Position numbers and translations under genes: made by a program. 64,000 nucleotides of DNA, from the NCBI RefSeq assembly GCF_900105755.1, contig NZ_FNTQ01000001.1, forward strand, positions 5,270,001 to 5,334,000, given 5' to 3'. Below are positions 1 through 64,000 of the stretch, in pieces; position 1 is the stretch's first letter, and every line of letters starts with the position of its first letter. The notes beneath the pieces are model-generated. The model had not been told where the DNA came from. It saw only the letters and a list, made by a program, of their open reading frames with translations, and did not search any database. Source of the DNA: Streptomyces sp. Ag109_O5-10 (lineage in GTDB: Bacteria > Actinomycetota > Actinomycetes > Streptomycetales > Streptomycetaceae).

Positions 1-67
1 CCGTCATGCGGCGCCGGTGTCTTCTTCAATGTCTCTCACGCGTACCCGACGAGAGACGGTGGGCCCC

Positions 68-898
68 GTGCGGATCATGACCTGGAACCTGTGGTGGCGG
101 TTCGGACCCTGGGCCGAACGGCAGAAGGCGATCCTCGCCGTGCTGCGTGAACTGCGGCCGGACGTGGTCGGCCTGCAGGAGGTGTGGGCGGCGGGCGGCG
201 AGAACCTCGCCGAATGGCTGGCCGGCGAACTCGGCCTGCACTGGGCCTGGGCCGCCTCCCCGGCCTCCGAGCGCTGGCAGCGGCGGATCGGGGAGCCCGG
301 CGTCGAGATCGGCAACGCGGTGCTGAGCCGCTGGCCGGTGCTGGAGAGCGAGGCGCTGCGCCTCCCGGCACCGCCGGACCTCGACGACGGACGCCTCGCT
401 CTCTACGCCCGCCTCGCCGCCCCCGCCCACCCCGTCCCCTTCTTCACCGTCCACCTCACCTCGCAGCTGCACCTGTCGGCCGTACGCGGCGAACAGGTCA
501 CCGCGTTGGCCGGGTTCGTCGCCGCCCACCGCGCCGGCACCGGCTTCCCGCCCGTCGTCACCGGGGACTTCAACGCCTGGCCGGACTCCGACGAGGTCCG
601 CCGGTTCGGCGGGGTTCGCACCGCGCCGGTGGTACCCGGCCAGGTCTTCTTCGACGCCTGGGAGTACGCCGATCCGGCCGCCCCCTCCGCCACCTGGGAC
701 AACGCCAACCCGTACGTCGCGCCGGGTCTCGGCCCCAGTGTCCGCGTCGACTACATCCACGTCGGCGCCCCGTCCGGCCCCGGCGGCATCGGTACGGTGC
801 TGGCCGTACGGCGGGCCGGGGACGGTCCGGTCGACGGGGTGTGGCCTTCGGACCACGCGGCGGTCGTGGCGGACCTGGCGGACGGGTCACCCCGCTGA
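68..898 (+). CDS. Endonuclease/exonuclease/phosphatase (EEP) family phosphohydrolase
   Basis: A 276-residue metal-dependent phosphohydrolase of the EEP superfamily, which cleaves phosphodiester or phosphomonoester bonds in nucleic acids, lipids or small molecules. The family motifs appear in order: TWNLWW at the N-terminus, GLQEVW (metal-binding Glu), TGDFNAWPDS in the middle and PSDHAAVVADL at the end, the SDH histidine being the general base. No signal peptide or membrane segment is seen, so it is probably cytoplasmic. I prefer the GTG at 68 because it opens just before the conserved first strand. GTG 17, ATG 29 and ATG 77 are also in frame, so the exact start is uncertain. The substrate cannot be told from sequence. 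Confidence 0.85.
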   Translation: MRIMTWNLWWRFGPWAERQKAILAVLRELRPDVVGLQEVWAAGGENLAEWLAGELGLHWAWAASPASERWQRRIGEPGVEIGNAVLSRWPVLESEALRLPAPPDLDDGRLALYARLAAPAHPVPFFTVHLTSQLHLSAVRGEQVTALAGFVAAHRAGTGFPPVVTGDFNAWPDSDEVRRFGGVRTAPVVPGQVFFDAWEYADPAAPSATWDNANPYVAPGLGPSVRVDYIHVGAPSGPGGIGTVLAVRRAGDGPVDGVWPSDHAAVVADLADGSPR

Positions 899-1011
899 AG
901 AGCCCGAGCCCGACAGGCAGGCTTTCGGCGAGCTGACAGCCCGCGATCCGACGGTGGTCCACCGCGTACCCGCGGCCCGGTGCGGGGCCGCGCGGATGGG
1001 ACGATGCCCCG

Positions 1012-1623
1012 GTGAGCCACTTCTCGTACGAGCCCATAGATCCTGGCCGGCCCCGGCCACGGCTCCCGGAGCCCCGGCCGGCCGAGCCCGGGCGGTGGCC
1101 CAAGCTGGAGGCCGCGCTCGCGGTGGTCAACCGTGACCTGGCGGCGACCCTGCCGGAGCAGGACGCACTGATCCTGATGGCCGAGCCGCCGCAGGAGTCC
1201 CCGCCCCCGGGCGCGGTCGACCGGGGGCGCATCTACGTGGCGATGCCCGACGGCCGTTGGCAGGGCAACCAGGTGAACGCGCACGACCCCGAGGAGGGCG
1301 ACCCGCTGGAGCCGGACGACGCGGACACGGTCCTCACCGCGGTCGCGGACGCCGCGCAGGAGACCGTCATGGAGCTGCTCTGGCAGGTCTGGCCGGTCTG
1401 CTGGGAACACAAGACCGGGATGCACGTCCGTCCCGCGGGAACCGCCGACGACAGGTACCCGGGCGCGACGGGCGCTTCCGGCCCACCGGTGTGGTGGTGC
1501 CGGGGCGGCCGGGAGGGCGGCGGTCACGACGTCGCCGCGGTCGGCGAACTGGCCGCCACCCTGCCGGGGAAGCAGCGGCGCGCGCTGCGGCGCGGCGAGC
1601 GCCGACGGGACGGCCGCCGCTAG
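1012..1623 (+). CDS. Conserved hypothetical protein, 203 aa
   Basis: I do not recognise a family. The product begins with a proline-rich stretch and continues as a soluble acidic protein with no membrane segment or signal peptide. A GRIYVAMPDGRW-type segment and a Trp-rich region (LLWQVWPVCWEHKTGMHV) lie in its middle. The end is basic (KQRRALRRGERRR). The start is a GTG in a region with no strong Shine-Dalgarno. Codon use is normal for the neighbourhood, and the gene stands alone between the EEP gene and a convergent metallohydrolase, so context gives no functional hint. Confidence 0.7.
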   Translation: MSHFSYEPIDPGRPRPRLPEPRPAEPGRWPKLEAALAVVNRDLAATLPEQDALILMAEPPQESPPPGAVDRGRIYVAMPDGRWQGNQVNAHDPEEGDPLEPDDADTVLTAVADAAQETVMELLWQVWPVCWEHKTGMHVRPAGTADDRYPGATGASGPPVWWCRGGREGGGHDVAAVGELAATLPGKQRRALRRGERRRDGRR

Positions 1624-1654
1624 TCGCTCCGCCGGCGGCGCCGTGTTCCGGCCG

Positions 1655-1712
1655 CGGCGCCGCCGTGGCTGGTCGCGCGGTTCCTCGCGCCCCTCGGGGG
1701 CGTGGCTCACCG
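1655..1712. repeat. Dispersed intergenic repeat, copy 1
   Basis: A short GC-rich element with the core GTGGCTGGTCGCGCGGTTCC followed by a CGCGCCCC-type inverted repeat, between two convergent genes. Related copies sit at about 4270-4375 and, inverted, at about 41970-42015. Elements of this kind are common between Streptomyces genes. The position after both stop codons fits a transcript-end hairpin. Confidence 0.6.
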
Positions 1713-3218
1713 CCCCAGGAAGATCGGGTTGGTCAGTGCCGCCAGGGCGCCGGGGACCGGGCCCGCCGCCGTCTCGTGGCGGATCTCCGCGCGGACGTAC
1801 GCCGCGTACGACGGCGTCGTCCGCCACTCCACCACCCCCGACCCGGTCACCGGCAGCGGGTCGCTGGTGAGGAGGACGCCCTCGTCGGTGATGAGGCGGA
1901 CCGTGCAGCGCGGCACGCCGGAGGCCTCCAGGCGGACGGTCACCGGGGTGTCGGGGGCGACGGCCAGGCGTTCACCGATGCCCGCCCGCTCGCCGCGGCC
2001 GCCCGTCGCCGTGAAGCTCAGCGTCACGTTCTTCGACTCGGCGATGTACGAGCGGCCCGCGCGCAGCCCCTCCTGGATCGCCGCGCGGGACAGGTCGTCG
2101 GCGAGGACGACGGTCTGGGGCAGGCCCACCGCGTCCGGGTCGCGGTGCGCGTCGCTGTTGCCCATCGCCGGCAGCCACTCCCGGTTGCCGCGCACCGAGG
2201 CGACCAGGGTGGCGTCCCAGGAGTTGAGGGCCACCTCGTCGTCGGGGGTGTAGGGGCCGTTCCACACCTCGACGGCGTCCGCGTCCCCGAAGCCGAACTT
2301 CCAGGCGCAGCCCACGCACGTGGCGTGCGGGTGCGCGGGTACGACGAGGCCGCCGGCCTTGCGGATCTGGTGGGCGAAGTGGCCGAACCGGTTGTCGCGG
2401 GCCCGGTAGCGCCAGTCGACGAAGGTTCCGGGGTCGGTGCCGAGGGCGACGACGTGACCGTTCCTCGTGGTGACCTCCTCGCCGAGCATGATCAGCAGGT
2501 CGTCGCCGGCCTGGTCCGCCCAGTGCGGGTGCGAGGCGTGCGTGTTGTGGTCCGAGGAGTTGATGAAGTCGAGTCCGGCGGCGCGGGCGAGGGCCGCGAT
2601 CTCGGCCGGGGTGCGGCGGCCGTCGGAGTACCAGGAGTGCAGGTGGCAGTCGCCGCGGTACCAGTCGCGGCCGCGGCCCTTGGCCCGGGCGGGCGGGTAG
2701 ACCGGGCGGACCGGCGTGCCGGGTTCGCCGTACGTCAGGGTGATGGTCAGCTCGTACGACAGGCCCTGCGGGGCCACCGTGTACGGGCCGAGGGCGACGT
2801 ACCAGGTGCCCGCGTGGACCGGGCCCGGGAGGTAGCCGGGGGTCGCGTCGTCGGCGCGGACGAAGAACTCCGTGCGGGCGCCGCCCGACCAGCCCCGGAA
2901 GCCCTTGCCGCCCAGCTCGGTGCCGTGCTGGTCGAAGAGGCCGATGTCGAGCGCGTTGCCGGTGGTGCCGGCCGGGACGCTCGGTCTGTCGTAGGTGTAG
3001 GAGACCCTGATCTCCCGTACGCCGGTGGGTACTTCGACCGGTACGTACACGAAGTCCGGGCAACCGGGCGGCAGGGTGCCGCGCACGGTCGCCGTCTTCT
3101 GGGTTCCCCGGTCCTGGCCGTCCGCCGCCGCGAAGCTCACGCTTCCCAACGTAAGGGCTGTGGCCGCGCCCGTCACGATCAGCGCGCGTCTGCCGATGCC
3201 GTGCGTGTCCTCACACAT
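1707..3218 (-). CDS. Secreted CehA/McbA family metallohydrolase (PHP domain)
   Basis: A 503-residue exported metal-dependent hydrolase. The N-terminus has a twin-arginine-like signal (GRRALIVTGAATALTLG, then AAA), so export by Tat is likely. The first third is a beta-rich region resembling a pre-peptidase or jelly-roll module. The PHP domain follows, with metal-binding motifs DCHLHSWYSDG and NSSDHNTHA and later His/Asp ligands (HPHATCVG, NSDAHRD). CehA and McbA act on carbamate or amide esters, but most family members are uncharacterised, so the substrate is open. The ATG at 3218 is preceded by a GGGGAGAG ribosome site. It ends convergently with the preceding gene. Confidence 0.85.
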   Translation of the reverse strand: MCEDTHGIGRRALIVTGAATALTLGSVSFAAADGQDRGTQKTATVRGTLPPGCPDFVYVPVEVPTGVREIRVSYTYDRPSVPAGTTGNALDIGLFDQHGTELGGKGFRGWSGGARTEFFVRADDATPGYLPGPVHAGTWYVALGPYTVAPQGLSYELTITLTYGEPGTPVRPVYPPARAKGRGRDWYRGDCHLHSWYSDGRRTPAEIAALARAAGLDFINSSDHNTHASHPHWADQAGDDLLIMLGEEVTTRNGHVVALGTDPGTFVDWRYRARDNRFGHFAHQIRKAGGLVVPAHPHATCVGCAWKFGFGDADAVEVWNGPYTPDDEVALNSWDATLVASVRGNREWLPAMGNSDAHRDPDAVGLPQTVVLADDLSRAAIQEGLRAGRSYIAESKNVTLSFTATGGRGERAGIGERLAVAPDTPVTVRLEASGVPRCTVRLITDEGVLLTSDPLPVTGSGVVEWRTTPSYAAYVRAEIRHETAAGPVPGALAALTNPIFLGR

Positions 3219-3372
3219 GCCGCTCACTCTCCCCTGTGGACGTGAACTCCCACGGAAGTCGAGGGAATCCACAGACGTCCGTCTGTCATGTGCATAGCCC
3301 TGTGAAAGGTGGGGCGTGTGATGCCGACCAGTCGGTATGGACATATCGAGCCACCCCCGGTACAGATGGGGC

Positions 3373-4218
3373 ATGCGCATAGCCGTCACGATCTTCCTCA
3401 CCGACGAGACCATCGCCCCCGTCCGGCTCGCCCGTGAGCTGGAGACGCGCGGGTTCGCCGGGCTGTACCTGCCGGAGCACACGCACATCCCGGTCGAGCG
3501 GACCACCCCGTACCCGGCGGGCGGCGACCTGCCCCGCGAGTACGGCCGCACCCTGGACCCCTTCGTCGCCCTCGGCCAGGCCGCCGCCGTCACGGAGGGC
3601 CTCGGCCTCGGCACCGGCATCACCCTGGTCGCCCAGCACGACCCGATCGACCTCGCCAAGCAGATCGCCACTCTCGACCACCTGTCCGGCGGCCGCTTCA
3701 CGCTCGGCGTCGGCTTCGGCTGGAACGTGGAGGAGGCCGCGGATCACGGCGTGGCCTGGCGTTCGCGGCGGGAGCTGACCCGGGACCGGATGGCGCTGAT
3801 GCGGGCGCTGTGGGCGGACGAACCGACGGCCTACGAGGGGGAGTTCGGCAGCGTACGGGCGTCGTCCGCCCACCCCAAGCCCGTCCAGAAGCCGCGCGGG
3901 CCGGTGGCCGGGCCGCGCACGCTGGTCGGCGGGGCGGCGGGGCCGAAGCTGTTCGCGCACATCGCCGAGTACGCCGACGGGTGGATGCCGATCGGGGGAC
4001 GCGGCCTCACCGAGTCGCTGCCGGTGCTCCGCTCGGTGTGGGCGGACGCCGGGCGCGACCCGGCGGCGCTCCAGGTGGTGCCGTACGCCGTCTTCCCGAG
4101 CCCCGGGAAGCTGGCGCACTATGCCGAGCTGGGCATCGAGGAGGTCGTGGCGCAGTTGCCTCCGGCGGGGGAGGCCGAAGTGCTGGGGGTGCTGGACGCG
4201 TACGCCGCGTACCTGTGA
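3373..4218 (+). CDS. LLM class F420-dependent oxidoreductase
   Basis: A 281-residue luciferase-like monooxygenase-fold protein of the F420-dependent subclass (TIGR03619 type). It shows the usual beginning, RIAVTIFLTDETIAP, the loop LYLPEHTHIP (His/Glu near the cofactor), LVAQHDPIDLAKQIATLDHLSGGRFTLGVGFGWN and the end GIEEVVAQLPPAGEAEVLG. It would transfer hydride between reduced F420 and an unknown organic substrate in the cytoplasm. The ATG at 3373 matches family starts better than an in-frame ATG at 3337. Its neighbour downstream is the F420 precursor enzyme gene fbiC, which fits cofactor use although the two genes are separated by a 250-bp gap with a repeat element. Confidence 0.85.
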   Translation: MRIAVTIFLTDETIAPVRLARELETRGFAGLYLPEHTHIPVERTTPYPAGGDLPREYGRTLDPFVALGQAAAVTEGLGLGTGITLVAQHDPIDLAKQIATLDHLSGGRFTLGVGFGWNVEEAADHGVAWRSRRELTRDRMALMRALWADEPTAYEGEFGSVRASSAHPKPVQKPRGPVAGPRTLVGGAAGPKLFAHIAEYADGWMPIGGRGLTESLPVLRSVWADAGRDPAALQVVPYAVFPSPGKLAHYAELGIEEVVAQLPPAGEAEVLGVLDAYAAYL

Positions 4219-4261
4219 GGGGCGCGTCGATTCGTCCGCGGGGCCGGGGAGGTGGGCGGCC

Positions 4262-4378
4262 GCCGGAGCGTCGTGGCTGGTGGCGCGGTTCCTCCCCCAG
4301 CCTTCGGCCGGGGGACCCCCAGCGCCCCTGAAGGGCACCGCAGTGCGCCCCTTCAGGGGCGCGGGGAACTGCGCGAAC
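4262..4378. repeat. Dispersed intergenic repeat, copy 2, with long hairpin
   Basis: The same GTGGCTGGTSGCGCGGTTCC core as the element at 1655, here extended by a second palindrome. The arms 4322-4335 and 4349-4362 (GCGCCCCTGAAGGG and its complement) pair perfectly over 14 bp around a 13-nt loop. The element sits just after the oxidoreductase stop codon and could end its transcript, although no U-run follows. Confidence 0.65.
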
Positions 4379-4473
4379 GACTCCGGCCCACCCGCACCCG
4401 GCAACTCACCGGCAACCCCCAAGTCCACCCCCGCCCCGGCTGAACAGGCGGAGCCTCTTCGTATGCTCGAAGA

Positions 4474-7059
4474 ATGACGACTTCCGCGACACCCGGAACC
4501 GGCCCCACCGAGAACTCCATGCGTCGCGCCCTCAAACGCGCCCGGGACGGCGTCGCCCTCGACGTCTCCGAGGCCGCCGTCCTGCTCCAGGCGCGCGGTG
4601 CCGCCCTGGACGACCTCGCCGCGTCCGCCGCCCGGGTCCGGGACGCCGGGCTTGCCGAGGCCGGCCGGCCCGGTGTCATCACGTACTCGAAGAGCGTCTT
4701 CATCCCCCTCACCCGCCTGTGCCGCGACAAGTGCCACTACTGCACGTTCGTCACCGTCCCCGGCAAGCTCCGCCGGGCCGGGCACGGGATGTTCATGTCC
4801 CCGGACGAGGTCCTCGACGTCGCCCGCAAGGGCGCGGCCCTCGGCTGCAAGGAAGCCCTGATCACCCTCGGCGACAAGCCCGAGGACCGCTGGCCCGAGG
4901 CGCGCGAGTGGCTCGACGCGCACGGGTACGACGACACGATCGCCTACGTCCGCGCCATCTCCGTCCGCATCCTGGAGGAGACCGGCCTGCTGCCGCACCT
5001 CAACCCGGGCGTGATGTCCTGGACCGACTTCCAGCGGCTCAAGCCGGTCGCGCCGTCGATGGGCATGATGCTGGAGACGACCGCGACCCGCCTGTGGTCC
5101 GAGCCCGGCGGCCCGCACCACGGCTCCCCGGACAAGGAACCCGCCGTGCGCCTGCGGGTCCTTGAGGACGCCGGCCGCTCCTCCGTGCCGTTCACCTCGG
5201 GGATCCTGATCGGCATCGGCGAGACGTACGAGGAGCGGGCCGAGTCCCTCTTCGCGCTCCGGCGCGTGGCGCGGTCGTACCACGGCGTGCAGGAACTGAT
5301 CATCCAGAACTTCCGCGCCAAGCCGGACACGGCGATGCGCGGCATGCCGGACGCCGAGCTGGACGAGCTGGTGGCCGCGGTGGCGGTGGCGCGGCTGGTG
5401 ATGGGACCGGCCGGCAACATCCAGGCGCCGCCGAACCTCGTCGACAGCGAGTACGAACGGCTGATCGCGGCCGGTATCGACGACTGGGGCGGCGTGTCGC
5501 CGCTCACCATCGACCACGTCAACCCCGAGCGGCCCTGGCCGCAGATCGAGGAGCTGGCCGAGAAGTCGGCCGCCGCCGGCTTCGAGCTGCGGGAACGCCT
5601 GTGCGTGTACCCGGAGTTCGTCCGCCGCGGCGAGCCCTGGCTGGACCCGCGGCTGCGCCCGCACGTGGCCGCGCTGGCCGACCCGGAGACGGGCCTCGCG
5701 GTGCCGGACGCGGCCGTCGTGGGGCACCCCTGGCAGGAGCCGGAGGAGGTCTTCGTCGCCTCCGGCCGTACCGATCTGCACACCGCCATCGACTCCGAGG
5801 GCCGTACGGCCGACCGGCGCGACGACTTCGACGAGGTGTACGGCGACTGGGGCGCGCTGCGGGAGGCGGCCGCCCCCGGGATGGCGCCGGAGCGCATCGA
5901 CACGGACGTGCGCGGGGCGCTCAGGACGGCGGCCGGCGACCCCACGAAGCTCACCGACGCCGAGGCCCTCGCCCTGTTCCACGCCGACGGAGCGGCCCTC
6001 GACGCGCTGACGGGGATCGCCGACGACGTGCGGAGGTCGGCCGTCGGCGACGACGTCACCTACATCGTCACCCGCAACATCAACTTCACCAACGTCTGCT
6101 ACACCGGCTGCCGCTTCTGCGCCTTCGCGCAGCGCCGCACCGACGCCGACGCCTACACCCTCTCCCTTGACCAGGTCGCCGACCGCGCCCAGCAGGCCTG
6201 GGACGTCGGCGCGGTCGAGGTCTGCATGCAGGGCGGCATTCACCCCGACCTGCCCGGCACGGCGTACTTCGACATCGCGAAGGCGGTCAAGGAACGCGTC
6301 CCCGGCATGCACGTGCACGCCTTCTCGCCGATGGAGGTCGTGAACGGCGCGACGCGCACCGGCATGTCGATCCGGGAGTGGCTGACCGCGGCGAAGGAGG
6401 CGGGTCTCGACACCGTCCCCGGGACGGCCGCGGAGATCCTCGACGACGAGGTCCGCTGGGTCCTCACCAAGGGCAAGCTGCCCGCCGCCACCTGGATCGA
6501 GGTGATCAGCACCGCCCACGAGCTGGGTATCCGGTCCTCCTCCACCATGATGTACGGCCACGTCGACCAGCCCCGCCACTGGCTGGGCCACCTGCGCACC
6601 CTGGCCGGCATCCAGCAGCGCACCGGCGGCTTCACGGAGTTCGTGACGCTGCCCTTCATCCACACCAACGCGCCCGTCTACCTGGCCGGCATCTCCCGGC
6701 CGGGCCCGACGATGCGCGACAACCGGGCGGTGACGGCGATGGCCCGGCTCCTCCTGCACCCCTACATCCCGAACATCCAGACAAGCTGGGTGAAACTGGG
6801 CACGGAGGGTGCGGCGGAGATGCTCCGCTCGGGCGCCAACGACCTCGGCGGCACGTTGATGGAGGAGACGATCTCGCGGATGGCGGGGTCGTCGTACGGC
6901 TCCTACAAGTCGGTCCGCGACCTCGTCGCCGTGGCCGATGCCGCCGGGCGCCCGGCGAAGCCCCGTACGACGCTGTACGGGCCGGTCTCCGAGGAGCGGC
7001 AGCGGGCGGCCGAGGCCTCCGACGGGCACCTGCCGGAGCTGCTGCCGGTGCTGGACTGA
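4474..7059 (+). CDS. fbiC: Bifunctional 7,8-didemethyl-8-hydroxy-5-deazariboflavin (FO) synthase, CofG-CofH fusion
   Basis: FO synthase makes the deazaflavin chromophore of coenzyme F420 from tyrosine and 5-amino-6-ribitylamino-uracil using two radical SAM domains. At 861 residues it has the length typical of the actinobacterial fused enzyme. The CofG half carries the [4Fe-4S] motif CRDKCHYC near residue 83. The CofH half carries CYTGCRFC near residue 544, followed by CAFAQRRTD and [12 protein letters not shown], both typical of CofH. A long linker of about 100 residues joins the halves. The ATG start is the only plausible one before the conserved SENSMRRAL-type N-terminus. The gene stands alone and would serve the F420-dependent oxidoreductase upstream. 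Confidence 0.97.
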
Positions 7060-7148
7060 GCCGTCGGGCGGGCGGGCGGCGCACAGTACGATGATCCGAC
7101 CCCTGTGCGAACAGGCAGGGGGCCTCATAACGGAGGAGATGCGTACCC

Positions 7149-7718
7149 GTGGCTGCCCGACTGCTGCCCTCCTGGGTGTGGGTCACCGGTCTGACGGCGG
7201 GGGCGACGGTGGCCGTCGTCCTCCTCGCCGTACAGGCCGACAAGGGGCCGCACCCCACGGCCGCCGCGGTCCGCCCGTCGGCGAGCGCGTCGGCGGGCGC
7301 CCACCCCTCCGCGTCACCGAAGCCGGCGAAGGCCCCCGACGTCCCGGCGGCCTCCGGCACCGGGCGCCGTATCGTCTACTCGCTCGGCGCCAAGCGGGTG
7401 TGGACGGTCGACGCTAGCGACAAGGCGACCCGGACCTTCACGGTGTGGCCGGGGACGGTCTCCCCCGACCCCGGCACCTACGCGATCACCAGGACCCTGG
7501 CGGCCACGACCGGCTCGGACGGCGTCCAGATCGAGCACATCCTGTACTTCGCGTCCAAGTCGGGACTGTCGGTCGCCTTCTCCAACGCGGTCGACGGCTC
7601 CTCGCCGCCGCCCGCCGCCGGCAAGCAGACCAGCGGCATCCGGATGCCCAAGGCGGACGGTGCGGCCCTGTGGACCTTCGGTACGGAACCGAACACCAAG
7701 GTGACGGTCGTCAAGTAG
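7149..7718 (+). CDS. Membrane-anchored extracytoplasmic hypothetical protein
   Basis: A 189-residue protein with one N-terminal hydrophobic helix (WVWVTGLTAGATVAVVLLAV, about residues 9-28), a Pro/Ala/Ser/Lys linker of about 40 residues, and a small beta-rich extracytoplasmic domain (RRIVYSLGAKRVWTVDASDK to the C-terminus LWTFGTEPNTKVTVVK). No lipobox is seen, so it is probably a type II single-pass protein. The GTG start lies 13 nt after a strong GGAGGAG; an ATG at 7139 is closer to that site but in another frame. I do not recognise a named family. Confidence 0.75.
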   Translation: MAARLLPSWVWVTGLTAGATVAVVLLAVQADKGPHPTAAAVRPSASASAGAHPSASPKPAKAPDVPAASGTGRRIVYSLGAKRVWTVDASDKATRTFTVWPGTVSPDPGTYAITRTLAATTGSDGVQIEHILYFASKSGLSVAFSNAVDGSSPPPAAGKQTSGIRMPKADGAALWTFGTEPNTKVTVVK

Positions 7719-7770
7719 CCGCCGGGGCGGCGGTGGCCGGGCAGCCGTCAGGAGATGGCGCGCAGTCCGC

Positions 7771-7824
7771 GGGGCCGCCGGAGCCGCTGGGGCCGCCGGA
7801 GCCGCTGGGGCCGCCGGAGCCGCT
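7771..7824. repeat. Three perfect copies of an 18-bp tandem repeat
   Basis: The unit GGGGCCGCCGGAGCCGCT occurs at 7771-7788, 7789-7806 and 7807-7824 with no mismatch. It lies in the last codons of the decayed MmyB gene, where it would encode repeated Leu-Arg-Arg-Pro-Gln-Arg. Perfect identity suggests a recent slippage event. Confidence 0.95.
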
Positions 7825-8013
7825 CGACGGCGTCGGCCGTGTCCTCGTCGGCCGGCAGCAGGACGACCAGCTGCTGGGCGTCCTCGGTGATGTCGAGCGT
7901 CTCGTGCCGAAGCGGCAGCTCGTCTCCCGAAGGATGCCGCAGCCGCAGCACCCCGCGGGCGGGCACCAGGTGCCGGTTCACCCGCCGGGTGAAGTCGGCT
8001 CCGGCGACGGGCG

Positions 8014-8134
8014 TGTGCACGGTGCGGCGGGCGTCGGGAAGACCCGTCTGGTCAGGGAGTTGGAGCAGATCGCCCAGGAGGCCGGAGCGCTGACCGCGTG
8101 CGCACCGGCCCCTTCCTGGACCCGTGGCTGCACG
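8014..8134 (+). pseudogene. Internally deleted fragment of the AAA-TPR ATPase gene
   Basis: Bases 8014-8099 match 13866-13951 with essentially one mismatch, and bases 8100-8134 match 14385-14419 exactly. The copy therefore fuses the Walker A region of the ATPase gene directly to its Walker B region, losing 433 bp. The join falls at a short GCG shared by both sides. It is embedded, in opposite orientation, inside the MmyB remnant. It has no start codon of its own and cannot encode a working protein. Confidence 0.9.
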
Positions 8135-8369
8135 CCGGCTCCGCCGTGAACCACTCGCTGTTCTCCACCGAGGGGCCGAGCCACAGGTCGAAGGCCTGCT
8201 CGTCGGCGACGGCGTCCCAGTCGGCGAAGAGCTCCCGCGCGCGGGGGTCGGTGAAGACGTACCGGGTGAGGTTGGGCGCCTCGGCGTCCAGGAGCCCGGT
8301 CCCGCCCAGTACCGCCTCGTACGCGCCGGTGCGGGCGAGGATGTCGCCGAGCCGGTTGGTGGCAGGACG

Positions 8370-8482
8370 GCCGCCCCCTCGATCCCGGGGCCCCCGGCTG
8401 CGCCAGGACCCTCCTGGACCAGTTGTCCTGGTGGGCGGCCACCCTCCGCGCCGGCCGCGAGGCCGCTCCCTATCCCTCCTGA
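8370..8482 (+). pseudogene. 3' remnant of an unidentified gene, possibly NADPH-dependent FMN reductase
   Basis: The plus strand reads ARTLLDQLSWWAATLRAGRE followed by a short tail and TGA at 8480-8482. This looks like the final amphipathic helix of a real protein, and similar Leu-Asp-Gln-Leu-x-Trp-Trp-Ala C-termini occur in NADPH-dependent FMN reductases. Nothing recognisable precedes it because the MmyB remnant begins there. The stop lies 12 bp inside the 3' end of the convergent DUF2165 gene. The family assignment is tentative. Confidence 0.4.
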
Positions 8483-8970
8483 TCCGAGGGGCTCAACTGG
8501 ACGACTACGAGCGCGAGTCCGGTGAGCACCAGGACCCGGGTCGCGGCGTCCAGGCCGTTCCAGGTCTTGGACTGCCACATGGAGAACCACTCGCCGCCGA
8601 TCCCGATGAACCCGGCGCCGAAGAGCAGGACGAGCATCAGCAGACCGTAGGTGGAGACGCGCCGCGCTCGGACGTCGTCGCGGCGTGCCCAGAGCCAGGT
8701 ACCGGCGATCAGCACGAGCGCGGCCAGCGTCTCCCACACGATGATGAGGACGTAGGCGGTGTTCTCGAGTCCCTTGTCCGTGACGGCCCGCCACATCAGG
8801 TCGTCGTCCTTGAACGTGGTGTCCATGGCCAGCACATGCTGGACGAAGGCCTGGTTGGTGCCGAAGTCGGTGATGTTCCCGAAGGCGACGAGGGCGATGT
8901 AGAGAGCGACCGTGCCGGTGAGAACGGCAGCGGCGAGTGAGAGCGCACGAGGCGCGTGGGAGGTGGACAT
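8470..8970 (-). CDS. DUF2165 family small integral membrane protein
   Basis: A 166-residue protein of the DUF2165 family, which is predicted to span the inner membrane four times and has no known function. Hydrophobic segments are visible at about residues 8-28, 70-92, 103-125 and 140-158. The family signature region NITDFGTNQAFVQHVLAMDT and the segment WFSMWQSKTWNG are present. The ATG at 8970 has AAGGA seven bases upstream and is preferred over an in-frame ATG at 8988. Its 3' end overlaps the remnant on the plus strand. Confidence 0.85.
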   Translation of the reverse strand: MSTSHAPRALSLAAAVLTGTVALYIALVAFGNITDFGTNQAFVQHVLAMDTTFKDDDLMWRAVTDKGLENTAYVLIIVWETLAALVLIAGTWLWARRDDVRARRVSTYGLLMLVLLFGAGFIGIGGEWFSMWQSKTWNGLDAATRVLVLTGLALVVVQLSPSDQEG

Positions 8971-9109
8971 GTCACCGTCCTTCCCCAACTCCGCTGTTTA
9001 CACCCACTGTTCAGCAGCGATCGGGCGGCCCCACGTCGTGCCGCGGCGGTGAACCTCTGGCACGCGGGTACCTTGGTCGAAGTTCTGTGCGAAGCGTGAA
9101 GGGGGCCTC

Positions 9110-10492
9110 GTGGACGCGGACGACTTCGCGGAGTTGCGGACGCGCGAGTTCGGTTACCTCGACGAAGGCGGACACACCTATCTCGACCACACCGGCGCGG
9201 GACTCCCCCCGCGGTCCCTCGTCACGGGCAGCGCCCGGCGGATCACCGGCGGACTGTTCGGCAACCCGCACTCCGAGAGCCCGGCCTCCCGCGCCTCCGG
9301 GCTCCTGCTGGCCGAGGCCCGGCGGGCGGTGCTCCGCCATTTCAACGCCGACCCCGACGAATACGCCGTGATCTTCACCCCGAACGCGACCGGCGCGCTG
9401 CGGCTGGTCGGTGAGGCGTACCCCTTCACCCGCGCCGGCAGGCTCGTGATGTCGCTCGACAACCACAACTCGGTCAACGGCCTCCGGGAGTACGCACGGG
9501 CGCGGGGTGCCGCGACCGTGTACGTACCGGGCCTGCACATCGACGAGCGGCGGCTGCTCGCCGCCCTGGCCCCGCCCGGCCCGGGCAAAGGCGCCGGTGG
9601 CCTGCTCGCCTATCCGGCGCAGAGCAACTTCACCGGCGTCCAGCACTCACTGGACTGGATCGCCGCCGCCCAGGCACACGGTTACGACGTGCTGCTCGAC
9701 GCGGCGGCCTTCGCCCCGACCAACGTCCTGGACCTGAGCCGCCACCACCCGGACTTCACCGCCGTCAGCTGGTACAAGGTCTTCGGGCACCCCACCGGCG
9801 TCGGCAGCCTGATCGCCCGCCGCGCGGCCCTCGCCAGGCTGCGCCGCCCCTGGTTCTCGGGCGGCACCATCTACGCCGTCAGCGCGCAGGCCCAGTGGCA
9901 CGTCCTCGCCGCCGACGAGGCCGCCTTCGAGGACGGCACGGTCAACTTCCTTTCCCTGCCGGACGTGACCGCAGGACTCGCCTGGATCGACGGCATCGGC
10001 ATGGACCGCGTACACGCCCACGTCACCGCCCTCACCGGCCGGCTCCTCGGCGGCCTCGCGGCGTTGCGGCACAGCGACGGCTCACCGCTGGTGCGGGTGT
10101 ACGGCCCCGACCGCGCCGACGGGGCGCGTGGCGGCACCGTCGCGCTGAACGTGCTCGGCGCGGACGGCCGGGTCGTCGACGAACGCGTCGTCACGCGTGA
10201 CAGCGCCGCCCACGGCATATCCCTGCGCACGGGCTGCTTCTGCAATCCGGGTGCCGGAGAGGAGGCGTTCGGCCTGCCCCTGACCCGGCTGCGCTCGGCG
10301 GCCGACACGCAGGTGGGGTCACTGGACGAGTACCTGGAGCTCCTGGAGCTGCCGTCGGCGGGCGCCGTCCGGGTCTCCCTGGGCATCTCGTCCCAGCCCG
10401 GGGACATCGAGACGTTCCTGGCGTTCGTGACCGACACCTACCGGGACCGGGTACCGACGACGGCCGGGCTGGCCGCACGGGAGAGCTGCTGA
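9110..10492 (+). CDS. Class V aminotransferase-fold PLP enzyme, molybdenum-cofactor-sulfurase-like
   Basis: A 460-residue PLP-dependent enzyme resembling the cysteine desulfurase half of Moco sulfurase. Recognisable elements are YLDHTGAGLPP at the N-terminus, FTPNATGALRLVGEA (phosphate-binding turn), LLDAAAFAPTNVLDLS (PLP Asp), SWYKVFGHPTGVG with the Schiff-base lysine, and RTGCFCNPGAGE, which carries the candidate sulfur-accepting cysteine. It lacks the MOSC domain of the full Moco sulfurase. It probably abstracts sulfur from cysteine or acts on a related amino acid, in the cytoplasm. A GAAGGGGG ribosome site precedes the GTG start. It is monocistronic, so the acceptor is unknown. Confidence 0.85.
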   Translation: MDADDFAELRTREFGYLDEGGHTYLDHTGAGLPPRSLVTGSARRITGGLFGNPHSESPASRASGLLLAEARRAVLRHFNADPDEYAVIFTPNATGALRLVGEAYPFTRAGRLVMSLDNHNSVNGLREYARARGAATVYVPGLHIDERRLLAALAPPGPGKGAGGLLAYPAQSNFTGVQHSLDWIAAAQAHGYDVLLDAAAFAPTNVLDLSRHHPDFTAVSWYKVFGHPTGVGSLIARRAALARLRRPWFSGGTIYAVSAQAQWHVLAADEAAFEDGTVNFLSLPDVTAGLAWIDGIGMDRVHAHVTALTGRLLGGLAALRHSDGSPLVRVYGPDRADGARGGTVALNVLGADGRVVDERVVTRDSAAHGISLRTGCFCNPGAGEEAFGLPLTRLRSAADTQVGSLDEYLELLELPSAGAVRVSLGISSQPGDIETFLAFVTDTYRDRVPTTAGLAARESC

Positions 10493-10522
10493 GCCCGCCC
10501 CCCCGGGAACGCCGCACCATGG

Positions 10523-10606
10523 CCACCGCACCACGGGCACCGCACCACGGGCACCGCGCCACGGGCACCGCGCCACGGGCACCGCACCACGGCCACCGCG
10601 CCACGG
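10523..10606. repeat. Six copies of a 14-bp tandem repeat
   Basis: The unit GCACCGCACCACGG, with A/G and G/C variants, repeats six times without interruption from 10523 to 10606. The array fills the space between two convergent stop codons (10492 and 10620). The unit length of 14 is not a multiple of three, consistent with a non-coding array. It may act as a transcript end or simply be a slippage product. Confidence 0.9.
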
Positions 10607-10619
10607 GCCGCGGCCGTGA

Positions 10620-12323
10620 TCAGCGGCCCGCCCGGCTCCGCGCCGCGCCGTCCCGGCACTTGCGCACCAGGATCACCCACGTCCAGGCCAGGAACACCAG
10701 CGCGAACCCCGCCAGGATCACCCACCCGCGGCTCGCCGGGTGCCCGAACGAGTCCCCGTACGACGTCAGCAGCGGGGGACCGAGCGGCGAGCCGCCCGCC
10801 CGCCACAGCGACTCGAGACCCACCCCGCTGCCCAGCGCCTCGAACGCCCACCGGTTGGTCATCGCCCAGCTGATCGCCTTCCCGGCCACCGTCATCCGGG
10901 GCACCGGCACGAAGGCGCCCGAGAACAGCACCTGCGGGAAGCAGAGCAACGGCAGCATCAGCGTCGCCTGCCCCGGCTCCGACACCGCCGCCGACGCCAG
11001 CAGCCCCAGCGCGAGGGCGGCGGCCGAGGCCAGCACACTCGACGCGAACAGCGATCCGTACGTGTCCCAGCCCGCCGCGGGCAGCCGGTCGAGGGCGCGC
11101 AGCACCGCCAGCAGCAGCGCGTCCGCGACCGCCAGCACCGGCAGCGTAGTCGTCAGCTTCGAGGCGACGTAGGGGCCGAGCCGCAGCCCCGCGAGCCATT
11201 CCCGGCGCAGCACCGGCAGCTCGGTGCAGATCTGGAGCAGGCCGTACGTCAGCCCGAAGAAGAACGCGCCGAACGCGATCCAGAACATGATCATCGCCGA
11301 GGAGCCCGGATCCGGTGCCGCCGGATCGAACGCGCCGGCCCGGAACAGCACCGCGAACATCGCCACGATCATCACCGGCGAGCCCGCGAGCACGGCGACC
11401 GAGAGCCGGTTGTGCAGCATCAGCGCGGTACCCCGCCGGGTCAGCAGCGCCCACTGACGCAGGACGCCGACCCGCCCCGCCCGTACGGACGGTGACGTGG
11501 CGTCAGCAGGTGCGTCGTCCTCCTCGGCTTCGGCCCGTTCGGCGCGGGCGCCGCCCGCCACCGCCTCGTACACCTCCTCCACGGTGCCCACCCCGAAGGC
11601 GTCGAACAGGGCGTCCGGCGCGCCCGCGTACGCGACCTCGCCGCCGGCGGAGAGGAACACGACCTGGTCGGCGCGGAGCAGATCGGCGAGGACATGCGTG
11701 GTCAGCACGACGGTGGTGCCGTCCTCGGCGAGCGCCCGCAGGGTGCGCAGCAGGGCCGCGCCGGTGACCGGGTCGAGCCCGGACGTCGGCTCGTCGAGGA
11801 AGAGCACCCGGGGACGGGTGAGCAACTCGACCGCGATACTGGCCCGTTTGCGTTCGCCGCCGCTCAGCGCGCGCACGGGGGTCTCCGCCCGCTCCGCCAG
11901 ACCGAGCGTGACCAGCACCCGGTCGACGGTCTCCCGTACGGTCCCGGCCGGCGTCCCCGGAGCCATCCGCAGGCCCGCCGCGTACACCAGCGTGCGGCGC
12001 AGCGGGAGTTCGCGGTGGATGATGTCGTCCTGCGGGACGAAGCCGAAGTCCGGCCCGGGCGGCCCGGGGCGTGCCCCGTCGTGCAGCACGTCGCCGTCGC
12101 TCGGCGCGCTCAGCCCGGCCAGCGTCTGCAACAGCACGGTCTTGCCCGCACCGCTGCTCCCGGCGATCACCGTGAGCTGCCCCGGAGCGACCTCGACGGA
12201 TATGCCGTTCAGTATCCGCCCGCCCCCACGGACCTCCCGGCTCACCCGACGCGCCCGCAGGCGCAGGCCGTTGACGGAGGGGCCGGGGGCCTCGACGGAC
12301 GCGTGCGGGGTCGGTGTCGACAT
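10620..12323 (-). CDS. ABCG-type ABC transporter half (ATPase plus permease in one chain)
   Basis: A 567-residue fused transporter half of the ABCG/White type. The ATPase domain (about 1-270) has Walker A GSSGAGKT, Q-loop FVPQDD, signature LSGGERKR, Walker B VLFLDEPTSGLDP and the switch His in VVLTTHVL. The membrane domain (about 310-560) is an ABC-2 type permease with about six hydrophobic helices. Such proteins dimerise and usually export lipophilic compounds. The ATG at 12323 lacks a strong ribosome site but opens the conserved N-terminus. It is encoded alone, with no partner subunit visible. Confidence 0.9.
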   Translation of the reverse strand: MSTPTPHASVEAPGPSVNGLRLRARRVSREVRGGGRILNGISVEVAPGQLTVIAGSSGAGKTVLLQTLAGLSAPSDGDVLHDGARPGPPGPDFGFVPQDDIIHRELPLRRTLVYAAGLRMAPGTPAGTVRETVDRVLVTLGLAERAETPVRALSGGERKRASIAVELLTRPRVLFLDEPTSGLDPVTGAALLRTLRALAEDGTTVVLTTHVLADLLRADQVVFLSAGGEVAYAGAPDALFDAFGVGTVEEVYEAVAGGARAERAEAEEDDAPADATSPSVRAGRVGVLRQWALLTRRGTALMLHNRLSVAVLAGSPVMIVAMFAVLFRAGAFDPAAPDPGSSAMIMFWIAFGAFFFGLTYGLLQICTELPVLRREWLAGLRLGPYVASKLTTTLPVLAVADALLLAVLRALDRLPAAGWDTYGSLFASSVLASAAALALGLLASAAVSEPGQATLMLPLLCFPQVLFSGAFVPVPRMTVAGKAISWAMTNRWAFEALGSGVGLESLWRAGGSPLGPPLLTSYGDSFGHPASRGWVILAGFALVFLAWTWVILVRKCRDGAARSRAGR

Positions 12324-12460
12324 GGGGGCAGCATGCCAGGTGGGCCCGCGGACACGGGCCCCGGCTCCTCGGCGCCCGCTGCGACGTGGGGGCGTGAGGC
12401 CCGGCCCCACGGAACACCGGGCACCACCGCGTCCGCAAGGCCGAGAAGATCAGAGGCGGT

Positions 12461-13147
12461 TCATCGGACCGGTTCGGTTTGCATCGCCTGTGTGCCCACG
12501 ACGGTCAGCAGAGCGAGCTTCTCGGCGGTGCCGGTTCCGGCGCGCGGGGTGAACCAGAGCAACCGCTGGCGGTGGTCCTCGCTGAAGAGGCTGAGGCAGT
12601 CGAGGTCGAGCAGGCCGACGCCGGGGTGGACGATCCGCTTGCGCTCGTCTCTGCGTACCTCCACGTCCTGGTCGGCCCAGAGCGCCCGGAACTCCGGCGA
12701 CTGCTGCAGCAGCTCGTCCACCAGCCCGGTCGCCTCGGCGTCGCCCGGACTGCGTCGCCCGACTGCCGCGCGCAGGTCGGCGACGAACGAGCGGGACTGC
12801 GGGGCGAGGTCCTCGTGCGGGTAGATCCCCCGCGAGGCCGGGTCGGTGAACCATCGGTGGATGAAGCTCGCCGCGTGGCCGTGGTGCGCGGACAGGTCGC
12901 CGAGCATCGCGACGGCGAGCGGGTTCTGCGCCAGAACGGTGTGCAGGTCGGTGCTCACCATCGCCGGGGTCCCGTCGATGCGGGTCAGCAGGTCGAGCAT
13001 GGCGGGGTGGACGTGTGACGCCGTCCCGCCCTGGTGCGGGATCGGGCGGTTCGCCAGCCGGTACAGGTGGTCGCGTTCGTCGTGGCTGAGGCGCAGGGCG
13101 CGGGCGAGCGCGGCGAGCGACGTCGGCGGACCGGGCGTGCGGACTAC
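12461..13147 (-). pseudogene. MmyB-like XRE-family regulator truncated at the 5' end
   Basis: The C-terminal three quarters of an MmyB-like regulator are intact. The frame opens inside the DNA-binding domain at TSLAALARALRLSHDERDHL and continues through the ligand-binding half (NPLAVAMLGDLSAHHGH, FTDPASRGIYPHEDLA, EFRALWADQDVEVRRDERKR, HPGVGLLDLDCLSLFSEDHR). The first half of the helix-turn-helix domain is missing. The join falls where the 3' end of an unrelated membrane protein gene (stop at 13144) begins. No start codon suits the remaining frame before MLDLLTRIDG, so it is probably dead. A second, more decayed MmyB gene lies at 7748. Confidence 0.8.
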
Positions 13148-13545
13148 CGGGAGGGGCTCGGTGCCGAGCTGTTCACCGGCCGTCGCCGGATCTTGAGGAG
13201 CAGTCCAGGTCCGGCGCCGAGGGCGAGCAGGCCGGCGGCCAGCAGGAGCCATGGGTTGAGCAGGCCCTCGGTGCAACTGCTGCCGCCGGGCGAGGTGGTG
13301 CAGTAGGTGCCGGGTCCGTGCCGGTTGAGGTAGGCGAGCAGGAACAGCGGCAGGCTCGCCCCCGACAGCAGGCCGGGCAGGCCCAGACGGGTGTCCCGAC
13401 GCGTGGCCAGCACGACGGTGCCGGCGACGGGGATCGGCAGGATGAAGATCCCGATCGACAGCACGGTGATGAGGGCGAGCAGGTAGCAGGCTCCGGTCAG
13501 AAGCCATCCGGTGAAGAGCAGCCAGGCACGTCTGTTGCCGGTCAT
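13144..13545 (-). CDS. Small integral membrane protein with three to four helices
   Basis: A 133-residue hydrophobic protein with helices at about residues 8-28, 31-48, 55-72 and 100-118. A Ser/Gly/Cys-rich loop (GTYCTTSPGGSSCTEG) lies between the last two. I do not recognise a family. The start ATG at 13545 is preceded by an AAGAAG-like site. A perfect inverted repeat 17 bp upstream of the start suggests control by a repressor. Its 3' end abuts the truncated MmyB gene, so the original junction was rearranged. Confidence 0.75.
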   Translation of the reverse strand: MTGNRRAWLLFTGWLLTGACYLLALITVLSIGIFILPIPVAGTVVLATRRDTRLGLPGLLSGASLPLFLLAYLNRHGPGTYCTTSPGGSSCTEGLLNPWLLLAAGLLALGAGPGLLLKIRRRPVNSSAPSPSR

Positions 13546-13561
13546 GCCGTGTCTTCTTTCG

Positions 13562-13579
13562 TTTGAGCAGTCGCTCAAA
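13562..13579. promoter_or_regulatory. Perfect inverted repeat, candidate TetR/PadR-type operator
   Basis: TTTGAGC-AGTC-GCTCAAA, 7-bp arms with a 4-bp spacer, lies directly upstream of the small membrane protein gene on the minus strand. Its AT content is far above the surroundings. Its form resembles operators of TetR- or PadR-family repressors; no such gene is intact next to it. Confidence 0.7.
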
Positions 13580-13722
13580 AAGTAGAAGCCGGCGGAAGCT
13601 CTTGGCAAGGGGCCAGAACCGGCCGGTGATCCACACTTCGTCGGGTCGGCCGCGGCGGTGGCTCCGTCCGGACGGGTGGTCTCTGCCAGACTCTCTGTGG
13701 GCCGACTGCGGGGGAGGCGCGG

Positions 13723-16107
13723 ATGGGGTCGACACGGCCGTCGATGCAGGAGCTGATCGGGCGGCGCCGGAGGGCCGGGTTCGTCGGGCGGGTCGAGGAG
13801 CGGGCCGCGTTCCGGCGGAACCTCCAGCTGGCGCCGGAGGACGAGCGGCACCGGTTCCTGTTCCATGTGCACGGTGCGGCGGGCGTCGGGAAGACCCGTC
13901 TGGTCAGGGAGTTGGAGCAGATCGCCCGGGAGGCCGGAGCGCTGACCGCGTACCTCGACGAGGGCGTGGCCGGGGTGCCCGAGGCGATGGCGGCCGTGGC
14001 CCGTCAGTTCGCGGCCCAGGGACGGCGGTTCAAGGAGCTGGAGCGGTTGCTGGCCGTCTACAGGGAGCGGCGGCACGAGGCGGAGTCAGCTCTGGTGCTG
14101 GGCGGCGCTGAGGAGCGGGAGGGACCGTCGGCGGGGAGTCTGGCGGTGGCGCGGGCGGCGCAGGTGGGGCTGGGGATGGTCCCGGTGGCGGGCGCGTTCG
14201 CCGTCGCCCTGGACGCCGACCGGCTCGCCCAGGGTGCCGACCGGCTCCGGGCCCGCTTCCGCAGCCAGGAGGACGTCCAGCTGGTGCTGTCCCCCGAGCG
14301 GGTGCTGACCCCAGTGCTGCTGACGGAACTGTCGGGTGTCGCCGACACCGCCCCCTGGCTCGTCCTCCTCCTCGACACCTACGAGCGCACCGGCCCCTTC
14401 CTGGACCCGTGGCTGCACGACGTGATGACCACCGACCGGTACGGCGCCCTGCCCGCCAACGTCGTCGTGGTCACCTCCGGCCAGCGCCCCTTCGACACGG
14501 CCCGCTGGGGCAGCTTCGCGGACTTCAGGACGGACCTGCCGCTCCGTCCGTTCACGGAGGCGGAGGCCCGGGGACTGCTCGCCGACAAGGGGGTGCGGGA
14601 CGAGCCGGTGGTCGCGGAGGTGCTGCGGCTGACGGGCGGGCTGCCGGTGCTCGTCTCCACGCTGGCCGAGTCCGGGCCTGTCGGCCCCGCGGAGGTCGGC
14701 GATCCCAGCGCCACGGCGGTCGACCGCTTCCTGAAGTGGGAGCGGGACCCCGTACGCAGAGCCGCCGCGCTGGCCGGCGCGCTGCCCCGGCAGCTCGACC
14801 AGGACGTGTTCCGCTCCGCCGTGGAAGGCCCCGACGACCAGACCGACGCACTCTTCACCTGGCTGAGGGGCATGCCGTTCGTCGACGAGCGCGGGGGCCG
14901 GATGCGCTACCACGGCGTCGTCCGGGCGCCGATGCTCCGGCTGCAGCGGTTGCGCTCGCCCCGGGGCTGGGCAGAACGGCACACCCGGCTCGCCGAGGCC
15001 TACAGCAGACGGCGCGCGGACGCCGAGGCCGACCTGCGGCCCGAGGAGCCGTGGGCGGACGAGGAATGGCGGGAACTGCGGCTCGGCGAGTCGTACCACC
15101 TGCTGTGCGCACGGCCCCGCGCCGCGCTGCCGGCCGTCCTCGCCGACCTCGTCACCGCCTGTGCCTACGGCGACGACGCGGTACGGCCGTGGGTGCGGCT
15201 CCTGACCGAGGCGGGCGAGGACGCGGACGCCGAGGCCGTACGGACCTGGGGCGCCGACCTCTCCGAGGCGCTCGCCGGGGGCGGGCTCGCCGGACTGCTC
15301 CGGCTGCTGCTCGGCCGCGCCCGGGGCGACGAGCCGTGGCGGGCGACGGCCTGGGCGCTGCGCGCCGACGCGCTCGCCCGGGACGGCGCGCACGAGCAGG
15401 CCCTGGAGGACTACGGCCGCGCCCTCGCCCTGGACCCGGCCCTGGTGCGGGCCCACCGCGGCCGGGCCGTCACCCGGGGCGGGACGGGCGACTACGAGGG
15501 CGCGCTCGCCGACCTCGACCGGGTGCTGGAACTGGAGCCGGACAACCCGTGGAACGTCATCCTGCGCGGCGAGCACCACCGGCTGGCCCGCCACCACGAC
15601 GAAGCGGTGGCCGACCTCAGCGAAGGGATCAGACGCAACCCCACCAGCGAGTTCGCCTGGGCCTCCCGCGCCGCCGCCCACGAACGCCAAGGCGACCTCG
15701 ACGCGGCCCTCGCCGACTTCGACCGCGCGCTGGCCCTCAAGCCGGACTACGCCTGGGCGCTGGCCCGCCGCTCCCGCGTCTGGCGTGGTCTCGACGACCA
15801 GGCCCGTCGCCTCGCCGACCTCGACCGCGCCCTGGCGCTGCAACCCGACTGGGCCTGGGGCCGCTGCGAACGTGGCGACGCGCTGCGCGTCGCCGGCCGC
15901 GACGAGGAGGCCCTGGCCGACTACGACCGCGCCCTCGAACTCGACCCCGAGTACGCGTACGCCTACGCGAGCCGAGGCGTCTCCCTGTCCAACCTGGGCC
16001 GCCACGAAGCGGGCCTCGCCGACCTGGACCGGGCCATCGCCCTGCAACCGGACTACCCCTGGGCCCTGGAACACCGGGCCGCGATCCGGCGGCGCAGCAC
16101 CCTGTGA
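13723..16107 (+). CDS. AAA/NACHT-like ATPase with C-terminal TPR repeats
   Basis: A 794-residue STAND-type protein. The N-terminus reads GFVGRVEERAAFRRNL, then Walker A GAAGVGKT at residues 51-58 and Walker B WLVLLLDTYERTG near residue 215. A helical region with a winged-helix-like section follows (about 320-450). From about residue 530 to the end run at least seven TPR units, for example LERQGDLDAALADFDRALAL. STAND ATPases use ligand binding to switch oligomeric state and serve as regulators or immune sensors in Streptomyces. No effector domain is fused. A deleted fragment of this gene lies at 8014, so the gene family has taken part in local rearrangement. Confidence 0.85.
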   Translation: MGSTRPSMQELIGRRRRAGFVGRVEERAAFRRNLQLAPEDERHRFLFHVHGAAGVGKTRLVRELEQIAREAGALTAYLDEGVAGVPEAMAAVARQFAAQGRRFKELERLLAVYRERRHEAESALVLGGAEEREGPSAGSLAVARAAQVGLGMVPVAGAFAVALDADRLAQGADRLRARFRSQEDVQLVLSPERVLTPVLLTELSGVADTAPWLVLLLDTYERTGPFLDPWLHDVMTTDRYGALPANVVVVTSGQRPFDTARWGSFADFRTDLPLRPFTEAEARGLLADKGVRDEPVVAEVLRLTGGLPVLVSTLAESGPVGPAEVGDPSATAVDRFLKWERDPVRRAAALAGALPRQLDQDVFRSAVEGPDDQTDALFTWLRGMPFVDERGGRMRYHGVVRAPMLRLQRLRSPRGWAERHTRLAEAYSRRRADAEADLRPEEPWADEEWRELRLGESYHLLCARPRAALPAVLADLVTACAYGDDAVRPWVRLLTEAGEDADAEAVRTWGADLSEALAGGGLAGLLRLLLGRARGDEPWRATAWALRADALARDGAHEQALEDYGRALALDPALVRAHRGRAVTRGGTGDYEGALADLDRVLELEPDNPWNVILRGEHHRLARHHDEAVADLSEGIRRNPTSEFAWASRAAAHERQGDLDAALADFDRALALKPDYAWALARRSRVWRGLDDQARRLADLDRALALQPDWAWGRCERGDALRVAGRDEEALADYDRALELDPEYAYAYASRGVSLSNLGRHEAGLADLDRAIALQPDYPWALEHRAAIRRRSTL

Positions 16108-16204
16108 ACGCCGGCCGGCTCTTGGAGGTCGCATCAACGGCCTTTGTGGGCATCCCTGTTCTGCCCGGGCGCTGCGCATCCGTGGGAGCGCGCTGCCGTC
16201 CCGG

Positions 16205-17227
16205 TCATCGGCCGATGCCGTGTGCGAGGAGACTCTCGGCGGTCTCGGCGATGGTGTCCTCGATCGGCCGGGCCCGCCACCCCAGGAGCCGCTCGGCCTT
16301 GGCGCTCGTGGCGTCGAGATCGCGGCCCAGCTGGTGCCTGAGCAGTCGCAGTTCCGGGTTCACGACACCCAGCGCGCGGGTGAGCCAGACGGGCAGTTCG
16401 CGGGTCGGGGCCTTCGCGGCGCGCTCACCCAGGCGCTCACGCAGTATGCGGGCTATCTCGACGACGCGCAGACTGTGGCCGGCGACGGCGAGGAAGCGCT
16501 CGCCGGCGGCCGCCGGATCGGTCATCGCGCGCACGTGCAGGTCGGCGACGTCGCGCACATCCACGTAGCCCATGGCGAAGGGCGGGCACGCCGGAACCCG
16601 TCCCTCGAGCATTCTGCGCACCAGACGCAGGGACGGCGGGTCGTCCGGGCCGAGCAGGGGGCCGAAGACGCCCACGGGATGCACCGCTGTCAGCTCCAGA
16701 CCGTCACCTTCCTCTTCGACGAACCGCCAGGCGGCGCGCTCGGCCAGCGTCTTGGAGCGCTGGTAGGGCGGGATGTCGCTGTCGACGTCGGTCCAGTCCT
16801 CCTCGGTGAACGGGGTCGAGCGCGGGGGATGCCCGATCCCGATGGCGCCGAAGGCACTGGTGAGGACGACCCGGCGGACTTTGGCGTCACGGGCGGCCCG
16901 CAGCACTCGTACGACGCCCTCCCGTGCCGGGACGACCAGGTCGTCGTCGTTCGCCGGGGTGTGACGCAGTGTCGGGGAGGCGACGTGCAGGACGTAGTCG
17001 CAGCCGGCGACGGCGTCGTCCCAGTCCTCGGGGTGTTCGAGGTCGGCGCGTACGACCGTGAGGCGGTCGTCGTCGAACGAACCGGCCGCATGCAGCCAGG
17101 AGCGCAGTGCCGGCTCACGCCGCGGGTCGCGGACCGTGGTGCGCACGGTGTGCCCGGCTTCGAGCAGGGTCAGCACGCACCAGCTGCCGATGAATCCTGT
17201 TCCTCCGGTGACCAGTACCTGTGTCAT
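16205..17227 (-). CDS. NAD-dependent epimerase/dehydratase, dihydroflavonol-4-reductase-like
   Basis: A 340-residue extended short-chain dehydrogenase. It opens with the nucleotide-binding motif VTGGTGFIGSW and contains VVRADLEHPEDWDDAVAGCD and the catalytic YQRSK, the YxxxK pair of the family. Closest architecture is the dihydroflavonol/aldehyde reductase group. It would reduce a ketone or aldehyde with NADPH in the cytosol; the substrate is unknown. GAGGAG lies seven bases before the ATG at 17227. It sits just downstream of, and in the same direction as, the DUF998 gene and may belong to that operon, reading away from the TetR operator region at 19.05 kb. Confidence 0.85.
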   Translation of the reverse strand: MTQVLVTGGTGFIGSWCVLTLLEAGHTVRTTVRDPRREPALRSWLHAAGSFDDDRLTVVRADLEHPEDWDDAVAGCDYVLHVASPTLRHTPANDDDLVVPAREGVVRVLRAARDAKVRRVVLTSAFGAIGIGHPPRSTPFTEEDWTDVDSDIPPYQRSKTLAERAAWRFVEEEGDGLELTAVHPVGVFGPLLGPDDPPSLRLVRRMLEGRVPACPPFAMGYVDVRDVADLHVRAMTDPAAAGERFLAVAGHSLRVVEIARILRERLGERAAKAPTRELPVWLTRALGVVNPELRLLRHQLGRDLDATSAKAERLLGWRARPIEDTIAETAESLLAHGIGR

Positions 17228-17237
17228 CTGTGTCTCC

Positions 17238-17969
17238 TCAGCGCGCGACGTGCGCATCGAAAGGGGGCAGCGGGCGCGTCGCGTGACGACGCGGGGCGGA
17301 AGCGGCCAGGCCGCTTCCGAGGAGGGCGTGGCCGACCATGATCGGGTAGATCACGGCACGCTCGAACATGCCGACGTTCCACATCCAGCCGGTGAGGACG
17401 TCGGCCATGAAGAGCGGGAACGCGATCAGTCCGAAGGCGCCGAGTGCGACGCTCGCGACCGACCGGCCCCTGCCGAGACCCGTGCGGGTTCCGTTGGCTC
17501 CGACGACGATCGCCATGGTGTTGCCGGCGAGCATGACGGTCTGCGCGCCGAGGGTGTGGAACGCGATGAGGCCGTTGTGGACGTTGGCGTCGGAGCCCTG
17601 GACGGTGCCGACGAGTGCGACTCCGACGCCGGCGAGGACGGCGAGGGCCAGGACGATGACCGGGCGGGTGCCCCCGCGCGGGTCGAACACGAGGAACGAG
17701 CCGACGATCAGGAGGACGCCGTAGAGGACCCAGCCGGTGTCCATGACGGCTCCGAGGGGGGAGTTCGCGACCTGCCCGAACGCGGTCTGGGCCGGACCGG
17801 TCAGGCCGAGGTGGCTGACCCAGTTGTAGAGGGGTGAGTACGGCGGGTCCTGCCAGGCGGCGGCGGTGACGAACTCGGCGAGCCAGGACACGAGCGGGCC
17901 GAGGAGGATGAGGAGGGCTCCGGCGTGGGCGGCGGCGCCGGAGCGGACGATGGGCTTCGCGGGCTTCAT
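17238..17969 (-). CDS. DUF998 family integral membrane protein
   Basis: A 243-residue hydrophobic protein with about seven helices of the DUF998 type. The typical second-helix surround YNWVSHLGLTG and the His-containing helix GLIAFHTLGAQTVML are visible. DUF998 proteins have no defined function. Its ATG overlaps the stop of the upstream aldo/keto reductase gene as ATGA, so the two are translationally coupled. A gap of only 10 bp leads to the epimerase-like gene, giving a likely three-gene operon under the divergent TetR repressor. Confidence 0.85.
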   Translation of the reverse strand: MKPAKPIVRSGAAAHAGALLILLGPLVSWLAEFVTAAAWQDPPYSPLYNWVSHLGLTGPAQTAFGQVANSPLGAVMDTGWVLYGVLLIVGSFLVFDPRGGTRPVIVLALAVLAGVGVALVGTVQGSDANVHNGLIAFHTLGAQTVMLAGNTMAIVVGANGTRTGLGRGRSVASVALGAFGLIAFPLFMADVLTGWMWNVGMFERAVIYPIMVGHALLGSGLAASAPRRHATRPLPPFDAHVAR

Positions 17970-19015
17970 GACAGGGCCATTCCTGGGACGCGTCGGCGGA
18001 TGGCCTCCATCTCGGCTTCGTCCGAGACGCCCTGCCAGTCGTGGCGCGGCGTGTACGGGGCCTCCAGGGCGCGCACCTCGTCGTCGGTGAGCCCGACGTC
18101 CAGGGAGGCCACCGCCTCGTCGATCTGCCGGATCGAGCCGGCGCCGACCAGCGGTGCGGTGACGACCGGCTGACGTCGCAGCCAGGCGAGCGCGACCTGT
18201 GCACGGGTGACGCCGCGCGCGTCCGCCACCTGCCCGACCGCGTCGGCGATCGCCTTGTTGGATGCCTCCTGCTCGGGCGAGTAGAGCAGGTCCGCGTACG
18301 CTCCGTCCGTCTCGGCGCGAGCCGTGGCGCGGGCGTCGTCCCACGCGCGGGCCAGGCGTCCGCGCGCCAGGGGCGACCAGATGACCGTGCCGACGCCCTC
18401 GTCCAGGCACAGCGGGATCATTTCGCGCTCCTCCTCGCGGGCGAGGAGGTTGTAGTGGTTCTGCATCGACACGAAGCGCGCCCAGCCGTTCTGCTTCTGC
18501 AGGTGCAGGGCCTTCGCGAACTCCCACGCGTGCATGGACGAGGCGCCGAGGTAGCGGACCTTGCCGGCCTTCACCAGGTCGTTGAGCGCGTCGAGCGTCT
18601 CCTCCCAGGGGGTGGAGCGGTCGTTGCGGTGGATCTGGTAGAGGTCGATGTAGTCGGTTCCCAGGCGGCGCAGGGAGTGGTCGACCTCGGTCATGATCGC
18701 CTTGCGGGACAGTCCCCGCCCGTTCGGCCCGAGGCGCATCGGGTGGCGCAGCTTCGTGGCGATGACCACGGCGTCGCGGTCGGCGTAGTCCTTCAGCGCG
18801 CGGCCGAGGATCTCCTCGCTGGAACCGTTGGAGTACATGTTCGCGGTGTCGAAGAAGTTGATCCCCGCCTCCACCGCGTGCCGGATGAGCGGCCGGGCCT
18901 CCTGCTCGCCCTTCGACCAGACGGGGTGTCCGCGGTCGGGCTCGCCGTAGGTCATCGCGCCGATCGCGATCGGTGACACGTCCAGGCCTGTGGTGCCGAG
19001 CTTGATGTAGTGCAT
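17966..19015 (-). CDS. Aldo/keto reductase
   Basis: A 349-residue NADPH-dependent oxidoreductase with the TIM-barrel AKR fold. Catalytic residues are recognisable: Asp and Tyr in FFDTANMYSNGSS, Lys in VVIATKLRHP, His in IDLYQIHRND. The C-terminal cofactor segment VAGVTRAQVALAWLRRQPVV-like and PLVGAGSIRQIDE fits the YajO/Tas-like group. It reduces aldehydes or ketones in the cytosol. The start ATG at 19015 follows a GAGGGG site. It is transcribed divergently from a TetR gene across a region with two repeats, and is probably repressed by that protein. Confidence 0.92.
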   Translation of the reverse strand: MHYIKLGTTGLDVSPIAIGAMTYGEPDRGHPVWSKGEQEARPLIRHAVEAGINFFDTANMYSNGSSEEILGRALKDYADRDAVVIATKLRHPMRLGPNGRGLSRKAIMTEVDHSLRRLGTDYIDLYQIHRNDRSTPWEETLDALNDLVKAGKVRYLGASSMHAWEFAKALHLQKQNGWARFVSMQNHYNLLAREEEREMIPLCLDEGVGTVIWSPLARGRLARAWDDARATARAETDGAYADLLYSPEQEASNKAIADAVGQVADARGVTRAQVALAWLRRQPVVTAPLVGAGSIRQIDEAVASLDVGLTDDEVRALEAPYTPRHDWQGVSDEAEMEAIRRRVPGMALS

Positions 19016-19032
19016 GACGCCCCTCTAAAGTA

Positions 19033-19074
19033 AGTGGAGAGCTCTCCGAATAACGTAGTGGAGAGTTCTCCACT
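19033..19074. promoter_or_regulatory. Pair of inverted-repeat operators for the divergent TetR regulator
   Basis: The sequence AGTGGAGA-GT-TCTCCACT at 19057-19074 is a perfect palindrome with 8-bp arms. A second, imperfect copy (AGTGGAGA-GC-TCTCCGAA) lies at 19033-19050, 24 bp away centre to centre. They fill the space between the aldo/keto reductase and TetR starts, so one repressor bound here would control both genes. Confidence 0.85.
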
Positions 19075-19091
19075 TAGCAAGGTGAGGTCCC

Positions 19092-19628
19092 GTGGTCCGT
19101 TCAGACGCTCGCGAGAACCGGGCACGCATCCTCGCGGCCGCCCGCGAGGCGTTCGGCGAGGACGGCAACGCCTCGATGAACCAGGTGGCCCAGCGCGCCG
19201 GAGTCGGGGCGGGCACGCTGTACCGCAACTTCCCCACCCGCGAGGCCCTGGTGCTGGCCGTCTACCAGGACGAGGTGGCACGCATCACCGGCACCGCGCC
19301 GGACCTGCTGGCCGAGATGCCGCCTCTGGAAGCGCTGCGCCACTGGACGACCGACCTGGTCGAGGCCATGCGCAAGAAGCACGGCCTGGGCGACGCCCTC
19401 AGCGCCGGAGCGCACCAGGCGATCGCCGAGGAGAGCTACGGCCCCGTCATCGCCGCCCTCACCCAGCTCCTGGACGCCGGCAAGAAGGACGGCACCATCC
19501 GCCAGGACGCCGACCCCGCCGATTTCCTCCAGCTCACCGGAGCGCTCTGGCGCGCCGCGTCCACCCCTGAGGACCGGGCCCCCCGCATGCTCGGGCTCAT
19601 CCTCGACGGCCTGAGCACGCACCGGTAG
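19092..19628 (+). CDS. TetR family transcriptional regulator
   Basis: A 178-residue repressor. The N-terminal helix-turn-helix is clear: NRARILAAAREAFGEDGNAS, then MNQVAQRAGVGAGTLYRNFPTREAL. The C-terminal ligand domain is of the SbtR-like type (GTIRQDADPADFLQLTGALW). It most likely binds the two palindromes immediately upstream and represses itself and the divergent reductase operon until an aldehyde- or ketone-like ligand is present. The GTG start at 19092 has GAGG nine bases upstream. Confidence 0.92.
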   Translation: MVRSDARENRARILAAAREAFGEDGNASMNQVAQRAGVGAGTLYRNFPTREALVLAVYQDEVARITGTAPDLLAEMPPLEALRHWTTDLVEAMRKKHGLGDALSAGAHQAIAEESYGPVIAALTQLLDAGKKDGTIRQDADPADFLQLTGALWRAASTPEDRAPRMLGLILDGLSTHR

Positions 19629-19724
19629 ACACGTGAGCGCGCTGACGCGGTGCGACAGAGCGCCGGTTTGCCGGACCGGCAACAGGAGTGGCGGACCGGG
19701 ACCCGGCCGGGCGACGGTGGGGCC

Positions 19725-20405
19725 GTGGCCGACAACGACATCGCAGAAGAATCACCCGCGTCCGGCATCCCCGGGCCTGACGGATACCTCGGGGACCCCG
19801 CGGTGCGGGCGGAATGGGACAACCGGTACTCCGAACGACAGCAGTTGTGGAGCGGCCGCCCCAACGGTGCGCTCGTGACCGAGGTCGCCGGGCTCACCCC
19901 CGGCCGGGTGCTCGACGTGGGCTGCGGCGAGGGCGCGGATGCCATCTGGCTCGCGCGGCACGGCTGGGACGTGACCGCGCTCGAGGTCTCCGGCGTGGCC
20001 CTGGAGCGGGCGGCAGGCCATGCGCGGGACGCCGGCCTCGCCATTGACTGGGTGCACGCCGCGCTGACCGACGCGATGCTCCCGCCGGCCTCCTTCGATC
20101 TGGTGTCAGCGCAGTACCCGGCCCTGCTGCGCACCCCCGACGCCGCGGCGGAGCGAGCGCTGCTCGCCGCCGTCGCGCCCGGCGGCATCCTGCTGGTCGT
20201 GCACCACGCGGGGATGGAGACCCGGCAGGCCCACGACGGCGACTTCGACCCGGCTGACTATGTGTGGCCCTCGACGGTCGTCGACCTGCTCGACGACGAC
20301 TGGGCGGCAGAGGTGCACGAACAGCGCCCCCGCACGGCACCCGACGGCGGCGCCGGCGCCCACCACACCGACGACCTGGTGCTGCGCGTACGCCGACTGC
20401 GCTGA
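19725..20405 (+). CDS. SAM-dependent methyltransferase, thiopurine/tellurite-resistance type
   Basis: A 226-residue class I methyltransferase. The SAM motif VLDVGCGEGADAIWLARHGW is followed by VTALEVSGVALERA and the motif IV region FDLVSAQYPALLRT. The pattern WDNRYSERQQLWSGRPNG before the first strand is typical of proteins annotated as TPMT/TehB-like methyltransferases. The substrate is unknown. The GTG at 19725 gives the family-length protein; earlier in-frame codons exist from 19650 but read as non-conserved sequence. It follows the TetR gene by about 95 bp in the same direction. Confidence 0.85.
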   Translation: MADNDIAEESPASGIPGPDGYLGDPAVRAEWDNRYSERQQLWSGRPNGALVTEVAGLTPGRVLDVGCGEGADAIWLARHGWDVTALEVSGVALERAAGHARDAGLAIDWVHAALTDAMLPPASFDLVSAQYPALLRTPDAAAERALLAAVAPGGILLVVHHAGMETRQAHDGDFDPADYVWPSTVVDLLDDDWAAEVHEQRPRTAPDGGAGAHHTDDLVLRVRRLR

Positions 20406-20417
20406 GGGAGGGCCGGC

Positions 20418-20573
20418 TCACCACGGCCGGTCCGTGAGCCGCGAGAGGTCGCGACAGGCAGCGGTCACGGTGTCGCCCCCGGCTCGGGCCGCGGCGATGC
20501 GATCATGCCGCTCCCGCACCGCGGGCTCGTGGCTGCACCGGCAGGTGAACACCGCCTGCCCGGCGAACCCGCC
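20418..20573 (-). other. Small possible coding remnant downstream of the SnoaL-like gene
   Basis: Minus-strand frame reading VFTCRCSHEPAVRERHDRIA then ARAGGDTVTAACRDLSRLTD before a stop at 20418. It has the look of real protein (balanced charges, Cys-x-Cys pair) but there is no good start site. It may be the 3' end of a lost gene or a very small protein of about 45 residues starting at a GTG. No function can be given. Confidence 0.3.
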
Positions 20574-20583
20574 CCTGAACGGC

Positions 20584-20958
20584 TCAGGAGGCGGACCCGA
20601 TCTCCCCGGCGAAGACGATGACCTGGTCGATGAGGCTCCGGCGCAGGTGCACGACGTCCGTTCCGGCCAGGTGGGGGCCGCCGTCCGGGGTGGTGAAGAC
20701 CCACCGGTACCGGGCCCACTCGTCGGGCATGTCCACCGCCGAGCAGCGCACCATCGTCCCGGTCCCCGCCGGATGGCGCCGGATGTCCAGCACGAACCGC
20801 TCGACCGCCTCGATCCCCTCACTGCGGCCGAGCGGCCCCCAGAAGACCACGTCCGAGGTCAGGGCCTGGGAGAGCAGGGCGGTCACATAACTGTCGTCCG
20901 AGGCGTTGAAGGCGGAGATGAACGTGTCGATCGCGGACTGTGCGGTCTCTTCCTGCAT
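20584..20958 (-). CDS. SnoaL-like / NTF2-fold protein
   Basis: A 124-residue small cone-shaped protein of the nuclear transport factor 2 superfamily. It starts with the typical helix AQSAIDTFISAFNASDDSYV, then DVVFWGPLGRSEGIEAVERF and a beta-sheet (RWVFTTPDG to LRRSLIDQVIVFAGE). Members act as small hydrolases, cyclases or binding proteins, and no catalytic set is certain here. It is monocistronic and convergent with the methyltransferase gene. Confidence 0.8.
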   Translation of the reverse strand: MQEETAQSAIDTFISAFNASDDSYVTALLSQALTSDVVFWGPLGRSEGIEAVERFVLDIRRHPAGTGTMVRCSAVDMPDEWARYRWVFTTPDGGPHLAGTDVVHLRRSLIDQVIVFAGEIGSAS

Positions 20959-20992
20959 GCACCAGTCATACCAGCCGCTCCGCGGACGGCGC

Positions 20993-21184
20993 TCAACGCC
21001 GGGCGAACGCCAGGAAGTCGACCCACGAGCCGTCGGTGAAGGTGAGCCGTGCGCCGTCCCTGTCCTTGGAATCGCGGACGTGGACGGTGGCGACGGTTGC
21101 GGGGGATATGGCGACCTCGACGCAGTCGGGGCCGTCGTTGCTGCTGTAGCTGCTCTTGAACCAGTCCAGCGCGATGGGGGTCAT
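20993..21184 (-). CDS. DUF397 domain protein, partner of the adjacent XRE regulator
   Basis: A 63-residue protein with the DUF397 signature: WFKSSYSSNDGPDCVEVA, then VHVRDSKDRDGARLTFT and the final Trp-x-x-Phe-Leu. DUF397 proteins are small partners of XRE/DUF5753 regulators in Streptomyces and some behave like antitoxin- or anti-regulator-like factors. Its start codon overlaps the stop of the XRE gene (ATGA), so the two are made together. Confidence 0.93.
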   Translation of the reverse strand: MTPIALDWFKSSYSSNDGPDCVEVAISPATVATVHVRDSKDRDGARLTFTDGSWVDFLAFARR

Positions 21185-22041
21185 GCTTCTTCTCCCAGCA
21201 CTTTCTCGATGAAGGCCAGTGACTCCCGTGGCGGGAGAGCCTGCGCCCGGATCATTCCATAGCGCATATCCATGATCTGGACCTCCCGAGGATCACTGAT
21301 CACACGACTGTGCAGCTGGGCCTCCGAGTGCCCGACGGTCTTGCCGTCCTGGAGCTTGAGCAGCCGGATCGGTCCGCCCATGCCGGCGTGGTCCTCGCGG
21401 TCTGTGGGCATCACCTGGATCTCCACATTCCTCAACCTGCCTAGCTCCAGCAGGCGTTCGAGTTGTCGGCGCAGCACCATTCTGCCTCCGAGCGGTCGTC
21501 GCAGTGTCACCTCTTCCTGGACAAAGGTGAGCAGCGGAGGTGGAACCCGCTCGAAGACGCGGCGGCGTGCCATGCGAGCGGCGACCTGACGTTCGAGCTC
21601 ATCCTCCGGGTAAGCGGGACGGCGCATGGCGAACAGCGCTCTCGCGTACTCCTGCGTCTGCAGGAGGCCGTGCATGTTGTGGCTGGCGTAGGCGCCGAGC
21701 TCGACCGCCTCGTCCTCCAACTTCGCCAGATCCCGAACCTTCTTCGGATACCGAGCCCGCTCCACGTCCTCCTTCATGAACGCGAGCTTCCCGCCCGCCT
21801 CCAGCACCTCGTCGGCCTTCTCCAGGAAGTCCGGCTTGGGGATGCGCCGGCCACGCTCCACGGCCGACACCATCTCCTCGCTGTAGCCGATGGCGGCGCC
21901 GAGTTCGCCCTGCCGGAGCCCGGCGGCCTCCCGCCACACCTTGATCTGCCGCCCGACCGCCCTGAGTACGGCCTCGGCCTCCTCGTCCTGCACACCCGCC
22001 CCTTCCGGCGTACGACCCGTACGACCCTGACCGGCATCCAT
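21181..22041 (-). CDS. XRE family regulator with DUF5753 domain
   Basis: A 286-residue DNA-binding protein. The helix-turn-helix covers about residues 25-80 (GRQIKVWREAAGLRQGELGA, then GYSEEMVSAVERGRRIPKP). The rest is the DUF5753 domain, including QTQEYARALFAMRRP, RVPPPLLTFVQEEVTLRRPL and the end ESLAFIEKVL. Such regulators, WhiJ/AbaA-orfA-like, influence development and antibiotic production in streptomycetes. It is coupled to a DUF397 gene and divergent from an ATP-binding protein gene, the standard three-gene module. In-frame alternatives for the start exist about 10-20 codons in. Confidence 0.93.
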   Translation of the reverse strand: MDAGQGRTGRTPEGAGVQDEEAEAVLRAVGRQIKVWREAAGLRQGELGAAIGYSEEMVSAVERGRRIPKPDFLEKADEVLEAGGKLAFMKEDVERARYPKKVRDLAKLEDEAVELGAYASHNMHGLLQTQEYARALFAMRRPAYPEDELERQVAARMARRRVFERVPPPLLTFVQEEVTLRRPLGGRMVLRRQLERLLELGRLRNVEIQVMPTDREDHAGMGGPIRLLKLQDGKTVGHSEAQLHSRVISDPREVQIMDMRYGMIRAQALPPRESLAFIEKVLGEEA

Positions 22042-22106
22042 ACAGTCACGCTCTGTGCCGGGGTCGTTGCTGTTCAGGGTAGGAACGGGCGACCACGCTG
22101 GGTGAC

Positions 22107-22547
22107 ATGAACCAGAAATCCCTCCCGCAAGTCATCGCCCCGACACACCACTTCACGGTTCAGCTGTCCGCCACTCGAAGAGGTGCCCGACTGGCGCGGC
22201 TGCTCACCGAACGCCAACTCGACGACTGGAGGTCACCGTTCGCGGAGGCGGCGACGCAGGTCGTCGCCGAGCTGGCGTCGAACGCGGTGCTGCACGGGCG
22301 TGTGGCGGGGCGGGACTTCCGGCTGGGGCTACGGCTGTACGCCGACCGCACGCTCCGTATCGAGGTGACCGATGCCCGGGGCGACCGCGTCCCGCGCCTC
22401 CACGATCCGGCCGGCGCCGACGGGGAATCGGGGCGAGGCCTGCTGATCGTCGGGGCATATGCCGACCGGTGGGGCGTGGACGAGGCGCAGGCGGGCTGCA
22501 AGACCGTGTGGGCGGAGCTGGGGGCACCGGGTCGCGGGGGCCCGTGA
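22107..22547 (+). CDS. Anti-sigma-factor-like ATP-binding protein (HATPase_c_2)
   Basis: A 146-residue serine kinase-like protein with a GHKL ATPase fold. The N box VVAELASNAVLHG and the G1/G2 boxes RIEVTDARGDRVP and ESGRGLLIVGAYADRWG are clear. Proteins of this type bind ATP and, in the SpoIIAB/RsbW group, phosphorylate anti-sigma antagonists; the many Streptomyces versions next to XRE/DUF397 pairs have unassigned roles. It is divergent from the XRE gene, and the 65-bp space between them must hold both promoters. Confidence 0.9.
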   Translation: MNQKSLPQVIAPTHHFTVQLSATRRGARLARLLTERQLDDWRSPFAEAATQVVAELASNAVLHGRVAGRDFRLGLRLYADRTLRIEVTDARGDRVPRLHDPAGADGESGRGLLIVGAYADRWGVDEAQAGCKTVWAELGAPGRGGP

Positions 22548-22774
22548 CCCGGTCGTTCCCGACGCCAAAGACCAAAGAACCGGGGAAAGAACCCAACCCG
22601 CCCCTACCGTCCCCGGCGATCACCCGCCGGAGTGAATATGCCGAACTCGGCTGGCGTGGAGGGTCAGTTGTACGGCAGCGTCTGCGGCGACAAGTCCAGA
22701 CATACTTCGGCCCTCGCCGGGACTGCCATCCCACTGCGAGGGCCTGATCATCAAGGAAGAGAGAACCTTCCCCC

Positions 22775-23590
22775 ATGACTGCCCCGCAGCCTAGCGCGCC
22801 CGCGCCCGCGAAGACCCGGCATTCCCACTCCGGTGTCACCCATGTGAAGGAACGCCTCGACGGCAACTTCACCGTGATCAGCAATGAGTTGCTCCAGCAC
22901 CCGAAGCTGTCCTCCACCGCGAGGGGCATCGGGGGCTACATCCAGTCGCTGCCCGAGGGCGCTCCGGTCAGCATCAAGGCGCTGGCCGATCAATTGCCGG
23001 AGGGCGAGATCAGGATCGCCGCGGCGCTGCGCGAGCTGGAGAAGTACGGGTTCCATCTCCGCACCAAGGAACGGCTCCCGTCGGGGCAGGTCGTGACCCG
23101 GACGGTCGCGTACAACAGGCCGCGGCACACGGTGGTCGTCGAGGCGGCGCGGGCCCCGGAGCCCGTTGCCGCCCGGCCGAGGACTCCCGTCCCGACGCAG
23201 GCGCAGGGAGCCCCGCGCAAGGTCCCTGACCTGCTTGCCGGGCTCCGCACGTACGACTCCCGCCTGCTCCTCAGCGAGCGGGACGTACACCGGCTGACAC
23301 CGGCCGTGTCCGTGTGGCTGGAGCGGGGCGTGCCGCCCACCGCGGTCGTACGCGCACTCACGGCCGACCTGCCGCAGGACCCGATCAAGCACCCGGCGGC
23401 CTTCCTGGCGCATCGCCTCGCCAGTCGGATGCCGCCGCCGCTGCCGGCTCAGGCCCCGAGAGACGCGTCTGCGCCGTCCCGACCGTCCCGCCCGGATCCC
23501 CTCCAGACCTGCGACGGCTGCGAGCGCGCGTTCCGCGCACCGGAGCCGGGGCCGTGCCGCGACTGCCGCGCGGTCGGCGCGGTCGCCTAG
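22775..23590 (+). CDS. Winged-helix DNA-binding protein with C-terminal zinc-ribbon-like cluster
   Basis: A 271-residue protein with a replication-initiator-like winged helix at about residues 25-105 (GNFTVISNELLQHPKLSSTA, then SIKALADQLPEGEIRIAAAL and ELEKYGFHLRTKERLPSGQ). A proline-rich linker and a helical region (LLSERDVHRLTPAVSVWLER) follow. The end is CDGCERAFRAPEPGPCRDC, four cysteines spaced for one zinc. Homologues are common in Streptomyces, often near XRE/DUF397 genes; function unknown, although phage or plasmid replication proteins share the winged helix. GGAAGAG precedes the ATG. It heads a likely three-gene operon. Confidence 0.85.
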   Translation: MTAPQPSAPAPAKTRHSHSGVTHVKERLDGNFTVISNELLQHPKLSSTARGIGGYIQSLPEGAPVSIKALADQLPEGEIRIAAALRELEKYGFHLRTKERLPSGQVVTRTVAYNRPRHTVVVEAARAPEPVAARPRTPVPTQAQGAPRKVPDLLAGLRTYDSRLLLSERDVHRLTPAVSVWLERGVPPTAVVRALTADLPQDPIKHPAAFLAHRLASRMPPPLPAQAPRDASAPSRPSRPDPLQTCDGCERAFRAPEPGPCRDCRAVGAVA

Positions 23591-23699
23591 AAAGGACGAG
23601 GCGCGAGCCGTGAGCTCGATGACGGGCGCCGCCAAGGCGTCACCCCGTCGGGTGTCCGGGTACCGTACGAGGACCGCGCCACCCGCACCGGAGGCCACC

Positions 23700-24047
23700 G
23701 TGAGTGCCCAGACCGACGGCCCGATCGAACCGCTGATCCCCATGCCCGAGCCCACCCCGGATGCTCTGCGGGCCGCCGTCGCGCGGATCGCCCCGAGCCG
23801 GATCCCGGCCCTCACCCAGCACCTCTTCGAGGCCACGACGAACGCGCAGCAGACCCAGAGCCTTGCGCCGCTGCGGGCCTTCGTGCACTCGTGGGCGGTG
23901 TTCGTGGCGATCCAACGCCATCCGGAACGTGCCGCCCGCCTGCGTGAGCTGGAGCGGATCGTGGACGCGGGCGAGCAGGACCCGGCGGCCGCCATCAGGG
24001 AGATCCAGGCCATCCGGGAGACGGCTGAGGCGGAGGCCGGGCTGTGA
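23700..24047 (+). CDS. DUF6247 family protein, possible antitoxin-like partner
   Basis: A 115-residue soluble helical protein matching the DUF6247 pattern: IPMPEPTPDALRAAVARIAP, HLFEATTNAQQTQSLAPL and FVHSWAVFVAIQRHPERAAR. I start it at the GTG at 23700, which has GGAGG six bases upstream; a longer form from GTG 23610 is possible. Its stop overlaps the next start by 4 bp. The fixed pairing with a small RelE-like protein suggests a toxin-antitoxin-type unit with this as the antitoxin side. That is inference from arrangement. Confidence 0.75.
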   Translation: MSAQTDGPIEPLIPMPEPTPDALRAAVARIAPSRIPALTQHLFEATTNAQQTQSLAPLRAFVHSWAVFVAIQRHPERAARLRELERIVDAGEQDPAAAIREIQAIRETAEAEAGL

Positions 24048-24304
24048 CGGACTGGGCCTGGGACTACAACCCGAGTGCCGAGTACGTCATGGATGGCCTG
24101 CCACCCGGAGTGCTGGCTGAGGTGGAGCGCCTCGCAGCCGAGCTGGCTGCGCTGGGACAGGACTCCGTGAAGGTCGGCAGGCCTCTCGACCGAGAGGGAG
24201 GGCTGCGTGAATTCGACATCCTGGGTGGGCGGGGTTTCATCAGTTTCCTGCCGGTGCCCCGCCACGAGTGCGTCTACGTCTGCAATGTCACCTGGTACGG
24301 CTGA
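24044..24304 (+). CDS. Small RelE/ParE-like protein
   Basis: An 86-residue protein whose layout resembles RelE/ParE-fold proteins: an N-terminal helix region (LPPGVLAEVERLAAELAALG) followed by a beta-sheet ending in HECVYVCNVTWYG. The catalytic Arg/His set of active RelE toxins cannot be located with certainty. It is translationally coupled to the DUF6247 gene (GTGA overlap). The order, antitoxin-like gene first with a 4-bp overlap, is typical for type II modules. Confidence 0.7.
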   Translation: MTDWAWDYNPSAEYVMDGLPPGVLAEVERLAAELAALGQDSVKVGRPLDREGGLREFDILGGRGFISFLPVPRHECVYVCNVTWYG

Positions 24305-24455
24305 CCTCTTTCTCCCTGTGCGACCTGGCCGAAAGGCGACCAGTCGGGACCACACAACCCACACTTCGCATACCTAACTGCCCCCTGAACGGACCGTTCC
24401 CGGTCGATTACAGTGCTGTGCGCTCGTATGTACGGACGGTGCCCGTGGGGAGGTC

Positions 24456-25580
24456 ATGGTGGTGAGTGCGACGCTGGGTGCCGTCTGGGGCCGGGTCGAG
24501 CAGCAGGACTTCCGGAGCAGGGTGCGCGGGACGCTCATCGGTACGGCCGTGGGGGACGCGCTCGGCGGCCCGGTGGACGGGCTGACGCTGGAGGAGATAC
24601 GGGCGGCCTACGGGCCCGAGGGGCTGGTCGATCTCGGGTTCGGGTACGGGCGGCGCGGGACCGTCACCCATCACACGCAGCTGACCCTCTTCACCGTGGA
24701 CGGGTTGATAAGAGCACAGGTGAGGAGGGACACCGGGGCCTGGCATCCGCCCACCGACCTGCACCGGGCCTACCTGCGGTGGGCGGCCACCCAGCGGGAC
24801 TGGGGGCCGGACGAGCGGCGGAAGGAGGACGGGTGGCTCGCCAGAGAGGAGTGGCTGTACGCGCGCAGGGAGCCGACCCGGGCCTTGCTGCTCGGGCTCG
24901 GCGACGAGCGGATGGGGACGCTGGAGTCGCCGAAGAACCCCGATGACCTGGGGCCGGAGGCCGTCGCGCGGTCGGCGCCGTTCGGGCTGCTGGTCGGGTG
25001 GGAACCGCAGCTCGTCGTACAGCTGGCCGTGGAGTGCTCGGCGCAGACGCACGGGCATCCGACCGCCTGCCTGTCGGCCGGCGCGTACGCGGTGATCGTG
25101 CACGGACTGGCGCGCGGCCAGTCCCTCGACGGCTCGGTCCAGCAGGCCCTCGCCCTGCTCGCCGCCCGGCCGGGGCACCAGCCCGTCTCCGACGCGTTGC
25201 AGCACGCACTCGGTGCCGTACGGCAGGGGATGCCCTCCCCGGGCCGGGTCGAGGAGCTGACCGGGGACGGGGCGGCCGACGGGATGCTCGCCGCGGCCGT
25301 GTACTGCGCGCTCGTGGGGGAGGACGTACGGCACGGACTGAGCCTCGCCGTCAACCAGGCCGGGCCCTCCGCCGTGGCCGGTGCCCTCACCGGCGGCCTG
25401 CTCGGCGCCCTGCACGGCGAGACGGCCCTCCCGCCGGCCTGGGTGGCCGAACTGGAGGGCCGCCAGACCATCCTCGAACTCGCCGACGACTTCGCGATGG
25501 AGATGACCCAGGGGCCGGCTCTGCACAACCCGGCGGGTGCCGCTCCTGGGTGGCTCGCGCGGTACCCGAGGGGTGGCTGA
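24456..25580 (+). CDS. ADP-ribosylglycohydrolase family protein lacking metal ligands (likely pseudoenzyme)
   Basis: A 374-residue member of the ADP-ribosyl-crystallin/DraG family, which normally removes ADP-ribose from proteins using two magnesium ions. The opening helix is conserved (RGTLIGTAVGDALGGPVDG). However, the usual Thr-Asp-Asp-Thr motif reads VTHHTQLTLF. The C-terminal Gly-Asp-Ser-Asp-Thr motif reads NQAGPSAVAGALTGGLLGA. Both metal-binding acidic clusters are therefore gone. The protein is full length and its codon use is normal, so it is probably a maintained non-catalytic ADP-ribose-binding protein rather than a decaying gene. The ATG at 24456 is close to GGGGAGG; GTG codons at 24459 and 24462 are alternatives. 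Confidence 0.88.
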   Translation: MVVSATLGAVWGRVEQQDFRSRVRGTLIGTAVGDALGGPVDGLTLEEIRAAYGPEGLVDLGFGYGRRGTVTHHTQLTLFTVDGLIRAQVRRDTGAWHPPTDLHRAYLRWAATQRDWGPDERRKEDGWLAREEWLYARREPTRALLLGLGDERMGTLESPKNPDDLGPEAVARSAPFGLLVGWEPQLVVQLAVECSAQTHGHPTACLSAGAYAVIVHGLARGQSLDGSVQQALALLAARPGHQPVSDALQHALGAVRQGMPSPGRVEELTGDGAADGMLAAAVYCALVGEDVRHGLSLAVNQAGPSAVAGALTGGLLGALHGETALPPAWVAELEGRQTILELADDFAMEMTQGPALHNPAGAAPGWLARYPRGG

Positions 25581-25597
25581 GCCGTCGGCCGGTACCG

Positions 25598-27166
25598 CTA
25601 CGGTGCCGGTACGCCTTCCCCCGCTCCCGCTCCGGCCCCGGCGGGCACCACGGCGGCGGCCGCGCCGTCCCCGTCCGTGTTCACGCTCTCGATGATCGCC
25701 AGGCGTTCCGGGGTGTCCTCCGGCTTGAGGTAGCCGATGAGGACGTAGAGGACCAGGGAGACGGCCAGCGGGACCGAGACCTGGTACTGGAGCGGGACGC
25801 CGCCGTCGACGTTCCAGTTGATCGGGTAGTTGACCAGCCAGAAGGCGAACAGGCCCGCCGCCCAGCTGGTGAGCGCGGCCGTCGGGCCGGAGCGGCGGAA
25901 GGGGCGGAGCAGACCCAGCATCATCGGGATGGCGATCGGGCCCATCAGGCCGGCCACCCACTTGATGACGACGGTGATGATGTCCTTGAAGGTGGGGGAG
26001 TTGATCTGGGTGGCCACCGTCATGGACAGGCCGAGGAAGACGACCGTGGTGACGCGGGCCGCGATCAGGCCCGAGCGCTCGTTCCACGCCCGCGCCCGCT
26101 CCGAGACGACCGGGGCCACGTCACGGGTGAAGACGGCCGCGATCGCGTTGGCGTCGGAGGAGCACATCGCCATCGTGTGGGAGAAGAAGCCGACGATGAC
26201 CAGGCCCAGCAGGCCGTGCGGGAGGAGCTGTTCGGTCATCAGGCCGTAGGAGTCGGAGCCGTCCGGCTTCTGGGCGTGCACCAGGAGCGGCGACATCCAC
26301 ATGGGGAAGAACAGGACCACCGGCCAGACCAGCCAGAGGGCGGCGGACAGGCGGGCGCCGCGCTCGGCCTCCTTCGGGCCGGCCGTCGCCATGTAGCGCT
26401 GGGCCTGGTTGAGCATGCCGCCGTTGTACTCGAAGAGCTTGATGAAGAGGAAGGCGAGCAGGAAGACCGTGCCGTAGGGGCCGACCAGCGGCTTGCCGTG
26501 GCCGTGCAGGGCCGGCTCGTTCCAGGCGTCGAAGAAGCCGATGCCCTTGTCGTTCAGCTTCAGGACGACGGCGACGAACATCGAGACGCCGGCCAGGAGC
26601 TGGATGACGAACTGGCCCAGCTCGGTGAGCGCGTCCGCCCACAGGCCGCCGATCGTGCAGTAGACGGCGGTGATCGCGCCGGTGATCAGGATGCCCTGGT
26701 TCAGGGTCACCCCGGTGAACACGGACAGCAGGGTCGCGATCGCCGCCCACTTCGCCGCCACGTCCACGATCTTCAGCAGCATGCCGGACCAGGCCAGCGC
26801 CTGCTGGGTGGAGAGGTTGTACCGGTTCTTCAGGTATTCGAGGGGGGATGCCACGTGCAGGCGGGAGCGCAGGCGGTTGATGCGCGGGGCGAAGAGTTTC
26901 GAGCCGATCGCGATGCCGAGCGCGATCGGGAAGGACCAGGTGACGAACGACGTCACGCCGTAGGTGTAGGCGATGCCGGCGTACCCGGTGAACATCACCG
27001 CGCTGTAGCCCGACATGTGGTGCGAGATGCCGGACAGCCACCAGGGCATCTTGCCGCCCGCGGTGAAGAAGTCGCTGACGTTGTCCACGCGTTTGTGCGA
27101 CCAGACGCCGATCGCGACCATCACACCGAAGTAGCCGATGAGCACAGCCCAGTCGAGCCCGTTCAT
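25598..27166 (-). CDS. Sodium:solute symporter (SSS family)
   Basis: A 522-residue transporter with about thirteen helices in the LeuT-like arrangement. Typical SSS features are visible: ADFFTAGG-like VSDFFTAGGKMPWWLSGIS, the GIGYTYG-type unwound helix AGIAYTYGVTS, and GGLWADALTELGQFVIQLLAG. It imports an unknown solute with sodium or protons. The charged C-terminus contains PEDTPERLAIIESVN. GAAGGGGGG precedes the ATG. It is convergent with the ADP-ribosylglycohydrolase-like gene and stands alone. Confidence 0.93.
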   Translation of the reverse strand: MNGLDWAVLIGYFGVMVAIGVWSHKRVDNVSDFFTAGGKMPWWLSGISHHMSGYSAVMFTGYAGIAYTYGVTSFVTWSFPIALGIAIGSKLFAPRINRLRSRLHVASPLEYLKNRYNLSTQQALAWSGMLLKIVDVAAKWAAIATLLSVFTGVTLNQGILITGAITAVYCTIGGLWADALTELGQFVIQLLAGVSMFVAVVLKLNDKGIGFFDAWNEPALHGHGKPLVGPYGTVFLLAFLFIKLFEYNGGMLNQAQRYMATAGPKEAERGARLSAALWLVWPVVLFFPMWMSPLLVHAQKPDGSDSYGLMTEQLLPHGLLGLVIVGFFSHTMAMCSSDANAIAAVFTRDVAPVVSERARAWNERSGLIAARVTTVVFLGLSMTVATQINSPTFKDIITVVIKWVAGLMGPIAIPMMLGLLRPFRRSGPTAALTSWAAGLFAFWLVNYPINWNVDGGVPLQYQVSVPLAVSLVLYVLIGYLKPEDTPERLAIIESVNTDGDGAAAAVVPAGAGAGAGEGVPAP

Positions 27167-27384
27167 GCGCCCCCCTTCCAGGGTCCGCCTACTGAACTCC
27201 GCTCAGCTGGCTGGCACTTCGCATAAGCGGAGTGGGGACGGGGAAGGCCGCGAAGTGCCCGCTCATCGTGGGTTCCGTTACGCGGGCACGACAAGCGGGC
27301 GTAAGGTCAAGGGACAGTAAAATCGTTCGCCTTCTTGACCTTGGTTCACGAGTATGAATGCTCCGATGGTGCGTGAAAGACCCC

Positions 27385-28173
27385 TCAGTGCATCAGCTCC
27401 CCCGCGTTGACCAGCAGCGACTGGCCGGTGATGGCCCGCGCCCGGTCCGACGCCAGGAACACCGCCGCGTCCGCCACGTCCCCGTCCGTCGCCAGCTCCG
27501 GCAGCGCCATCCGCCCGGTCAGCCGGCCCAGCACCTCGTCCTCCGGCACCCCCTCCGTGTGCGCGGTGAACTGGACGTACGCCTGCACCGGCGGCCCCCA
27601 CATCCAGCCCGGCAGCACGGTGTTGACCCGGATCCGGTGCGGCCCCAGCTCCCGGGCCAGCGAGTACATCGCGCTGGTCAGGGCGCCTTTGGAGGCGGCG
27701 TACGCGGCCTGCCTCACCTGCGAGGGCGCGGCGACGGCGGACTGGGTGCCGATGAAGACCACCGAGCCGCCCCCCGCGGCCTTCAGCGCCGGCAGGCAGG
27801 CCCGGGTCATCCGCAGCGTCCCGAGCAGGTTCACGTCGATCACCGAGGCCCAGGTCGCGAAGTCGGCGTCCTCGACCCCGCCGAAGTAGGAGTCCCAGGC
27901 GGCGACATGGACCACCGCGTCGATCCCGCCGAACCGCTCCCCGGCCAGCGCGGCCAGCGCCTCGCACCGGCCCTCGTCGGTGATGTCGGTGGGCAGGTAC
28001 GCGGTCCGGGTGCCCTCCGGATCGATCCCGGCCGCGCTCTTCGCGAGGTTCGCCTCGGTCCGCGCACCCAGCACCGCGTTCCCGCCGTCCCGTACGACGG
28101 CCGCGGCGATCTGGTGTCCGAGCCCGGCGCCGACTCCCGAGACGACGACGGTCTTGCCCGTGAGCAGCGACAT
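27385..28173 (-). CDS. Short-chain dehydrogenase/reductase
   Basis: A 262-residue classical SDR. The cofactor motif reads VVSGVGAGLGHQI, followed by YLPTDITDEGRCEAL, the structural Asn in VIDVNLLGTLRMT and the catalytic YAASK with a preceding Ser in GTQSAVAAPSQ. It is an NAD(P)-dependent oxidoreductase in the cytoplasm; the family position suggests ketone/alcohol interconversion. The ATG at 28173 has GGGAGG eight bases upstream. A 17-bp palindrome lies 27 bp upstream of the start, which predicts control by a TetR-type repressor encoded elsewhere. Confidence 0.9.
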   Translation of the reverse strand: MSLLTGKTVVVSGVGAGLGHQIAAAVVRDGGNAVLGARTEANLAKSAAGIDPEGTRTAYLPTDITDEGRCEALAALAGERFGGIDAVVHVAAWDSYFGGVEDADFATWASVIDVNLLGTLRMTRACLPALKAAGGGSVVFIGTQSAVAAPSQVRQAAYAASKGALTSAMYSLARELGPHRIRVNTVLPGWMWGPPVQAYVQFTAHTEGVPEDEVLGRLTGRMALPELATDGDVADAAVFLASDRARAITGQSLLVNAGELMH

Positions 28174-28200
28174 CGATGACCTCCCGTTCACGCACCTGTG

Positions 28201-28217
28201 TCTGACGGACCGTCAGA
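28201..28217. promoter_or_regulatory. Perfect inverted repeat upstream of the SDR gene
   Basis: TCTGACG-GAC-CGTCAGA, 7-bp arms with a 3-bp spacer, is a typical TetR-family operator shape in Streptomyces. It lies where the SDR promoter should be. Confidence 0.75.
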
Positions 28218-28270
28218 GTAAGGGTGGGGGCGGGAGGGCGGAAGGGCCGGGGCGGCGGGGCCGTAACGGG

Positions 28271-28301
28271 CGACGGCTCCGCCCTGGGGGCGGAGCCGTC
28301 G
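28271..28301 (-). terminator. Strong hairpin terminator
   Basis: Arms 28271-28283 (CGACGGCTCCGCC) and 28289-28301 pair perfectly over 13 bp around a 5-nt loop. It lies just past the stop codon (28328) of a minus-strand membrane-protein remnant and presumably ended that gene's transcript. There is no U-run, as is usual in this genus. Confidence 0.85.
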
Positions 28302-28327
28302 GATGTTGGGGTGGCCTCGGGAGAGGA

Positions 28328-28425
28328 TCAGGACTTGCGGGCCCGGCGGGTGGCGAAGAGCGTGCCGCCGCCGAGCGCGATCACCAGGGCGGCGCCGCCG
28401 GCGATCAGGGGCGTCGAGAACTGGG
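28328..28425 (-). pseudogene. 3' remnant of a cell-surface membrane-anchored protein
   Basis: The minus strand reads QFSTPLIAGGAALVIALGGG then TLFATRRARKS and a stop. This is a C-terminal hydrophobic helix plus positively charged tail of the kind that anchors exported actinobacterial proteins. The 5' part is gone; the reading breaks at about 28430, next to the unrelated gene ending at 28488. The strong terminator downstream is still in place, which supports a real but truncated gene. Confidence 0.65.
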
Positions 28426-28487
28426 GCCTCAATTCTTTGCCAGTTGAACAAAATCCTCGCGACGTCGACCGGTCCGGCCCCGAGAGG

Positions 28488-29345
28488 TCATCGCAACTCG
28501 TCCACGTAGCGGTCCGTCCCGGGCACCGTGGGGACGAACGGTGCGACGAACTGCACTTCGCCCAGCCCCGACGCCGTCACCGCCGTGTCCAGGTGCGCGA
28601 AGTGCTCGCGCCAGCCGTCCCGGGGGTCGCCGTCGAGGAACCACAGCAGGGTCAGCCGGGTTCCGACCCCCTCGACCTGCTTGACGTAGGTCATGCGGTC
28701 CAGGGGCAGGGGCGTCGGCGTGAAGAGGGTCACCATGGCCGCCGGGGAGCCCGCCAGCCGTCTCGGGAGGTGGTCGTCGCGCAGCCAGGCGAGCAGCGCC
28801 GCGCGCCTGTCGGGGGAGTCGGCGTCGACGACCTGGACGACGAGACCGGCGTAGGGGTGGTCGAGGGCGTGGATGTCGCGAGGGCCCTGGTCGCCGTCGC
28901 GGTAGACCGTCGCCGCGTGGTCCTGGAAGGCCGTGAAGACATGCGTACGGTCCTGGAAGACGCGGTGGTCGCGGTTGAGGCGTTTGTTGATGCCGACGGT
29001 CCATCGCATGTGGTCGGCGTAGCGACCGGCGGTCATCCAGTAGACGGATATGTAGCAGCCGGCCGTCACCGGCTGCGCCACGGCGGACTTCTCGGGGTAG
29101 CGCAGCAGTTGCAGGTCACGCGTGGCGACCCAGCGGCGCCCCGCGTACATCCACGGCATGGCCATCGCGCCGGCGATGAAGTGGTCGTCCTCGTACCAGC
29201 GGTTGTACGCGCGCTCCCGGCCGGGGTGCGGCTCGACCATGGTGATGAGCGCGTGCCCGAGGTCGGCTCCGTAGGGGCCGACGGCGGCCAGTTCGGCGTA
29301 CAGGTGACTGCGGGTCTCGTCTGTGTGCGTCGCGTCGTCTGCCAT
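28488..29345 (-). CDS. Hypothetical protein, possible dimeric alpha-beta barrel (EthD-like)
   Basis: A 285-residue soluble protein. Two halves each show a pattern compatible with a ferredoxin-like EthD/ABM fold: ITMVEPHPGRERAYNRWYED with the following beta strands, and VVQVVDADSPDRRAALLAWL with its helix. The Glu-x-x-x-x-Tyr-x-x-Trp-Tyr-x-Asp-Asp-His segment is like the start of EthD-type domains. Members include small-molecule degradation enzymes and cofactor-independent oxygenases. No catalytic assignment is possible. No in-frame upstream start is better than the ATG at 29345. Confidence 0.7.
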   Translation of the reverse strand: MADDATHTDETRSHLYAELAAVGPYGADLGHALITMVEPHPGRERAYNRWYEDDHFIAGAMAMPWMYAGRRWVATRDLQLLRYPEKSAVAQPVTAGCYISVYWMTAGRYADHMRWTVGINKRLNRDHRVFQDRTHVFTAFQDHAATVYRDGDQGPRDIHALDHPYAGLVVQVVDADSPDRRAALLAWLRDDHLPRRLAGSPAAMVTLFTPTPLPLDRMTYVKQVEGVGTRLTLLWFLDGDPRDGWREHFAHLDTAVTASGLGEVQFVAPFVPTVPGTDRYVDELR

Positions 29346-29455
29346 GGGTCCGGTTTAGCTGACGATGTGTCAGATACGGAAGGGGGCTGCCCGCCCAACT
29401 CCGCCCGGAGTACTTCGTCCGCCGATCAGGCCGGCCCGTCAGATGCGCGGACCGG

Positions 29456-31300
29456 TCACTTCAGCTCGTCGGGGCAGGGCGTGCCCCGTGGCAGCTGGTA
29501 CGGCGACGCCAGCCGGTACGTCCCGGCCCGCGGGGCCAGCAGCATCGTCCACTTGTCCCCCTTGGCGTCCTCGGGCGTCTCCATCAGGCAGCCGTTGACG
29601 TTGGTGTACGTCTTCGGCTCGCCGTCGGCCCGGTGCTTGGAGGCCTCGGTCTCCTGCGGCGCCTTGAGGCTCTTGCCGTCCGCGTCGACGATGCTCAGCC
29701 ACGGCGAGTAGGGGATCCGGATCAGGATCCGCCCGGCCTTGCGCACCTCGATGGTCAGCTCGCCCTGCTCCGCGCTGTCCACCGCCGCGTTCGGCTCGGC
29801 CAGCGGCACCGGGTCGGTCACCCGGAACAGCTGCCAGTTGGCATCGCCCCAGACCTGCTTCAGGTACGGCATCCCGCGCCGCACCAGCGCCAGCTCCCGC
29901 TCGCCGCCGTCGCCGTCCGGCTCGTCCTTCGGCACCACGACGAAGTGCACGGCCCAGCGCTGCAGCCACTCGTGGTAGTTCGCGGAGTTGAGGGTGTCGT
30001 CGTAGAAGAGCGGGTTGCGCTCCATGTCGGCCTGGCGGTTCCAGCCGCGGGCCAGGTTGACGTACGGCGCGAGCGCCGAGGCCTCGCGGTGCGAGCGGGC
30101 CGGGATCACCTCGACGCGGCCCTTCTCGGCGCCGACCTGCTGGAGCTGGTGGACGAGCGGGGCGAGCTCGCGGGCCCAGGACGCCGCCGGGGTCGTGTGG
30201 AGGATGTCGTCGACCGACTTGAACCCGACCCAGCCGCAGAAGCCGAGGAAGGCGAGGACGACCGTGTAGTACTTGCGCGAGCGCGGGACCGTGTACGGCA
30301 GGGCCGCGATCAGCGTCGCGCCCGCGAACAGCATCGGCAGCCGCGAGATGTTGGAGCCGATCTGCGAGCTGACCAGCCACACCAGCACCACGCCGAGGCT
30401 GTACACGGCCGCCGTCAGCCGGACCGTCCTCCACTCCTTCGGCACCAGGAAGAGGCAGAGCAGGCCGTACGCCAGCGGCATGATCACCGAGCCGAAGCCC
30501 ATCGGCTGCGTGCCCGAGAACGGGAACAGCCAGGCGGAGACCGCCACCACGGCCGCGGGCGCCAGGCCCAGCGCCCAGGCGCCGGGCCGCCGCTTCTGCA
30601 GGAACAGCGCGACCGCGACCAGACCGACGAAGAGCCCGGCCACGGGCGAGGCCATGGTGGCGAGCGCGGCGAGCGGCGCGGCGACGAGCGCCTTCGCCCA
30701 CCGTTTGTACCGCCAGCGGTACGGCCAGCAGAACACCGCCCCGACCGAGGCCAGCGCGAACATCGTGCCGAGCCCGAAGGTGACCCGCCCGGAGAGCGCG
30801 TTGCAGATCAGCGCGGACACCCCGGCGAGCGCGGCCCACAGGGGGTTCTTCACCGCGCGGCTGCGGATAAGCAGCAGGGTCAGCAGCCCGGCCGAGACCG
30901 TGCCGGCGAGCATCATCGTCGTGCGGACGCCGATCAGCGACATCAGGTACGGCGAGACCACGCTGTACGACACCGGGTGCATACCGCCGTACCAGGCGAG
31001 GTTGTACGCCGAGTCGGGGTGGCGGCCGACGAACTCGGCCCAGGCGTCCTGGGCCGCGAGGTCCCCGCCGCTGTTCGCGAACGTGAAGAGCCAGATGACG
31101 TGCAGGACGCCGGCGAGGGCGGTGACCGACAGCACCGGGTGGCTCAGCAGCCGTCTGCGCAGCGGCTCGGCGGCCCGCAGCAGCCGACGGGCGGGCTTAC
31201 GCTCCGTGTCGTCCGCGGCTGCCGACGGCACGGCTATTCGCGGGCCGGCTACCGGGCCCGGATCGGCATCGTCGGCACGTGTCGGCTCCGCTGTGGCCAC
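29456..31300 (-). CDS. Polytopic membrane protein with extracytoplasmic C-terminal domain (YfhO/GT-C-like)
   Basis: A 614-residue protein with about eleven hydrophobic helices (residues roughly 55-380) followed by a 230-residue extracytoplasmic domain. The first loop after helix one contains QDAWAEFVGRHPDSAYNLAW and YGGMHPVSYS, the position where GT-C glycosyltransferases carry their catalytic Asp/Glu. The C-terminal domain (NYHEWLQRWAVHFVVVPKDE and later TYRLASPYQLP) resembles YfhO-type proteins. A lipid-linked sugar transfer role in the cell envelope is plausible, and envelope genes follow. The GTG at 31300 is preferred; the upstream in-frame codons are non-conserved. Some databases call relatives MFS transporters, which the sequence does not support. 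Confidence 0.75.
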   Translation of the reverse strand: MATAEPTRADDADPGPVAGPRIAVPSAAADDTERKPARRLLRAAEPLRRRLLSHPVLSVTALAGVLHVIWLFTFANSGGDLAAQDAWAEFVGRHPDSAYNLAWYGGMHPVSYSVVSPYLMSLIGVRTTMMLAGTVSAGLLTLLLIRSRAVKNPLWAALAGVSALICNALSGRVTFGLGTMFALASVGAVFCWPYRWRYKRWAKALVAAPLAALATMASPVAGLFVGLVAVALFLQKRRPGAWALGLAPAAVVAVSAWLFPFSGTQPMGFGSVIMPLAYGLLCLFLVPKEWRTVRLTAAVYSLGVVLVWLVSSQIGSNISRLPMLFAGATLIAALPYTVPRSRKYYTVVLAFLGFCGWVGFKSVDDILHTTPAASWARELAPLVHQLQQVGAEKGRVEVIPARSHREASALAPYVNLARGWNRQADMERNPLFYDDTLNSANYHEWLQRWAVHFVVVPKDEPDGDGGERELALVRRGMPYLKQVWGDANWQLFRVTDPVPLAEPNAAVDSAEQGELTIEVRKAGRILIRIPYSPWLSIVDADGKSLKAPQETEASKHRADGEPKTYTNVNGCLMETPEDAKGDKWTMLLAPRAGTYRLASPYQLPRGTPCPDELK

Positions 31301-31497
31301 CTGAAGGCACTCCCCGTGTCCCGTCTTCTCTTCCCGGCCGTGTTCCACGGTGTTGGCGGCCGCTTTCCGTCCAGTTCGCGGCCGTGTCCCGGCGACCGGC
31401 GACCTGCCCCGATTCGTGACGCTAGCACGCACCCCGCCGCGGGGCCCTGGGGTGGGCCGCCATCAGCGGGGTGCGGTGACGGAATGCCGGTTATGGG

Positions 31498-34338
31498 TCA
31501 GCCGAGGTGGGTCAGCCTGCTCGTGAACCCGGGCTCGGCCAGGTCCTTCGCCAGGGCGACCGGCACCTGGACGGCGGAGCCCGAGCCGTCACCCACGGTG
31601 AGGGTGCCGACCTTGGTGCCGGCCTTCGCGGTGTGCGGCACCTCGTCGGCGGCGAACGACAGCTTCACCCGCAGCCCCGACCAGCCGACGGCGGTGACGT
31701 CCTGCGTCGCCACGACCGGGGTACGGCCGCCCAGGCCGTCGTCCACGGAGCCGACGACGTCGCCCTTCTTGTAGATCGTCGCCGACCTCAGCGCGCCCTG
31801 GGCCGCCCGGATCAGCTTGTCGCCGGCGTTGAGGGCGGCGGTCAGGATGCTGTTGTCCGGGGCCGCGCTGGCCGGCTGCCGGAGCACCGCGCCGATGATG
31901 GTGCGGGTCTCGCCGTTCACGTCCTTCTTCGCGGCGAAGACCAGGTTGCCGAGGGCGGAGGTGGTGGTGCCGGTCTTGATGCCGACGACGTTGTTCCGGC
32001 CGACCAGCTGGTTCCAGTTGCCGTGGTTGACGCCCTTGTAGTCGTCGTACGACATCATCGCGGCGACCTCGCGGAAGGACGGCTCGCTCGCCATCGCGGC
32101 CTTCGCCAGCTTCACCTGGTCCACGGCCGTGGAGACCGTGGAGTTCGTGAGGCCCGACGGGTCCGTGTACGTCGTGTTGGTCATCCCGAGCTGCTTCGCG
32201 GTGGCGTTCATCTTCGCCACGAACGACTTCTCGGAGCCGGCGTCCCAGCGGGCCAGCAGGCGGGCCACGTTGTTCGCCGAGGCGATCAGGATGGACTCCA
32301 GGGCCTCGCGCTGGGTGATCGAGTCGCCGGCCGTCACGTCGACGGTCGACTCCTGCCCGGCGTTCGCCTGGTCCTGGGCCGCCTGGTCGATCTTTATCTT
32401 GGGGCCCGCGGCACCGCTCTTGAGGGGGTGGTCGCGCAGCACGATGTACGCGGTCATCACCTTGGCGACGCTCGCGATCGGCACCGGCTTCTGGTCGCCG
32501 GAGGAGCCGAACGTGCCGATGCCCTGGACGTCGAGGGCGCCCTGCCCGTCGGCCGGCCAGGGGATGTCCGCCTTGCTGCCGTCGAAGGTGTACGTGTCCT
32601 TCGCGGTGAGGTCGAGGGTGGGCTGCGGCAGCGGGCGCAGAGTCTGTACGACCGCAAAGACGATCAGCAGGACGATGACGAGCGGCGTCCAGATCTTGAC
32701 CCGGCGGAAGAGCGTGCGGACCGGGGTCTCCGGCGGCGGCGGGGTGTTGGTGAGCTCGGCGAGCAGGTCCAGCGGGGGCTTCGGGGGAAGCGGCTGCTGG
32801 GTGGTGCGCTCGGGGCCGACCTGGGGGAGGACGGTGGTGCGGGTGGTCGAGGCCGGCTCGGGCTTGGCCTCCGGTTTGCCCTCCGGCTTCGGGCCCCGCT
32901 TGATGTCCGACTTGAGGGCGACGAACTTGCTGGTGCGCTCGGCCTCGGCCTCGGGGGACTTGGGCTTGGGCTTCGTGCCGCCGCCCAGCTTGAGGGTGGT
33001 GGTGGGCTGGTCGACCTGCGGGGGGCGGGGGGCCTTGAGCGTGGTGGTGGGCTGGTCGACGGCGGGCTCGGCTTCGCCGTCGCCGCCGTCGGCTTTCCCA
33101 CCCGCACCACCCGTGCGGCCATCGTCGCCGGGTGCGGGTGGCCCCTGCGGTCCGTCCTCGCCGTCGGCGTCCGCGAGTTCGGCACTCGCCCCGGACCCAT
33201 CGGCGGGCGCGGCGTCCTCGGGCTCCGCGGCCCCCTCCGAATTGCCGGCGGGCGCGGCGTCCTCGGGCTCGTCCGCCGCCTTCGGCTTGTCCTCCGGTGC
33301 GGTGTCCTCGGGGTCCGCGGCGGTCGCGGGCTTGGCGTCCTCGGGCTCGTCCGCCGCCTTCGGCTTGTCCTCCGGTGCGGTGTCCTCGGAGCCCGCGGCG
33401 GTCGCCGGCTTGGCGTCCTCGGGTTCGGCGGTTGCCTTGGGCTTGTCCTCGGGGGTGGTGTCCTCGGGGTCGCCGGCAGCCGCCGACTTGCCCTGGGGCT
33501 TGGCGTCCGGTGCGGGGTCCGCGGTGGTCGCCGGCTTGGCGTCCTCGGGGTCGCCGGCAGCCGCCGACTTGCCTTGGGGCTTGGCGTCCTCGGGGTCCGC
33601 GGGGGTCGTCGACTTGCCCTCGGGCTTGGGGCCTTGGGGCTCATCGGAGGTTGCCGGCTCGTCCCGGGGGGCGGCGTCCTTGGGCTCGGCGGCCCCCTCC
33701 GGCTTGTCGGCGGCCTTGGTGTCCTCGGGCTCGGTGGCGGGCTCCGGGGCCTCGGCCGTCGCCGACTCGCCCTCGGGCTTGGTGTCCTCGGGCGTCGACT
33801 CGTGCTGGGGCGTGGTGTCTTGGGGTTCGGTGGTGGGCTCCGGGGCGGCCGGAGTGTCCTCGGCCGTCGCCTCGGGCGCCGTAGTGGTCCTGGCGGCGTT
33901 CTCCGGGGGCTCCTGGGCCCTCCGCGCCCGCTCGGTGCCCGCGGCGGCCTCAGGGCCGTCTCCGGCCTCCGTGGCCGCCTCAGGGGCCGTCGCGTCCTCC
34001 GCCGGCTCGCCCGTGCGGACCCATGCCGCCACCGCGTCGCGGAGCTTCGCGTCGTCCTTGTCGGTCTCGCCCGGTTCGCCGGTCTCGCCGGTCTCGCCGT
34101 TCTCCTCGGCCGTCTTCAGGTCCCGTACCGAGAAGACCCGGGTGGCGGTGTCCACGCCGCCGGCGGTCTCCTTTCCGGCGGCCACCGCCAGTCGTGGGTC
34201 GCGTGCTTCGGGAACCGACTCCGCGCTCCCCGGCGTCGGTTCCGCCGACGACTCGCGCTGCTTCGACCTGTCGGGGGACTCGCCCGCCACCGATGCCTCC
34301 TCCACGCTCCGCACGCTGCCGTGCGCTGTCCGAACCAT
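31498..34338 (-). CDS. D-alanyl-D-alanine carboxypeptidase with long repetitive cytoplasmic N-terminus
   Basis: A 946-residue low-molecular-weight PBP (peptidase S11). Residues 1-540 are a Pro/Glu/Ala/Asp/Lys-rich low-complexity tract with near-identical repeats such as EDTAPEDKPKAADEPEDAKP. A single transmembrane helix (IWTPLVIVLLIVFAVVQTL, about 547-565) follows. The catalytic domain lies outside the cell, with SVAK near residue 620 (Ser nucleophile), SANN near 688 and KTGTT near 786. It would trim the terminal D-Ala of peptidoglycan stem peptides. A typical S11 enzyme is 380-450 residues, so the 540-residue cytoplasmic tail is exceptional. It is divergent from the GPP34 gene. Confidence 0.93.
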   Translation of the reverse strand: MVRTAHGSVRSVEEASVAGESPDRSKQRESSAEPTPGSAESVPEARDPRLAVAAGKETAGGVDTATRVFSVRDLKTAEENGETGETGEPGETDKDDAKLRDAVAAWVRTGEPAEDATAPEAATEAGDGPEAAAGTERARRAQEPPENAARTTTAPEATAEDTPAAPEPTTEPQDTTPQHESTPEDTKPEGESATAEAPEPATEPEDTKAADKPEGAAEPKDAAPRDEPATSDEPQGPKPEGKSTTPADPEDAKPQGKSAAAGDPEDAKPATTADPAPDAKPQGKSAAAGDPEDTTPEDKPKATAEPEDAKPATAAGSEDTAPEDKPKAADEPEDAKPATAADPEDTAPEDKPKAADEPEDAAPAGNSEGAAEPEDAAPADGSGASAELADADGEDGPQGPPAPGDDGRTGGAGGKADGGDGEAEPAVDQPTTTLKAPRPPQVDQPTTTLKLGGGTKPKPKSPEAEAERTSKFVALKSDIKRGPKPEGKPEAKPEPASTTRTTVLPQVGPERTTQQPLPPKPPLDLLAELTNTPPPPETPVRTLFRRVKIWTPLVIVLLIVFAVVQTLRPLPQPTLDLTAKDTYTFDGSKADIPWPADGQGALDVQGIGTFGSSGDQKPVPIASVAKVMTAYIVLRDHPLKSGAAGPKIKIDQAAQDQANAGQESTVDVTAGDSITQREALESILIASANNVARLLARWDAGSEKSFVAKMNATAKQLGMTNTTYTDPSGLTNSTVSTAVDQVKLAKAAMASEPSFREVAAMMSYDDYKGVNHGNWNQLVGRNNVVGIKTGTTTSALGNLVFAAKKDVNGETRTIIGAVLRQPASAAPDNSILTAALNAGDKLIRAAQGALRSATIYKKGDVVGSVDDGLGGRTPVVATQDVTAVGWSGLRVKLSFAADEVPHTAKAGTKVGTLTVGDGSGSAVQVPVALAKDLAEPGFTSRLTHLG

Positions 34339-34482
34339 GTACCAGTGTCCTGTGTGCGGGCTTAGCCCCTGCGGTAGACGAGAACGACATACCTGCCGGT
34401 TCCCTTACGAACCGGTCACGCACCCTCGACAGACCAATGTGAGAGGGGTCACCCTGTCATTCATCCACGCGGGGAGGCATGG

Positions 34483-35235
34483 ATGGGCAGGAGCCGCAGA
34501 ACACTTCCGGAGGAGCTTCTGCTGCTGGCACTGGACCCGGCCACGGGTACCACTGCACAGCCGCAGTCGCTCGACCTCGGTCTGGCCGGAGCACAGCTAG
34601 TAGAGCTGGCGCTGGCCGGACGGATAGCCCCAGACGGGGATCGTATCGCCGTGGTGCAGCCACGGCCGACTGGAGATCCGACTTTGGACTGTGCGTTGGA
34701 GTTGCTGCGAAGGCGTGGCGCTCCCGTACGGGCTGTTCACTGGATCGGCGGGCCACGTCTCGGCCTTCGCCAGGTCTATCTCGCGCATCTGGAACGGTGC
34801 GGCATGGTCGCCGCCGTGGCGGGTCAGATGTGCGGGGTGCTGCCGACCACTCGCTACCAGGCGACGGACAACGCCGTCACCCGGGAGATCCGTGGCCGGC
34901 TGGATTCGGCGATCCGCACCGGCGTTCCGCCGGACCCGCGGACCGCGGCGCTCGCCGCGCTGGCCCACGCGGTCGGTCTCGGCAAGCACCTGTACCCGGG
35001 GAACGAGGGCCGCTCCTCGCGTTCCCGGTTGCGTGACCTGATCCGGCACGACCCGATGGGCGGGCTCGTGGCCCACGCCGTCATGGACGTGCAGAACGGC
35101 GCGGCCGCCCAGCCACGCCGCGCCCCGGCCCAGGCCGGACCGGGCGTCAGGTCCGCCGCACCGGAACCCGCACGCGGTGTTCCGATGCAACCGCGCCGAG
35201 GTGCGGGCGCGATGGCGCGCGCCGTGGTGCACTGA
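34483..35235 (+). CDS. GPP34 (GOLPH3-like) family protein
   Basis: A 250-residue protein of the GPP34 phosphoprotein family. The helix bundle begins LPEELLLLALDPATG and continues with LDLGLAGAQLVELALAGRIA, GDPTLDCALELLRRRG and the later helix DPRTAALAALAHAVGLGKHL. The eukaryotic relative binds PI4P at the Golgi. Streptomyces proteins are cytosolic and have unknown partners. The C-terminal 50 residues are Pro/Ala/Arg-rich. The ATG at 34483 has GGGGAGG correctly spaced; ATG 34479 is in another frame. A hairpin at 35304-35356 lies downstream. Confidence 0.92.
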   Translation: MGRSRRTLPEELLLLALDPATGTTAQPQSLDLGLAGAQLVELALAGRIAPDGDRIAVVQPRPTGDPTLDCALELLRRRGAPVRAVHWIGGPRLGLRQVYLAHLERCGMVAAVAGQMCGVLPTTRYQATDNAVTREIRGRLDSAIRTGVPPDPRTAALAALAHAVGLGKHLYPGNEGRSSRSRLRDLIRHDPMGGLVAHAVMDVQNGAAAQPRRAPAQAGPGVRSAAPEPARGVPMQPRRGAGAMARAVVH

Positions 35236-35303
35236 GCCGCAGTTCCACGGCAGCAACAGCCGGCGACACAGCACCCCTGAGACCCGGTTCGGGAGCCGCT
35301 GGT

Positions 35304-35356
35304 CCGAGCGGGGCGGCGGAGGCGTACGCAGTACGTGCCTCCACCGCCCCGCTCGG
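35304..35356 (+). terminator. Long hairpin terminator after the GPP34 gene
   Basis: Arms CCGAGCGGGGCGG (35304-35316) plus GGAGGC and the complementary GCCTCC plus CCGCCCCGCTCGG (35337-35356) form a 19-bp stem with a single C/A mismatch and a 13-nt loop. It lies 70 bp after the stop codon and before the next promoter. Confidence 0.85.
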
Positions 35357-35520
35357 CATTTCCGTGCGCAGGCCCGGAGAATCCGGAACGTGCCCGAACT
35401 GACGCGTACGCGCCGCATATCCGCCGTTTCCCAGCGGTAGGAAGCACCATGGTGGCAGTCTGCTCAGCAGCAGATACGCAAAGTGGTAGTTACAGGCAGG
35501 CAGCCGGAGGTGCACGTCCC

Positions 35521-36378
35521 GTGGCGTCCAATGTCAATCCCACCGTCAGGCGACGCCGGCTGGGCCAGGAGCTGCGCAGGCTCCGCGAGCTCAAGGGCAT
35601 GACGGCGGAGGAAGTTGCGGAGCGGTTGCTCGTTTCGCAGTCGAAGATCAGCCGCCTGGAGAACGGGCGCCGGAGCATCAGCCAGCGCGACGTCCGCGAC
35701 CTGTGCGGGGTGTACGAGGTCGAGGACCAGCGGGTCGTCGAGTCCCTGATGGAGATGGCCCGGGATTCGCGGCAGCAAGGCTGGTGGCACGCGTTCGGGG
35801 ACATCCCGTACAGCGTCTACATCGGTCTGGAGACCGACGCCGAGTCGCTGCGGGTGTACGAACCCCAGCTGGTCACCGGTCTGTTGCAGACCCGGGCGTA
35901 CGCCGAGGCCCTGGTACAGGGCGCGTTGCCGGAGACCTCCGCCGCCGACATCGAGAAGCGGGTCCAGGTCCGGATGCGGCGACAGGAACGTATCACCGCC
36001 GAGCACAACCCCCTGCGTCTGTGGGTGGTGCTCGACGAGGCCGCGCTGCGCCGGCTGGTCGGCAGCAGGCTGGTGATGCGCGAGCAGCTGGAGTACCTGA
36101 TCGAGATGTCCCAGCAGCCGCACATCACCGTCCAGGTGCTGCCCTTCGAGTGCGGCGCCCACCCCGGCCTCAACGGCCAGTACGCGATCCTGGAGTTCGC
36201 CGACGCGGCCGACTCCAGCGTCGTCTACCTGGAGGGCGTGACCAGCGACCTCTACCTGGAGAAGGCCCACGACGTGCAGAAGTACGCCGTGATGTACGAG
36301 CACCTGCGCGCCCAGTCGCTGAACGTCGAGCAGTCCCGGCAGTTCATCGCCGACGCGGCCAAGGAGTACGCCCGCTGA
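35521..36378 (+). CDS. XRE family regulator with DUF5753 domain
   Basis: A 285-residue protein with a helix-turn-helix at about residues 12-65 (LRELKGMTAEEVAERLLVSQ, then SKISRLENGRRSISQRDV) and a DUF5753 domain behind it (YEPQLVTGLLQTRAYAEALV, LWVVLDEAALRRLVGSRLVM, EYLIEMSQQPHITVQVLPF). The GTG at 35521 is ten bases after GGAGG; an ATG at 35449 is an alternative. It is the second XRE-DUF5753 regulator in this window, about 55% alike in pattern to the one at 21181 but paired in the other orientation, and a DUF397 gene follows 190 bp downstream. Confidence 0.92.
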   Translation: MASNVNPTVRRRRLGQELRRLRELKGMTAEEVAERLLVSQSKISRLENGRRSISQRDVRDLCGVYEVEDQRVVESLMEMARDSRQQGWWHAFGDIPYSVYIGLETDAESLRVYEPQLVTGLLQTRAYAEALVQGALPETSAADIEKRVQVRMRRQERITAEHNPLRLWVVLDEAALRRLVGSRLVMREQLEYLIEMSQQPHITVQVLPFECGAHPGLNGQYAILEFADAADSSVVYLEGVTSDLYLEKAHDVQKYAVMYEHLRAQSLNVEQSRQFIADAAKEYAR

Positions 36379-36567
36379 GGAAGTGGCGGACTGTACACCG
36401 GTGCCACGGTCCAGCGGAAGTCTCCAACGGAATATGCCACCCGGTCGAGTGAACGGGTACTCCAGGCGAGGAAGTTGGCTAGTAGCGTCGATCACGCCAG
36501 CCAGTCGGAAAGGTTGGCGTGAATCGCACTACAGCAAGCACCACAGCAACTCGCAACAGGAGTGGAC

Positions 36568-36759
36568 ATGGCACTGCTTCAGGGCGCCACGGAGACGTGG
36601 ACGAAGTCCTCCTATTCCGCAGGGAACGGGGCGTGCGTCGAGGTCAAGTCGCCGACGACCACGGGACTCGCCGTACGCGACTCCAAGGTCGAGGAGGGCC
36701 CGGTCCTCGCGTTCCCGGCCGGTGCGTGGAACGCCTTCGTGACCTCGGTCAAGGCGTAG
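36568..36759 (+). CDS. DUF397 domain protein
   Basis: A 63-residue DUF397 protein with TWTKSSYSAGNGACVEVKSP, then LAVRDSKVEEGPVLAFPAGA and a final WNAFV. It is the likely partner of the XRE regulator immediately upstream. AGGAG lies six bases before the ATG at 36568. Unlike the pair at 21 kb the two genes do not overlap, so they may have separate ribosome loading. Confidence 0.92.
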   Translation: MALLQGATETWTKSSYSAGNGACVEVKSPTTTGLAVRDSKVEEGPVLAFPAGAWNAFVTSVKA

Positions 36760-36905
36760 GGGGCATTCGCTGACCCACCGCTTCACGTTCCCGACAAACA
36801 CAACTGCACAGCCACAACTGCACAAGCGTCACCCGGAGCCCTCTCGACCAGCCCGCCGTCCTTGCCGAGGGGGCTCGGCTTGTGCCCGCCCCCGCCGGCC
36901 GGCTC

Positions 36906-37808
36906 TCACCGCACGGGGAACGCGACGTCGCACACCGGGTCCTGCGGTCCGGCCGCGTCCCAGTCCGCGAAGTAGACCTCCCGGCACGGGCCGTCGTACG
37001 CCAGACCCTCCCGCCCGGCGATCCACCGCTCCACCGCCTCGAAGGCCGCCAGGATCTGCGGATGCGCCACCTGCGCCTTGCTGATCCGCGTGTACGCCAG
37101 CGTGCGCGCCGGCTCGACCCGCACCGCCGTCTCCCAGGCCCGCCCGTGCCGCTCGGCCCAGGCCCGGGCCGCCGCCTCGTCCGCCACCGGGACACAGGCC
37201 TCGGCGGGCCCGTCGCTCTCCACGGACACCTCGGCGTGGTAGACGACGAACGGCGCCCCGGTCACACCCCCGCACTCCCGGGCCGCCGCCTCCAGCCGGC
37301 CCAGCGAGGCGCCGATCCAGGCGGGCAGCTCGTCCGCCAGCGTGTGCCGCGTCTCGGTGATCACCACCTGGGCCGGCACCTCGACCGTCTCCACCGTGAA
37401 CGTCCCGTACATCTCCGTACTCCCTCCGGACAGCCGTCCACGGAGGTATGCGGCGAGCGTCCGCTGTCCGGCGACCCGCGCCTCGACGTCCGCCCAGTAG
37501 CCGGTCAGCAGCCCGGCGGCGGTGTCACCGTCCGCCGTCTCCGCGGCCGCGACGACGTCGGCGATCCGCGCCAGCGGCATGTCCAGCTGGCGCAGCAGCG
37601 CCACCAGCCGGGCGCGCTCCACCTGGCCGGCGCGGTAGTACCGGTAGCCGGTCGCCTCGTCGACGTGCGCCGGGGCCAGCAGCCCGAGCCGGTCGTAAAG
37701 CCGCAGGGCCTTCGCCGAGAGCCGGGAGCGCGCGGCGAACGCGCCGATCGTGAGCAGCTCCTCGTCCACGACGTCCACCCTGTCCTCCACGGCCGCATCC
37801 TCCGTCAC
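36906..37808 (-). CDS. MerR family regulator with GyrI-like effector-binding domain
   Basis: A 300-residue one-component regulator of the BltR/BmrR type. The N-terminal MerR domain is typical: LLTIGAFAARSRLSAKALRL, then YDRLGLLAPAHVDEATGYRY and RQLDMPLARIADVVAA. A coiled-coil linker follows. The C-terminal domain (VETVEVPAQVVITETRHTLA to PCREVYFADWD) is GyrI-like and would bind small hydrophobic ligands. The GTG at 37808 is the best start. It probably regulates itself or an unlinked efflux gene, as no transporter is adjacent. Confidence 0.92.
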   Translation of the reverse strand: MTEDAAVEDRVDVVDEELLTIGAFAARSRLSAKALRLYDRLGLLAPAHVDEATGYRYYRAGQVERARLVALLRQLDMPLARIADVVAAAETADGDTAAGLLTGYWADVEARVAGQRTLAAYLRGRLSGGSTEMYGTFTVETVEVPAQVVITETRHTLADELPAWIGASLGRLEAAARECGGVTGAPFVVYHAEVSVESDGPAEACVPVADEAAARAWAERHGRAWETAVRVEPARTLAYTRISKAQVAHPQILAAFEAVERWIAGREGLAYDGPCREVYFADWDAAGPQDPVCDVAFPVR

Positions 37809-37888
37809 CGGGCGGATCCGTTCCGCCCGGCGATCAGGAGGCTCGTCCCTGCCCCAGGGGCAAGGTCAAGCCGCGGCCGGACCCGCTG

Positions 37889-38395
37889 TCAGGCGAGGGC
37901 CGCCTCCACCGCCGCCACGACCTCCGCCGACTCCGGCTCGGTCTGCGGCGCGAACCGGGCGACGACCTGTCCGTCCCGGCCGACCAGGAACTTCTCGAAG
38001 TTCCAGCGGATGTCCCCGGTGTGCCCCTCGCCGTCGGCGAACCCGACCAGACGCTCGTAGAGCGGGTGCCGGCCCGCGCCGTTCACCTCGACCTTCTCGG
38101 TCATCGGGAAGGTCACGCCGTACGTGGCCGAGCAGAACTCGGCGATCTCCTCGGCGCTGCCGGGCTCCTGGCCCATGAACTGGTTGCAGGGCACCCCGAG
38201 CACGGTGAAGCCCTGGTCCGCGTACCGCTCCTGGAGCTTCTCCAGACCGTTGTACTGCGGGGTCAGGCCGCACTTGGAGGCCACGTTGACAATGAGCACG
38301 GCCTTGCCGCCGTAGTCCGGCAGACCGGCCGAGCCGCCCTGCAGCGCACCGATCTCCACGTCGAGCACGGACTCGTTGTTCTCAGAAGTCGTCAT
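37889..38395 (-). CDS. Glutathione peroxidase family peroxidase (Cys type)
   Basis: A 168-residue thiol peroxidase of the GPx family, using Cys instead of Sec. The active-site cysteine is in NVASKCGLTPQY. The other members of the catalytic tetrad are Gln in VLGVPCNQFMGQ, Trp in IRWNFEKFLV and the following Asn. Actinobacteria lack glutathione, so it is probably thioredoxin-dependent and reduces lipid or hydrogen peroxides. It lies 80 bp downstream of the MerR gene in the same direction as part of no clear operon. Confidence 0.95.
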   Translation of the reverse strand: MTTSENNESVLDVEIGALQGGSAGLPDYGGKAVLIVNVASKCGLTPQYNGLEKLQERYADQGFTVLGVPCNQFMGQEPGSAEEIAEFCSATYGVTFPMTEKVEVNGAGRHPLYERLVGFADGEGHTGDIRWNFEKFLVGRDGQVVARFAPQTEPESAEVVAAVEAALA

Positions 38396-38619
38396 ACGCG
38401 GATGCTAACTCCGCCGGGCGGCCGTCCGGGTTCCGGCCTCGGCCGGCACGTCCCCGTCCGCCGTCCGCCCGTAGAGTCCCCAGGCCCAGCCGCCCGGACC
38501 ACCCGCGTGGCGGACCGCACTCGGCCGGCACGCCGGCGGGGTCGGTGTTTCGGCTCACCTCGCCCGCCCGCGCGACGACACTCCTCGCGGCGGCGTCCCT
38601 CGCGGTGACGCCGGCGCCG

Positions 38620-39555
38620 CTACGGCCGCTCGACGGGAGCGGACGGCTCCGCTGCCGGTTCCCTCGGCGCCGTGAGCTCTCCGGCCGGCCCGAACTTGTC
38701 GGCCACGGCTGCGATCTGCTCGATCCCGGACTTGAGCGCGGCCGACCCGTCCGGCCCGTCCAGTTCGCGCTCGTTCTTCTCGACCTCCTGGTCGAGCCGC
38801 TTGGTCGCCCGCTCGAAGTAGCGCAGCAGCTCGACCGGGAAGGGCATCACGAGCGTGGAGTTCTTCTCGGCGGCGACCTCGACGACGGTCTGCAGGAGGC
38901 GCAGCTGCATCGCCTCCGGGGTCTCCGACATGATCCGGGAGGCGTTGGCGAGCTGCTGCGCGGCCTGGAACTCGCCGTCGGCCGTGATGACCCGGGCCCG
39001 CCGCTCCCGCTCCGCCTCGGCCTGCCGGGACATGGACCGCTTCAGCGACTCCGGGAGCTGTACGTCCTTGATCTCGACGCGGTCGATGTGGATGCCCCAC
39101 TCGGCGGCCGGGCTGTCGATCATCAGGGCGAGCCCCTCGTGCAGCCGCTCCCGGTCGGTCAGCAGGTCGTCCAGGTCGCTCTTGCCGATGATGGAGCGGA
39201 GCGAGGACTGGGCGACCTGGCCGACGGCGAACACGTAGTCCTGCACCTCGATGGCCGCGCGGACCGGATCGGTGACCCGGAAGTAGACGACGGCGTCGAC
39301 CTTCACCGAGACGTTGTCCTTGGTGATGCCCTCCTGCGTGGGCACCGGCATGGTGACCACCTGCACGTTCACCTTGCGCATCCGGTCGACGAAGGGGACG
39401 AGGAAGGTGATCCCGGGGCGGCGGAATTCCGGCTGCGCCTTGCCCAGGCGGAACACGACCCCACGCTCGACCTGGTTGACCACCCGCATCCCGCTGCGCA
39501 GCACGAGCAGGGCGGCCACGACCACCAGTACGACCCCTACAACGGCGCCGTCCAT
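38620..39555 (-). CDS. SPFH/slipin (stomatin-like) membrane protein
   Basis: A 311-residue stomatin-type protein: an N-terminal hydrophobic helix (VVGVVLVVVAALLVLRSGM) and a SPFH domain (VVNQVERGVVFRLGKAQPEF, ITFLVPFVDRMRKVNVQVVT, KDNVSVKVDAVVYFRVTDP). A Glu/Arg/Ala coiled coil follows, ending in the usual MPFPVELLRYFERA. Slipins form membrane-bound oligomeric rings and often pair with NfeD proteins. No NfeD gene is adjacent here, but an NfeD-like/flotillin pair lies 3.7 kb away. GGAG lies seven bases before the ATG at 39555. Confidence 0.93.
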   Translation of the reverse strand: MDGAVVGVVLVVVAALLVLRSGMRVVNQVERGVVFRLGKAQPEFRRPGITFLVPFVDRMRKVNVQVVTMPVPTQEGITKDNVSVKVDAVVYFRVTDPVRAAIEVQDYVFAVGQVAQSSLRSIIGKSDLDDLLTDRERLHEGLALMIDSPAAEWGIHIDRVEIKDVQLPESLKRSMSRQAEAERERRARVITADGEFQAAQQLANASRIMSETPEAMQLRLLQTVVEVAAEKNSTLVMPFPVELLRYFERATKRLDQEVEKNERELDGPDGSAALKSGIEQIAAVADKFGPAGELTAPREPAAEPSAPVERP

Positions 39556-39780
39556 GGGCACACTCCATTCTCGACGTGATCCGGACAAGGAAGAGGACAC
39601 GTCCGGGCCCTGCCGGGATGCGGGTGCCGGCGTTAGGAGTGCGTAAAGAAAACCGGCTCGCCAAGGGGGGCGAGAGCGCGCGCTCGGGCTCACCGGGAAC
39701 GTCGCGATCTCCGGCCCCGACACCCCGAGGCCGCGCCTGCTGCCTGGACCGCTTCGGCGCCCGCCCTCACCCGCATGGGC

Positions 39781-39786
39781 TATGAT
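39781..39786 (+). promoter_or_regulatory. Candidate -10 element of the tRNA-like gene promoter
   Basis: TATGAT, one base from the TATAAT consensus and notable in this GC-rich context, lies 42 bp before the 5' end of the tRNA-like sequence. No good -35 element is found at the usual spacing. It is the only clear -10 in the 270-bp intergenic space. Confidence 0.5.
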
Positions 39787-39827
39787 CATTCCAGAGCTGG
39801 TCGGCCCGGTGCGGTCCGTCCGGTACT

Positions 39828-39897
39828 GCGTTGGTGGTCCAAGGAAAGACGCCCCGCTTCCTGCGGGGAAATGCAGGTGCAAGGCCTGCCCGGCGCT
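39828..39897 (+). tRNA. Unusual tRNA-Gly(UCC)-like gene, 70 nt
   Basis: The sequence folds into a cloverleaf. Acceptor stem GCGTTGG (39828-39834) pairs with CCGGCGC (39890-39896), with two G-U pairs. The D arm is 39837-39850 and keeps A14, G18, G19 and A21. The anticodon stem CCCCG/CGGGG encloses CTTCCTG with U33 and anticodon UCC at 39859-39861. The T arm is GCAGG/CCTGC, and the discriminator is U as in bacterial tRNA-Gly. Oddities: a T loop TGCAAGG lacking T55, a pyrimidine at position 37, a 4-nt variable loop, and CCG not CCA at the 3' end. It may be a specialised or decayed tRNA. A -10-like TATGAT precedes it and a hairpin terminator follows. Confidence 0.55.
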
Positions 39898-39906
39898 CCG
39901 TCCCCG

Positions 39907-39931
39907 AGGCCCGTCCACACCGGACGGGCCT
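39907..39931 (+). terminator. Hairpin terminator after the tRNA-like gene
   Basis: AGGCCCGTCC (39907-39916) and GGACGGGCCT (39922-39931) form a 10-bp stem around a 5-nt loop, followed by TTGTG. The position ten bases after the tRNA-like 3' end supports an independent small transcript. Confidence 0.8.
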
Positions 39932-39950
39932 TGTGCGTTGCCCGGGACCG

Positions 39951-40169
39951 TCACGTCTCCGGCCCCCACCACTCCGGCCCGCCGCCCCGCCAGTCGATCC
40001 ACGGCGCGCGCGCCACATCCGACGAATCCACCTCCAGCCCGGCCCGGCGCAGGAACTCGGCGACGTCGGTCAGGTTGTGCGCCAGCCCGAGGATCTCGCC
40101 GTCCACGCGCACGCGCCGGCCACCCGTCGGTGACGGCGGATGCACGATCACCCGTAGCGGCCCGGACAT
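39951..40169 (-). CDS. Small conserved hypothetical protein
   Basis: A 72-residue protein reading LRVIVHPPSPTGGRRVRVDG, then EILGLAHNLTDVAEFLRRAG and the tail PWIDWRGGGPEWWGPET. The pattern is one strand pair and one helix, and close relatives are common in Streptomyces with no known function. The ATG at 40169 matches those starts; an in-frame ATG at 40217 is possible but gives non-conserved residues. Confidence 0.75.
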   Translation of the reverse strand: MSGPLRVIVHPPSPTGGRRVRVDGEILGLAHNLTDVAEFLRRAGLEVDSSDVARAPWIDWRGGGPEWWGPET

Positions 40170-40227
40170 GTCTTCAGGATCATCCGGGATGTACGGTCCC
40201 GCACTCCAGCACGCCATCCGAGCCCCC

Positions 40228-40428
40228 TCAGTTCCCCAGGTCCCGAAGCTCCCGCCACGCGGCGGGGCTCGGCCGCCGCTGCCGCCAGTAGGGATGGAAG
40301 TACACCTCCGCCGACAGCCGGTACAGCCGCCGCCGCAACTCGGTACGCCCGGGCCGCGCGGCGAGCTGCCGGTAGGTGGCGCTCCATTCCTGCTGCGCCC
40401 GGGCCAGGTCCACGGGAAACGATCGCAT
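40228..40428 (-). CDS. Small hypothetical protein
   Basis: A 66-residue basic, Trp/Tyr-rich helical protein (RAQQEWSATYRQLAARPGRT, then LYRLSAEVYFHPYWRQRRPS). Relatives of this small type occur in streptomycetes; function unknown. It is transcribed toward, and 58 bp upstream of, the preceding small gene, so the two may be one unit. The start is the ATG at 40428; 40440 is an alternative. Confidence 0.65.
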   Translation of the reverse strand: MRSFPVDLARAQQEWSATYRQLAARPGRTELRRRLYRLSAEVYFHPYWRQRRPSPAAWRELRDLGN

Positions 40429-40440
40429 GGCCGAATTCAA

Positions 40441-40746
40441 GCACGTGTTCGATTTTCGAGTCCATCGGGCCTCGGCGTCGCCCGGAAGGTCCGGCCGAAC
40501 GCCTCAGTCCGCCCTTGAGTGCCTCAGCCGGCCACTCCGGCCCGCGGCGGCTCCACGCCAAAGACTGTGCCGTGCGGGTTCGGCGGCATGTCGATCGGCG
40601 GGCCTCCCGTTCGACGCTTGAGCAGAGGCGCGGCCCGCGAAGCAGAAGCCGGGCAGGCCGCGGCTCCGCGATCAACAAGCGCTGTCCATTCGTCGACCCA
40701 CGGTTCGGGTCGCCGGCCACGAAGCCGGCCGCCCCGAGGAGCAACC
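40441..40746. other. Intergenic region without a recognisable gene
   Basis: The 306 bp between divergent genes hold no convincing coding frame on either strand. It must carry the promoters of the small minus-strand genes and of the reductase gene. A GAGGAG ribosome site lies at its right end. Confidence 0.5.
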
Positions 40747-41313
40747 ATGCAGATTCGCGCCCGTATGAGCATGAGCGCCGATGGCTACGTGACCACACCC
40801 AACGGGTGGCCCGCCCTGACCGCCGACCCCGCGTTCGTCTCCGGCGAAAGCCACGGTATCCGGGAGTTCCTCGCGGACTGCGAGGCGGCGCTGATGGGCC
40901 GCACCACCTTCGAACCCGCGCTGACCAACGACCGCTGGCCGTGGCCGAACCTCGACGTGTTCGTACTCGGCTCACACCGCCCGGCCGGTACCCCCGACCA
41001 CGTCACCACCGACAGTGACCCGGTGCGGCTGCTGGAGAAGCTCCGCTCGGCCAACCGGGGCGGCGATGTCCACCTCATCGGGGGCCCGCGGACGATCGGG
41101 GCGTTCCATGCCCTGGGCGCACTCGACACCCTCGAACTGGTCGTACTGCCGATGCTGTTCGGCGGTGGGACGCACCTGACACCCATGCTCGGGCCCGACA
41201 CCGGGCTGACCTTCCAGCGCGAGCGCGTCCTCCCCGGTGGTTCGGTGGAGATCGTCTACTCCTGCCGGGGCAGGCGCACCGACCTTCCGAGCAAGCCCGT
41301 CAGCCAGCGCTGA
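40747..41313 (+). CDS. Dihydrofolate reductase-like protein (RibD C-terminal family)
   Basis: A 188-residue protein of the RibD-C/DHFR-like family. The beginning IRARMSMSADGYVTTPNGWP, the NADPH-binding segment VHLIGGPRTIGAFHALGALD and the end LPGGSVEIVYSCRGR are typical. Many such Streptomyces proteins are called deaminase or dihydrofolate reductase family and their substrates are unknown. GAGGAG lies six bases before the ATG. Encoded alone. Confidence 0.88.
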   Translation: MQIRARMSMSADGYVTTPNGWPALTADPAFVSGESHGIREFLADCEAALMGRTTFEPALTNDRWPWPNLDVFVLGSHRPAGTPDHVTTDSDPVRLLEKLRSANRGGDVHLIGGPRTIGAFHALGALDTLELVVLPMLFGGGTHLTPMLGPDTGLTFQRERVLPGGSVEIVYSCRGRRTDLPSKPVSQR

Positions 41314-41496
41314 TCTCGGCGGCGGCCACCGACCGGCCGTTCGGGTAGCCGTCGTGGGTGTCGGTGGGCCGTCGGGCGGTCGGTGGTGCTGTCGGTGATC
41401 CGTAGGCGATGCGTCGGGGGCCGCTGGAACCGTGGCTGGCGAGCCGTCCTGCCGGGCGGCCGCGGCCGCCTGCGACAGCAAGGCAGCCCCGCCGCC

Positions 41497-41978
41497 ATGT
41501 CGTCCACCTCCTCCGCCCCGCCCTGGGACGTCCGACGGCTCCCGCGTGCCGACGGCAGCGTCTTCCTGGTCACCGGCGACCCCGGCACGACCGCCGGTCC
41601 AGGTGCGGACCGCCGGTGCGCGTCTCCGCGGCGCACCGGCCGCGCTCCTCGACCGCCGGTGCGCGTCCCCGTGGCGCACCGGCCGCGCTCCTCGACCGCC
41701 GGTCCAGGTGCGGACCGCCGGTGCGCGTCTCCGCGGCGCACCCGGCCGCGCTCCTCGTCCAGGGCGAGGACGCCGGTGCCTGGCCCGCGGTCCGGGCTGT
41801 GCTCGACCGCGCCGTGCGCGGCGGGCAGTTGTGGGGCCCCCGGGTCCCCGGCCTGCGGGGCCGCCCGCGAGACGAACGGGTGTGGCCCCGCCTCACCGAA
41901 GCCTCCGTCGCGGCGCGGCTGTGGGACACCAGCCGCGACCTGACCGGCGTCGATCCCGCCCACGGCGGTGCCCCGTAA
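41497..41978 (+). pseudogene. Short-chain dehydrogenase pseudogene with internal deletion and repeat array
   Basis: The N-terminus SAPPWDVRRLPRADGSVFLV followed by TGD matches the opening of an SDR that continues with the glycine-rich turn. The reading then enters repetitive sequence at 41589. The C-terminal end is readable in another frame: LLVQGEDAGAWPAVRAVLDR, then RVWPRLTEASVAARLWDTSR and DLTGVDPA, a typical SDR tail. The whole catalytic core (about 550 bp expected) is absent, replaced by 170 bp of 43-bp repeats. The gene cannot be active. Confidence 0.75.
41589..41756. repeat. 43-bp tandem repeat array inside the SDR pseudogene
   Basis: Three copies of a 43-bp unit beginning GACCGCCGGTGCGCGT and ending GGCCGCGCTCCTC lie at 41608-41650, 41651-41693 and 41713-41756, the last with one extra base. 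A 19-bp segment GACCGCCGGTCCAGGTGCG precedes the first and third copies (41589 and 41694). Copies are nearly identical, pointing to recent amplification. Confidence 0.9.
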
Positions 41979-42012
41979 GGGGCGCGAGGAACCGCGCGGC
42001 CGGCCACGGCGG
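41975..42012. repeat. Dispersed intergenic repeat, copy 3 (inverted)
   Basis: The segment CCCCGTAAGGGGCGCGAGGA then ACCGCGCGGCCGGCCACGGC is the reverse complement type of the elements at 1655 and 4262. It again lies between convergent gene ends and contains a CCCC-TTAC-GGGG-like small palindrome. Confidence 0.6.
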
Positions 42013-42074
42013 CGCCGCAGCCGGCCTACGGCCCGCCGCGGCGCTTCCAGATGTCGGCGCTTCCCGCGGAGCGG

Positions 42075-43277
42075 TCAGTCGACGTCCACCGGACCGTCGT
42101 CCGACTTGCGCCCCTTCCCGGTGGGCAGCTGGAGCAGGCTGCTGCCGCCCCCGTCCTCTCCGGAGCGCTGCCCTGCGGGGTGCTGGCCGTCGGAGTTCTG
42201 GCCGCCCAGGTTCTGCCGGACCGAGTCGAGGATGGTCAGGCCCTGGGACACCAGGCCGGCCGCGATCTCGCCGAGGCCGTCCGCGCCGTTGAGGACGTTG
42301 ACGTTGGCACCGGCGAGGCCGCCCGCGGCCTCCTTGACGATCTGCGGGAGCTGGTCGATCAGCATCCGGTCCAGGGCGACGCGGTCGTACGACGCGGCCG
42401 CCTCCGCCTGGATCCTCATCCGCTGCGCCTCGGCGGCCGCCAGGATCCTGACCCGCTCCGCCTCCGCCTCGGCGGGCTTCACGACCTCGGCCACCAGCTG
42501 CTCCTGGCGCAGCTTGGCCTGGCGCAGGGCCAGCTCCGTCTGGGCGGCGAGCACCTCCTGCTGGGCGTGCGCCTGCGCCAGCGGACCGGCCTGCGCGGCC
42601 TGCGCCTGGGCCCGGTCCACCTCGGCGGAGTACTCGGCCTTGACGATGGCGGTCTGCCGGGCGTACTCGGCCTGGTTACGGGCCGCCGCCTGCTCCGCCT
42701 CGACCGAGGCCTGGGTGGCCTGCGCCTGCGCGATCTGCGCCTGCCGCTGGATGGCGGCCTTGTGCGGCGCGGACATCGCGTCGATGTACCCGGTGTCGCC
42801 GTCGTCGATGGACTGGATCTGCAGCGAGTCGACGATCAGGCCGATCTTCGCCATCTCCGTCTTCGAGGTGTCCAGCACCTCCGCGGCGAGCTTCTGCCGC
42901 TCGGTGACGATCTCCTCGACCGTCATCGAGCCGATGATGGCCCGCAGGTGACCGGCGAAGATCCGGCCGGTCAGCACCGACATCTGCTCCTGGTCGGAGA
43001 GGAACCGCTGGCCCGCGTTGATGATGCTCTCGTGGTCGTTGCCGACCTTGAAGGCGATGACCGCGCGGACGTGCAACGCGATGCCCTGTCTGGTCACACA
43101 GGTCTCGGTGACCTCGGACTCGCACATGGACAGGGTGAGGAAACGGACCTTCCGTAGGACGGGCAGCACGAACTTGCCGTGCCCCGTCACCACTCGGAAC
43201 GGCGCGCCCCCCAGTCCCCGCCTGCCCCCCGAGATCAACATCGCCTCGTCGGGAGCGGGTACGCGGTATCCGAACAT
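42075..43277 (-). CDS. Flotillin-like SPFH domain protein
   Basis: A 400-residue protein with a SPFH domain (about 5-190) without an N-terminal transmembrane helix. The central coiled coil is rich in Ala/Glu/Gln (IQRQAQIAQAQATQASVEAE and following repeats to about residue 330), as in flotillins. The end is Gly/Gln/Asp-rich. Flotillins organise membrane microdomains and multiprotein complexes. It is coupled to an NfeD-like gene 12 bp upstream, the standard bacterial pairing. Confidence 0.92.
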   Translation of the reverse strand: MFGYRVPAPDEAMLISGGRRGLGGAPFRVVTGHGKFVLPVLRKVRFLTLSMCESEVTETCVTRQGIALHVRAVIAFKVGNDHESIINAGQRFLSDQEQMSVLTGRIFAGHLRAIIGSMTVEEIVTERQKLAAEVLDTSKTEMAKIGLIVDSLQIQSIDDGDTGYIDAMSAPHKAAIQRQAQIAQAQATQASVEAEQAAARNQAEYARQTAIVKAEYSAEVDRAQAQAAQAGPLAQAHAQQEVLAAQTELALRQAKLRQEQLVAEVVKPAEAEAERVRILAAAEAQRMRIQAEAAASYDRVALDRMLIDQLPQIVKEAAGGLAGANVNVLNGADGLGEIAAGLVSQGLTILDSVRQNLGGQNSDGQHPAGQRSGEDGGGSSLLQLPTGKGRKSDDGPVDVD

Positions 43278-43289
43278 TCCTGTCTCTTC

Positions 43290-43538
43290 TCAGCCGGCCT
43301 CGGCGCTGTCGCCGAGCGCGTCCAATGGATCCACCCACTCGATGACACCGACCTCGCGGCATCCCCGTGATTCGATCACGAGCACCGTCGCACCGGCCGG
43401 CAGGGGCTCCTCGGACCAGGCGAGGAAGGTCTCCGAGCCACCCCTCACCCGTACCAGGACCTCACCCGGACCGGTGGCACCGCGCGTGCCGATGAGCACC
43501 TTCCCCGTGCAGCCGATCACGGCCTCGTCCTGCGGCAT
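43290..43538 (-). CDS. NfeD-like soluble OB-fold protein
   Basis: An 82-residue protein containing only the beta-barrel module of NfeD: VIGCTGKVLIGTRGATGPGE, VLVRVRGGSETFLAWSEEPL and GATVLVIESRGCREVGVIEW. The usual membrane helices and protease domain are absent, as in short NfeD1b proteins. It is likely to bind the flotillin encoded just downstream. The ATG at 43538 follows GGAGGA by about ten bases; a GTG three bases earlier is possible. Confidence 0.85.
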   Translation of the reverse strand: MPQDEAVIGCTGKVLIGTRGATGPGEVLVRVRGGSETFLAWSEEPLPAGATVLVIESRGCREVGVIEWVDPLDALGDSAEAG

Positions 43539-43821
43539 CACCGGCCGTCCTCCTCCTCCTGGCCCCATGATTCCGACGATAGACCCGATCGGTGCGGGAC
43601 CCAACGGTCGGAGGGGACCCTCCTGCCCGGAACCGGATCGGAAGCGGTTGGAGGGTGCCGGCGGAAGCGGCCGCGGTGGTGTCGTGGACGGCGGTGAGGC
43701 CGGGCGCACCGGTGCGAGGCGCGGACGGCGGACGGCGCCGCGAAGGGGGAACAGACAGATGCGGAGCAGCCCGCCGGCCCGGGGGACACGTCCGGGCCGG
43801 CGCCCGGTCTCACCTTCGGCG

Positions 43822-45213
43822 TCAGTCGGCCGCGCGCAGGCCGAGCACCAGATCCTCGAAGCGCCGCTCCACCGGGGCCAGATCGGTGCGGGCCAGCTCC
43901 TGGGGCAGGATGACGATCCGGAGTTCGGGGGTGAGAGCCGGGTGGCGGCGGCAGGCCTCGATGAACGAGTCCACGATCAGGGCGGCCAGCTGGCCCCGGT
44001 CCAGGTCCGTGACCCGGGCCAGGCCGGAGCCGATCAGCGGGACGGCGACCGGCTTGAACAGGCCGTTGACCGCGACCGATGCCCACAGGTTCTCCAGGCT
44101 CAGCCGCAGGTCGGCGTGGTTGGACCTGGCCACCAGGTCGTTGCCGAGCCGCGAGTAGGCGGTGGCGAACACCCGGCGGCCCTCGACCGGTACCACCACG
44201 GTCGTGCCCACCGGATAACGGACCCGGCGGCCCAGCGGCTTGGCCCGTACGGTCTCGGTGCCCACCGACTTCACCGAGCGCAGCCCCGCCCGCAGCCGGT
44301 CGTCCAGCAGGCGCCGCTTCCCGGCGAACAGCCGGTCGACGAGCTGGCTCTGCAGGCTCTCCCGGCTGATCACGAGGTCCTCGGCGGTCTCCGTGTCGAA
44401 GGTGTCGGAGAACCCGATCACCAGGTTGCAGTCCGTCTGGTCGAACAGGTCGCCGCGCACCAGCACCACGTCGGCGCGCTGGCCCTCCAACGGCACCCGG
44501 TGCCGCAGCAGTTCGGCCCCGTGCCGGGCGCGCAGCTCCGCGCGCAGGGCCTCCAGGGTGCGCGCGGCCTCGACGTCGTCGGGGTGCTCGTGGGTGATCA
44601 GCTCGGCCACCGGCAGGGCGAGTTCGGGCCGGCCCAGGTCGGTCTGCACACGGACCAGTTCCCGGCGGCCCGCGTCCAGGAGGGCGGTCAGGCGGCGGAC
44701 GAAGGGCACCGCGAACCCCTCGCCGTTCACCTCGGCCAGCGGCCGGCCGCGCACCAGGGACAGTGCCTCGGACAGCCGGTGCGCGGCGGTGGCGGGGGGC
44801 GCGAGCAGGGCGTCGTTCACGATCGCGGTGAACCGCGCGCTGTCCAGTTCCTCGGGCCGCAGCACCAGGCGGTAGGCGGTCTCCGGGCCCTGCACGGTGA
44901 CCTGTTGCTCAGTGCGCAGGACCGCCGTGCCCGCGCTGTCCTGGCCCAGGGCGCCGGGGGCCAGCGCCCGCCGCAGCTCCAGGACCCGTTTCTGCACCTC
45001 GTTGCGGTTGCGCTGGTCCAGGTGGCGCGGCTCGTCCGCGAGTCCCCACACGTCGCGCCGCAGTTGCCGTACCGGCACCGCCTCGCCGCCGGCCGCCACC
45101 AGGCGGACCAGCAGCCGTACGGTCAACGGTGTCAGCCGTACCGGAACCCCGTCGACCTCAAGCTGGACCGGGCCCAGTACCTTCACCCGGATACGTGCTC
45201 TCGCACCGGCCAT
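43822..45213 (-). CDS. SARP-type transcription factor fused to a ThsA-type macro domain
   Basis: A 463-residue protein. Residues about 7-100 form an OmpR/SARP-like winged helix (VKVLGPVQLEVDGVPVRLTP and RNRNEVQKRVLELRRAL). Residues about 130-225 look like the helical BTAD domain. From about 245 the sequence becomes a macro domain of the ThsA type (VVLVRGDLFDQTDCNLVIGF, SDTFDT, then YPVGTTVVVPVEGRRVFATA and PLIGSGLARV). ThsA macro domains bind TIR-made NAD derivatives, so this may be a nucleotide-sensing transcription factor. It is divergent, 80 bp away, from a membrane macro protein with the same domain. The ATG at 45213 is preferred over 45243. Confidence 0.85.
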   Translation of the reverse strand: MAGARARIRVKVLGPVQLEVDGVPVRLTPLTVRLLVRLVAAGGEAVPVRQLRRDVWGLADEPRHLDQRNRNEVQKRVLELRRALAPGALGQDSAGTAVLRTEQQVTVQGPETAYRLVLRPEELDSARFTAIVNDALLAPPATAAHRLSEALSLVRGRPLAEVNGEGFAVPFVRRLTALLDAGRRELVRVQTDLGRPELALPVAELITHEHPDDVEAARTLEALRAELRARHGAELLRHRVPLEGQRADVVLVRGDLFDQTDCNLVIGFSDTFDTETAEDLVISRESLQSQLVDRLFAGKRRLLDDRLRAGLRSVKSVGTETVRAKPLGRRVRYPVGTTVVVPVEGRRVFATAYSRLGNDLVARSNHADLRLSLENLWASVAVNGLFKPVAVPLIGSGLARVTDLDRGQLAALIVDSFIEACRRHPALTPELRIVILPQELARTDLAPVERRFEDLVLGLRAAD

Positions 45214-45294
45214 CCGCGTCGCCCCCCGGCGGTTCAGCGTCACTCTGCGTCAGCCATAGTGACTGAAAGGTTATCATGATGCCTTGGGGATTCC

Positions 45295-46212
45295 GTGAGT
45301 TCGGGTGATTCCGCCGGACTGGCCCCGATGCACCCGATACAGGCCAGGAACCCCTTCCGGCGTGGTACAAGGCGCGCCCGGCAGGTGTTCCTCCGCGACA
45401 CGATGGTGGCGTTCGGCGGGCTGTCCGCCGTGTCCCAGGTCGTCGGCCCCTTCGTGCCGCACGGCGCGTCCGGCGCGGTCGTCGGGCTGTCGGTGGGGGC
45501 CTGCCTGGGCTGGGGGCTGCTGAGGTCCCGTCCCGCGGTCCGGGTACGGCAGGTGTTCCGGCGGCCCGACATGACGGTCGTCGTCGAGGCGGGCGACCTG
45601 TTCGACCAGCCGGCCCACCTGGTGGTCGGCTTCTGCGACACCTTCGACACCCTGTCGGCCGGCGGCCGCGTCATCAACGGCGACAGTGTGCAGGCCCAGT
45701 TGCTCGACCGCCGTTACGGCGGCGACGAGGAGCGCCTGGACGCGGAGCTGAGCGGGGCGCTCGCCTCCGCCCGGCCCGTGGCGCGGGAGGAGCGGGCGGA
45801 CAAGCCGCTCGGCAAGCTCGACCGCTACCCGGTCGGCACGGTGGCGGTGCTGGGCGCCCGGCCGCGGCTGGTGTTCGGCGTGGCCTACAGCCGGATCGGC
45901 AACGACTACGTGGCCGCCTCCGGCGTCGAGGACCTGTGGCGGGGCCTGGCCGGGCTGTGGGACGCGCTGCGCGCGCACGCCCAACTGGAGCGGGTGGCGA
46001 TGCCGTTGACCGGATCCGGGCTGGCCCGTCTCGGCCACCTCGACCGGGACAGCCTGCTCCGGCTGATCCTGATGTCCTTCGTGGCCCGCTCCCGGGAGGC
46101 CCCGATCTGCCGCGAACTGCGCGTCGTCGTACGGCCCGAGGAGCTGGAGGGCATCGACATGCGCGAGCTGGCCGCGTTCCTGGCCGCCCTGGCGTCGGGT
46201 CCGGAGCGGTAG
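45295..46212 (+). CDS. Two-helix membrane protein with ThsA-type macro domain
   Basis: A 305-residue protein. Residues about 33-75 hold two hydrophobic helices (DTMVAFGGLSAVSQVVGPFV and SGAVVGLSVGACLGWGLL). Residues about 90-290 form a macro domain (MTVVVEAGDLFDQPAHLVVG, FCDTFDT, VAMPLTGSGLARLGHLDRD). TM-TM-macro is the architecture of the effector ThsA in type II Thoeris antiphage systems, where ligand from a TIR protein triggers membrane disruption. The TIR-like gene 46268 lies next to it, convergent. The GTG at 45295 has GGGGA upstream; ATG 45328 is possible. Confidence 0.85.
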   Translation: MSSGDSAGLAPMHPIQARNPFRRGTRRARQVFLRDTMVAFGGLSAVSQVVGPFVPHGASGAVVGLSVGACLGWGLLRSRPAVRVRQVFRRPDMTVVVEAGDLFDQPAHLVVGFCDTFDTLSAGGRVINGDSVQAQLLDRRYGGDEERLDAELSGALASARPVAREERADKPLGKLDRYPVGTVAVLGARPRLVFGVAYSRIGNDYVAASGVEDLWRGLAGLWDALRAHAQLERVAMPLTGSGLARLGHLDRDSLLRLILMSFVARSREAPICRELRVVVRPEELEGIDMRELAAFLAALASGPER

Positions 46213-46267
46213 CGCACGGGAAATGGGGCGGGAAGGCCCACGGCCCCCCGCCCCCGCCACGCGCCCG

Positions 46268-46966
46268 TCAGGCCAGCCGGCGATAGGCCGCCAGGTTCTC
46301 GAAGTACGAGGTGTCACGCCAGTCCGGCCGGGTGTCGTCGAGGTCGCACTCGGCGCCCTTGAGCCGTTCGACGATCTTCGAGACGGCGGTCTCGGAGCCG
46401 TCGAAGCGGATCACGTTGCGGCCCCCGAGATCCGCGGCGGGCCGGACCTGGCCGACCTCCACGATGATCGTCCGCTCCGGGTAGGCCATCAGCGCCATGC
46501 CGAGCTCGATCAGCACGTTCTGGCGGGGCTGGCCGGTCAACTGGGTCTCGTAGGACGGCTCGTTGTCGCCCAGCAGGTGCGGGTGGAGCTTGGCGACGTC
46601 GTCCGGGGTGAGCAGCACGAGCGCCGCCTGCGCCTGCGACAGCGCCTTCTCGATGACCTCGCCCAGGAACGGTGCGGTGCCCCCGGTGCTCCGCACCAGC
46701 CGCTCCCACTCCAGCGGGCGCAGGTCCAGCCGGCGCAGCAGCCCGAACATGGCCGTACGCACCTCCTCGTCGCGGCCGTGCACGACGAAGACGCTGCGGC
46801 TGCGGCCGTGGTCGGCGCGGGCCTGCGCCGCGCGCGCCGCCTCCTGCTCGGCCGACGGCCCCTCCTCCTGCGGGGTGTTGTACACGTTGTACCCGAAGCC
46901 GCTCTGCCGGCCGCCGAAGAAGTTCTGGCTGTTGTCGCCGCCGGTGTTTCCCTGGCTCATGGTCAT
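46268..46966 (-). CDS. TIR-like nucleotide-binding protein (PF10137/Cap12 type) with N-terminal Gly/Asn-rich motif
   Basis: A 232-residue protein. Residues 10-27 are GDNSQNFFGGRQSGFGYN, followed by a charged linker. Residues about 57-205 are a PF10137-type TIR domain: SVFVVHGRDEEV, LRRLDLRPLEWERL, TAPFLGEVIEKALSQAQAAL, VLLTPDDVA, and QNVLIELGMALMAYP with candidate catalytic Glu154. This TIR class acts in CBASS (Cap12) as an NADase. Its start ATG overlaps the stop of the upstream membrane protein gene (ATGA), so they are translated together. The same 18-residue motif ends that protein. Probable effector or signal producer of the local system. Confidence 0.88.
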   Translation of the reverse strand: MTMSQGNTGGDNSQNFFGGRQSGFGYNVYNTPQEEGPSAEQEAARAAQARADHGRSRSVFVVHGRDEEVRTAMFGLLRRLDLRPLEWERLVRSTGGTAPFLGEVIEKALSQAQAALVLLTPDDVAKLHPHLLGDNEPSYETQLTGQPRQNVLIELGMALMAYPERTIIVEVGQVRPAADLGGRNVIRFDGSETAVSKIVERLKGAECDLDDTRPDWRDTSYFENLAAYRRLA

Positions 46967-48576
46967 GACCCCGCTTTTCCTGACGAACCGCCGCTCGGCG
47001 GCTGGTAGTTGTAGCCGAAGTTGCTCTGCTGCCCGCCGAAGAAGTTCTGGCTGTTGTCGCCCAGCAGGATGTTGGTCTGCGCCCGGTCGTGCTCGGCGAG
47101 GTCCACGTCGTGCTCGTCGAGGAAGGCGCGGATGTTCTCCAGCAGCCGGCGCTCGACGATCTGCATGTACTTCACCGCGTCGGACTGCTGGAAGAAGTGG
47201 TGGTACGAGTCGCTGGTGGCCAGCTCCCGGACGCTCGCCAGGGCACCGCAGTTGAGCCAGCGGTTGACGTACCGGCCCAGCCGGAACTCGCTGCTGTCCT
47301 CCACCCGGTCCGACAGCAGCAGCGCGGCCGTGGCCCGCCTGGCCCTCCTGACCCGCCAGGGCCGGGTCCAGTGGGCCAGCCACGCCGGCAGGAACCGCTC
47401 CGGGACCAGCAGCAGCGGCCACATCCACAGCGTCACCCACCAGCGCATCAGGGCCGTGAACATGTCCCACGCGACCCGCACCGCAAGCCGCCCGTCGACG
47501 GCGGCGGGCAGCTGGTCCACCAGGTGGAAGTCCTCCACGAGCGGCCCGAGGACGTAGGTGTAGAACTCGGTGTGCAGCGTGTTGCCCTTGAGGTCGAACC
47601 CGACGAAGACCGAGGTCACCAGCTCCTCGTTCCAGGATCCGACGCGCACGCACAGGTACTCGCGGGCCGCGTCGTAGTCCTCCCGCCAGTGGATGTCGGG
47701 CAGGTCCTCCACCCCGCTGGGCAGCTTGGACCAGCCGGCGCCCTTGGAGCGGTCGTTGGTGCGGATCGCGGTGGTGAAGCGGCGCTGTTCGACGGTCAGT
47801 CCGTCGATCCGCTCCTCGGGGCGGGTCTCGTCGCGCAGGTCGGCGGCGAGCCGGGCGGCGACCTGGCTGGTGATCTCGTGCACGTCGAACGGCACGACCT
47901 GCCTGCGTTCGACGGTGTCGAGGTCGGGCGGTGCACCGTCCGCGGTCTTGCGCGCCATGATCCGGGTCTTCGGCGCCCCGAGCAGCAACTGCGCGTTGGA
48001 CCAGTCGCGCAGCGGCAGACCCGCGCCGACGAAGGGCCGGTAGCCGCCGTAGAAGACCAGTCCGCTGCGGCCGGCCTGCTCGTGGTCGATCTTGCGGGCG
48101 AGGGCGTCGGTCAGCCTGGCGTGCACCGGGGCGGCACCGTCGAAGCCGCCGTCCGGGCCGTTCTCCCGCAGCCGGGTCATCAGGACGTGCAGGGTGACGA
48201 TCCGGCGCAGGTAGGCCGCCGCCCACGGCACCCAGCACAGCAGGACCACGCCGAGGAACGCGTTGAGCACCCCGTTGGCGAGCAGCAGGAACACCGCGAA
48301 GTCCACGCCGGCCGCGATCGCCCACTGGATGCGGCGCAGCCGGCGCGCGGCCAGGGCGTGGGCGAGGACCGAGACGGCGTCGTAGCCGTAGGAGGGCGCG
48401 ACGACCCGGAAACGCCTGTGGAGCAGTTCCCGGATGACGGCGCGCCGGTAGCCGGGATCGAGGTAGGTACCCGCGGACAGCAGCCGGGTGGCCCTGGTGC
48501 GCGCGTAGGCGCGGTGCCGCGGCGGCTCCTGTGGTGCCGGGCCGGGCGGACGGGGGTCGAGTATCTGTGTGGCCAT
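46963..48576 (-). CDS. Membrane protein ending in a Gly/Asn/Gln/aromatic motif shared with the TIR protein
   Basis: A 537-residue protein of unknown family. Hydrophobic helices lie at about residues 78-98, 100-122 and 370-395 (WWVTLWMWPLLLVPERFLPA). Between them is a large soluble domain (VFYGGYRPFVGAGLPLRDWS, VRVGSWNEELVTSVFVGFDL). Residues 506-523 read GDNSQNFFGGQQSNFGYN, near-identical to residues 10-27 of the TIR protein encoded next. I cannot name the soluble domain. Coupling by ATGA overlap to the TIR gene and the shared motif suggest the two proteins assemble through it. The order fits a sensor upstream of an effector. Confidence 0.8.
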   Translation of the reverse strand: MATQILDPRPPGPAPQEPPRHRAYARTRATRLLSAGTYLDPGYRRAVIRELLHRRFRVVAPSYGYDAVSVLAHALAARRLRRIQWAIAAGVDFAVFLLLANGVLNAFLGVVLLCWVPWAAAYLRRIVTLHVLMTRLRENGPDGGFDGAAPVHARLTDALARKIDHEQAGRSGLVFYGGYRPFVGAGLPLRDWSNAQLLLGAPKTRIMARKTADGAPPDLDTVERRQVVPFDVHEITSQVAARLAADLRDETRPEERIDGLTVEQRRFTTAIRTNDRSKGAGWSKLPSGVEDLPDIHWREDYDAAREYLCVRVGSWNEELVTSVFVGFDLKGNTLHTEFYTYVLGPLVEDFHLVDQLPAAVDGRLAVRVAWDMFTALMRWWVTLWMWPLLLVPERFLPAWLAHWTRPWRVRRARRATAALLLSDRVEDSSEFRLGRYVNRWLNCGALASVRELATSDSYHHFFQQSDAVKYMQIVERRLLENIRAFLDEHDVDLAEHDRAQTNILLGDNSQNFFGGQQSNFGYNYQPPSGGSSGKAGS

Positions 48577-48633
48577 GGTGGTTCAGCGCTCCGCTCGTGC
48601 GGGCGCACCGCTGCGGGCACGCCCCGGTGGGTG

Positions 48634-49368
48634 TCAGCCGGTCTGGGTGGCCGTGCCGCTGGTGATCGCGCCGTCCTGGACGGTGTAGGTGGCGTCGTAC
48701 GACTTCGTCGTGCCGTCCGTCTGCAGCGCCTCGATGGTCACCTGCACCTGGTCGCCCGCCACGGACTCGACGGTGACGGTGTCCTGCTCGGTGGTGGAGT
48801 AGCCCGAGACGAAGCTGTCGTAGCTCGAGTCGAGGTTCTTGCCGCCGAGGGCCCAGGCGGTTTCGTAGTCGTGGGAGCTGATCGCCGCGAAGTAGGCGGT
48901 GACGACGTCGCCGGGCGCGGTCGGGCTCGCGCCCGGGGTGGCGGTGGCGGTGTCCGTCGGGTCGCCGTAGTAGCCGTCGGTCGTGTTCGTCCCGGGGGTG
49001 GCGGTGTCGCCGTACGGCCATGCGGACGCCGTCGCCGGGTCGGTGTAGGCCGGCTGGTCGTCCGTCCCCGCCGTACCACCGCCGTCCGAGCCTGACGTGT
49101 CCGAGCCCGAGGTGCCCGAGCCGAAGAGGCCGGAGTCGTAGCCGGTGCCGGACGTTCCGGACGAGGACCCGGACGACCCCCCGGCCAGGCCGCCGATCAG
49201 GGCCAGGAGCAGGGCGAGCAGCAGGGGCGTGGCGATGACCGCGAGCCCCCAGGTGCGGGCGGGGCCGCCGGGCGGTATCAGCCCCGGGGCCTGGTAGGAG
49301 GGCGGCGCGCGATGGGCGGACAGCGGGTCGGGACGCCCGGCGGGCGGCGTCGGCTCTGCATCGGTCAT
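48634..49368 (-). CDS. Single-pass membrane protein with Ser/Gly/Thr linker and NTF2-like extracytoplasmic domain
   Basis: A 244-residue protein. A short Pro-rich cytoplasmic start leads to one helix (LAVIATPLLLALLLALIGGL, about residues 42-62), an 80-residue Ser/Gly/Thr/Asp linker, and a C-terminal domain (GDVVTAYFAAISSHDYETAW, then VESVAGDQVQVTIEALQTDG). The domain has the helix-then-sheet layout of DUF4878/SnoaL-like lumenal modules. It is the first gene of the minus-strand cluster with the motif-bearing membrane protein 57 bp behind it. Its role there is unknown; an outside sensing part is possible. GGAG lies seven bases before the ATG. Confidence 0.78.
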   Translation of the reverse strand: MTDAEPTPPAGRPDPLSAHRAPPSYQAPGLIPPGGPARTWGLAVIATPLLLALLLALIGGLAGGSSGSSSGTSGTGYDSGLFGSGTSGSDTSGSDGGGTAGTDDQPAYTDPATASAWPYGDTATPGTNTTDGYYGDPTDTATATPGASPTAPGDVVTAYFAAISSHDYETAWALGGKNLDSSYDSFVSGYSTTEQDTVTVESVAGDQVQVTIEALQTDGTTKSYDATYTVQDGAITSGTATQTG

Positions 49369-49718
49369 GGGGATCTCCAGCGGTGACGGCAGTGCACCGC
49401 GCCCCGCCCCGGCCGCCGCCCCGGGCGGGCGGTGAGCAGCGGGGCGCGACAAGGCGGTTGACACCTACGAGGTGACCAGCGCCGCCGCTTCCGTGGCCAG
49501 AACCGAGCTGCTTCCGATCCGCTTCCGGCCCGCTCCCGACCCCTTCGGGCCACCCCCGCCACCCCGGTGACACCCCCGTTCCCCGCCCGCCGCGCGGCAG
49601 GCGCGGGATCCGGCCACCGGCCTACGTGCGGCACCACCCGGCAACGCGGAAGAGCCGGGCGCCGCGGGTGCCGTACCCGTGCCGCCCGGCTCCGCCGGGG
49701 TGGTTCCGCCGGTGGGGG
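49369..49718. other. Intergenic region before the NTF2-like gene
   Basis: The 350 bp hold no convincing gene. Toward the right lies a hairpin (49654-49690). The rest should contain the promoter of the three-gene membrane/TIR operon; I see no consensus elements. Confidence 0.5.
49654..49690 (-). terminator. Hairpin terminator downstream of the MFS gene
   Basis: GCCGGGCG (49654-49661) pairs with CGCCCGGC (49683-49690), and the stem continues past one C/C mismatch through GCGGGT/ACCCGT to a small loop. It lies 28 bp past the MFS stop codon on the minus strand. Confidence 0.7.
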
Positions 49719-52121
49719 TCAGCCCAGCGGTCCGGATAGCGGGGTGCTCTGCTGCCCGGTCTCCTCGTGGGCGAGGTAGAGGTCGAAGCCGTCCTGCCCG
49801 GTTCCGTTCAGCCGGACCGGGGCGGCCACCGGCGGGTAGCCGGAGGCGACCACCGTGTACTCGGTGCCGGGCAGGTCCGCGAAGGCGTACTCGCCGTCCT
49901 CGCCGGTGGTGCGGGAGGCGACCACGTTGCCGGCGGAGTCCAGCAGAGCCACCCGGGCGTCGGTCAGGGGCGAGCCGTTCCTGCCCCGGACGATGCCGCG
50001 GACCGCGGCGGCCGGAGCGAGCAGGATGTCCTGGGCGGCCCCGGCGTCCCCGACGGTCACCGCGACGGCGGTGGGCCGGTGGCCCTCGGCGCTCACGGTC
50101 AGGACGTACTCCCCGGCGACCAGCCGGCCGAGACGGTAGCCGCCGTCGGCGCCGGTGACCGTGGAGTCCGCCACCTCGCCGAACAGGTCGGTCGCGACCA
50201 CCAGGGCTCCGCTCACCGGGAGGCCGTCCGAGCGGACGCTGCCGGTCAGACCGGTGGTGCCGGCCAGCACCAGGTTGTACTCGACCGGTGAGCCCCCCAC
50301 CGTGAGCGTGGCCACCTGCGGCTGGCGTCCGGCGGCCGAGCCGACCAGGACGTACGAGCCCGCGGCCGGGACGGCCACCGCGTAGCGGCCCGCGGGGTCG
50401 GCGACGGCGTGGCCGAGCTGCCGCCCCGTCGGGTCGATCAGCGTGACCACGGCGCCCGGTGCCGGCACACCGTCGCCGGCGGCCAGGACCCGGCCGCTGA
50501 CCGTCAGGCCGGCCGGATCCGGGAGCACCGCGGTGGTCTCGGTCCGGGGCTGGACCAGGGGCACGGCCTCGGCCGGGCCGGTCTCCTCGAAGGCGGCGCG
50601 GGGGGCGGTGTCCACGGACCGGGCCTGGGCCGTCGGGCTGCCCTTGCGGTAGAGCACCGCCGCGAGGACGGCCGCCACGACGAAGAACCCGGCCGCCCAC
50701 CAGTAGGCGGTGGCGTAGCTGTGCAGCGCGGCGTTGGCCTTCACCAGCGGGGTCACCGGGTGGTGGTCCTTGACGTAGTCGGTGGCCGAGGTCGCCGCCA
50801 GGGTGGAGAACAGCGCGGTGCCGATGGAGCCGCCGACCTGCTGCATGGTGTTGGTGGTCGCCGAGGCGACGCCCTGGTCCTGCGGCGCGACCCCGAGGGT
50901 GGCCAGGCTCATCGCCGGCGGCATCACCATGCCGATACCGGCACCCATGATCAGCAGCGGCGCCAGCACGTCCGAGGTGTAGGCCGAGTGCAGGTCGAGC
51001 CTGGTGAGCCAGACCATGCCGGCGGCCGCGAGCAGCGCGCCGACCGGGACGATCGGCTTGGCGCCCACCCGGGGCACCACGACGATGGTGGCCAGCTGCG
51101 CGAACACCATCAGCGCCCCGATCATCGGGAGGAAGGCCAGACCGGTCTTGACCGGCGAGTAGTGCAGCGTCTCCTGCAGGTAGTAGGTCAGGAACAGGAA
51201 GACCCCGAACATGCCGGCGCCGGTGACGAACACCGAGAGGTAGGCGGCCGCGCGGTTGCGGTCGGCCAGCACCCGCAGCGGCAGCAGCGGATGGCCGGCC
51301 CGGGTCTCCCAGAACGTGAAGAGCGCGAGCAGTACGCCACCGGCGGCCAGGAAGGCCCAGACCATCCAGTTGCTCCACGGGTGGGTCTCGGCGTTGGCGA
51401 AGCCGTACACCAGCGAGAACACGCCGCCCGCGGCGAGGACCGTGCCCAGCGTGTCCAGCCGGGGACGCGCGGCCTTCGCGGGCCTGCGGACGAACACCAT
51501 CGTGCCGATCACCGCGACGACCGCGATCGGCAGGTTGACGTAGAGGGTGTACCGCCAGTTCAGGTGCTCGGTCAGCAGGCCGCCCAGCAGCAGGCCGATG
51601 GCACCGCCGCTGCCGGCGATCGCACCGTAGACACCGAAGGCCTTGGCACGCTCCTTGGCGTCGGTGAAGGTCGTGGTCAGCAGGGACAGCGCGGCGGGCG
51701 CGAGCAGCGCGCCGAACACGCCCTGGACCGCCCGGCCGACGATCAGCATCGTCAGGTTCTGCGAGGCGCCGGCCATCGCGGAGGCACCGGCGAACCCGAT
51801 CAGGCCGATCAGCAGGGTGGTCTTGCGGCCGAAGAAGTCCGCGAGCCGGCCGCCGAGCAGCAGCAGCGAACCGAACGCCAGCGAGTAGGCGGTGACCACC
51901 CACTGCCGGCCGTCGTTGGAGAAGCCCAGGTCGCGCTGGGCGGACGGCAGGGCGATGTTCACGATCGTCGAGTCGAGCACCACCATCAGCTGGGCGAGGC
52001 CGATCACGGCCAGCACCATCCACCGGTGCGGTGCCTGGTGTCTGGCGCCGCGGGCCGACGAGGACGGGGCCGGCGCGACGCCGGCGTGCGCGTCGACGGA
52101 GTCGACGGAAGTGGATGACAT
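49719..52121 (-). CDS. DHA2-type MFS transporter with three C-terminal carboxypeptidase-regulatory-like domains
   Basis: An 800-residue exporter. Residues about 40-510 form a 14-helix DHA2 drug:proton antiporter (motif A GGRLADFFGRKTT, motif C-like GAIGLLLGGLLTEH). Residues about 560-800 are three consecutive beta-sandwich units of the carboxypeptidase regulatory-like type, starting LTVSGRVLAAGDGVPAPGAV, LTGSVRSDGLPVSGALVVAT and VRGIVRGRNGSPLTDARVAL. Normal DHA2 proteins end after helix 14. The tail would be cytoplasmic unless the topology is altered, so its job is unclear. A degenerate TetR gene and a palindrome lie upstream, suggesting former control by that repressor. Confidence 0.88.
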   Translation of the reverse strand: MSSTSVDSVDAHAGVAPAPSSSARGARHQAPHRWMVLAVIGLAQLMVVLDSTIVNIALPSAQRDLGFSNDGRQWVVTAYSLAFGSLLLLGGRLADFFGRKTTLLIGLIGFAGASAMAGASQNLTMLIVGRAVQGVFGALLAPAALSLLTTTFTDAKERAKAFGVYGAIAGSGGAIGLLLGGLLTEHLNWRYTLYVNLPIAVVAVIGTMVFVRRPAKAARPRLDTLGTVLAAGGVFSLVYGFANAETHPWSNWMVWAFLAAGGVLLALFTFWETRAGHPLLPLRVLADRNRAAAYLSVFVTGAGMFGVFLFLTYYLQETLHYSPVKTGLAFLPMIGALMVFAQLATIVVVPRVGAKPIVPVGALLAAAGMVWLTRLDLHSAYTSDVLAPLLIMGAGIGMVMPPAMSLATLGVAPQDQGVASATTNTMQQVGGSIGTALFSTLAATSATDYVKDHHPVTPLVKANAALHSYATAYWWAAGFFVVAAVLAAVLYRKGSPTAQARSVDTAPRAAFEETGPAEAVPLVQPRTETTAVLPDPAGLTVSGRVLAAGDGVPAPGAVVTLIDPTGRQLGHAVADPAGRYAVAVPAAGSYVLVGSAAGRQPQVATLTVGGSPVEYNLVLAGTTGLTGSVRSDGLPVSGALVVATDLFGEVADSTVTGADGGYRLGRLVAGEYVLTVSAEGHRPTAVAVTVGDAGAAQDILLAPAAAVRGIVRGRNGSPLTDARVALLDSAGNVVASRTTGEDGEYAFADLPGTEYTVVASGYPPVAAPVRLNGTGQDGFDLYLAHEETGQQSTPLSGPLG

Positions 52122-52147
52122 GAGGGGGCTCTCCGGATGCGAGTGGA

Positions 52148-52320
52148 TCAGGTACTGGTGAGCACCGGAAGAATCACGGTGTCCAGGAAGTGGGTGAGGC
52201 AGTCGGCGTCGGCCTCGCGTCGTGCATCGCCTCGGCCAGGGCGGGGTTGCTGCGCAGCGCGGGGGAGACGATCCGGGCGAGGTCGACGTCTCTGCGGGCC
52301 CCGGGGCGTCGCCCTGGTTT
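52148..52320 (-). pseudogene. TetR family regulator, C-terminal remnant with frameshift
   Basis: The last part of a TetR C-terminal domain is readable in two minus-strand frames: RRDVDLARIVSPALRSNPAL followed by AEAMHD, then ADADCLTHFLDTVILPVLTS before the stop at 52148. The DNA-binding half is absent. It lies between the MFS gene and a palindrome, where the MFS repressor would be expected. Confidence 0.65.
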
Positions 52321-52395
52321 CCCCGACTGCCTGTGGAGCCCCCATCCGACGACACCTCGCTCCTGGGACTCGGGGCCGTCGGCCCACTAACTGAT

Positions 52396-52408
52396 CGAAA
52401 CCGTTTCG
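52396..52408. promoter_or_regulatory. Palindrome CGAAAC-C-GTTTCG, candidate TetR operator
   Basis: Perfect 6-bp arms with one central base, in an AT-richer patch (CTGATCGAAACCGTTTCGTA) about 275 bp upstream of the MFS start. TetR-type repressors next to DHA2 transporters often use such sites; the regulator gene here is decayed. Confidence 0.6.
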
Positions 52409-52559
52409 TACACTTGGAGGCTAGGCATTCCGCGAGCGAAATGCAAAGCATTTGGCCGACGTCACATTCGATGCTGATCAGCACGGCAGACGCGCCGAGG
52501 CGCCCCTTTGCTAGGGCTTTGCTCTCCCTTTGCTACTCGGGAGAGGCGTGATGTCCCGG

Positions 52560-53338
52560 CCGGTGCCGCCGGCCTCCCGGTCTCGCTCAACGCCCTCTGC
52601 GGCGCCCTCGCCCAACTGGTCCGTCGGACAGGCGAGGTGGAGCGCCAGGGTGGTCCGGTGGGCGCGCAGCGGGCGGCCGGTGATCAGGCGTGCGTCCGCG
52701 CGCTCGGCGAGAGGCTCACCGCGACGGGGGTGAAGATCCACGAGAACGCGCAGGCCACCGGCTTCCGCACCGCCGGGGGCCGGGTCACGGCCCCGCGCAC
52801 CACCCACCCGGGGCGACGTCCCCTGCGCGGCCGTCGCCGTCGCGGCCGGCACCCGCTCCTCGGCCCTCCGCCGCCCCTCCGGGCGGGCAAGGGCAACAGC
52901 TCTTCGGTCGACCTGGACCCGACACCCCCCGCACCCGCTCCACTCCGGCGAACACCGGGCCGTCGCCTCACCGGTCGGCACCCCACACGCATCGGCGGCG
53001 TCGATGGAACTCGGCGGCGACGACACCCGCCTCGACAGGCGCCGTGTCGTCGCCGTCGCCCTCGCCGGCCGGCACTACCGGGGCCGCTGGTGCGACGACC
53101 CGGACGACCCGGTCGGCCGGATCCGTGACCCTGCGTCGGAGGACGGCCCTTCCTCCCCGACGGGCTCCCCGTCATCGACCGCGTCCCGGGCCACGACAAG
53201 GCCTACGTCGTCACCGGCCACGGCATGCCCGGCGGCGCCCTGGGCCCGGTCGCCGGCCACGCCCTCATCCGCTACGTCCGCACCGGCCGCCGTCCCGAGG
53301 CCCTGACCCCGTTCCGCCTCGACCGGCCGCGCCGCTGA
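52560..53338 (+). pseudogene. D-amino acid dehydrogenase (DadA)-like FAD oxidoreductase, decayed
   Basis: Three pieces of a DadA/DAO-type oxidoreductase occur in order in shifting frames. The first reads VRALGERLTATGVKIHENAQ, then ATGFRTAGGRVTA. The second (from 53004) reads MELGGDDTRLDRRRVVAVAL, then HYRGRWCDDPDDPVGRIRD. The third reads FLPDGLPVIDRVPGHDKAYV, then VTGHGMPGGALGPVAGHAL and the usual end RRPEALTPFRLDRPRR with stop at 53336. At least two frameshifts and a stop (53126) interrupt the gene, and the FAD-binding N-terminus is missing. Confidence 0.75.
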
Positions 53339-53371
53339 ACCGCGTTCTGCGGGAGCACAGTTGAAACCGCC

Positions 53372-53962
53372 TCAGGACGGCGGCTGGAGTACTTCGTCGA
53401 TGACGTAGATGGTGGCGTTCGCGGCCTTGATGTTGCCGCAGACGATGTTCGCCACGCCGTTGACCTTGAAGTCGGTGCCGGAGCCCGACGTGGTCAGCTT
53501 GCTGCCCTCCACGGTCTTGAAGGAGCCGTGCGAGAGTTCGTCCGGGGTGATCTGCCGGTCCACGACGTGGTAGGTCAGCAGCTTCTTCAACTGCCCCTGG
53601 TCGGCGAGGAGCGAGGCGAACTGCGCCACGGTCGCCGCCTGGAAGGCCTCGTCGTCGGGGGCGAAGACGGTGATGCCGGGCTTCCCGTCGAGGGTGCCGT
53701 TCAGATGCGCCCTGACCGCGGCGGAGACCAGATGGCTGAGTTGCGGATACGCGGCCGCGGCCTCCACGACCTTGTCCTTGGCCGTGCCGACCTTCTGGGC
53801 GAGCGCCGCACAGCCGGAACCGAATGTGCCCGTCGGACTGGGCGACGCGTCCTGCGCGTGACCCTGCGACACCGCGCCCACCAGCGCCAGCGGAACGGCG
53901 ACCAGGGCCGCCGCTGCTGCGTTTGCGGTGCGCGTACGCATGTGCATGCGGGTGAACCTCAT
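53372..53962 (-). CDS. Secreted fasciclin domain protein
   Basis: A 196-residue exported protein. The signal peptide (RTRTANAAAAALVAVPLALV, cleaved near SQGHA) is followed by one fasciclin/FAS1 domain (about 60-195) with the H1 motif ITVFAPDDEAFQ, the middle Tyr-His in LLTYHVVDRQI and the H2 region IYVIDEVLQPP. FAS1 domains mediate adhesion to cell surfaces or matrix. GGAGGAGG lies about eleven bases before the ATG at 53962. It stands alone. Confidence 0.93.
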   Translation of the reverse strand: MRFTRMHMRTRTANAAAAALVAVPLALVGAVSQGHAQDASPSPTGTFGSGCAALAQKVGTAKDKVVEAAAAYPQLSHLVSAAVRAHLNGTLDGKPGITVFAPDDEAFQAATVAQFASLLADQGQLKKLLTYHVVDRQITPDELSHGSFKTVEGSKLTTSGSGTDFKVNGVANIVCGNIKAANATIYVIDEVLQPPS

Positions 53963-54495
53963 CGCAACCCTCCTCCTGTGGAGGCGTGAACACTGCAGAG
54001 GCCTTCAGCGAGCGTAGCCAGCGGCAGCCGTAACCCGCATCTCGAAGCGGCGGTACGAGGCCGCGTCGGCCGAGCACGAAGTTCCGCGACCCCACTGAGC
54101 TGCCGGTCCGCTGGTTCGCAGCAGATCACGTCCCCGGCGGGGCGTGGAGCACCGTCACCCGGAACTGCGCGTCGGTTCCGGCCAGTTCCCGTACGCGCCG
54201 TACCTGCGGCTGCCGGCCGCGCACCACACAGCTCCAGATCGCCGTCGCCCGTGACGACTCGCTGACGCAAACGCAGCCCCTTGCTCGGGCCGCTCGCGTC
54301 CATGAACGTCACCCGCGTCATGTCGGGGCGTTCACACGCACCATCCGAGACACAGTCCAAACCGCGGACCGGTGAAGCACACCGTCCGTACTCCACACGC
54401 GCCTTGGCCATCGGGAGGCGTTGCGCCGCTGCGACGCAGGACACACAGGCCCGGGCGCCGTCGCCCCCCCAGCGCGCTGCCGCCGCGGTGCGGGC
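53963..54495. other. Region with a decayed STAS gene and otherwise no gene
   Basis: Between the fasciclin and DUF1772 genes, 533 bp hold the STAS remnant described separately and no other convincing frame. Short inverted repeats near 54380-54470 are weak. Confidence 0.5.
54127..54324 (-). pseudogene. STAS domain (anti-sigma factor antagonist) remnant with frameshift
   Basis: The minus strand reads MTRVTFMDASGPSKGLRLRQ, then GDLELCGARP, and after a +1 shift QPQVRRVRELAGTDAQFRVT with VLHAPPGT and a stop at 54127. This is the second half of a SpoIIAA-like domain with the usual FMDASG segment carrying the phospho-acceptor serine. The first half is absent. The loss of an antagonist would affect a partner switch elsewhere. 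Confidence 0.65.
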
Positions 54496-54942
54496 TCAGG
54501 TGAGGGCGGCGACCAGCAGGGCGAAGGCGGCGATGATGACGGCGACGCGGACGTAGTGAAAGCGGTCCCAGCGCTTCATCTGCTGCTTCCAGTCGGCGGG
54601 CCGGTTCTCGGGGGTCCATGTCTTGCCCCGGTTGTTGATCGGGACGAGCAGCAGGATCGACATGATCACGCTGGCGATCAGCAGGGCGGCGGCGGTGACG
54701 ACAAGGCCGGTGCCGTGGTGGCGCCATCCGGCGACGGCCCAGATGCCGACAAGGACGAGCGAGCCGATGTACCAGAACGGCATCACGGTGCCGAGCATCC
54801 GGCCCCCGTGGGAGCGGGCCAGCTGGTGACTGTCCTCCGGAAGGGCGTTGAAGATCGGGTTCATGACGAAGGCGACGGAGAACTCCACCCCCACCATCAG
54901 TCCGACGGCCACAGTGGTGACCACTTCGAGCGTGCCGAGCAT
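54496..54942 (-). CDS. DUF1772 family membrane protein
   Basis: A 148-residue protein of the DUF1772 (anthrone oxygenase-like) family with four helices. The first helix region MVGVEFSVAFVMNPIFNALP and the segment MPFWYIGSLVLVGIWAVAG are typical; the C-terminal WKQQMKRWDRFHYVR precedes the last helix. Functions in the family are mostly unknown. GGAAGGGG lies before the ATG at 54942. It is divergent from a TetR regulator and two palindromes separate them. Confidence 0.88.
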   Translation of the reverse strand: MLGTLEVVTTVAVGLMVGVEFSVAFVMNPIFNALPEDSHQLARSHGGRMLGTVMPFWYIGSLVLVGIWAVAGWRHHGTGLVVTAAALLIASVIMSILLLVPINNRGKTWTPENRPADWKQQMKRWDRFHYVRVAVIIAAFALLVAALT

Positions 54943-54959
54943 GTTGCCCCTTCCAGAAT

Positions 54960-55023
54960 CTAGCGCTGCTAGCTGATGAGGCAACGCTAGTACTGCTGCT
55001 GCTTGGTTGTCTAGCGGTGCTAG
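54960..55023. promoter_or_regulatory. Two palindromic operators between DUF1772 and TetR genes
   Basis: CTAGC-GCT-GCTAG at 54960-54972 and CTAGC-GGT-GCTAG at 55011-55023 are near-identical 13-bp palindromes with 3-bp spacers, 51 bp apart centre to centre. They cover both promoters and are most simply read as TetR dimer sites that control both genes. Confidence 0.85.
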
Positions 55024-55033
55024 GATCCGAGTC

Positions 55034-55612
55034 ATGTCGGTCCAGGAACGCAAGCAGCGCGAGCGGGCGGTGCGCGAGCGCCTCATCGTGGCCACGGCCC
55101 GCGAACTCGCGGAGCAGCAGGGCTGGGATGCGGTCACCACACGCCGGCTCGCCGAGCGCATCGAATACAGCCAGCCCGTCCTCTACAGCCACTTCCGCGG
55201 CAAGCGCGAGATCATCGGTGCCGTCGCCCTGGAGGGTGCCGCCGAGATGGCCGCGGCGGTGCGCGCCGCGGCGTCCGCCGCGAACAGCCCGCGCGAGCGG
55301 GTCGCCGCCCTCGCTCGCGCCTACCTCGACTTCGCCGAGCGCAATCCGGCGGTCTACGACGCCCTGTTCCAGCTCGACGGCGGCCTCCCGTACGCGCAGG
55401 AGGACACCCCCGAACCGCTGAAGGACGCCTTCGCCGCACTGATGGAGAGCTTGGGCGAGGTCGCCGGGGACGGCGTTCACCCGGGGCTGTTCACCGAGGT
55501 GTTCTGGGCGGCCCTGCACGGGCTGGCCACCCTGACCCGGGCCGGCCGGCTGCCCCGCGGGGACGCCGAGCGGAGGGTGGAACTGCTGGTGGACCGGCTC
55601 GTCGTGACCTGA
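55034..55612 (+). CDS. TetR family transcriptional regulator
   Basis: A 192-residue repressor. The helix-turn-helix is plain: RLIVATARELAEQQGWDAVT, then TRRLAERIEYSQPVLYSHFR and GKREII. The C-terminal domain reads RAYLDFAERNPAVYDALFQL, as in TetR_C_33-type proteins. It probably binds the two CTAGC-N3-GCTAG sites that lie 11 and about 60 bp upstream of its start, repressing itself and the DUF1772 gene. The ATG at 55034 is preferred over 55007. Confidence 0.92.
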   Translation: MSVQERKQRERAVRERLIVATARELAEQQGWDAVTTRRLAERIEYSQPVLYSHFRGKREIIGAVALEGAAEMAAAVRAAASAANSPRERVAALARAYLDFAERNPAVYDALFQLDGGLPYAQEDTPEPLKDAFAALMESLGEVAGDGVHPGLFTEVFWAALHGLATLTRAGRLPRGDAERRVELLVDRLVVT

Positions 55613-56300
55613 CGCACCGCCCCGGCCCGCACGCGGCCGGACCCCCGGACCCCGCTGCCTGTCCGCGCCGTCGCTTCCCCGCACCTGCACGGCGCAGCCG
55701 CAGACGCATCACGGAGTCCGGAGCGATCCCCCCGGCGCACAGCGCCGCACCGGCAGCCCCGGCCTCCGGGCCACGGGCAGCTGCACCGGCCGGCTCCGAC
55801 GCGCGGGCGGTGAGTGGGTGCACCACGCGCCGCCGTCGCCGACGACCGTGATCTCAAGGGCGAACTCGGTGCGGTCAACCCGAACGTCGCTGTCCGGGCA
55901 GTCCGCCGGCGGGCCGTCCTGATCGCCCGGCGGTGCGTGCCCAACGGTTTGGTGCGTCACGAAAACCGTGAGCCGTCGGTCGGCCGATGGGCGGGGCGGA
56001 TCGGTTGCGCGGTAGGGGGCTGCGGCCGACGGACGCCGCAGTGCGTGGTGCCCGTCGGCGGGTCCCCGCCCAGTGGCCGGACGCGGCCGTCGGCGTACGA
56101 AGGAACAGCCACTGTCGGCTCCGGATGCGCAGGATCTGCCGGCACAGTTCCGCCGTGTACGCCTGGCGGACCGCACGGCGCCCGGCAGCGCTCCGTCACC
56201 GGGTGTCGCGCGGGCGAGGGGCCTACCGTGGGAGATGGACCCGGCGTCGGCCCCGCCGACCGGCCGGTCGTTCACGCCGGGGGGCGTAAGGAGGCACGAG
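55613..56300. other. Intergenic region with one possible peptide gene
   Basis: The 688 bp contain no clear gene. A minus-strand frame from the GTG at 55960 to 55709 reads DCPDSDVRVDRTEFALEITV followed by VGDGG and WCTHS. The segment FALEITVV resembles the FxLD leader of FxLD-type lanthipeptides, but the expected Cys/Ser/Thr-rich core is not present and no dehydratase gene is near. At best it is a remnant. Confidence 0.3.
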
Positions 56301-57248
56301 ATGTCCGATGCGATACGGGACACCACGGCCCGGCGCGTACGACATTTCGTCGACGCCGGATATCCCGACGCCGGGCCCGTCGAGGCAGCGGTGGAGGGAA
56401 CCGTCTACCGACTCGGGGACGGAACGGTGGCCAAGGTGTGGGAGCGCCGACGGGGATCCGAACTGCGCCGGATGCAGCGTTTCTACGCCGACGCCGCGGC
56501 GCACCTGCCGCTCGGCTCCCCGGAGATCCTCGCCGTCGAGGACATCGACGGTGTCCCGATGACCGTGGAGCGGGAGCTGACCGGCGAGCCCCTGGCGGGC
56601 AGGATCCGCACCGACGACCCGGACGAGGTGCTGCCCGAAGCGGTCGACTGCCTGGTCGGTGTGCTGCGCGCCCTCGCGGACGCCCATGACGTCGACGAGG
56701 TCAAGCACCTCCCTGTGCTGGACGAGGAGCGCCCGCTGTGGGAAGGCCACACCACTTTCGGGTCCGCCCTGGCGGACCTGGTGGACCGGCGGGTCGGCCG
56801 GTGCGCGGACCGGCTCTCCACGCACGTCCGCGACTTCGACGACACGCGCGCCCGGCTGCTTCGGAAGCTGCGCTCGCTGCCCCGTACCGACGAGGCGGTC
56901 GTCCACGGTGACGTCTTCCCGGAGACCGTGCTGGTGGACGACGACCTGCGGCCGCTCGCCCTCGTGGACTACGGCTTCCTGTCCACGGCCGGGGACCCCC
57001 GCTTCGACGCCGCCGTGGCCGCGGCCATCTTCCCGGCGGGCGCCGAGCGCGCCCTGGAGATCACCCGGCAGCTCACCACGCGGTTCGCCGACGAGTTCGG
57101 CTACGCGGTCGACGACCTCCTGCTGTACCAGGCCGCCTATGCGATGGCCACGAGCGACGCCTTCGCGCCGGGCGGCGGTGACGAGCACTTCGCCTGGTGC
57201 GTCACCGTGCTCGAGGACCCGGCCGTCGCCGAGTCCCTGCACCGGTGA
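56301..57248 (+). CDS. Phosphotransferase-fold kinase (APH family)
   Basis: A 315-residue protein with the aminoglycoside-phosphotransferase kinase fold. Recognisable parts are the N-lobe VYRLGDGTVAKVWERRRGSE, the Brenner motif VVHGDVFPETVLV (catalytic Asp) and the DFG-like Asp in LALVDYGFLSTAGDP. It would phosphorylate a small molecule, but the family is broad and resistance is not implied. AAGGAGG lies seven bases before the ATG at 56301. It is monocistronic. Confidence 0.88.
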   Translation: MSDAIRDTTARRVRHFVDAGYPDAGPVEAAVEGTVYRLGDGTVAKVWERRRGSELRRMQRFYADAAAHLPLGSPEILAVEDIDGVPMTVERELTGEPLAGRIRTDDPDEVLPEAVDCLVGVLRALADAHDVDEVKHLPVLDEERPLWEGHTTFGSALADLVDRRVGRCADRLSTHVRDFDDTRARLLRKLRSLPRTDEAVVHGDVFPETVLVDDDLRPLALVDYGFLSTAGDPRFDAAVAAAIFPAGAERALEITRQLTTRFADEFGYAVDDLLLYQAAYAMATSDAFAPGGGDEHFAWCVTVLEDPAVAESLHR

Positions 57249-57462
57249 CGCACCGCGGGCAGCCGAGCAGTCGGGCAGCCGGGAAGTTCCGGTGACGGTG
57301 TGTGTGCGGGGCCCTGCGATGCCGAGCTGATGCGACCTGCCAGCGCGAGGCGAATGTACGCAAAAGCACAGTGATCCATCCATAATTGGCCCGTTCTGTG
57401 CCAACCGGTCACGGCAGTGCCCGGGCGCTCACGGGCGGCCGGGCATCGAAAGGAATCCCCTC

Positions 57463-57768
57463 ATGGCAGACGTCAAGGTCGGGCTGTACGTGTACGTCGA
57501 GGCCAAGCCCGGCAAGGAGGAAGAGGTCGCCGGCTTTCTCCGCAAGGGTCTCGACCTCGTGCAGGAGGAGCCCGACACCGTCGCCTGGTTCGCCGTGCGC
57601 CTGAGCGAGACCGGCTTCGCGATCTTCGACGCCTTCCCCACCGACTCCGCACGTCAGACCCACCTCAACGGCCGGCTCGGCAAGGCCCTGATGGAACGAG
57701 CCGGCGATCTGTTCTCCCAGCCGCCTTCCATCGAGCGACTCGACGTTCTCGCCCACAAACTTCCCTGA
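57463..57768 (+). CDS. Antibiotic biosynthesis monooxygenase (ABM) domain protein
   Basis: A 101-residue ferredoxin-like dimeric alpha-beta protein. The pattern LYVYVEAKPGKEEEVAGFLR, then EPDTVAWFAVRLSETGFAIF and DAFPTDSARQTHLNG is typical of ABM proteins such as quinol-oxidising or heme-degrading small monooxygenases. No cofactor site is visible. GGAATCCCC separates it weakly from a ribosome site (AAAGGA). Encoded alone with its own upstream region. Confidence 0.9.
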   Translation: MADVKVGLYVYVEAKPGKEEEVAGFLRKGLDLVQEEPDTVAWFAVRLSETGFAIFDAFPTDSARQTHLNGRLGKALMERAGDLFSQPPSIERLDVLAHKLP

Positions 57769-58432
57769 AGACCGGGCGCGGCTGGTCGACCCGGCGAGGC
57801 CGCCTCCACCCCCGATGCTCGCACTCCCCGACCCCTCACCCACGTCGTGCACGTCCACGAGCGATGCGGTCCCTCCGAAGTCGTGTGTACGGGGCACGAC
57901 TTCGCGGCTTCCGCGCCCGTCTCGGGTTACGGCACGCTGACGCCCTCAGCGGTAGGCCGCTGGGGGCATCAGCGGAACCGTGGCTTCGAGAATCAGTGGG
58001 CGTCCTCTGACCCCACGGCCTCGGTGCAGAACCGCACCTGGTCATGGTCATGGAGCAGCCGCATACCGAGAAGTCCGAGCGTCTCCAGCGCATAGTCGTC
58101 GCCGAAGGACTCCTTCTCGCGGAGCGCCGTCTCGCCCGTCCGGATCGTCACGGTCTTATGGCCAGACGTCCCAGCCCGTGATCTCCAGGCTCGGTGAACA
58201 CACCGGCCGGAGGTTCCTTCTGGCGCCGCCACGCTCGTGGGAATCGTTCCCCGACCAGCACGTTTGGTCGGGGGCCGATCTCGTTTGGTTCGGTTGCGAG
58301 GCACCGCCATCCCCCTCGTGCCCCGCTCGACCTGGCACGTGTGTGGCATGCCTCGGCGTTGGTTGTCGCTGAGCAGCCACGCGCGGCCCGCAGCCTCCGC
58401 GAACGGGGACTGCGGGCCGGCGAGGGAGGCCC
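57769..58432. other. Region with a small unidentified remnant
   Basis: The 664 bp contain one minus-strand frame of interest, 57993-58151, reading TIRTGETALREKESFGDDYA then LETLGLLGMRLLHDHDQVRF and CTEAVGSEDAH before a stop. It looks like the end of a real protein whose start is lost. A hairpin (58249-58273) lies further right. Nothing else is coding. Confidence 0.4.
58249..58273. terminator. Hairpin with 9-bp arms
   Basis: CCCCGACCA and TGGTCGGGG pair around GCACGTT. It lies about 160 bp beyond the stop of the formaldehyde dehydrogenase gene on the minus strand and could be its terminator or part of the lost gene's control region. Confidence 0.5.
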
Positions 58433-59626
58433 TCAGGCAGGAATGAGGCCGTGGGGGTTGATGATGAACTTCTCGGGCACTCCCGTGTCGAAGGTCGCGT
58501 AGGCCTCGGGGGCCTCGTCGAGGCTGATCACCTTCGTGTTGAGCATGGAGCTCAAGTAGGGCATGCGGTCCCACAGGATCGCCATCATCAGCTCGCGGTT
58601 ATAGTGCATGATCGGTGCCTGCCCGGCGGAGATCCGCGGCGACTTGATCCATGCCTTGCCGAAGTCGATCGGGTACGTTCCCTCTTGCTCGGCCTTCGAC
58701 TTCGCGAGCGGGTCGGGGCCGTAGACGCCGATGACTCCGGTTGCTCCGCCCGCCCGGGTGGCGTCGACCACCTGATTGATGGCGTAGGCCGGGTCCATGT
58801 CCCCGCCCTCGCGGCCGACGCCGTGTGCCTCGGTGCCGACGTAGTCGACCGCGCAGTCGACCCTGGGTTCGCCCAGGATGGCCTCGATCTGGTCGGTGAG
58901 CGCCGCGTCCTGCCTCAGGTCGATCGTCTCGCAGCCGTTCTTCTTCACCAGCTCCAGACGGTCCGTGCTGTGGTCGCCGACGATGATGCAGGATGCCCCG
59001 AGGAGGCGCGCCGCTGCCGCGCCGCAGCGGCCGACCGGGCCGGCGCCGGCGATGTACACGGTCGAGCCCGGCTTGGCACCGGCCTCCATGAGTCCGTGGA
59101 ACGCGGTGGGCAGGATGTCCGAGAGCAGCGCCAGGTCACGGATCTTCGCCATGGCCTGGTCCTTGTCCGGGAAGCGCAGGAGCTGGAAGTCGGCGTACGG
59201 GACGAACAGATACTCGGCCTGGCCGCCGACCCAGTCGCCCAGGTTGAAGCCGTAGGCTCCGCAGGACACCTTGGGGTTCGTTGTCTCGCAGACGTCGGTC
59301 CGGCGCGCCCTGCAGTTGCGGCATCGGCCGCAGGCGACGTTGAACGGGACGGAGACAAGGTCGCCCTCACGGAGGAACTCGACGTCGGGGCCGACCTCGA
59401 TGACCTCCCCGGTCATCTCGTGTCCCATCACCATGCCCTCGGGCACCGGGAAGGATCCGCGGTAGATGTGCAGGTCGCTACCGCAGATGTTGGTGGCGAC
59501 GATTCGGAGAATGGTGCCATGCGGGGCGCTTTTCCCGTTCGGCATCTGAAGCTTCGGAAAGTCGAGAGCTTCGACGCGCATGTCTTTCGGGTTATGGAAG
59601 ACGACGGCGCGGTTGCTGCTTGCCAT
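58433..59626 (-). CDS. fdhA: Glutathione-independent formaldehyde dehydrogenase
   Basis: A 397-residue zinc-dependent medium-chain dehydrogenase of the Pseudomonas putida FdhA type, which oxidises formaldehyde to formate with NAD, without glutathione. Catalytic zinc ligands lie in IVATNICGSDLH and GHEMTGEV; the structural zinc cysteines in CGRCRNCRARRTDVC. The NAD site is AGAGPVGRCGAAAARLL. The long insert VDYVGTEAHGVGREGGDMDP is typical of FdhA. GGAG lies eight bases before the ATG. It is monocistronic. Confidence 0.95.
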   Translation of the reverse strand: MASSNRAVVFHNPKDMRVEALDFPKLQMPNGKSAPHGTILRIVATNICGSDLHIYRGSFPVPEGMVMGHEMTGEVIEVGPDVEFLREGDLVSVPFNVACGRCRNCRARRTDVCETTNPKVSCGAYGFNLGDWVGGQAEYLFVPYADFQLLRFPDKDQAMAKIRDLALLSDILPTAFHGLMEAGAKPGSTVYIAGAGPVGRCGAAAARLLGASCIIVGDHSTDRLELVKKNGCETIDLRQDAALTDQIEAILGEPRVDCAVDYVGTEAHGVGREGGDMDPAYAINQVVDATRAGGATGVIGVYGPDPLAKSKAEQEGTYPIDFGKAWIKSPRISAGQAPIMHYNRELMMAILWDRMPYLSSMLNTKVISLDEAPEAYATFDTGVPEKFIINPHGLIPA

Positions 59627-60217
59627 GACGATCTCCTCTGCTGATCCAGGCGACTAGGCCGTGGAAATGCCGGTGATCAATTCGGTGGCTTTGCGACCTC
59701 GGCCTACCCAACGTAGGACCGTCACCCAACGACTGCACCCCGGGAGCGGACTCCCCACGCCCGCATGCCACCGCACCAACGCTGCGTGCGACGCTCCCGG
59801 CCAAGCACGTCATCTCCATCAGGGCAGGTCCGCGTGTTGTTGGCCTTGAGAAAACCGAGCCGGCAGCCCGGACCTGATGCTTTTGGCGAGATCTGCAATG
59901 GCTTCAGAAGCGAGGCGTTACGAACCATCCACCCTCAGCCACAACACGCGCCACTACGTTCTCGCAGTCGGGAATGGAGGCGCCCACTCCGCCGATCGGT
60001 CACCGGCGCAAGGAGGGTTGTGGGTCTCGCCGGAACGGTCGTGAACGCTGCGCTGCTGAATGAGACGGAAAAGTGAGACGGGGCCGCCGTCTCAGACATT
60101 CTCCTCTGCCCAGGTGTCGCTCATCTTTCCTGGGCGCTGTCCGCGAGCGGGGTGGTGTCCTTGGTCACGTCCGCTGGAGTGGTGTATCGCCGGCCACTCG
60201 GTGATCTCGTTTTGAGG
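59627..60217. other. Region between fdhA and the transposase, including the left IS end
   Basis: No gene is seen in the 591 bp. It holds the fdhA promoter at its left end and a hairpin with arms TGAGACGG/CCGTCTCA at 60074-60094. The left inverted repeat of the IS256-type element occupies about 60180-60215. Confidence 0.5.
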
Positions 60218-61515
60218 CTATGCGGTGAGTTCGGTCGGGAGGACGGTCTCGTCGGTTTCTGACTCGATCGGGTGGAGCCGGGCCTTGGCCAGCAGGTCGA
60301 GTCCCATGTAGCGGCGGGCCTCGGTCCATTCGTCGTTCTGCTCGGCCAGCACGGCGCCGACCAGGCGGATCAGCGCGGTGCGGTCGGGGAAGATGCCGAC
60401 GACGTCGGTGCGACGTCGGATCTCCTTGTTCAGCCGTTCCTGTGGGTTGTTCGACCAGATCTGCCGCCAGATCTCGCGTGGGAAGGCGGTGAAGGCCAGC
60501 AGGTCGTGCTGAGCGGCGTCCAAGTGGGCTGCTGCCTTGGGGAACTTGGCTTCCAGGGCATCCAGAACGTGCCGCATCTGGGCCTGGACAGCGTCGGTGT
60601 CGGGTTGTTCGAAGACGGTCCGCAGCAGGGTGGCCACCCACGGCTGAGCGGACTTCGGGACCTGGCTCAGCAAATTTCGGGCGTAATGCGTGCGGCACCG
60701 CTGCCAGGATGCGCCGGGCAGGACCGCGCCGATCGCGTTCACCAGGCCGGTGTGCGCGTCGGAGACGACCAGCTGGACACCGGACAGGCCGCGGGCGGTC
60801 AGGGAGCGCAGGAAGGCGAGCCAGCCCGCACCGTCCTCGGCCGTGGCGACGTCGATGCCGAGGATCTCGCGGTGTCCGTCGGCGTTGACGCCGACTGCGA
60901 TCAGAGCGTGGACGTTGATGATGCGGCCGCCCTCGCGGACCTTCTGGGTCAGCGCGTCCACCCAGACGAACGTGTAGGGCCCGGCATCGAGCGGCCGGTT
61001 GCGGAACGCGGTGACCTGATCGTCCAGATGCTTGGCCATCGCGCTGACCTGGGACTTCGACAGCTGGGTGACGCCGAGGGACTCGGCGAGCTTCTCGACG
61101 CGGCGGGTGGACACACCGAGCAGGTAGGCGGTGGCGACCACCGAGACGAGGGCCTGCTCGGCCCGCCGGCGGCGTTCCAGGAGCCAGTGCGGGAAGTAAC
61201 TGCCCTGCCGCAGCTTGGGGACGGCGAGTTCGACGGTCCCTGCGCGGGTGTCCCACTCGCGCGGGCGATAACCGTTGCGGTGATTGACGCGTTCCTCGCT
61301 GACCTGCCCGTATTCGGCATTGCAGAGGGCATCGGCCTCCGCGGACATGAGCGCGTCGGCGAACGTCTTGACCATCGCGCGCAGCAGATCGGGACTCGCC
61401 GCGGCGAGGTTGTCCTCGGCGAGAGCGTGCAGGGGCAGACTGTCTGGTGCGGTCATCGTGCTGATCTCCTTCGAGCCTAGACATCTCGAAGATCAGCCGG
61501 TGGCCGTTCTCATAT
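60180..61515 (-). mobile_element. IS256-type insertion sequence, apparently complete
   Basis: The transposase gene is flanked by related inverted ends. GGCCACTCGGTGATCTCG at about 60192 on the plus strand resembles GGCCACCGGCTGATCTTCG read on the minus strand from 61505. The exact tips and target duplication could not be fixed by eye, so the borders are approximate. The right end lies within ten bases of the stop codon of the lipoprotein gene at 61510. Confidence 0.7.
60218..61456 (-). CDS. IS256 family transposase
   Basis: A 412-residue DDE transposase of full length for the family. The catalytic triad can be placed: Asp in FVWVDALTQKVREGG, Asp in LVVSDAHTGLVNAIG and Glu in NNPQERLNKEIRRRTDVVGI. 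The N-terminal region (AEYGQVSEERVNHRNGYRPR) and the C/H-containing insertion (WQRCRTHYARNLLSQVPKS) are typical of IS256. No frameshift or stop is present, so it may be active. GGAG lies eight bases before the ATG. Confidence 0.95.
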   Translation of the reverse strand: MTAPDSLPLHALAEDNLAAASPDLLRAMVKTFADALMSAEADALCNAEYGQVSEERVNHRNGYRPREWDTRAGTVELAVPKLRQGSYFPHWLLERRRRAEQALVSVVATAYLLGVSTRRVEKLAESLGVTQLSKSQVSAMAKHLDDQVTAFRNRPLDAGPYTFVWVDALTQKVREGGRIINVHALIAVGVNADGHREILGIDVATAEDGAGWLAFLRSLTARGLSGVQLVVSDAHTGLVNAIGAVLPGASWQRCRTHYARNLLSQVPKSAQPWVATLLRTVFEQPDTDAVQAQMRHVLDALEAKFPKAAAHLDAAQHDLLAFTAFPREIWRQIWSNNPQERLNKEIRRRTDVVGIFPDRTALIRLVGAVLAEQNDEWTEARRYMGLDLLAKARLHPIESETDETVLPTELTA

Positions 61516-62421
61516 CCGGACCCTCACTCCGACGCCGGGACAAACACCCGGATCAGGTGGGAACCGGTACACCACTTCCAGAGACGCAACCGTGTCCTTG
61601 GTCGGTGGGGCTTTGATGACCATGGGCCTATTTATGTCGAGGAAGGTGATGGTCAGGTCGAGCCGCCCGTCTCCGGTGCCGGCAGGCATGTCGTTGTGCT
61701 CGGCCCGCATCCGGAACTGTTTGGTGCGGCCGCTGCCGTCTGTCCACAGGTCCATGGTGAGCGGGTCGGAGACTTCCAACTGCATGAACTGATCGAGGCG
61801 CCCTCCGATGAGGCCCTTGCTGTTGACCGTCCCCCTGTAGTGCGTGGTCGTGGCGCCGTCGACCGTCTCGGTCCCGATCAGACGCAGGTCCTTGGACCCG
61901 GTCAGAAGCGTGGACTGCTCAGTCGGGTTTGCCTGCAACTGACTGGGCAGTACGCCGTAGGACTGGTTGTCCGCTCCGCCGCGCCCCCATATGGCCGGCG
62001 CCGCGCTGAGCCAGCTCTTTCCGTGCAGCGTCTCGGGCCGCACCGCACTCCCGCCGACGTACATCACCTTGCCGACGAACCGGATGTCCAACTGGCCGCG
62101 CCTACCCTGGCCGTTCCCGCCCTGGGCGGCCGCAGCGGTCATCTTCATACTCATGGCCGGCGGTTGCGTGTTCATGGAGGCCTCGGCCTCCAGACGCCCT
62201 TTCCCCGGCACGGTCCCGCTGATCCGATAGCGGAGCGACGTGATGTCCTTGGCGTTCTTCTCCGCCCTCGCCACGGCCGCCGCAGGAGTCACTCGGGGGT
62301 GGCCTGCAACCGCTGACTCGCTCTTGACGCCCCCTCCGCAGGCAACTGATCCCCCTGCGAGCAGTACGGCCATGAACACCACGCTCGTCACTCTGCGTGG
62401 TACGGAACCAAGGACGAACAC
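61510..62421 (-). CDS. Secreted lipoprotein, LolA/LprG-like fold possible
   Basis: A 303-residue lipoprotein with signal RRVTSVVFMAVLLAGGSVAC; the cysteine ends the hydrophobic stretch in a Ser-Val-Ala-Cys lipobox. The mature part has repeating beta strands (ITSLRYRISGTVPGKGRLEA, LDIRFVGKVMYVGG, THYRGTVNSKGL) as in actinobacterial LolA/LppX-like lipid carriers. It would sit on the outer face of the membrane. The GTG at 62421 is a reasoned start; GTG 62391 is an alternative. The stop lies at the edge of the IS element, so the final residues may have been changed by its insertion. Confidence 0.75.
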   Translation of the reverse strand: MFVLGSVPRRVTSVVFMAVLLAGGSVACGGGVKSESAVAGHPRVTPAAAVARAEKNAKDITSLRYRISGTVPGKGRLEAEASMNTQPPAMSMKMTAAAAQGGNGQGRRGQLDIRFVGKVMYVGGSAVRPETLHGKSWLSAAPAIWGRGGADNQSYGVLPSQLQANPTEQSTLLTGSKDLRLIGTETVDGATTTHYRGTVNSKGLIGGRLDQFMQLEVSDPLTMDLWTDGSGRTKQFRMRAEHNDMPAGTGDGRLDLTITFLDINRPMVIKAPPTKDTVASLEVVYRFPPDPGVCPGVGVRVRI

Positions 62422-62816
62422 TCCTACGACCCCCCCAAGGTGGATGGCAGATCCATGCCAGGGCCGTGAGCCTAACTCGGGCTGGGTCCTGAGACCTTGC
62501 CGGGCTCTCGTGAGGGAAGAGCGCGTTGGACGCGCTCCCACTACGTTCGGCGGTCGCGCGCGTGGCCGGACTCTCAGCTTGGGAAGCTAGGGCATTCAGG
62601 GCTTGCTCCGGGGCCGGCCTGCGGCCGAGCAGCGTCGGAGCCGTCGGAGCCTGGTGGGCGGTCGACTGGTTCCCCGGTGTTCCCCGTGGTTCCTCCCGCA
62701 ACTTGGCACGCCTCCGGCACGAGCACCCCGTCCCGAAGTACCCCCGGTCGTTCGGGGTTTCGACGTCGCGGCTCGCACGGTTCCGTTGTGTGGTGCGGGC
62801 GAGGATCATCCGAACC
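62422..62816. other. Intergenic region without a recognisable gene
   Basis: The 395 bp between the divergent lipoprotein and PH-like genes show small GC palindromes (CGGCC-TGC-GGCCG near 62618) but no coding pattern. Both promoters must lie here. Confidence 0.5.
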
Positions 62817-63278
62817 GTGGACGATGTGCGAGACGGTGTCATCGGTGTGTGGCGGGTCGGCTGGTGCGGCCGACTCATGGGCTACCTGCTGGCTTTCGGC
62901 CCAGCGTGCGGGGCGCTGTCCGCCTGGCTGGGCGTGCTCTCCCACCCGGGCACACAGTCCGTGGGCTCCGCGGGGATCGCCACTGCCGTCGCCCTGGGGT
63001 TCGGCCTCTTCGCCTGGTGGGGGCTGCTGCGCGTACGCCTGGAACTCACGACGGACGCGATCGTCACGGTGAATCCCTGGGGCACTCAACGTCTGCCGTG
63101 GTCGCGTGTCAGCGCGGTGAGCCTCGGCAACTGGGGTGCGCGGTTCCACACGACGGACGGGTTCACGTACTCGGCGTACGCCCTGAGTGGTCTGGCAGGC
63201 GGGACTCGGCAGGACAAGCGGTTCTCCGATGTGCGGCGGATCGTTGATGCCCAACTTCACAGTGGACGACCGCTTTAA
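62817..63278 (+). CDS. PH domain-like membrane protein
   Basis: A 153-residue protein with two hydrophobic helices (GYLLAFGPACGALSAWLGVL and TAVALGFGLFAWWGLLRV) followed by a beta-rich PH-like domain (LELTTDAIVTVNPWGTQRLP, then WSRVSAVSLGNWGARFHTTD). Such small PH proteins are widespread in Streptomyces and have no known role. The start is uncertain: GTG 62817 and GTG 62793 are both possible, giving 153 or 161 residues. Confidence 0.75.
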   Translation: MDDVRDGVIGVWRVGWCGRLMGYLLAFGPACGALSAWLGVLSHPGTQSVGSAGIATAVALGFGLFAWWGLLRVRLELTTDAIVTVNPWGTQRLPWSRVSAVSLGNWGARFHTTDGFTYSAYALSGLAGGTRQDKRFSDVRRIVDAQLHSGRPL

Positions 63279-63415
63279 GGCTCCAGTCCTGTTTCGCGAT
63301 CTTGCTGCGGGCTCTGTGCCCTGTCTTGCCGAAGGCTGAGCGACCTCATCGAAGGTTGACCGCAGCGGAGCAATCCTTGATCGTGAAGGTCTTTGCGCAG
63401 CGAAGTGGAGTTGTG

Positions 63416-63811
63416 ATGCAGCACTTTGTGCGGCCTGAGGGAAGCCCACCGGCGAACGGCTACAGCCACGCGGTGTCGTGTGCCGGAAGAGTCGTCGCGG
63501 TGTCTGGCCAGGTCCCGGTTGACAGCGAAGGCCAGTTGGTGGGTGAGGGGGACGCCGAGGCGCAGGTGCGCCAGGTGTACGCGAACCTGGCCATCGCCCT
63601 GCAGTCGGCCGGTTCCGACCTTGAGCATGTAGTCAAGCTGACCGTCTACCTGACCGATCTCGAGGATCTGGCGGCCTTCCGTCGAGTACGGGACGAGCAC
63701 CAGGATCCGGCGCGTCCCCCTGCCTGCTCGCTGGTACAGGTGGTCGGACTGGTCCATCCCGCCTTCCGCGTCGAGATCGACGCATGGGCCGTGACGTCGA
63801 CCGAGGCGTGA
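63416..63811 (+). CDS. RidA family (YjgF/YER057c/UK114) protein
   Basis: A 131-residue RidA-type protein that hydrolyses reactive enamine/imine intermediates. The features are YSHAVSCAGRVVAVSGQVPV, DAEAQVRQVYANLAIALQSA, DLEHVVKLTVYLTDLEDLAA and the end VVGLVHPAFRVEIDAWAV. The conserved arginine of active RidA before the PACSLVQV segment reads ARPPACS, so activity is plausible but not certain. The ATG at 63416 has GGAG correctly spaced. Confidence 0.92.
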   Translation: MQHFVRPEGSPPANGYSHAVSCAGRVVAVSGQVPVDSEGQLVGEGDAEAQVRQVYANLAIALQSAGSDLEHVVKLTVYLTDLEDLAAFRRVRDEHQDPARPPACSLVQVVGLVHPAFRVEIDAWAVTSTEA

Positions 63812-63836
63812 ACCGGTCAATCTTTGATGAGACTGC

Positions 63837-64000
63837 TCAACCTTCCCTGCGTTCTACCGGGACAGGCTCGGCTGGGAACGGGGGCGACCACCGCGTGACC
63901 TCGCGCTCCACCCGCGGCCCCATCCCGGCCGCGTGCGAACGGACGATGTTGCGCTGCAGCTGGGCCCGCAGCTCCGGGCTGATGTGCCGGGTCGCGAGAG
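63837..64000 (-). pseudogene. Partial histidine/phenylalanine ammonia-lyase-like N-terminal fragment, 5' beyond window
   Basis: The minus strand enters the window reading HISPELRAQLQRNIVRSHAA then GMGPRVEREV, the well-known early segment of histidine ammonia-lyases where a RAMMLLR helix normally follows. Instead it turns into TRWSPPFPAEPVPVERREG and a stop at 63837. The gene therefore appears cut off about 100 residues into the enzyme, before the MIO active-site triad. The 5' end lies outside the window. Confidence 0.6.

Follow-up and report, generated by a model that had tools for sequence, protein, structure and literature searches.

A dispersed family of non-canonical tRNA-Gly genes in Streptomyces that may supply glycine outside the ribosome

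The window, i.e. the whole stretch of 64,000 nucleotides analysed here, contains a tRNA-like element with a 71-nt core at positions 39828-39898, called type A in the following. ARAGORN predicted a tRNA-Gly(tcc) at 39828-39899 in the window, and the Rfam tRNA model (RF00005) aligned end to end with 39828-39897 at 39.0 bits against a gathering score of 29; this match was obtained only with a short segment, scans of longer stretches giving no match at 39828-39897. Our covariance model R1 scored the core (39828-39898) at 105 bits. The features of the element are the following:

39781..39786, + strand: -10 promoter-like box TATGAT, read from the sequence
39796..39824, + strand: predicted 5' leader hairpin of the primary transcript (MFE fold)
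39828..39898, + strand: type A non-canonical tRNA-Gly core, G1 to C74, anticodon UCC (ARAGORN, RF00005, R1, conservation edges)
39828..39834, + strand: 5' strand of the acceptor stem, GCGUUGG, pairing with 39890-39896 (sequence and covariation)
39837..39850, + strand: D arm, GUC / loop CAAGGAAA / GAC (pairs intact in 48 of 48 distinct cores)
39852..39868, + strand: anticodon arm, CCCCG / CUUCCUG / CGGGG (its five pairs vary yet remain paired in 48 cores)
39873..39889, + strand: T arm, GCAGG / UGCAAGG / CCUGC (near-invariant in type A)
39897..39898, + strand: discriminator U73, then C74, no CCA encoded (UC the same throughout types A-D, see below)
39905..39933, + strand: 12-bp terminator-like hairpin (fold)

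The core is laid out 5' to 3' as a 7-bp acceptor stem (GCGTTGG/CCGGCGC, including the wobble pairs U4-G69 and U5-G68), a 2-nt link, a 3-bp D arm, a 1-nt link, a 5-bp anticodon arm with a 7-nt loop, a 4-nt variable loop and a 5-bp T arm with a 7-nt loop. The anticodon UCC occupies 39859-39861 and U37 lies at 39862; the T arm contains GUGC in place of GTPsiC as well as C50-G64 and A51-U63. The sequence features that an earlier note on this DNA had listed (UCC, U73, the D-loop A14/G18/G19/A21, U37, the UGCAAGG T loop, two G-U pairs, no CCA, TATGAT) were all present on direct reading, as was the downstream hairpin, which folds into 12 bp instead of the 10 bp noted. The known Streptomyces small RNA scr4677 (RF02673) was also found in the window, at 22545-22773 on the + strand (107.8 bits).

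Pairing was followed by direct counting in 48 distinct type A cores, in which 99.8% of the paired cells hold standard pairs. The acceptor pairs G1-C72, C2-G71 and G3-C70 are invariant and pairs 4-6 covary: pair 6 is either G-C or C-G, and pairs 4 and 5 vary among U-G, U-A and C-G. In the anticodon stem, pair 5 occurs as G-C, A-U, C-G, U-A or G-U and pair 4 as C-G, A-U or G-C. The stems change on both sides, indicating that the type A cloverleaf is most likely under selection. The earlier note had named missing covariation as an outcome that would overturn its tRNA-Gly assignment; covarying stems were found, and the assignment is borne out further by the ARAGORN call, the RF00005 match and the conserved glycine identity described below.

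Type A is a dispersed RNA gene family, and the window element is one copy of it. With the window segment as BLAST query, 116 of 199 Streptomyces genomes proved to contain related sequence; the core is 92-100% identical in most of these while the flanks diverge, and several copies per genome with differing flanks are frequent. S. clavuligerus ATCC 27064 is one laboratory strain that carries type A. On 70 Streptomycetaceae plasmids (68 Streptomyces and 2 Streptantibioticus records), type A was found at 136 places. In the genome that contains the window (9.46 Mb), type A is present in full at least three times, besides a degraded copy on a plasmid. In this plasmid copy (C2:52542-52622) the promoter, the leader and the D and anticodon halves are intact and the T arm is swapped for other sequence. 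R1 matched 179 of 395 Streptomycetaceae genomes with at least one to six matches each, type B matches (see below) included; copy counts per genome are lower bounds because scoring was limited to 4 or 12 candidates in each. Relatives beyond Streptomycetaceae were rejected, since the matches examined outside this family in a class-wide search were ordinary tRNA genes, nearly all of them tRNA-Arg(TCT). A phage origin was rejected as well: type A had no match in the phage collection, and a 26-nt core pattern had no exact match in IMG/VR. In the plasmid records NZ_CP139045 and NZ_CP109116 one locus-tag number is missing exactly at the type A element, which suggests an RNA gene call by the NCBI pipeline at that place; in three further records the numbering is continuous across the element.

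Alignment of 156 non-redundant copies revealed near-total conservation from G1 to C74 with an abrupt drop on both sides. A TAnnnT box precedes G1 in 152 of the 156 copies, at about -47, and the 3' flank folds strongly (-21 kcal/mol or lower) in all of them; a helix of at least 6 bp begins no more than 12 nt after C74 in 154 copies, the hairpin sequences being unrelated among copies. The leaders vary in sequence and are structured in most copies, with a higher stability than mononucleotide shuffles (mean z -2.07, 156 copies). RNAalifold gave no consensus structure for them because they are not alignable. None of 153 copies lies within a predicted gene, and the copies have no neighbour genes in common beyond syntenic groups such as that at the tsaD operon (12-13 copies). 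Since every copy carries a -10 box and a terminator of its own, lies outside genes and lacks a common neighbour, type A copies are predicted to be free-standing, independently transcribed RNA genes. Cis-regulation was rejected, as the copies have no downstream gene in common, and so was a linked FemX gene, none having been found among the genes examined around the copies.

Bacterial glycine identity resides in G1-C72, C2-G71, C35, C36 and U73, to which the Thermus enzyme adds C50-G64, G10 and U16 (PMC9976931). The window element has all of these nucleotides except U16. No variation was seen in the outer three acceptor pairs or in U73-C74, the more distant types B-D included, and the next base is variable. 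The anticodon loop occurs as CUUCCUG, CUUCCCG, CAACCG, CAGCCG, CAUCCG or CUCCAA; CC is always present, and several of the variants are only 6 nt long, as expected for recognition by GlyRS and not by the ribosome. The marks of protein synthesis are altered: the GTPsiC T loop and purine 37 of canonical translating tRNAs are replaced by GUGC and U37 in the window element, GUGC is invariant across types A-D, and type A has U or C37 in place of A37 and A51-U63 in place of the strong EF-Tu pair G51-C63. A canonical tRNA-Gly(UCC) is also encoded in the genome of the window. It shares with type A the acceptor ends, UCC, U73-C74 and the tRNA fold, but is only 53% identical to the window element, has a 4-bp D stem and contains GTTC, A37, G49-U65 and G51-C63. 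Elsewhere in this genome (C1:1289550-1289704) a tRNA-Ala adjoins a tRNA-Gly(GCC) with an unusual C1-G72 acceptor.

Searches of Streptomycetaceae with R1 and a second model, R2, uncovered further odd tRNA-Gly genes, called types B, C and D. Type B comprises 20 distinct sequences with the T loop UGCRAU and usually adjoins tRNA-Gly(GCC). It was present in 20 of 20 tested Streptomyces genomes that lack type A and in the genome of the window (C1:4884406-4884478, - strand, upstream of tRNA-Gly(GCC)), which makes 21 of 21 Streptomyces genomes checked directly. The R1 search of the window's genome did not detect it. That type A replaces type B in a complementary distribution was rejected, since this genome carries both. 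ARAGORN calls type A an ordinary tRNA and mostly misses type B, including the copy in this genome. With the window element, to which it is 66% identical, type B shares the T-loop motif UGCRA, A51-U63 and the glycine identity; unlike type A, it mostly occurs at one locus, keeps A37 and has a U53/C61 mismatch in the T stem. Type B is described here; as the literature covered was open-access, these odd tRNA-Gly genes, type A included, may have been described earlier. Types C and D occur in other Streptomycetaceae: type C has the loop CUUUCAG, without CC, and tandem copies, and type D has the loop CUUCCGG and an altered D loop. The D-loop GG is absent from types B and D and from one type A variant.

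A close known parallel is found in staphylococci, where non-proteinogenic tRNA-Gly with A49-U65, A51-U63, a pyrimidine at position 37 and loss of G18G19 serves the glycine bridge (PMC4052509, PMC2630981). R2, built solely from Streptomycetaceae sequences (Streptomyces types A, B and D), scored staphylococcal cell-wall tRNA-Gly genes at 64.7-74 bits, the canonical Streptomyces tRNA-Gly(UCC) at 64.3 and other tRNAs in the staphylococcal arrays at no more than 44. These genes were located with one such tRNA sequence as query, which the search confirmed: it matched a Staphylococcus record at 98.7% and tandem copies in two IMG/VR contigs. Like type A, the cell-wall tRNA-Gly of S. aureus and S. epidermidis has UCC, a pyrimidine at 37, A51-U63, U73 and the glycine acceptor pairs, and is present in several copies besides a canonical tRNA-Gly. 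The GUGC of type A recurs in three of the six staphylococcal genes that were read, GUGU taking its place in the others. There are also differences: sequence identity is 58-61%, type A lacks an encoded CCA and consists of dispersed units with their own terminators whereas the staphylococcal genes form a tRNA array, and the anticodon loops of some type A sister copies have 6 nt, unlike staphylococcal tRNA-Gly. The D loop of the window element (CAAGGAAA) retains the GG that S. aureus non-proteinogenic tRNAs have lost, and its pair 49-65 is G-C in place of A-U, A51-U63 being common to both. Because neither G18G19 loss nor A49-U65 is found, we liken type A to the staphylococcal group and do not file it within that group.

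As the marks of glycine are kept and those of protein synthesis are lost, type A may supply glycine outside the ribosome. With moderate confidence we favour a tRNA that is charged with glycine, bypasses the ribosome and acts as donor for FemX-like transferases, its charging, its escape from EF-Tu and its acceptor pathway being inferred. The transcript would be matured by RNase P, 3' processing and CCA addition and charged with glycine by GlyRS; the charged tRNA would bind EF-Tu poorly and not decode, and a FemABX-type transferase that uses aminoacyl-tRNA would pass its glycine on to peptidoglycan or to a related product made without the ribosome. The canonical tRNA-Gly(UCC) would separately serve translation. 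Two FemAB-type transferases (PF02388) are encoded in the genome of the window, at C1:5180777 and C1:4727322. Streptomyces is also known to have FemX and VanK, along with antibiotic enzymes that depend on Gly-tRNA, among them Orf11 and DhpK (PMC4052509, PMC12945691). Points against this reading are the D-loop GG and the G49-C65 pair of the window element, the absence of type A from many Streptomyces, the lack of a FemX-like gene near the copies examined and the loop of type C, which has no CC.

The earlier note had proposed a dedicated non-ribosomal tRNA-Gly or another tRNA-derived small RNA and had pointed to peptidoglycan bridge synthesis. Its non-ribosomal part gains support from the GUGC/Y37/A51-U63 signature, which type A has in common with the staphylococcal cell-wall tRNA-Gly, and from the canonical tRNA-Gly(UCC) elsewhere in the same genome. 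The link to peptidoglycan has to be qualified: a glycine bridge is expected in every Streptomyces strain, while type A is accessory, multi-copy and plasmid-borne, and none of the copies examined has a FemX gene nearby. Many Streptomyces lack type A, so the genus-wide bridge does not depend on it; type B is the better candidate here. Type A would then be an accessory, gene-dosage form beside the single-locus type B; from this accessory distribution one may speculate that the constitutive glycine bridge relies on type B and that type A meets an additional demand. More tentatively, and as a possibility we would not yet rely on, types A-D could form a hidden Streptomycetaceae superfamily of glycine-charged tRNAs withdrawn from translation, in which type A is a spreading accessory, plasmid-borne and multi-copy 'glycine donor' and the anticodon loop of some lineages is down to the CC needed by GlyRS. 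Outside staphylococci, little is settled on how cells divert aminoacyl-tRNA away from ribosomes and towards enzymes of the cell wall and of natural products; a dedicated Streptomyces tRNA-Gly, if true, would make the question directly testable in a genus with FemX, VanK and several antibiotic enzymes that depend on Gly-tRNA.

Other explanations were weighed against this glycine-donor reading. An uncharged tRNA-derived regulator or decoy, acting as the full transcript of leader, core and terminator (e.g. as a sponge that titrates a protein binding tRNA, a toxin cleaving it or a regulator sensing it), would suit a multi-copy, plasmid-borne element without a linked enzyme, with a structured leader in most copies and with some anticodon loops cut to 6 nt. 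We nevertheless consider it unlikely: it leaves unexplained why other positions drift but the GlyRS identity, U73-C74 and the loop CC stay, and the core edges coincide exactly with mature tRNA ends. Pyrimidine 37, the GUGC T loop, the 6-nt loops in sister copies and the canonical UCC tRNA in the same genome render it very improbable that type A is a minor tRNA-Gly isoacceptor that still translates, perhaps under particular conditions, even though the window copy presents UCC in a 7-nt loop with U33. Non-functional tRNA pseudogenes or a short repeat spread by recombination would account for many dispersed copies, some of them degraded such as that on the plasmid at C2:52542, but not for compensatory changes, sharp functional edges and a promoter and terminator kept at independent loci; covariation largely refutes the pseudogene reading, to which we give hardly any credence.

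Another candidate is kinship with the phage-associated skipping-rope RNA (RF02924), the element being an actinobacterial relative with a secondary likeness to tRNA. Both have a branched layout with two short conserved islands, GGUC..GACGC and GAGAUGCAGG..CCUGCC, and the same promoter/terminator layout; RF02924 aligns with type A over the full length (17.3-18.5 bits), its top match in the 9.4-Mb genome is a type A copy, and it matches neither canonical tRNAs nor type B. However, the 17.3 bits of the window element are far under the gathering score of 36.7, R1 fails to find true skipping-rope RNAs, the tRNA model gives 39 bits and the glycine acceptor identity is foreign to skipping-rope RNA, which makes such a kinship quite improbable. 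Skipping-rope RNAs in two viral contigs (L260:6929-7007 and L283:6519-6597) have a TATAAT promoter, a terminator and the GAGAUGCAGG..CCUGCC found in type A. YrlA Y RNA (RF02553) mimics tRNA as type A does, but differs in sequence and in the order of the arms. Its model did not match the window element, which lies 1.88 Mb from the TROVE gene, and YrlA/Y RNA was rejected because the family match in this genome, at C1:7189619 beside the TROVE gene, is another RNA. This YrlA-like permuted tRNA-like RNA scores below the Rfam threshold and occupies C1:7189581-7189860, beside the Ro60-type TROVE gene at C1:7190805; possibly two such RNAs are encoded there.
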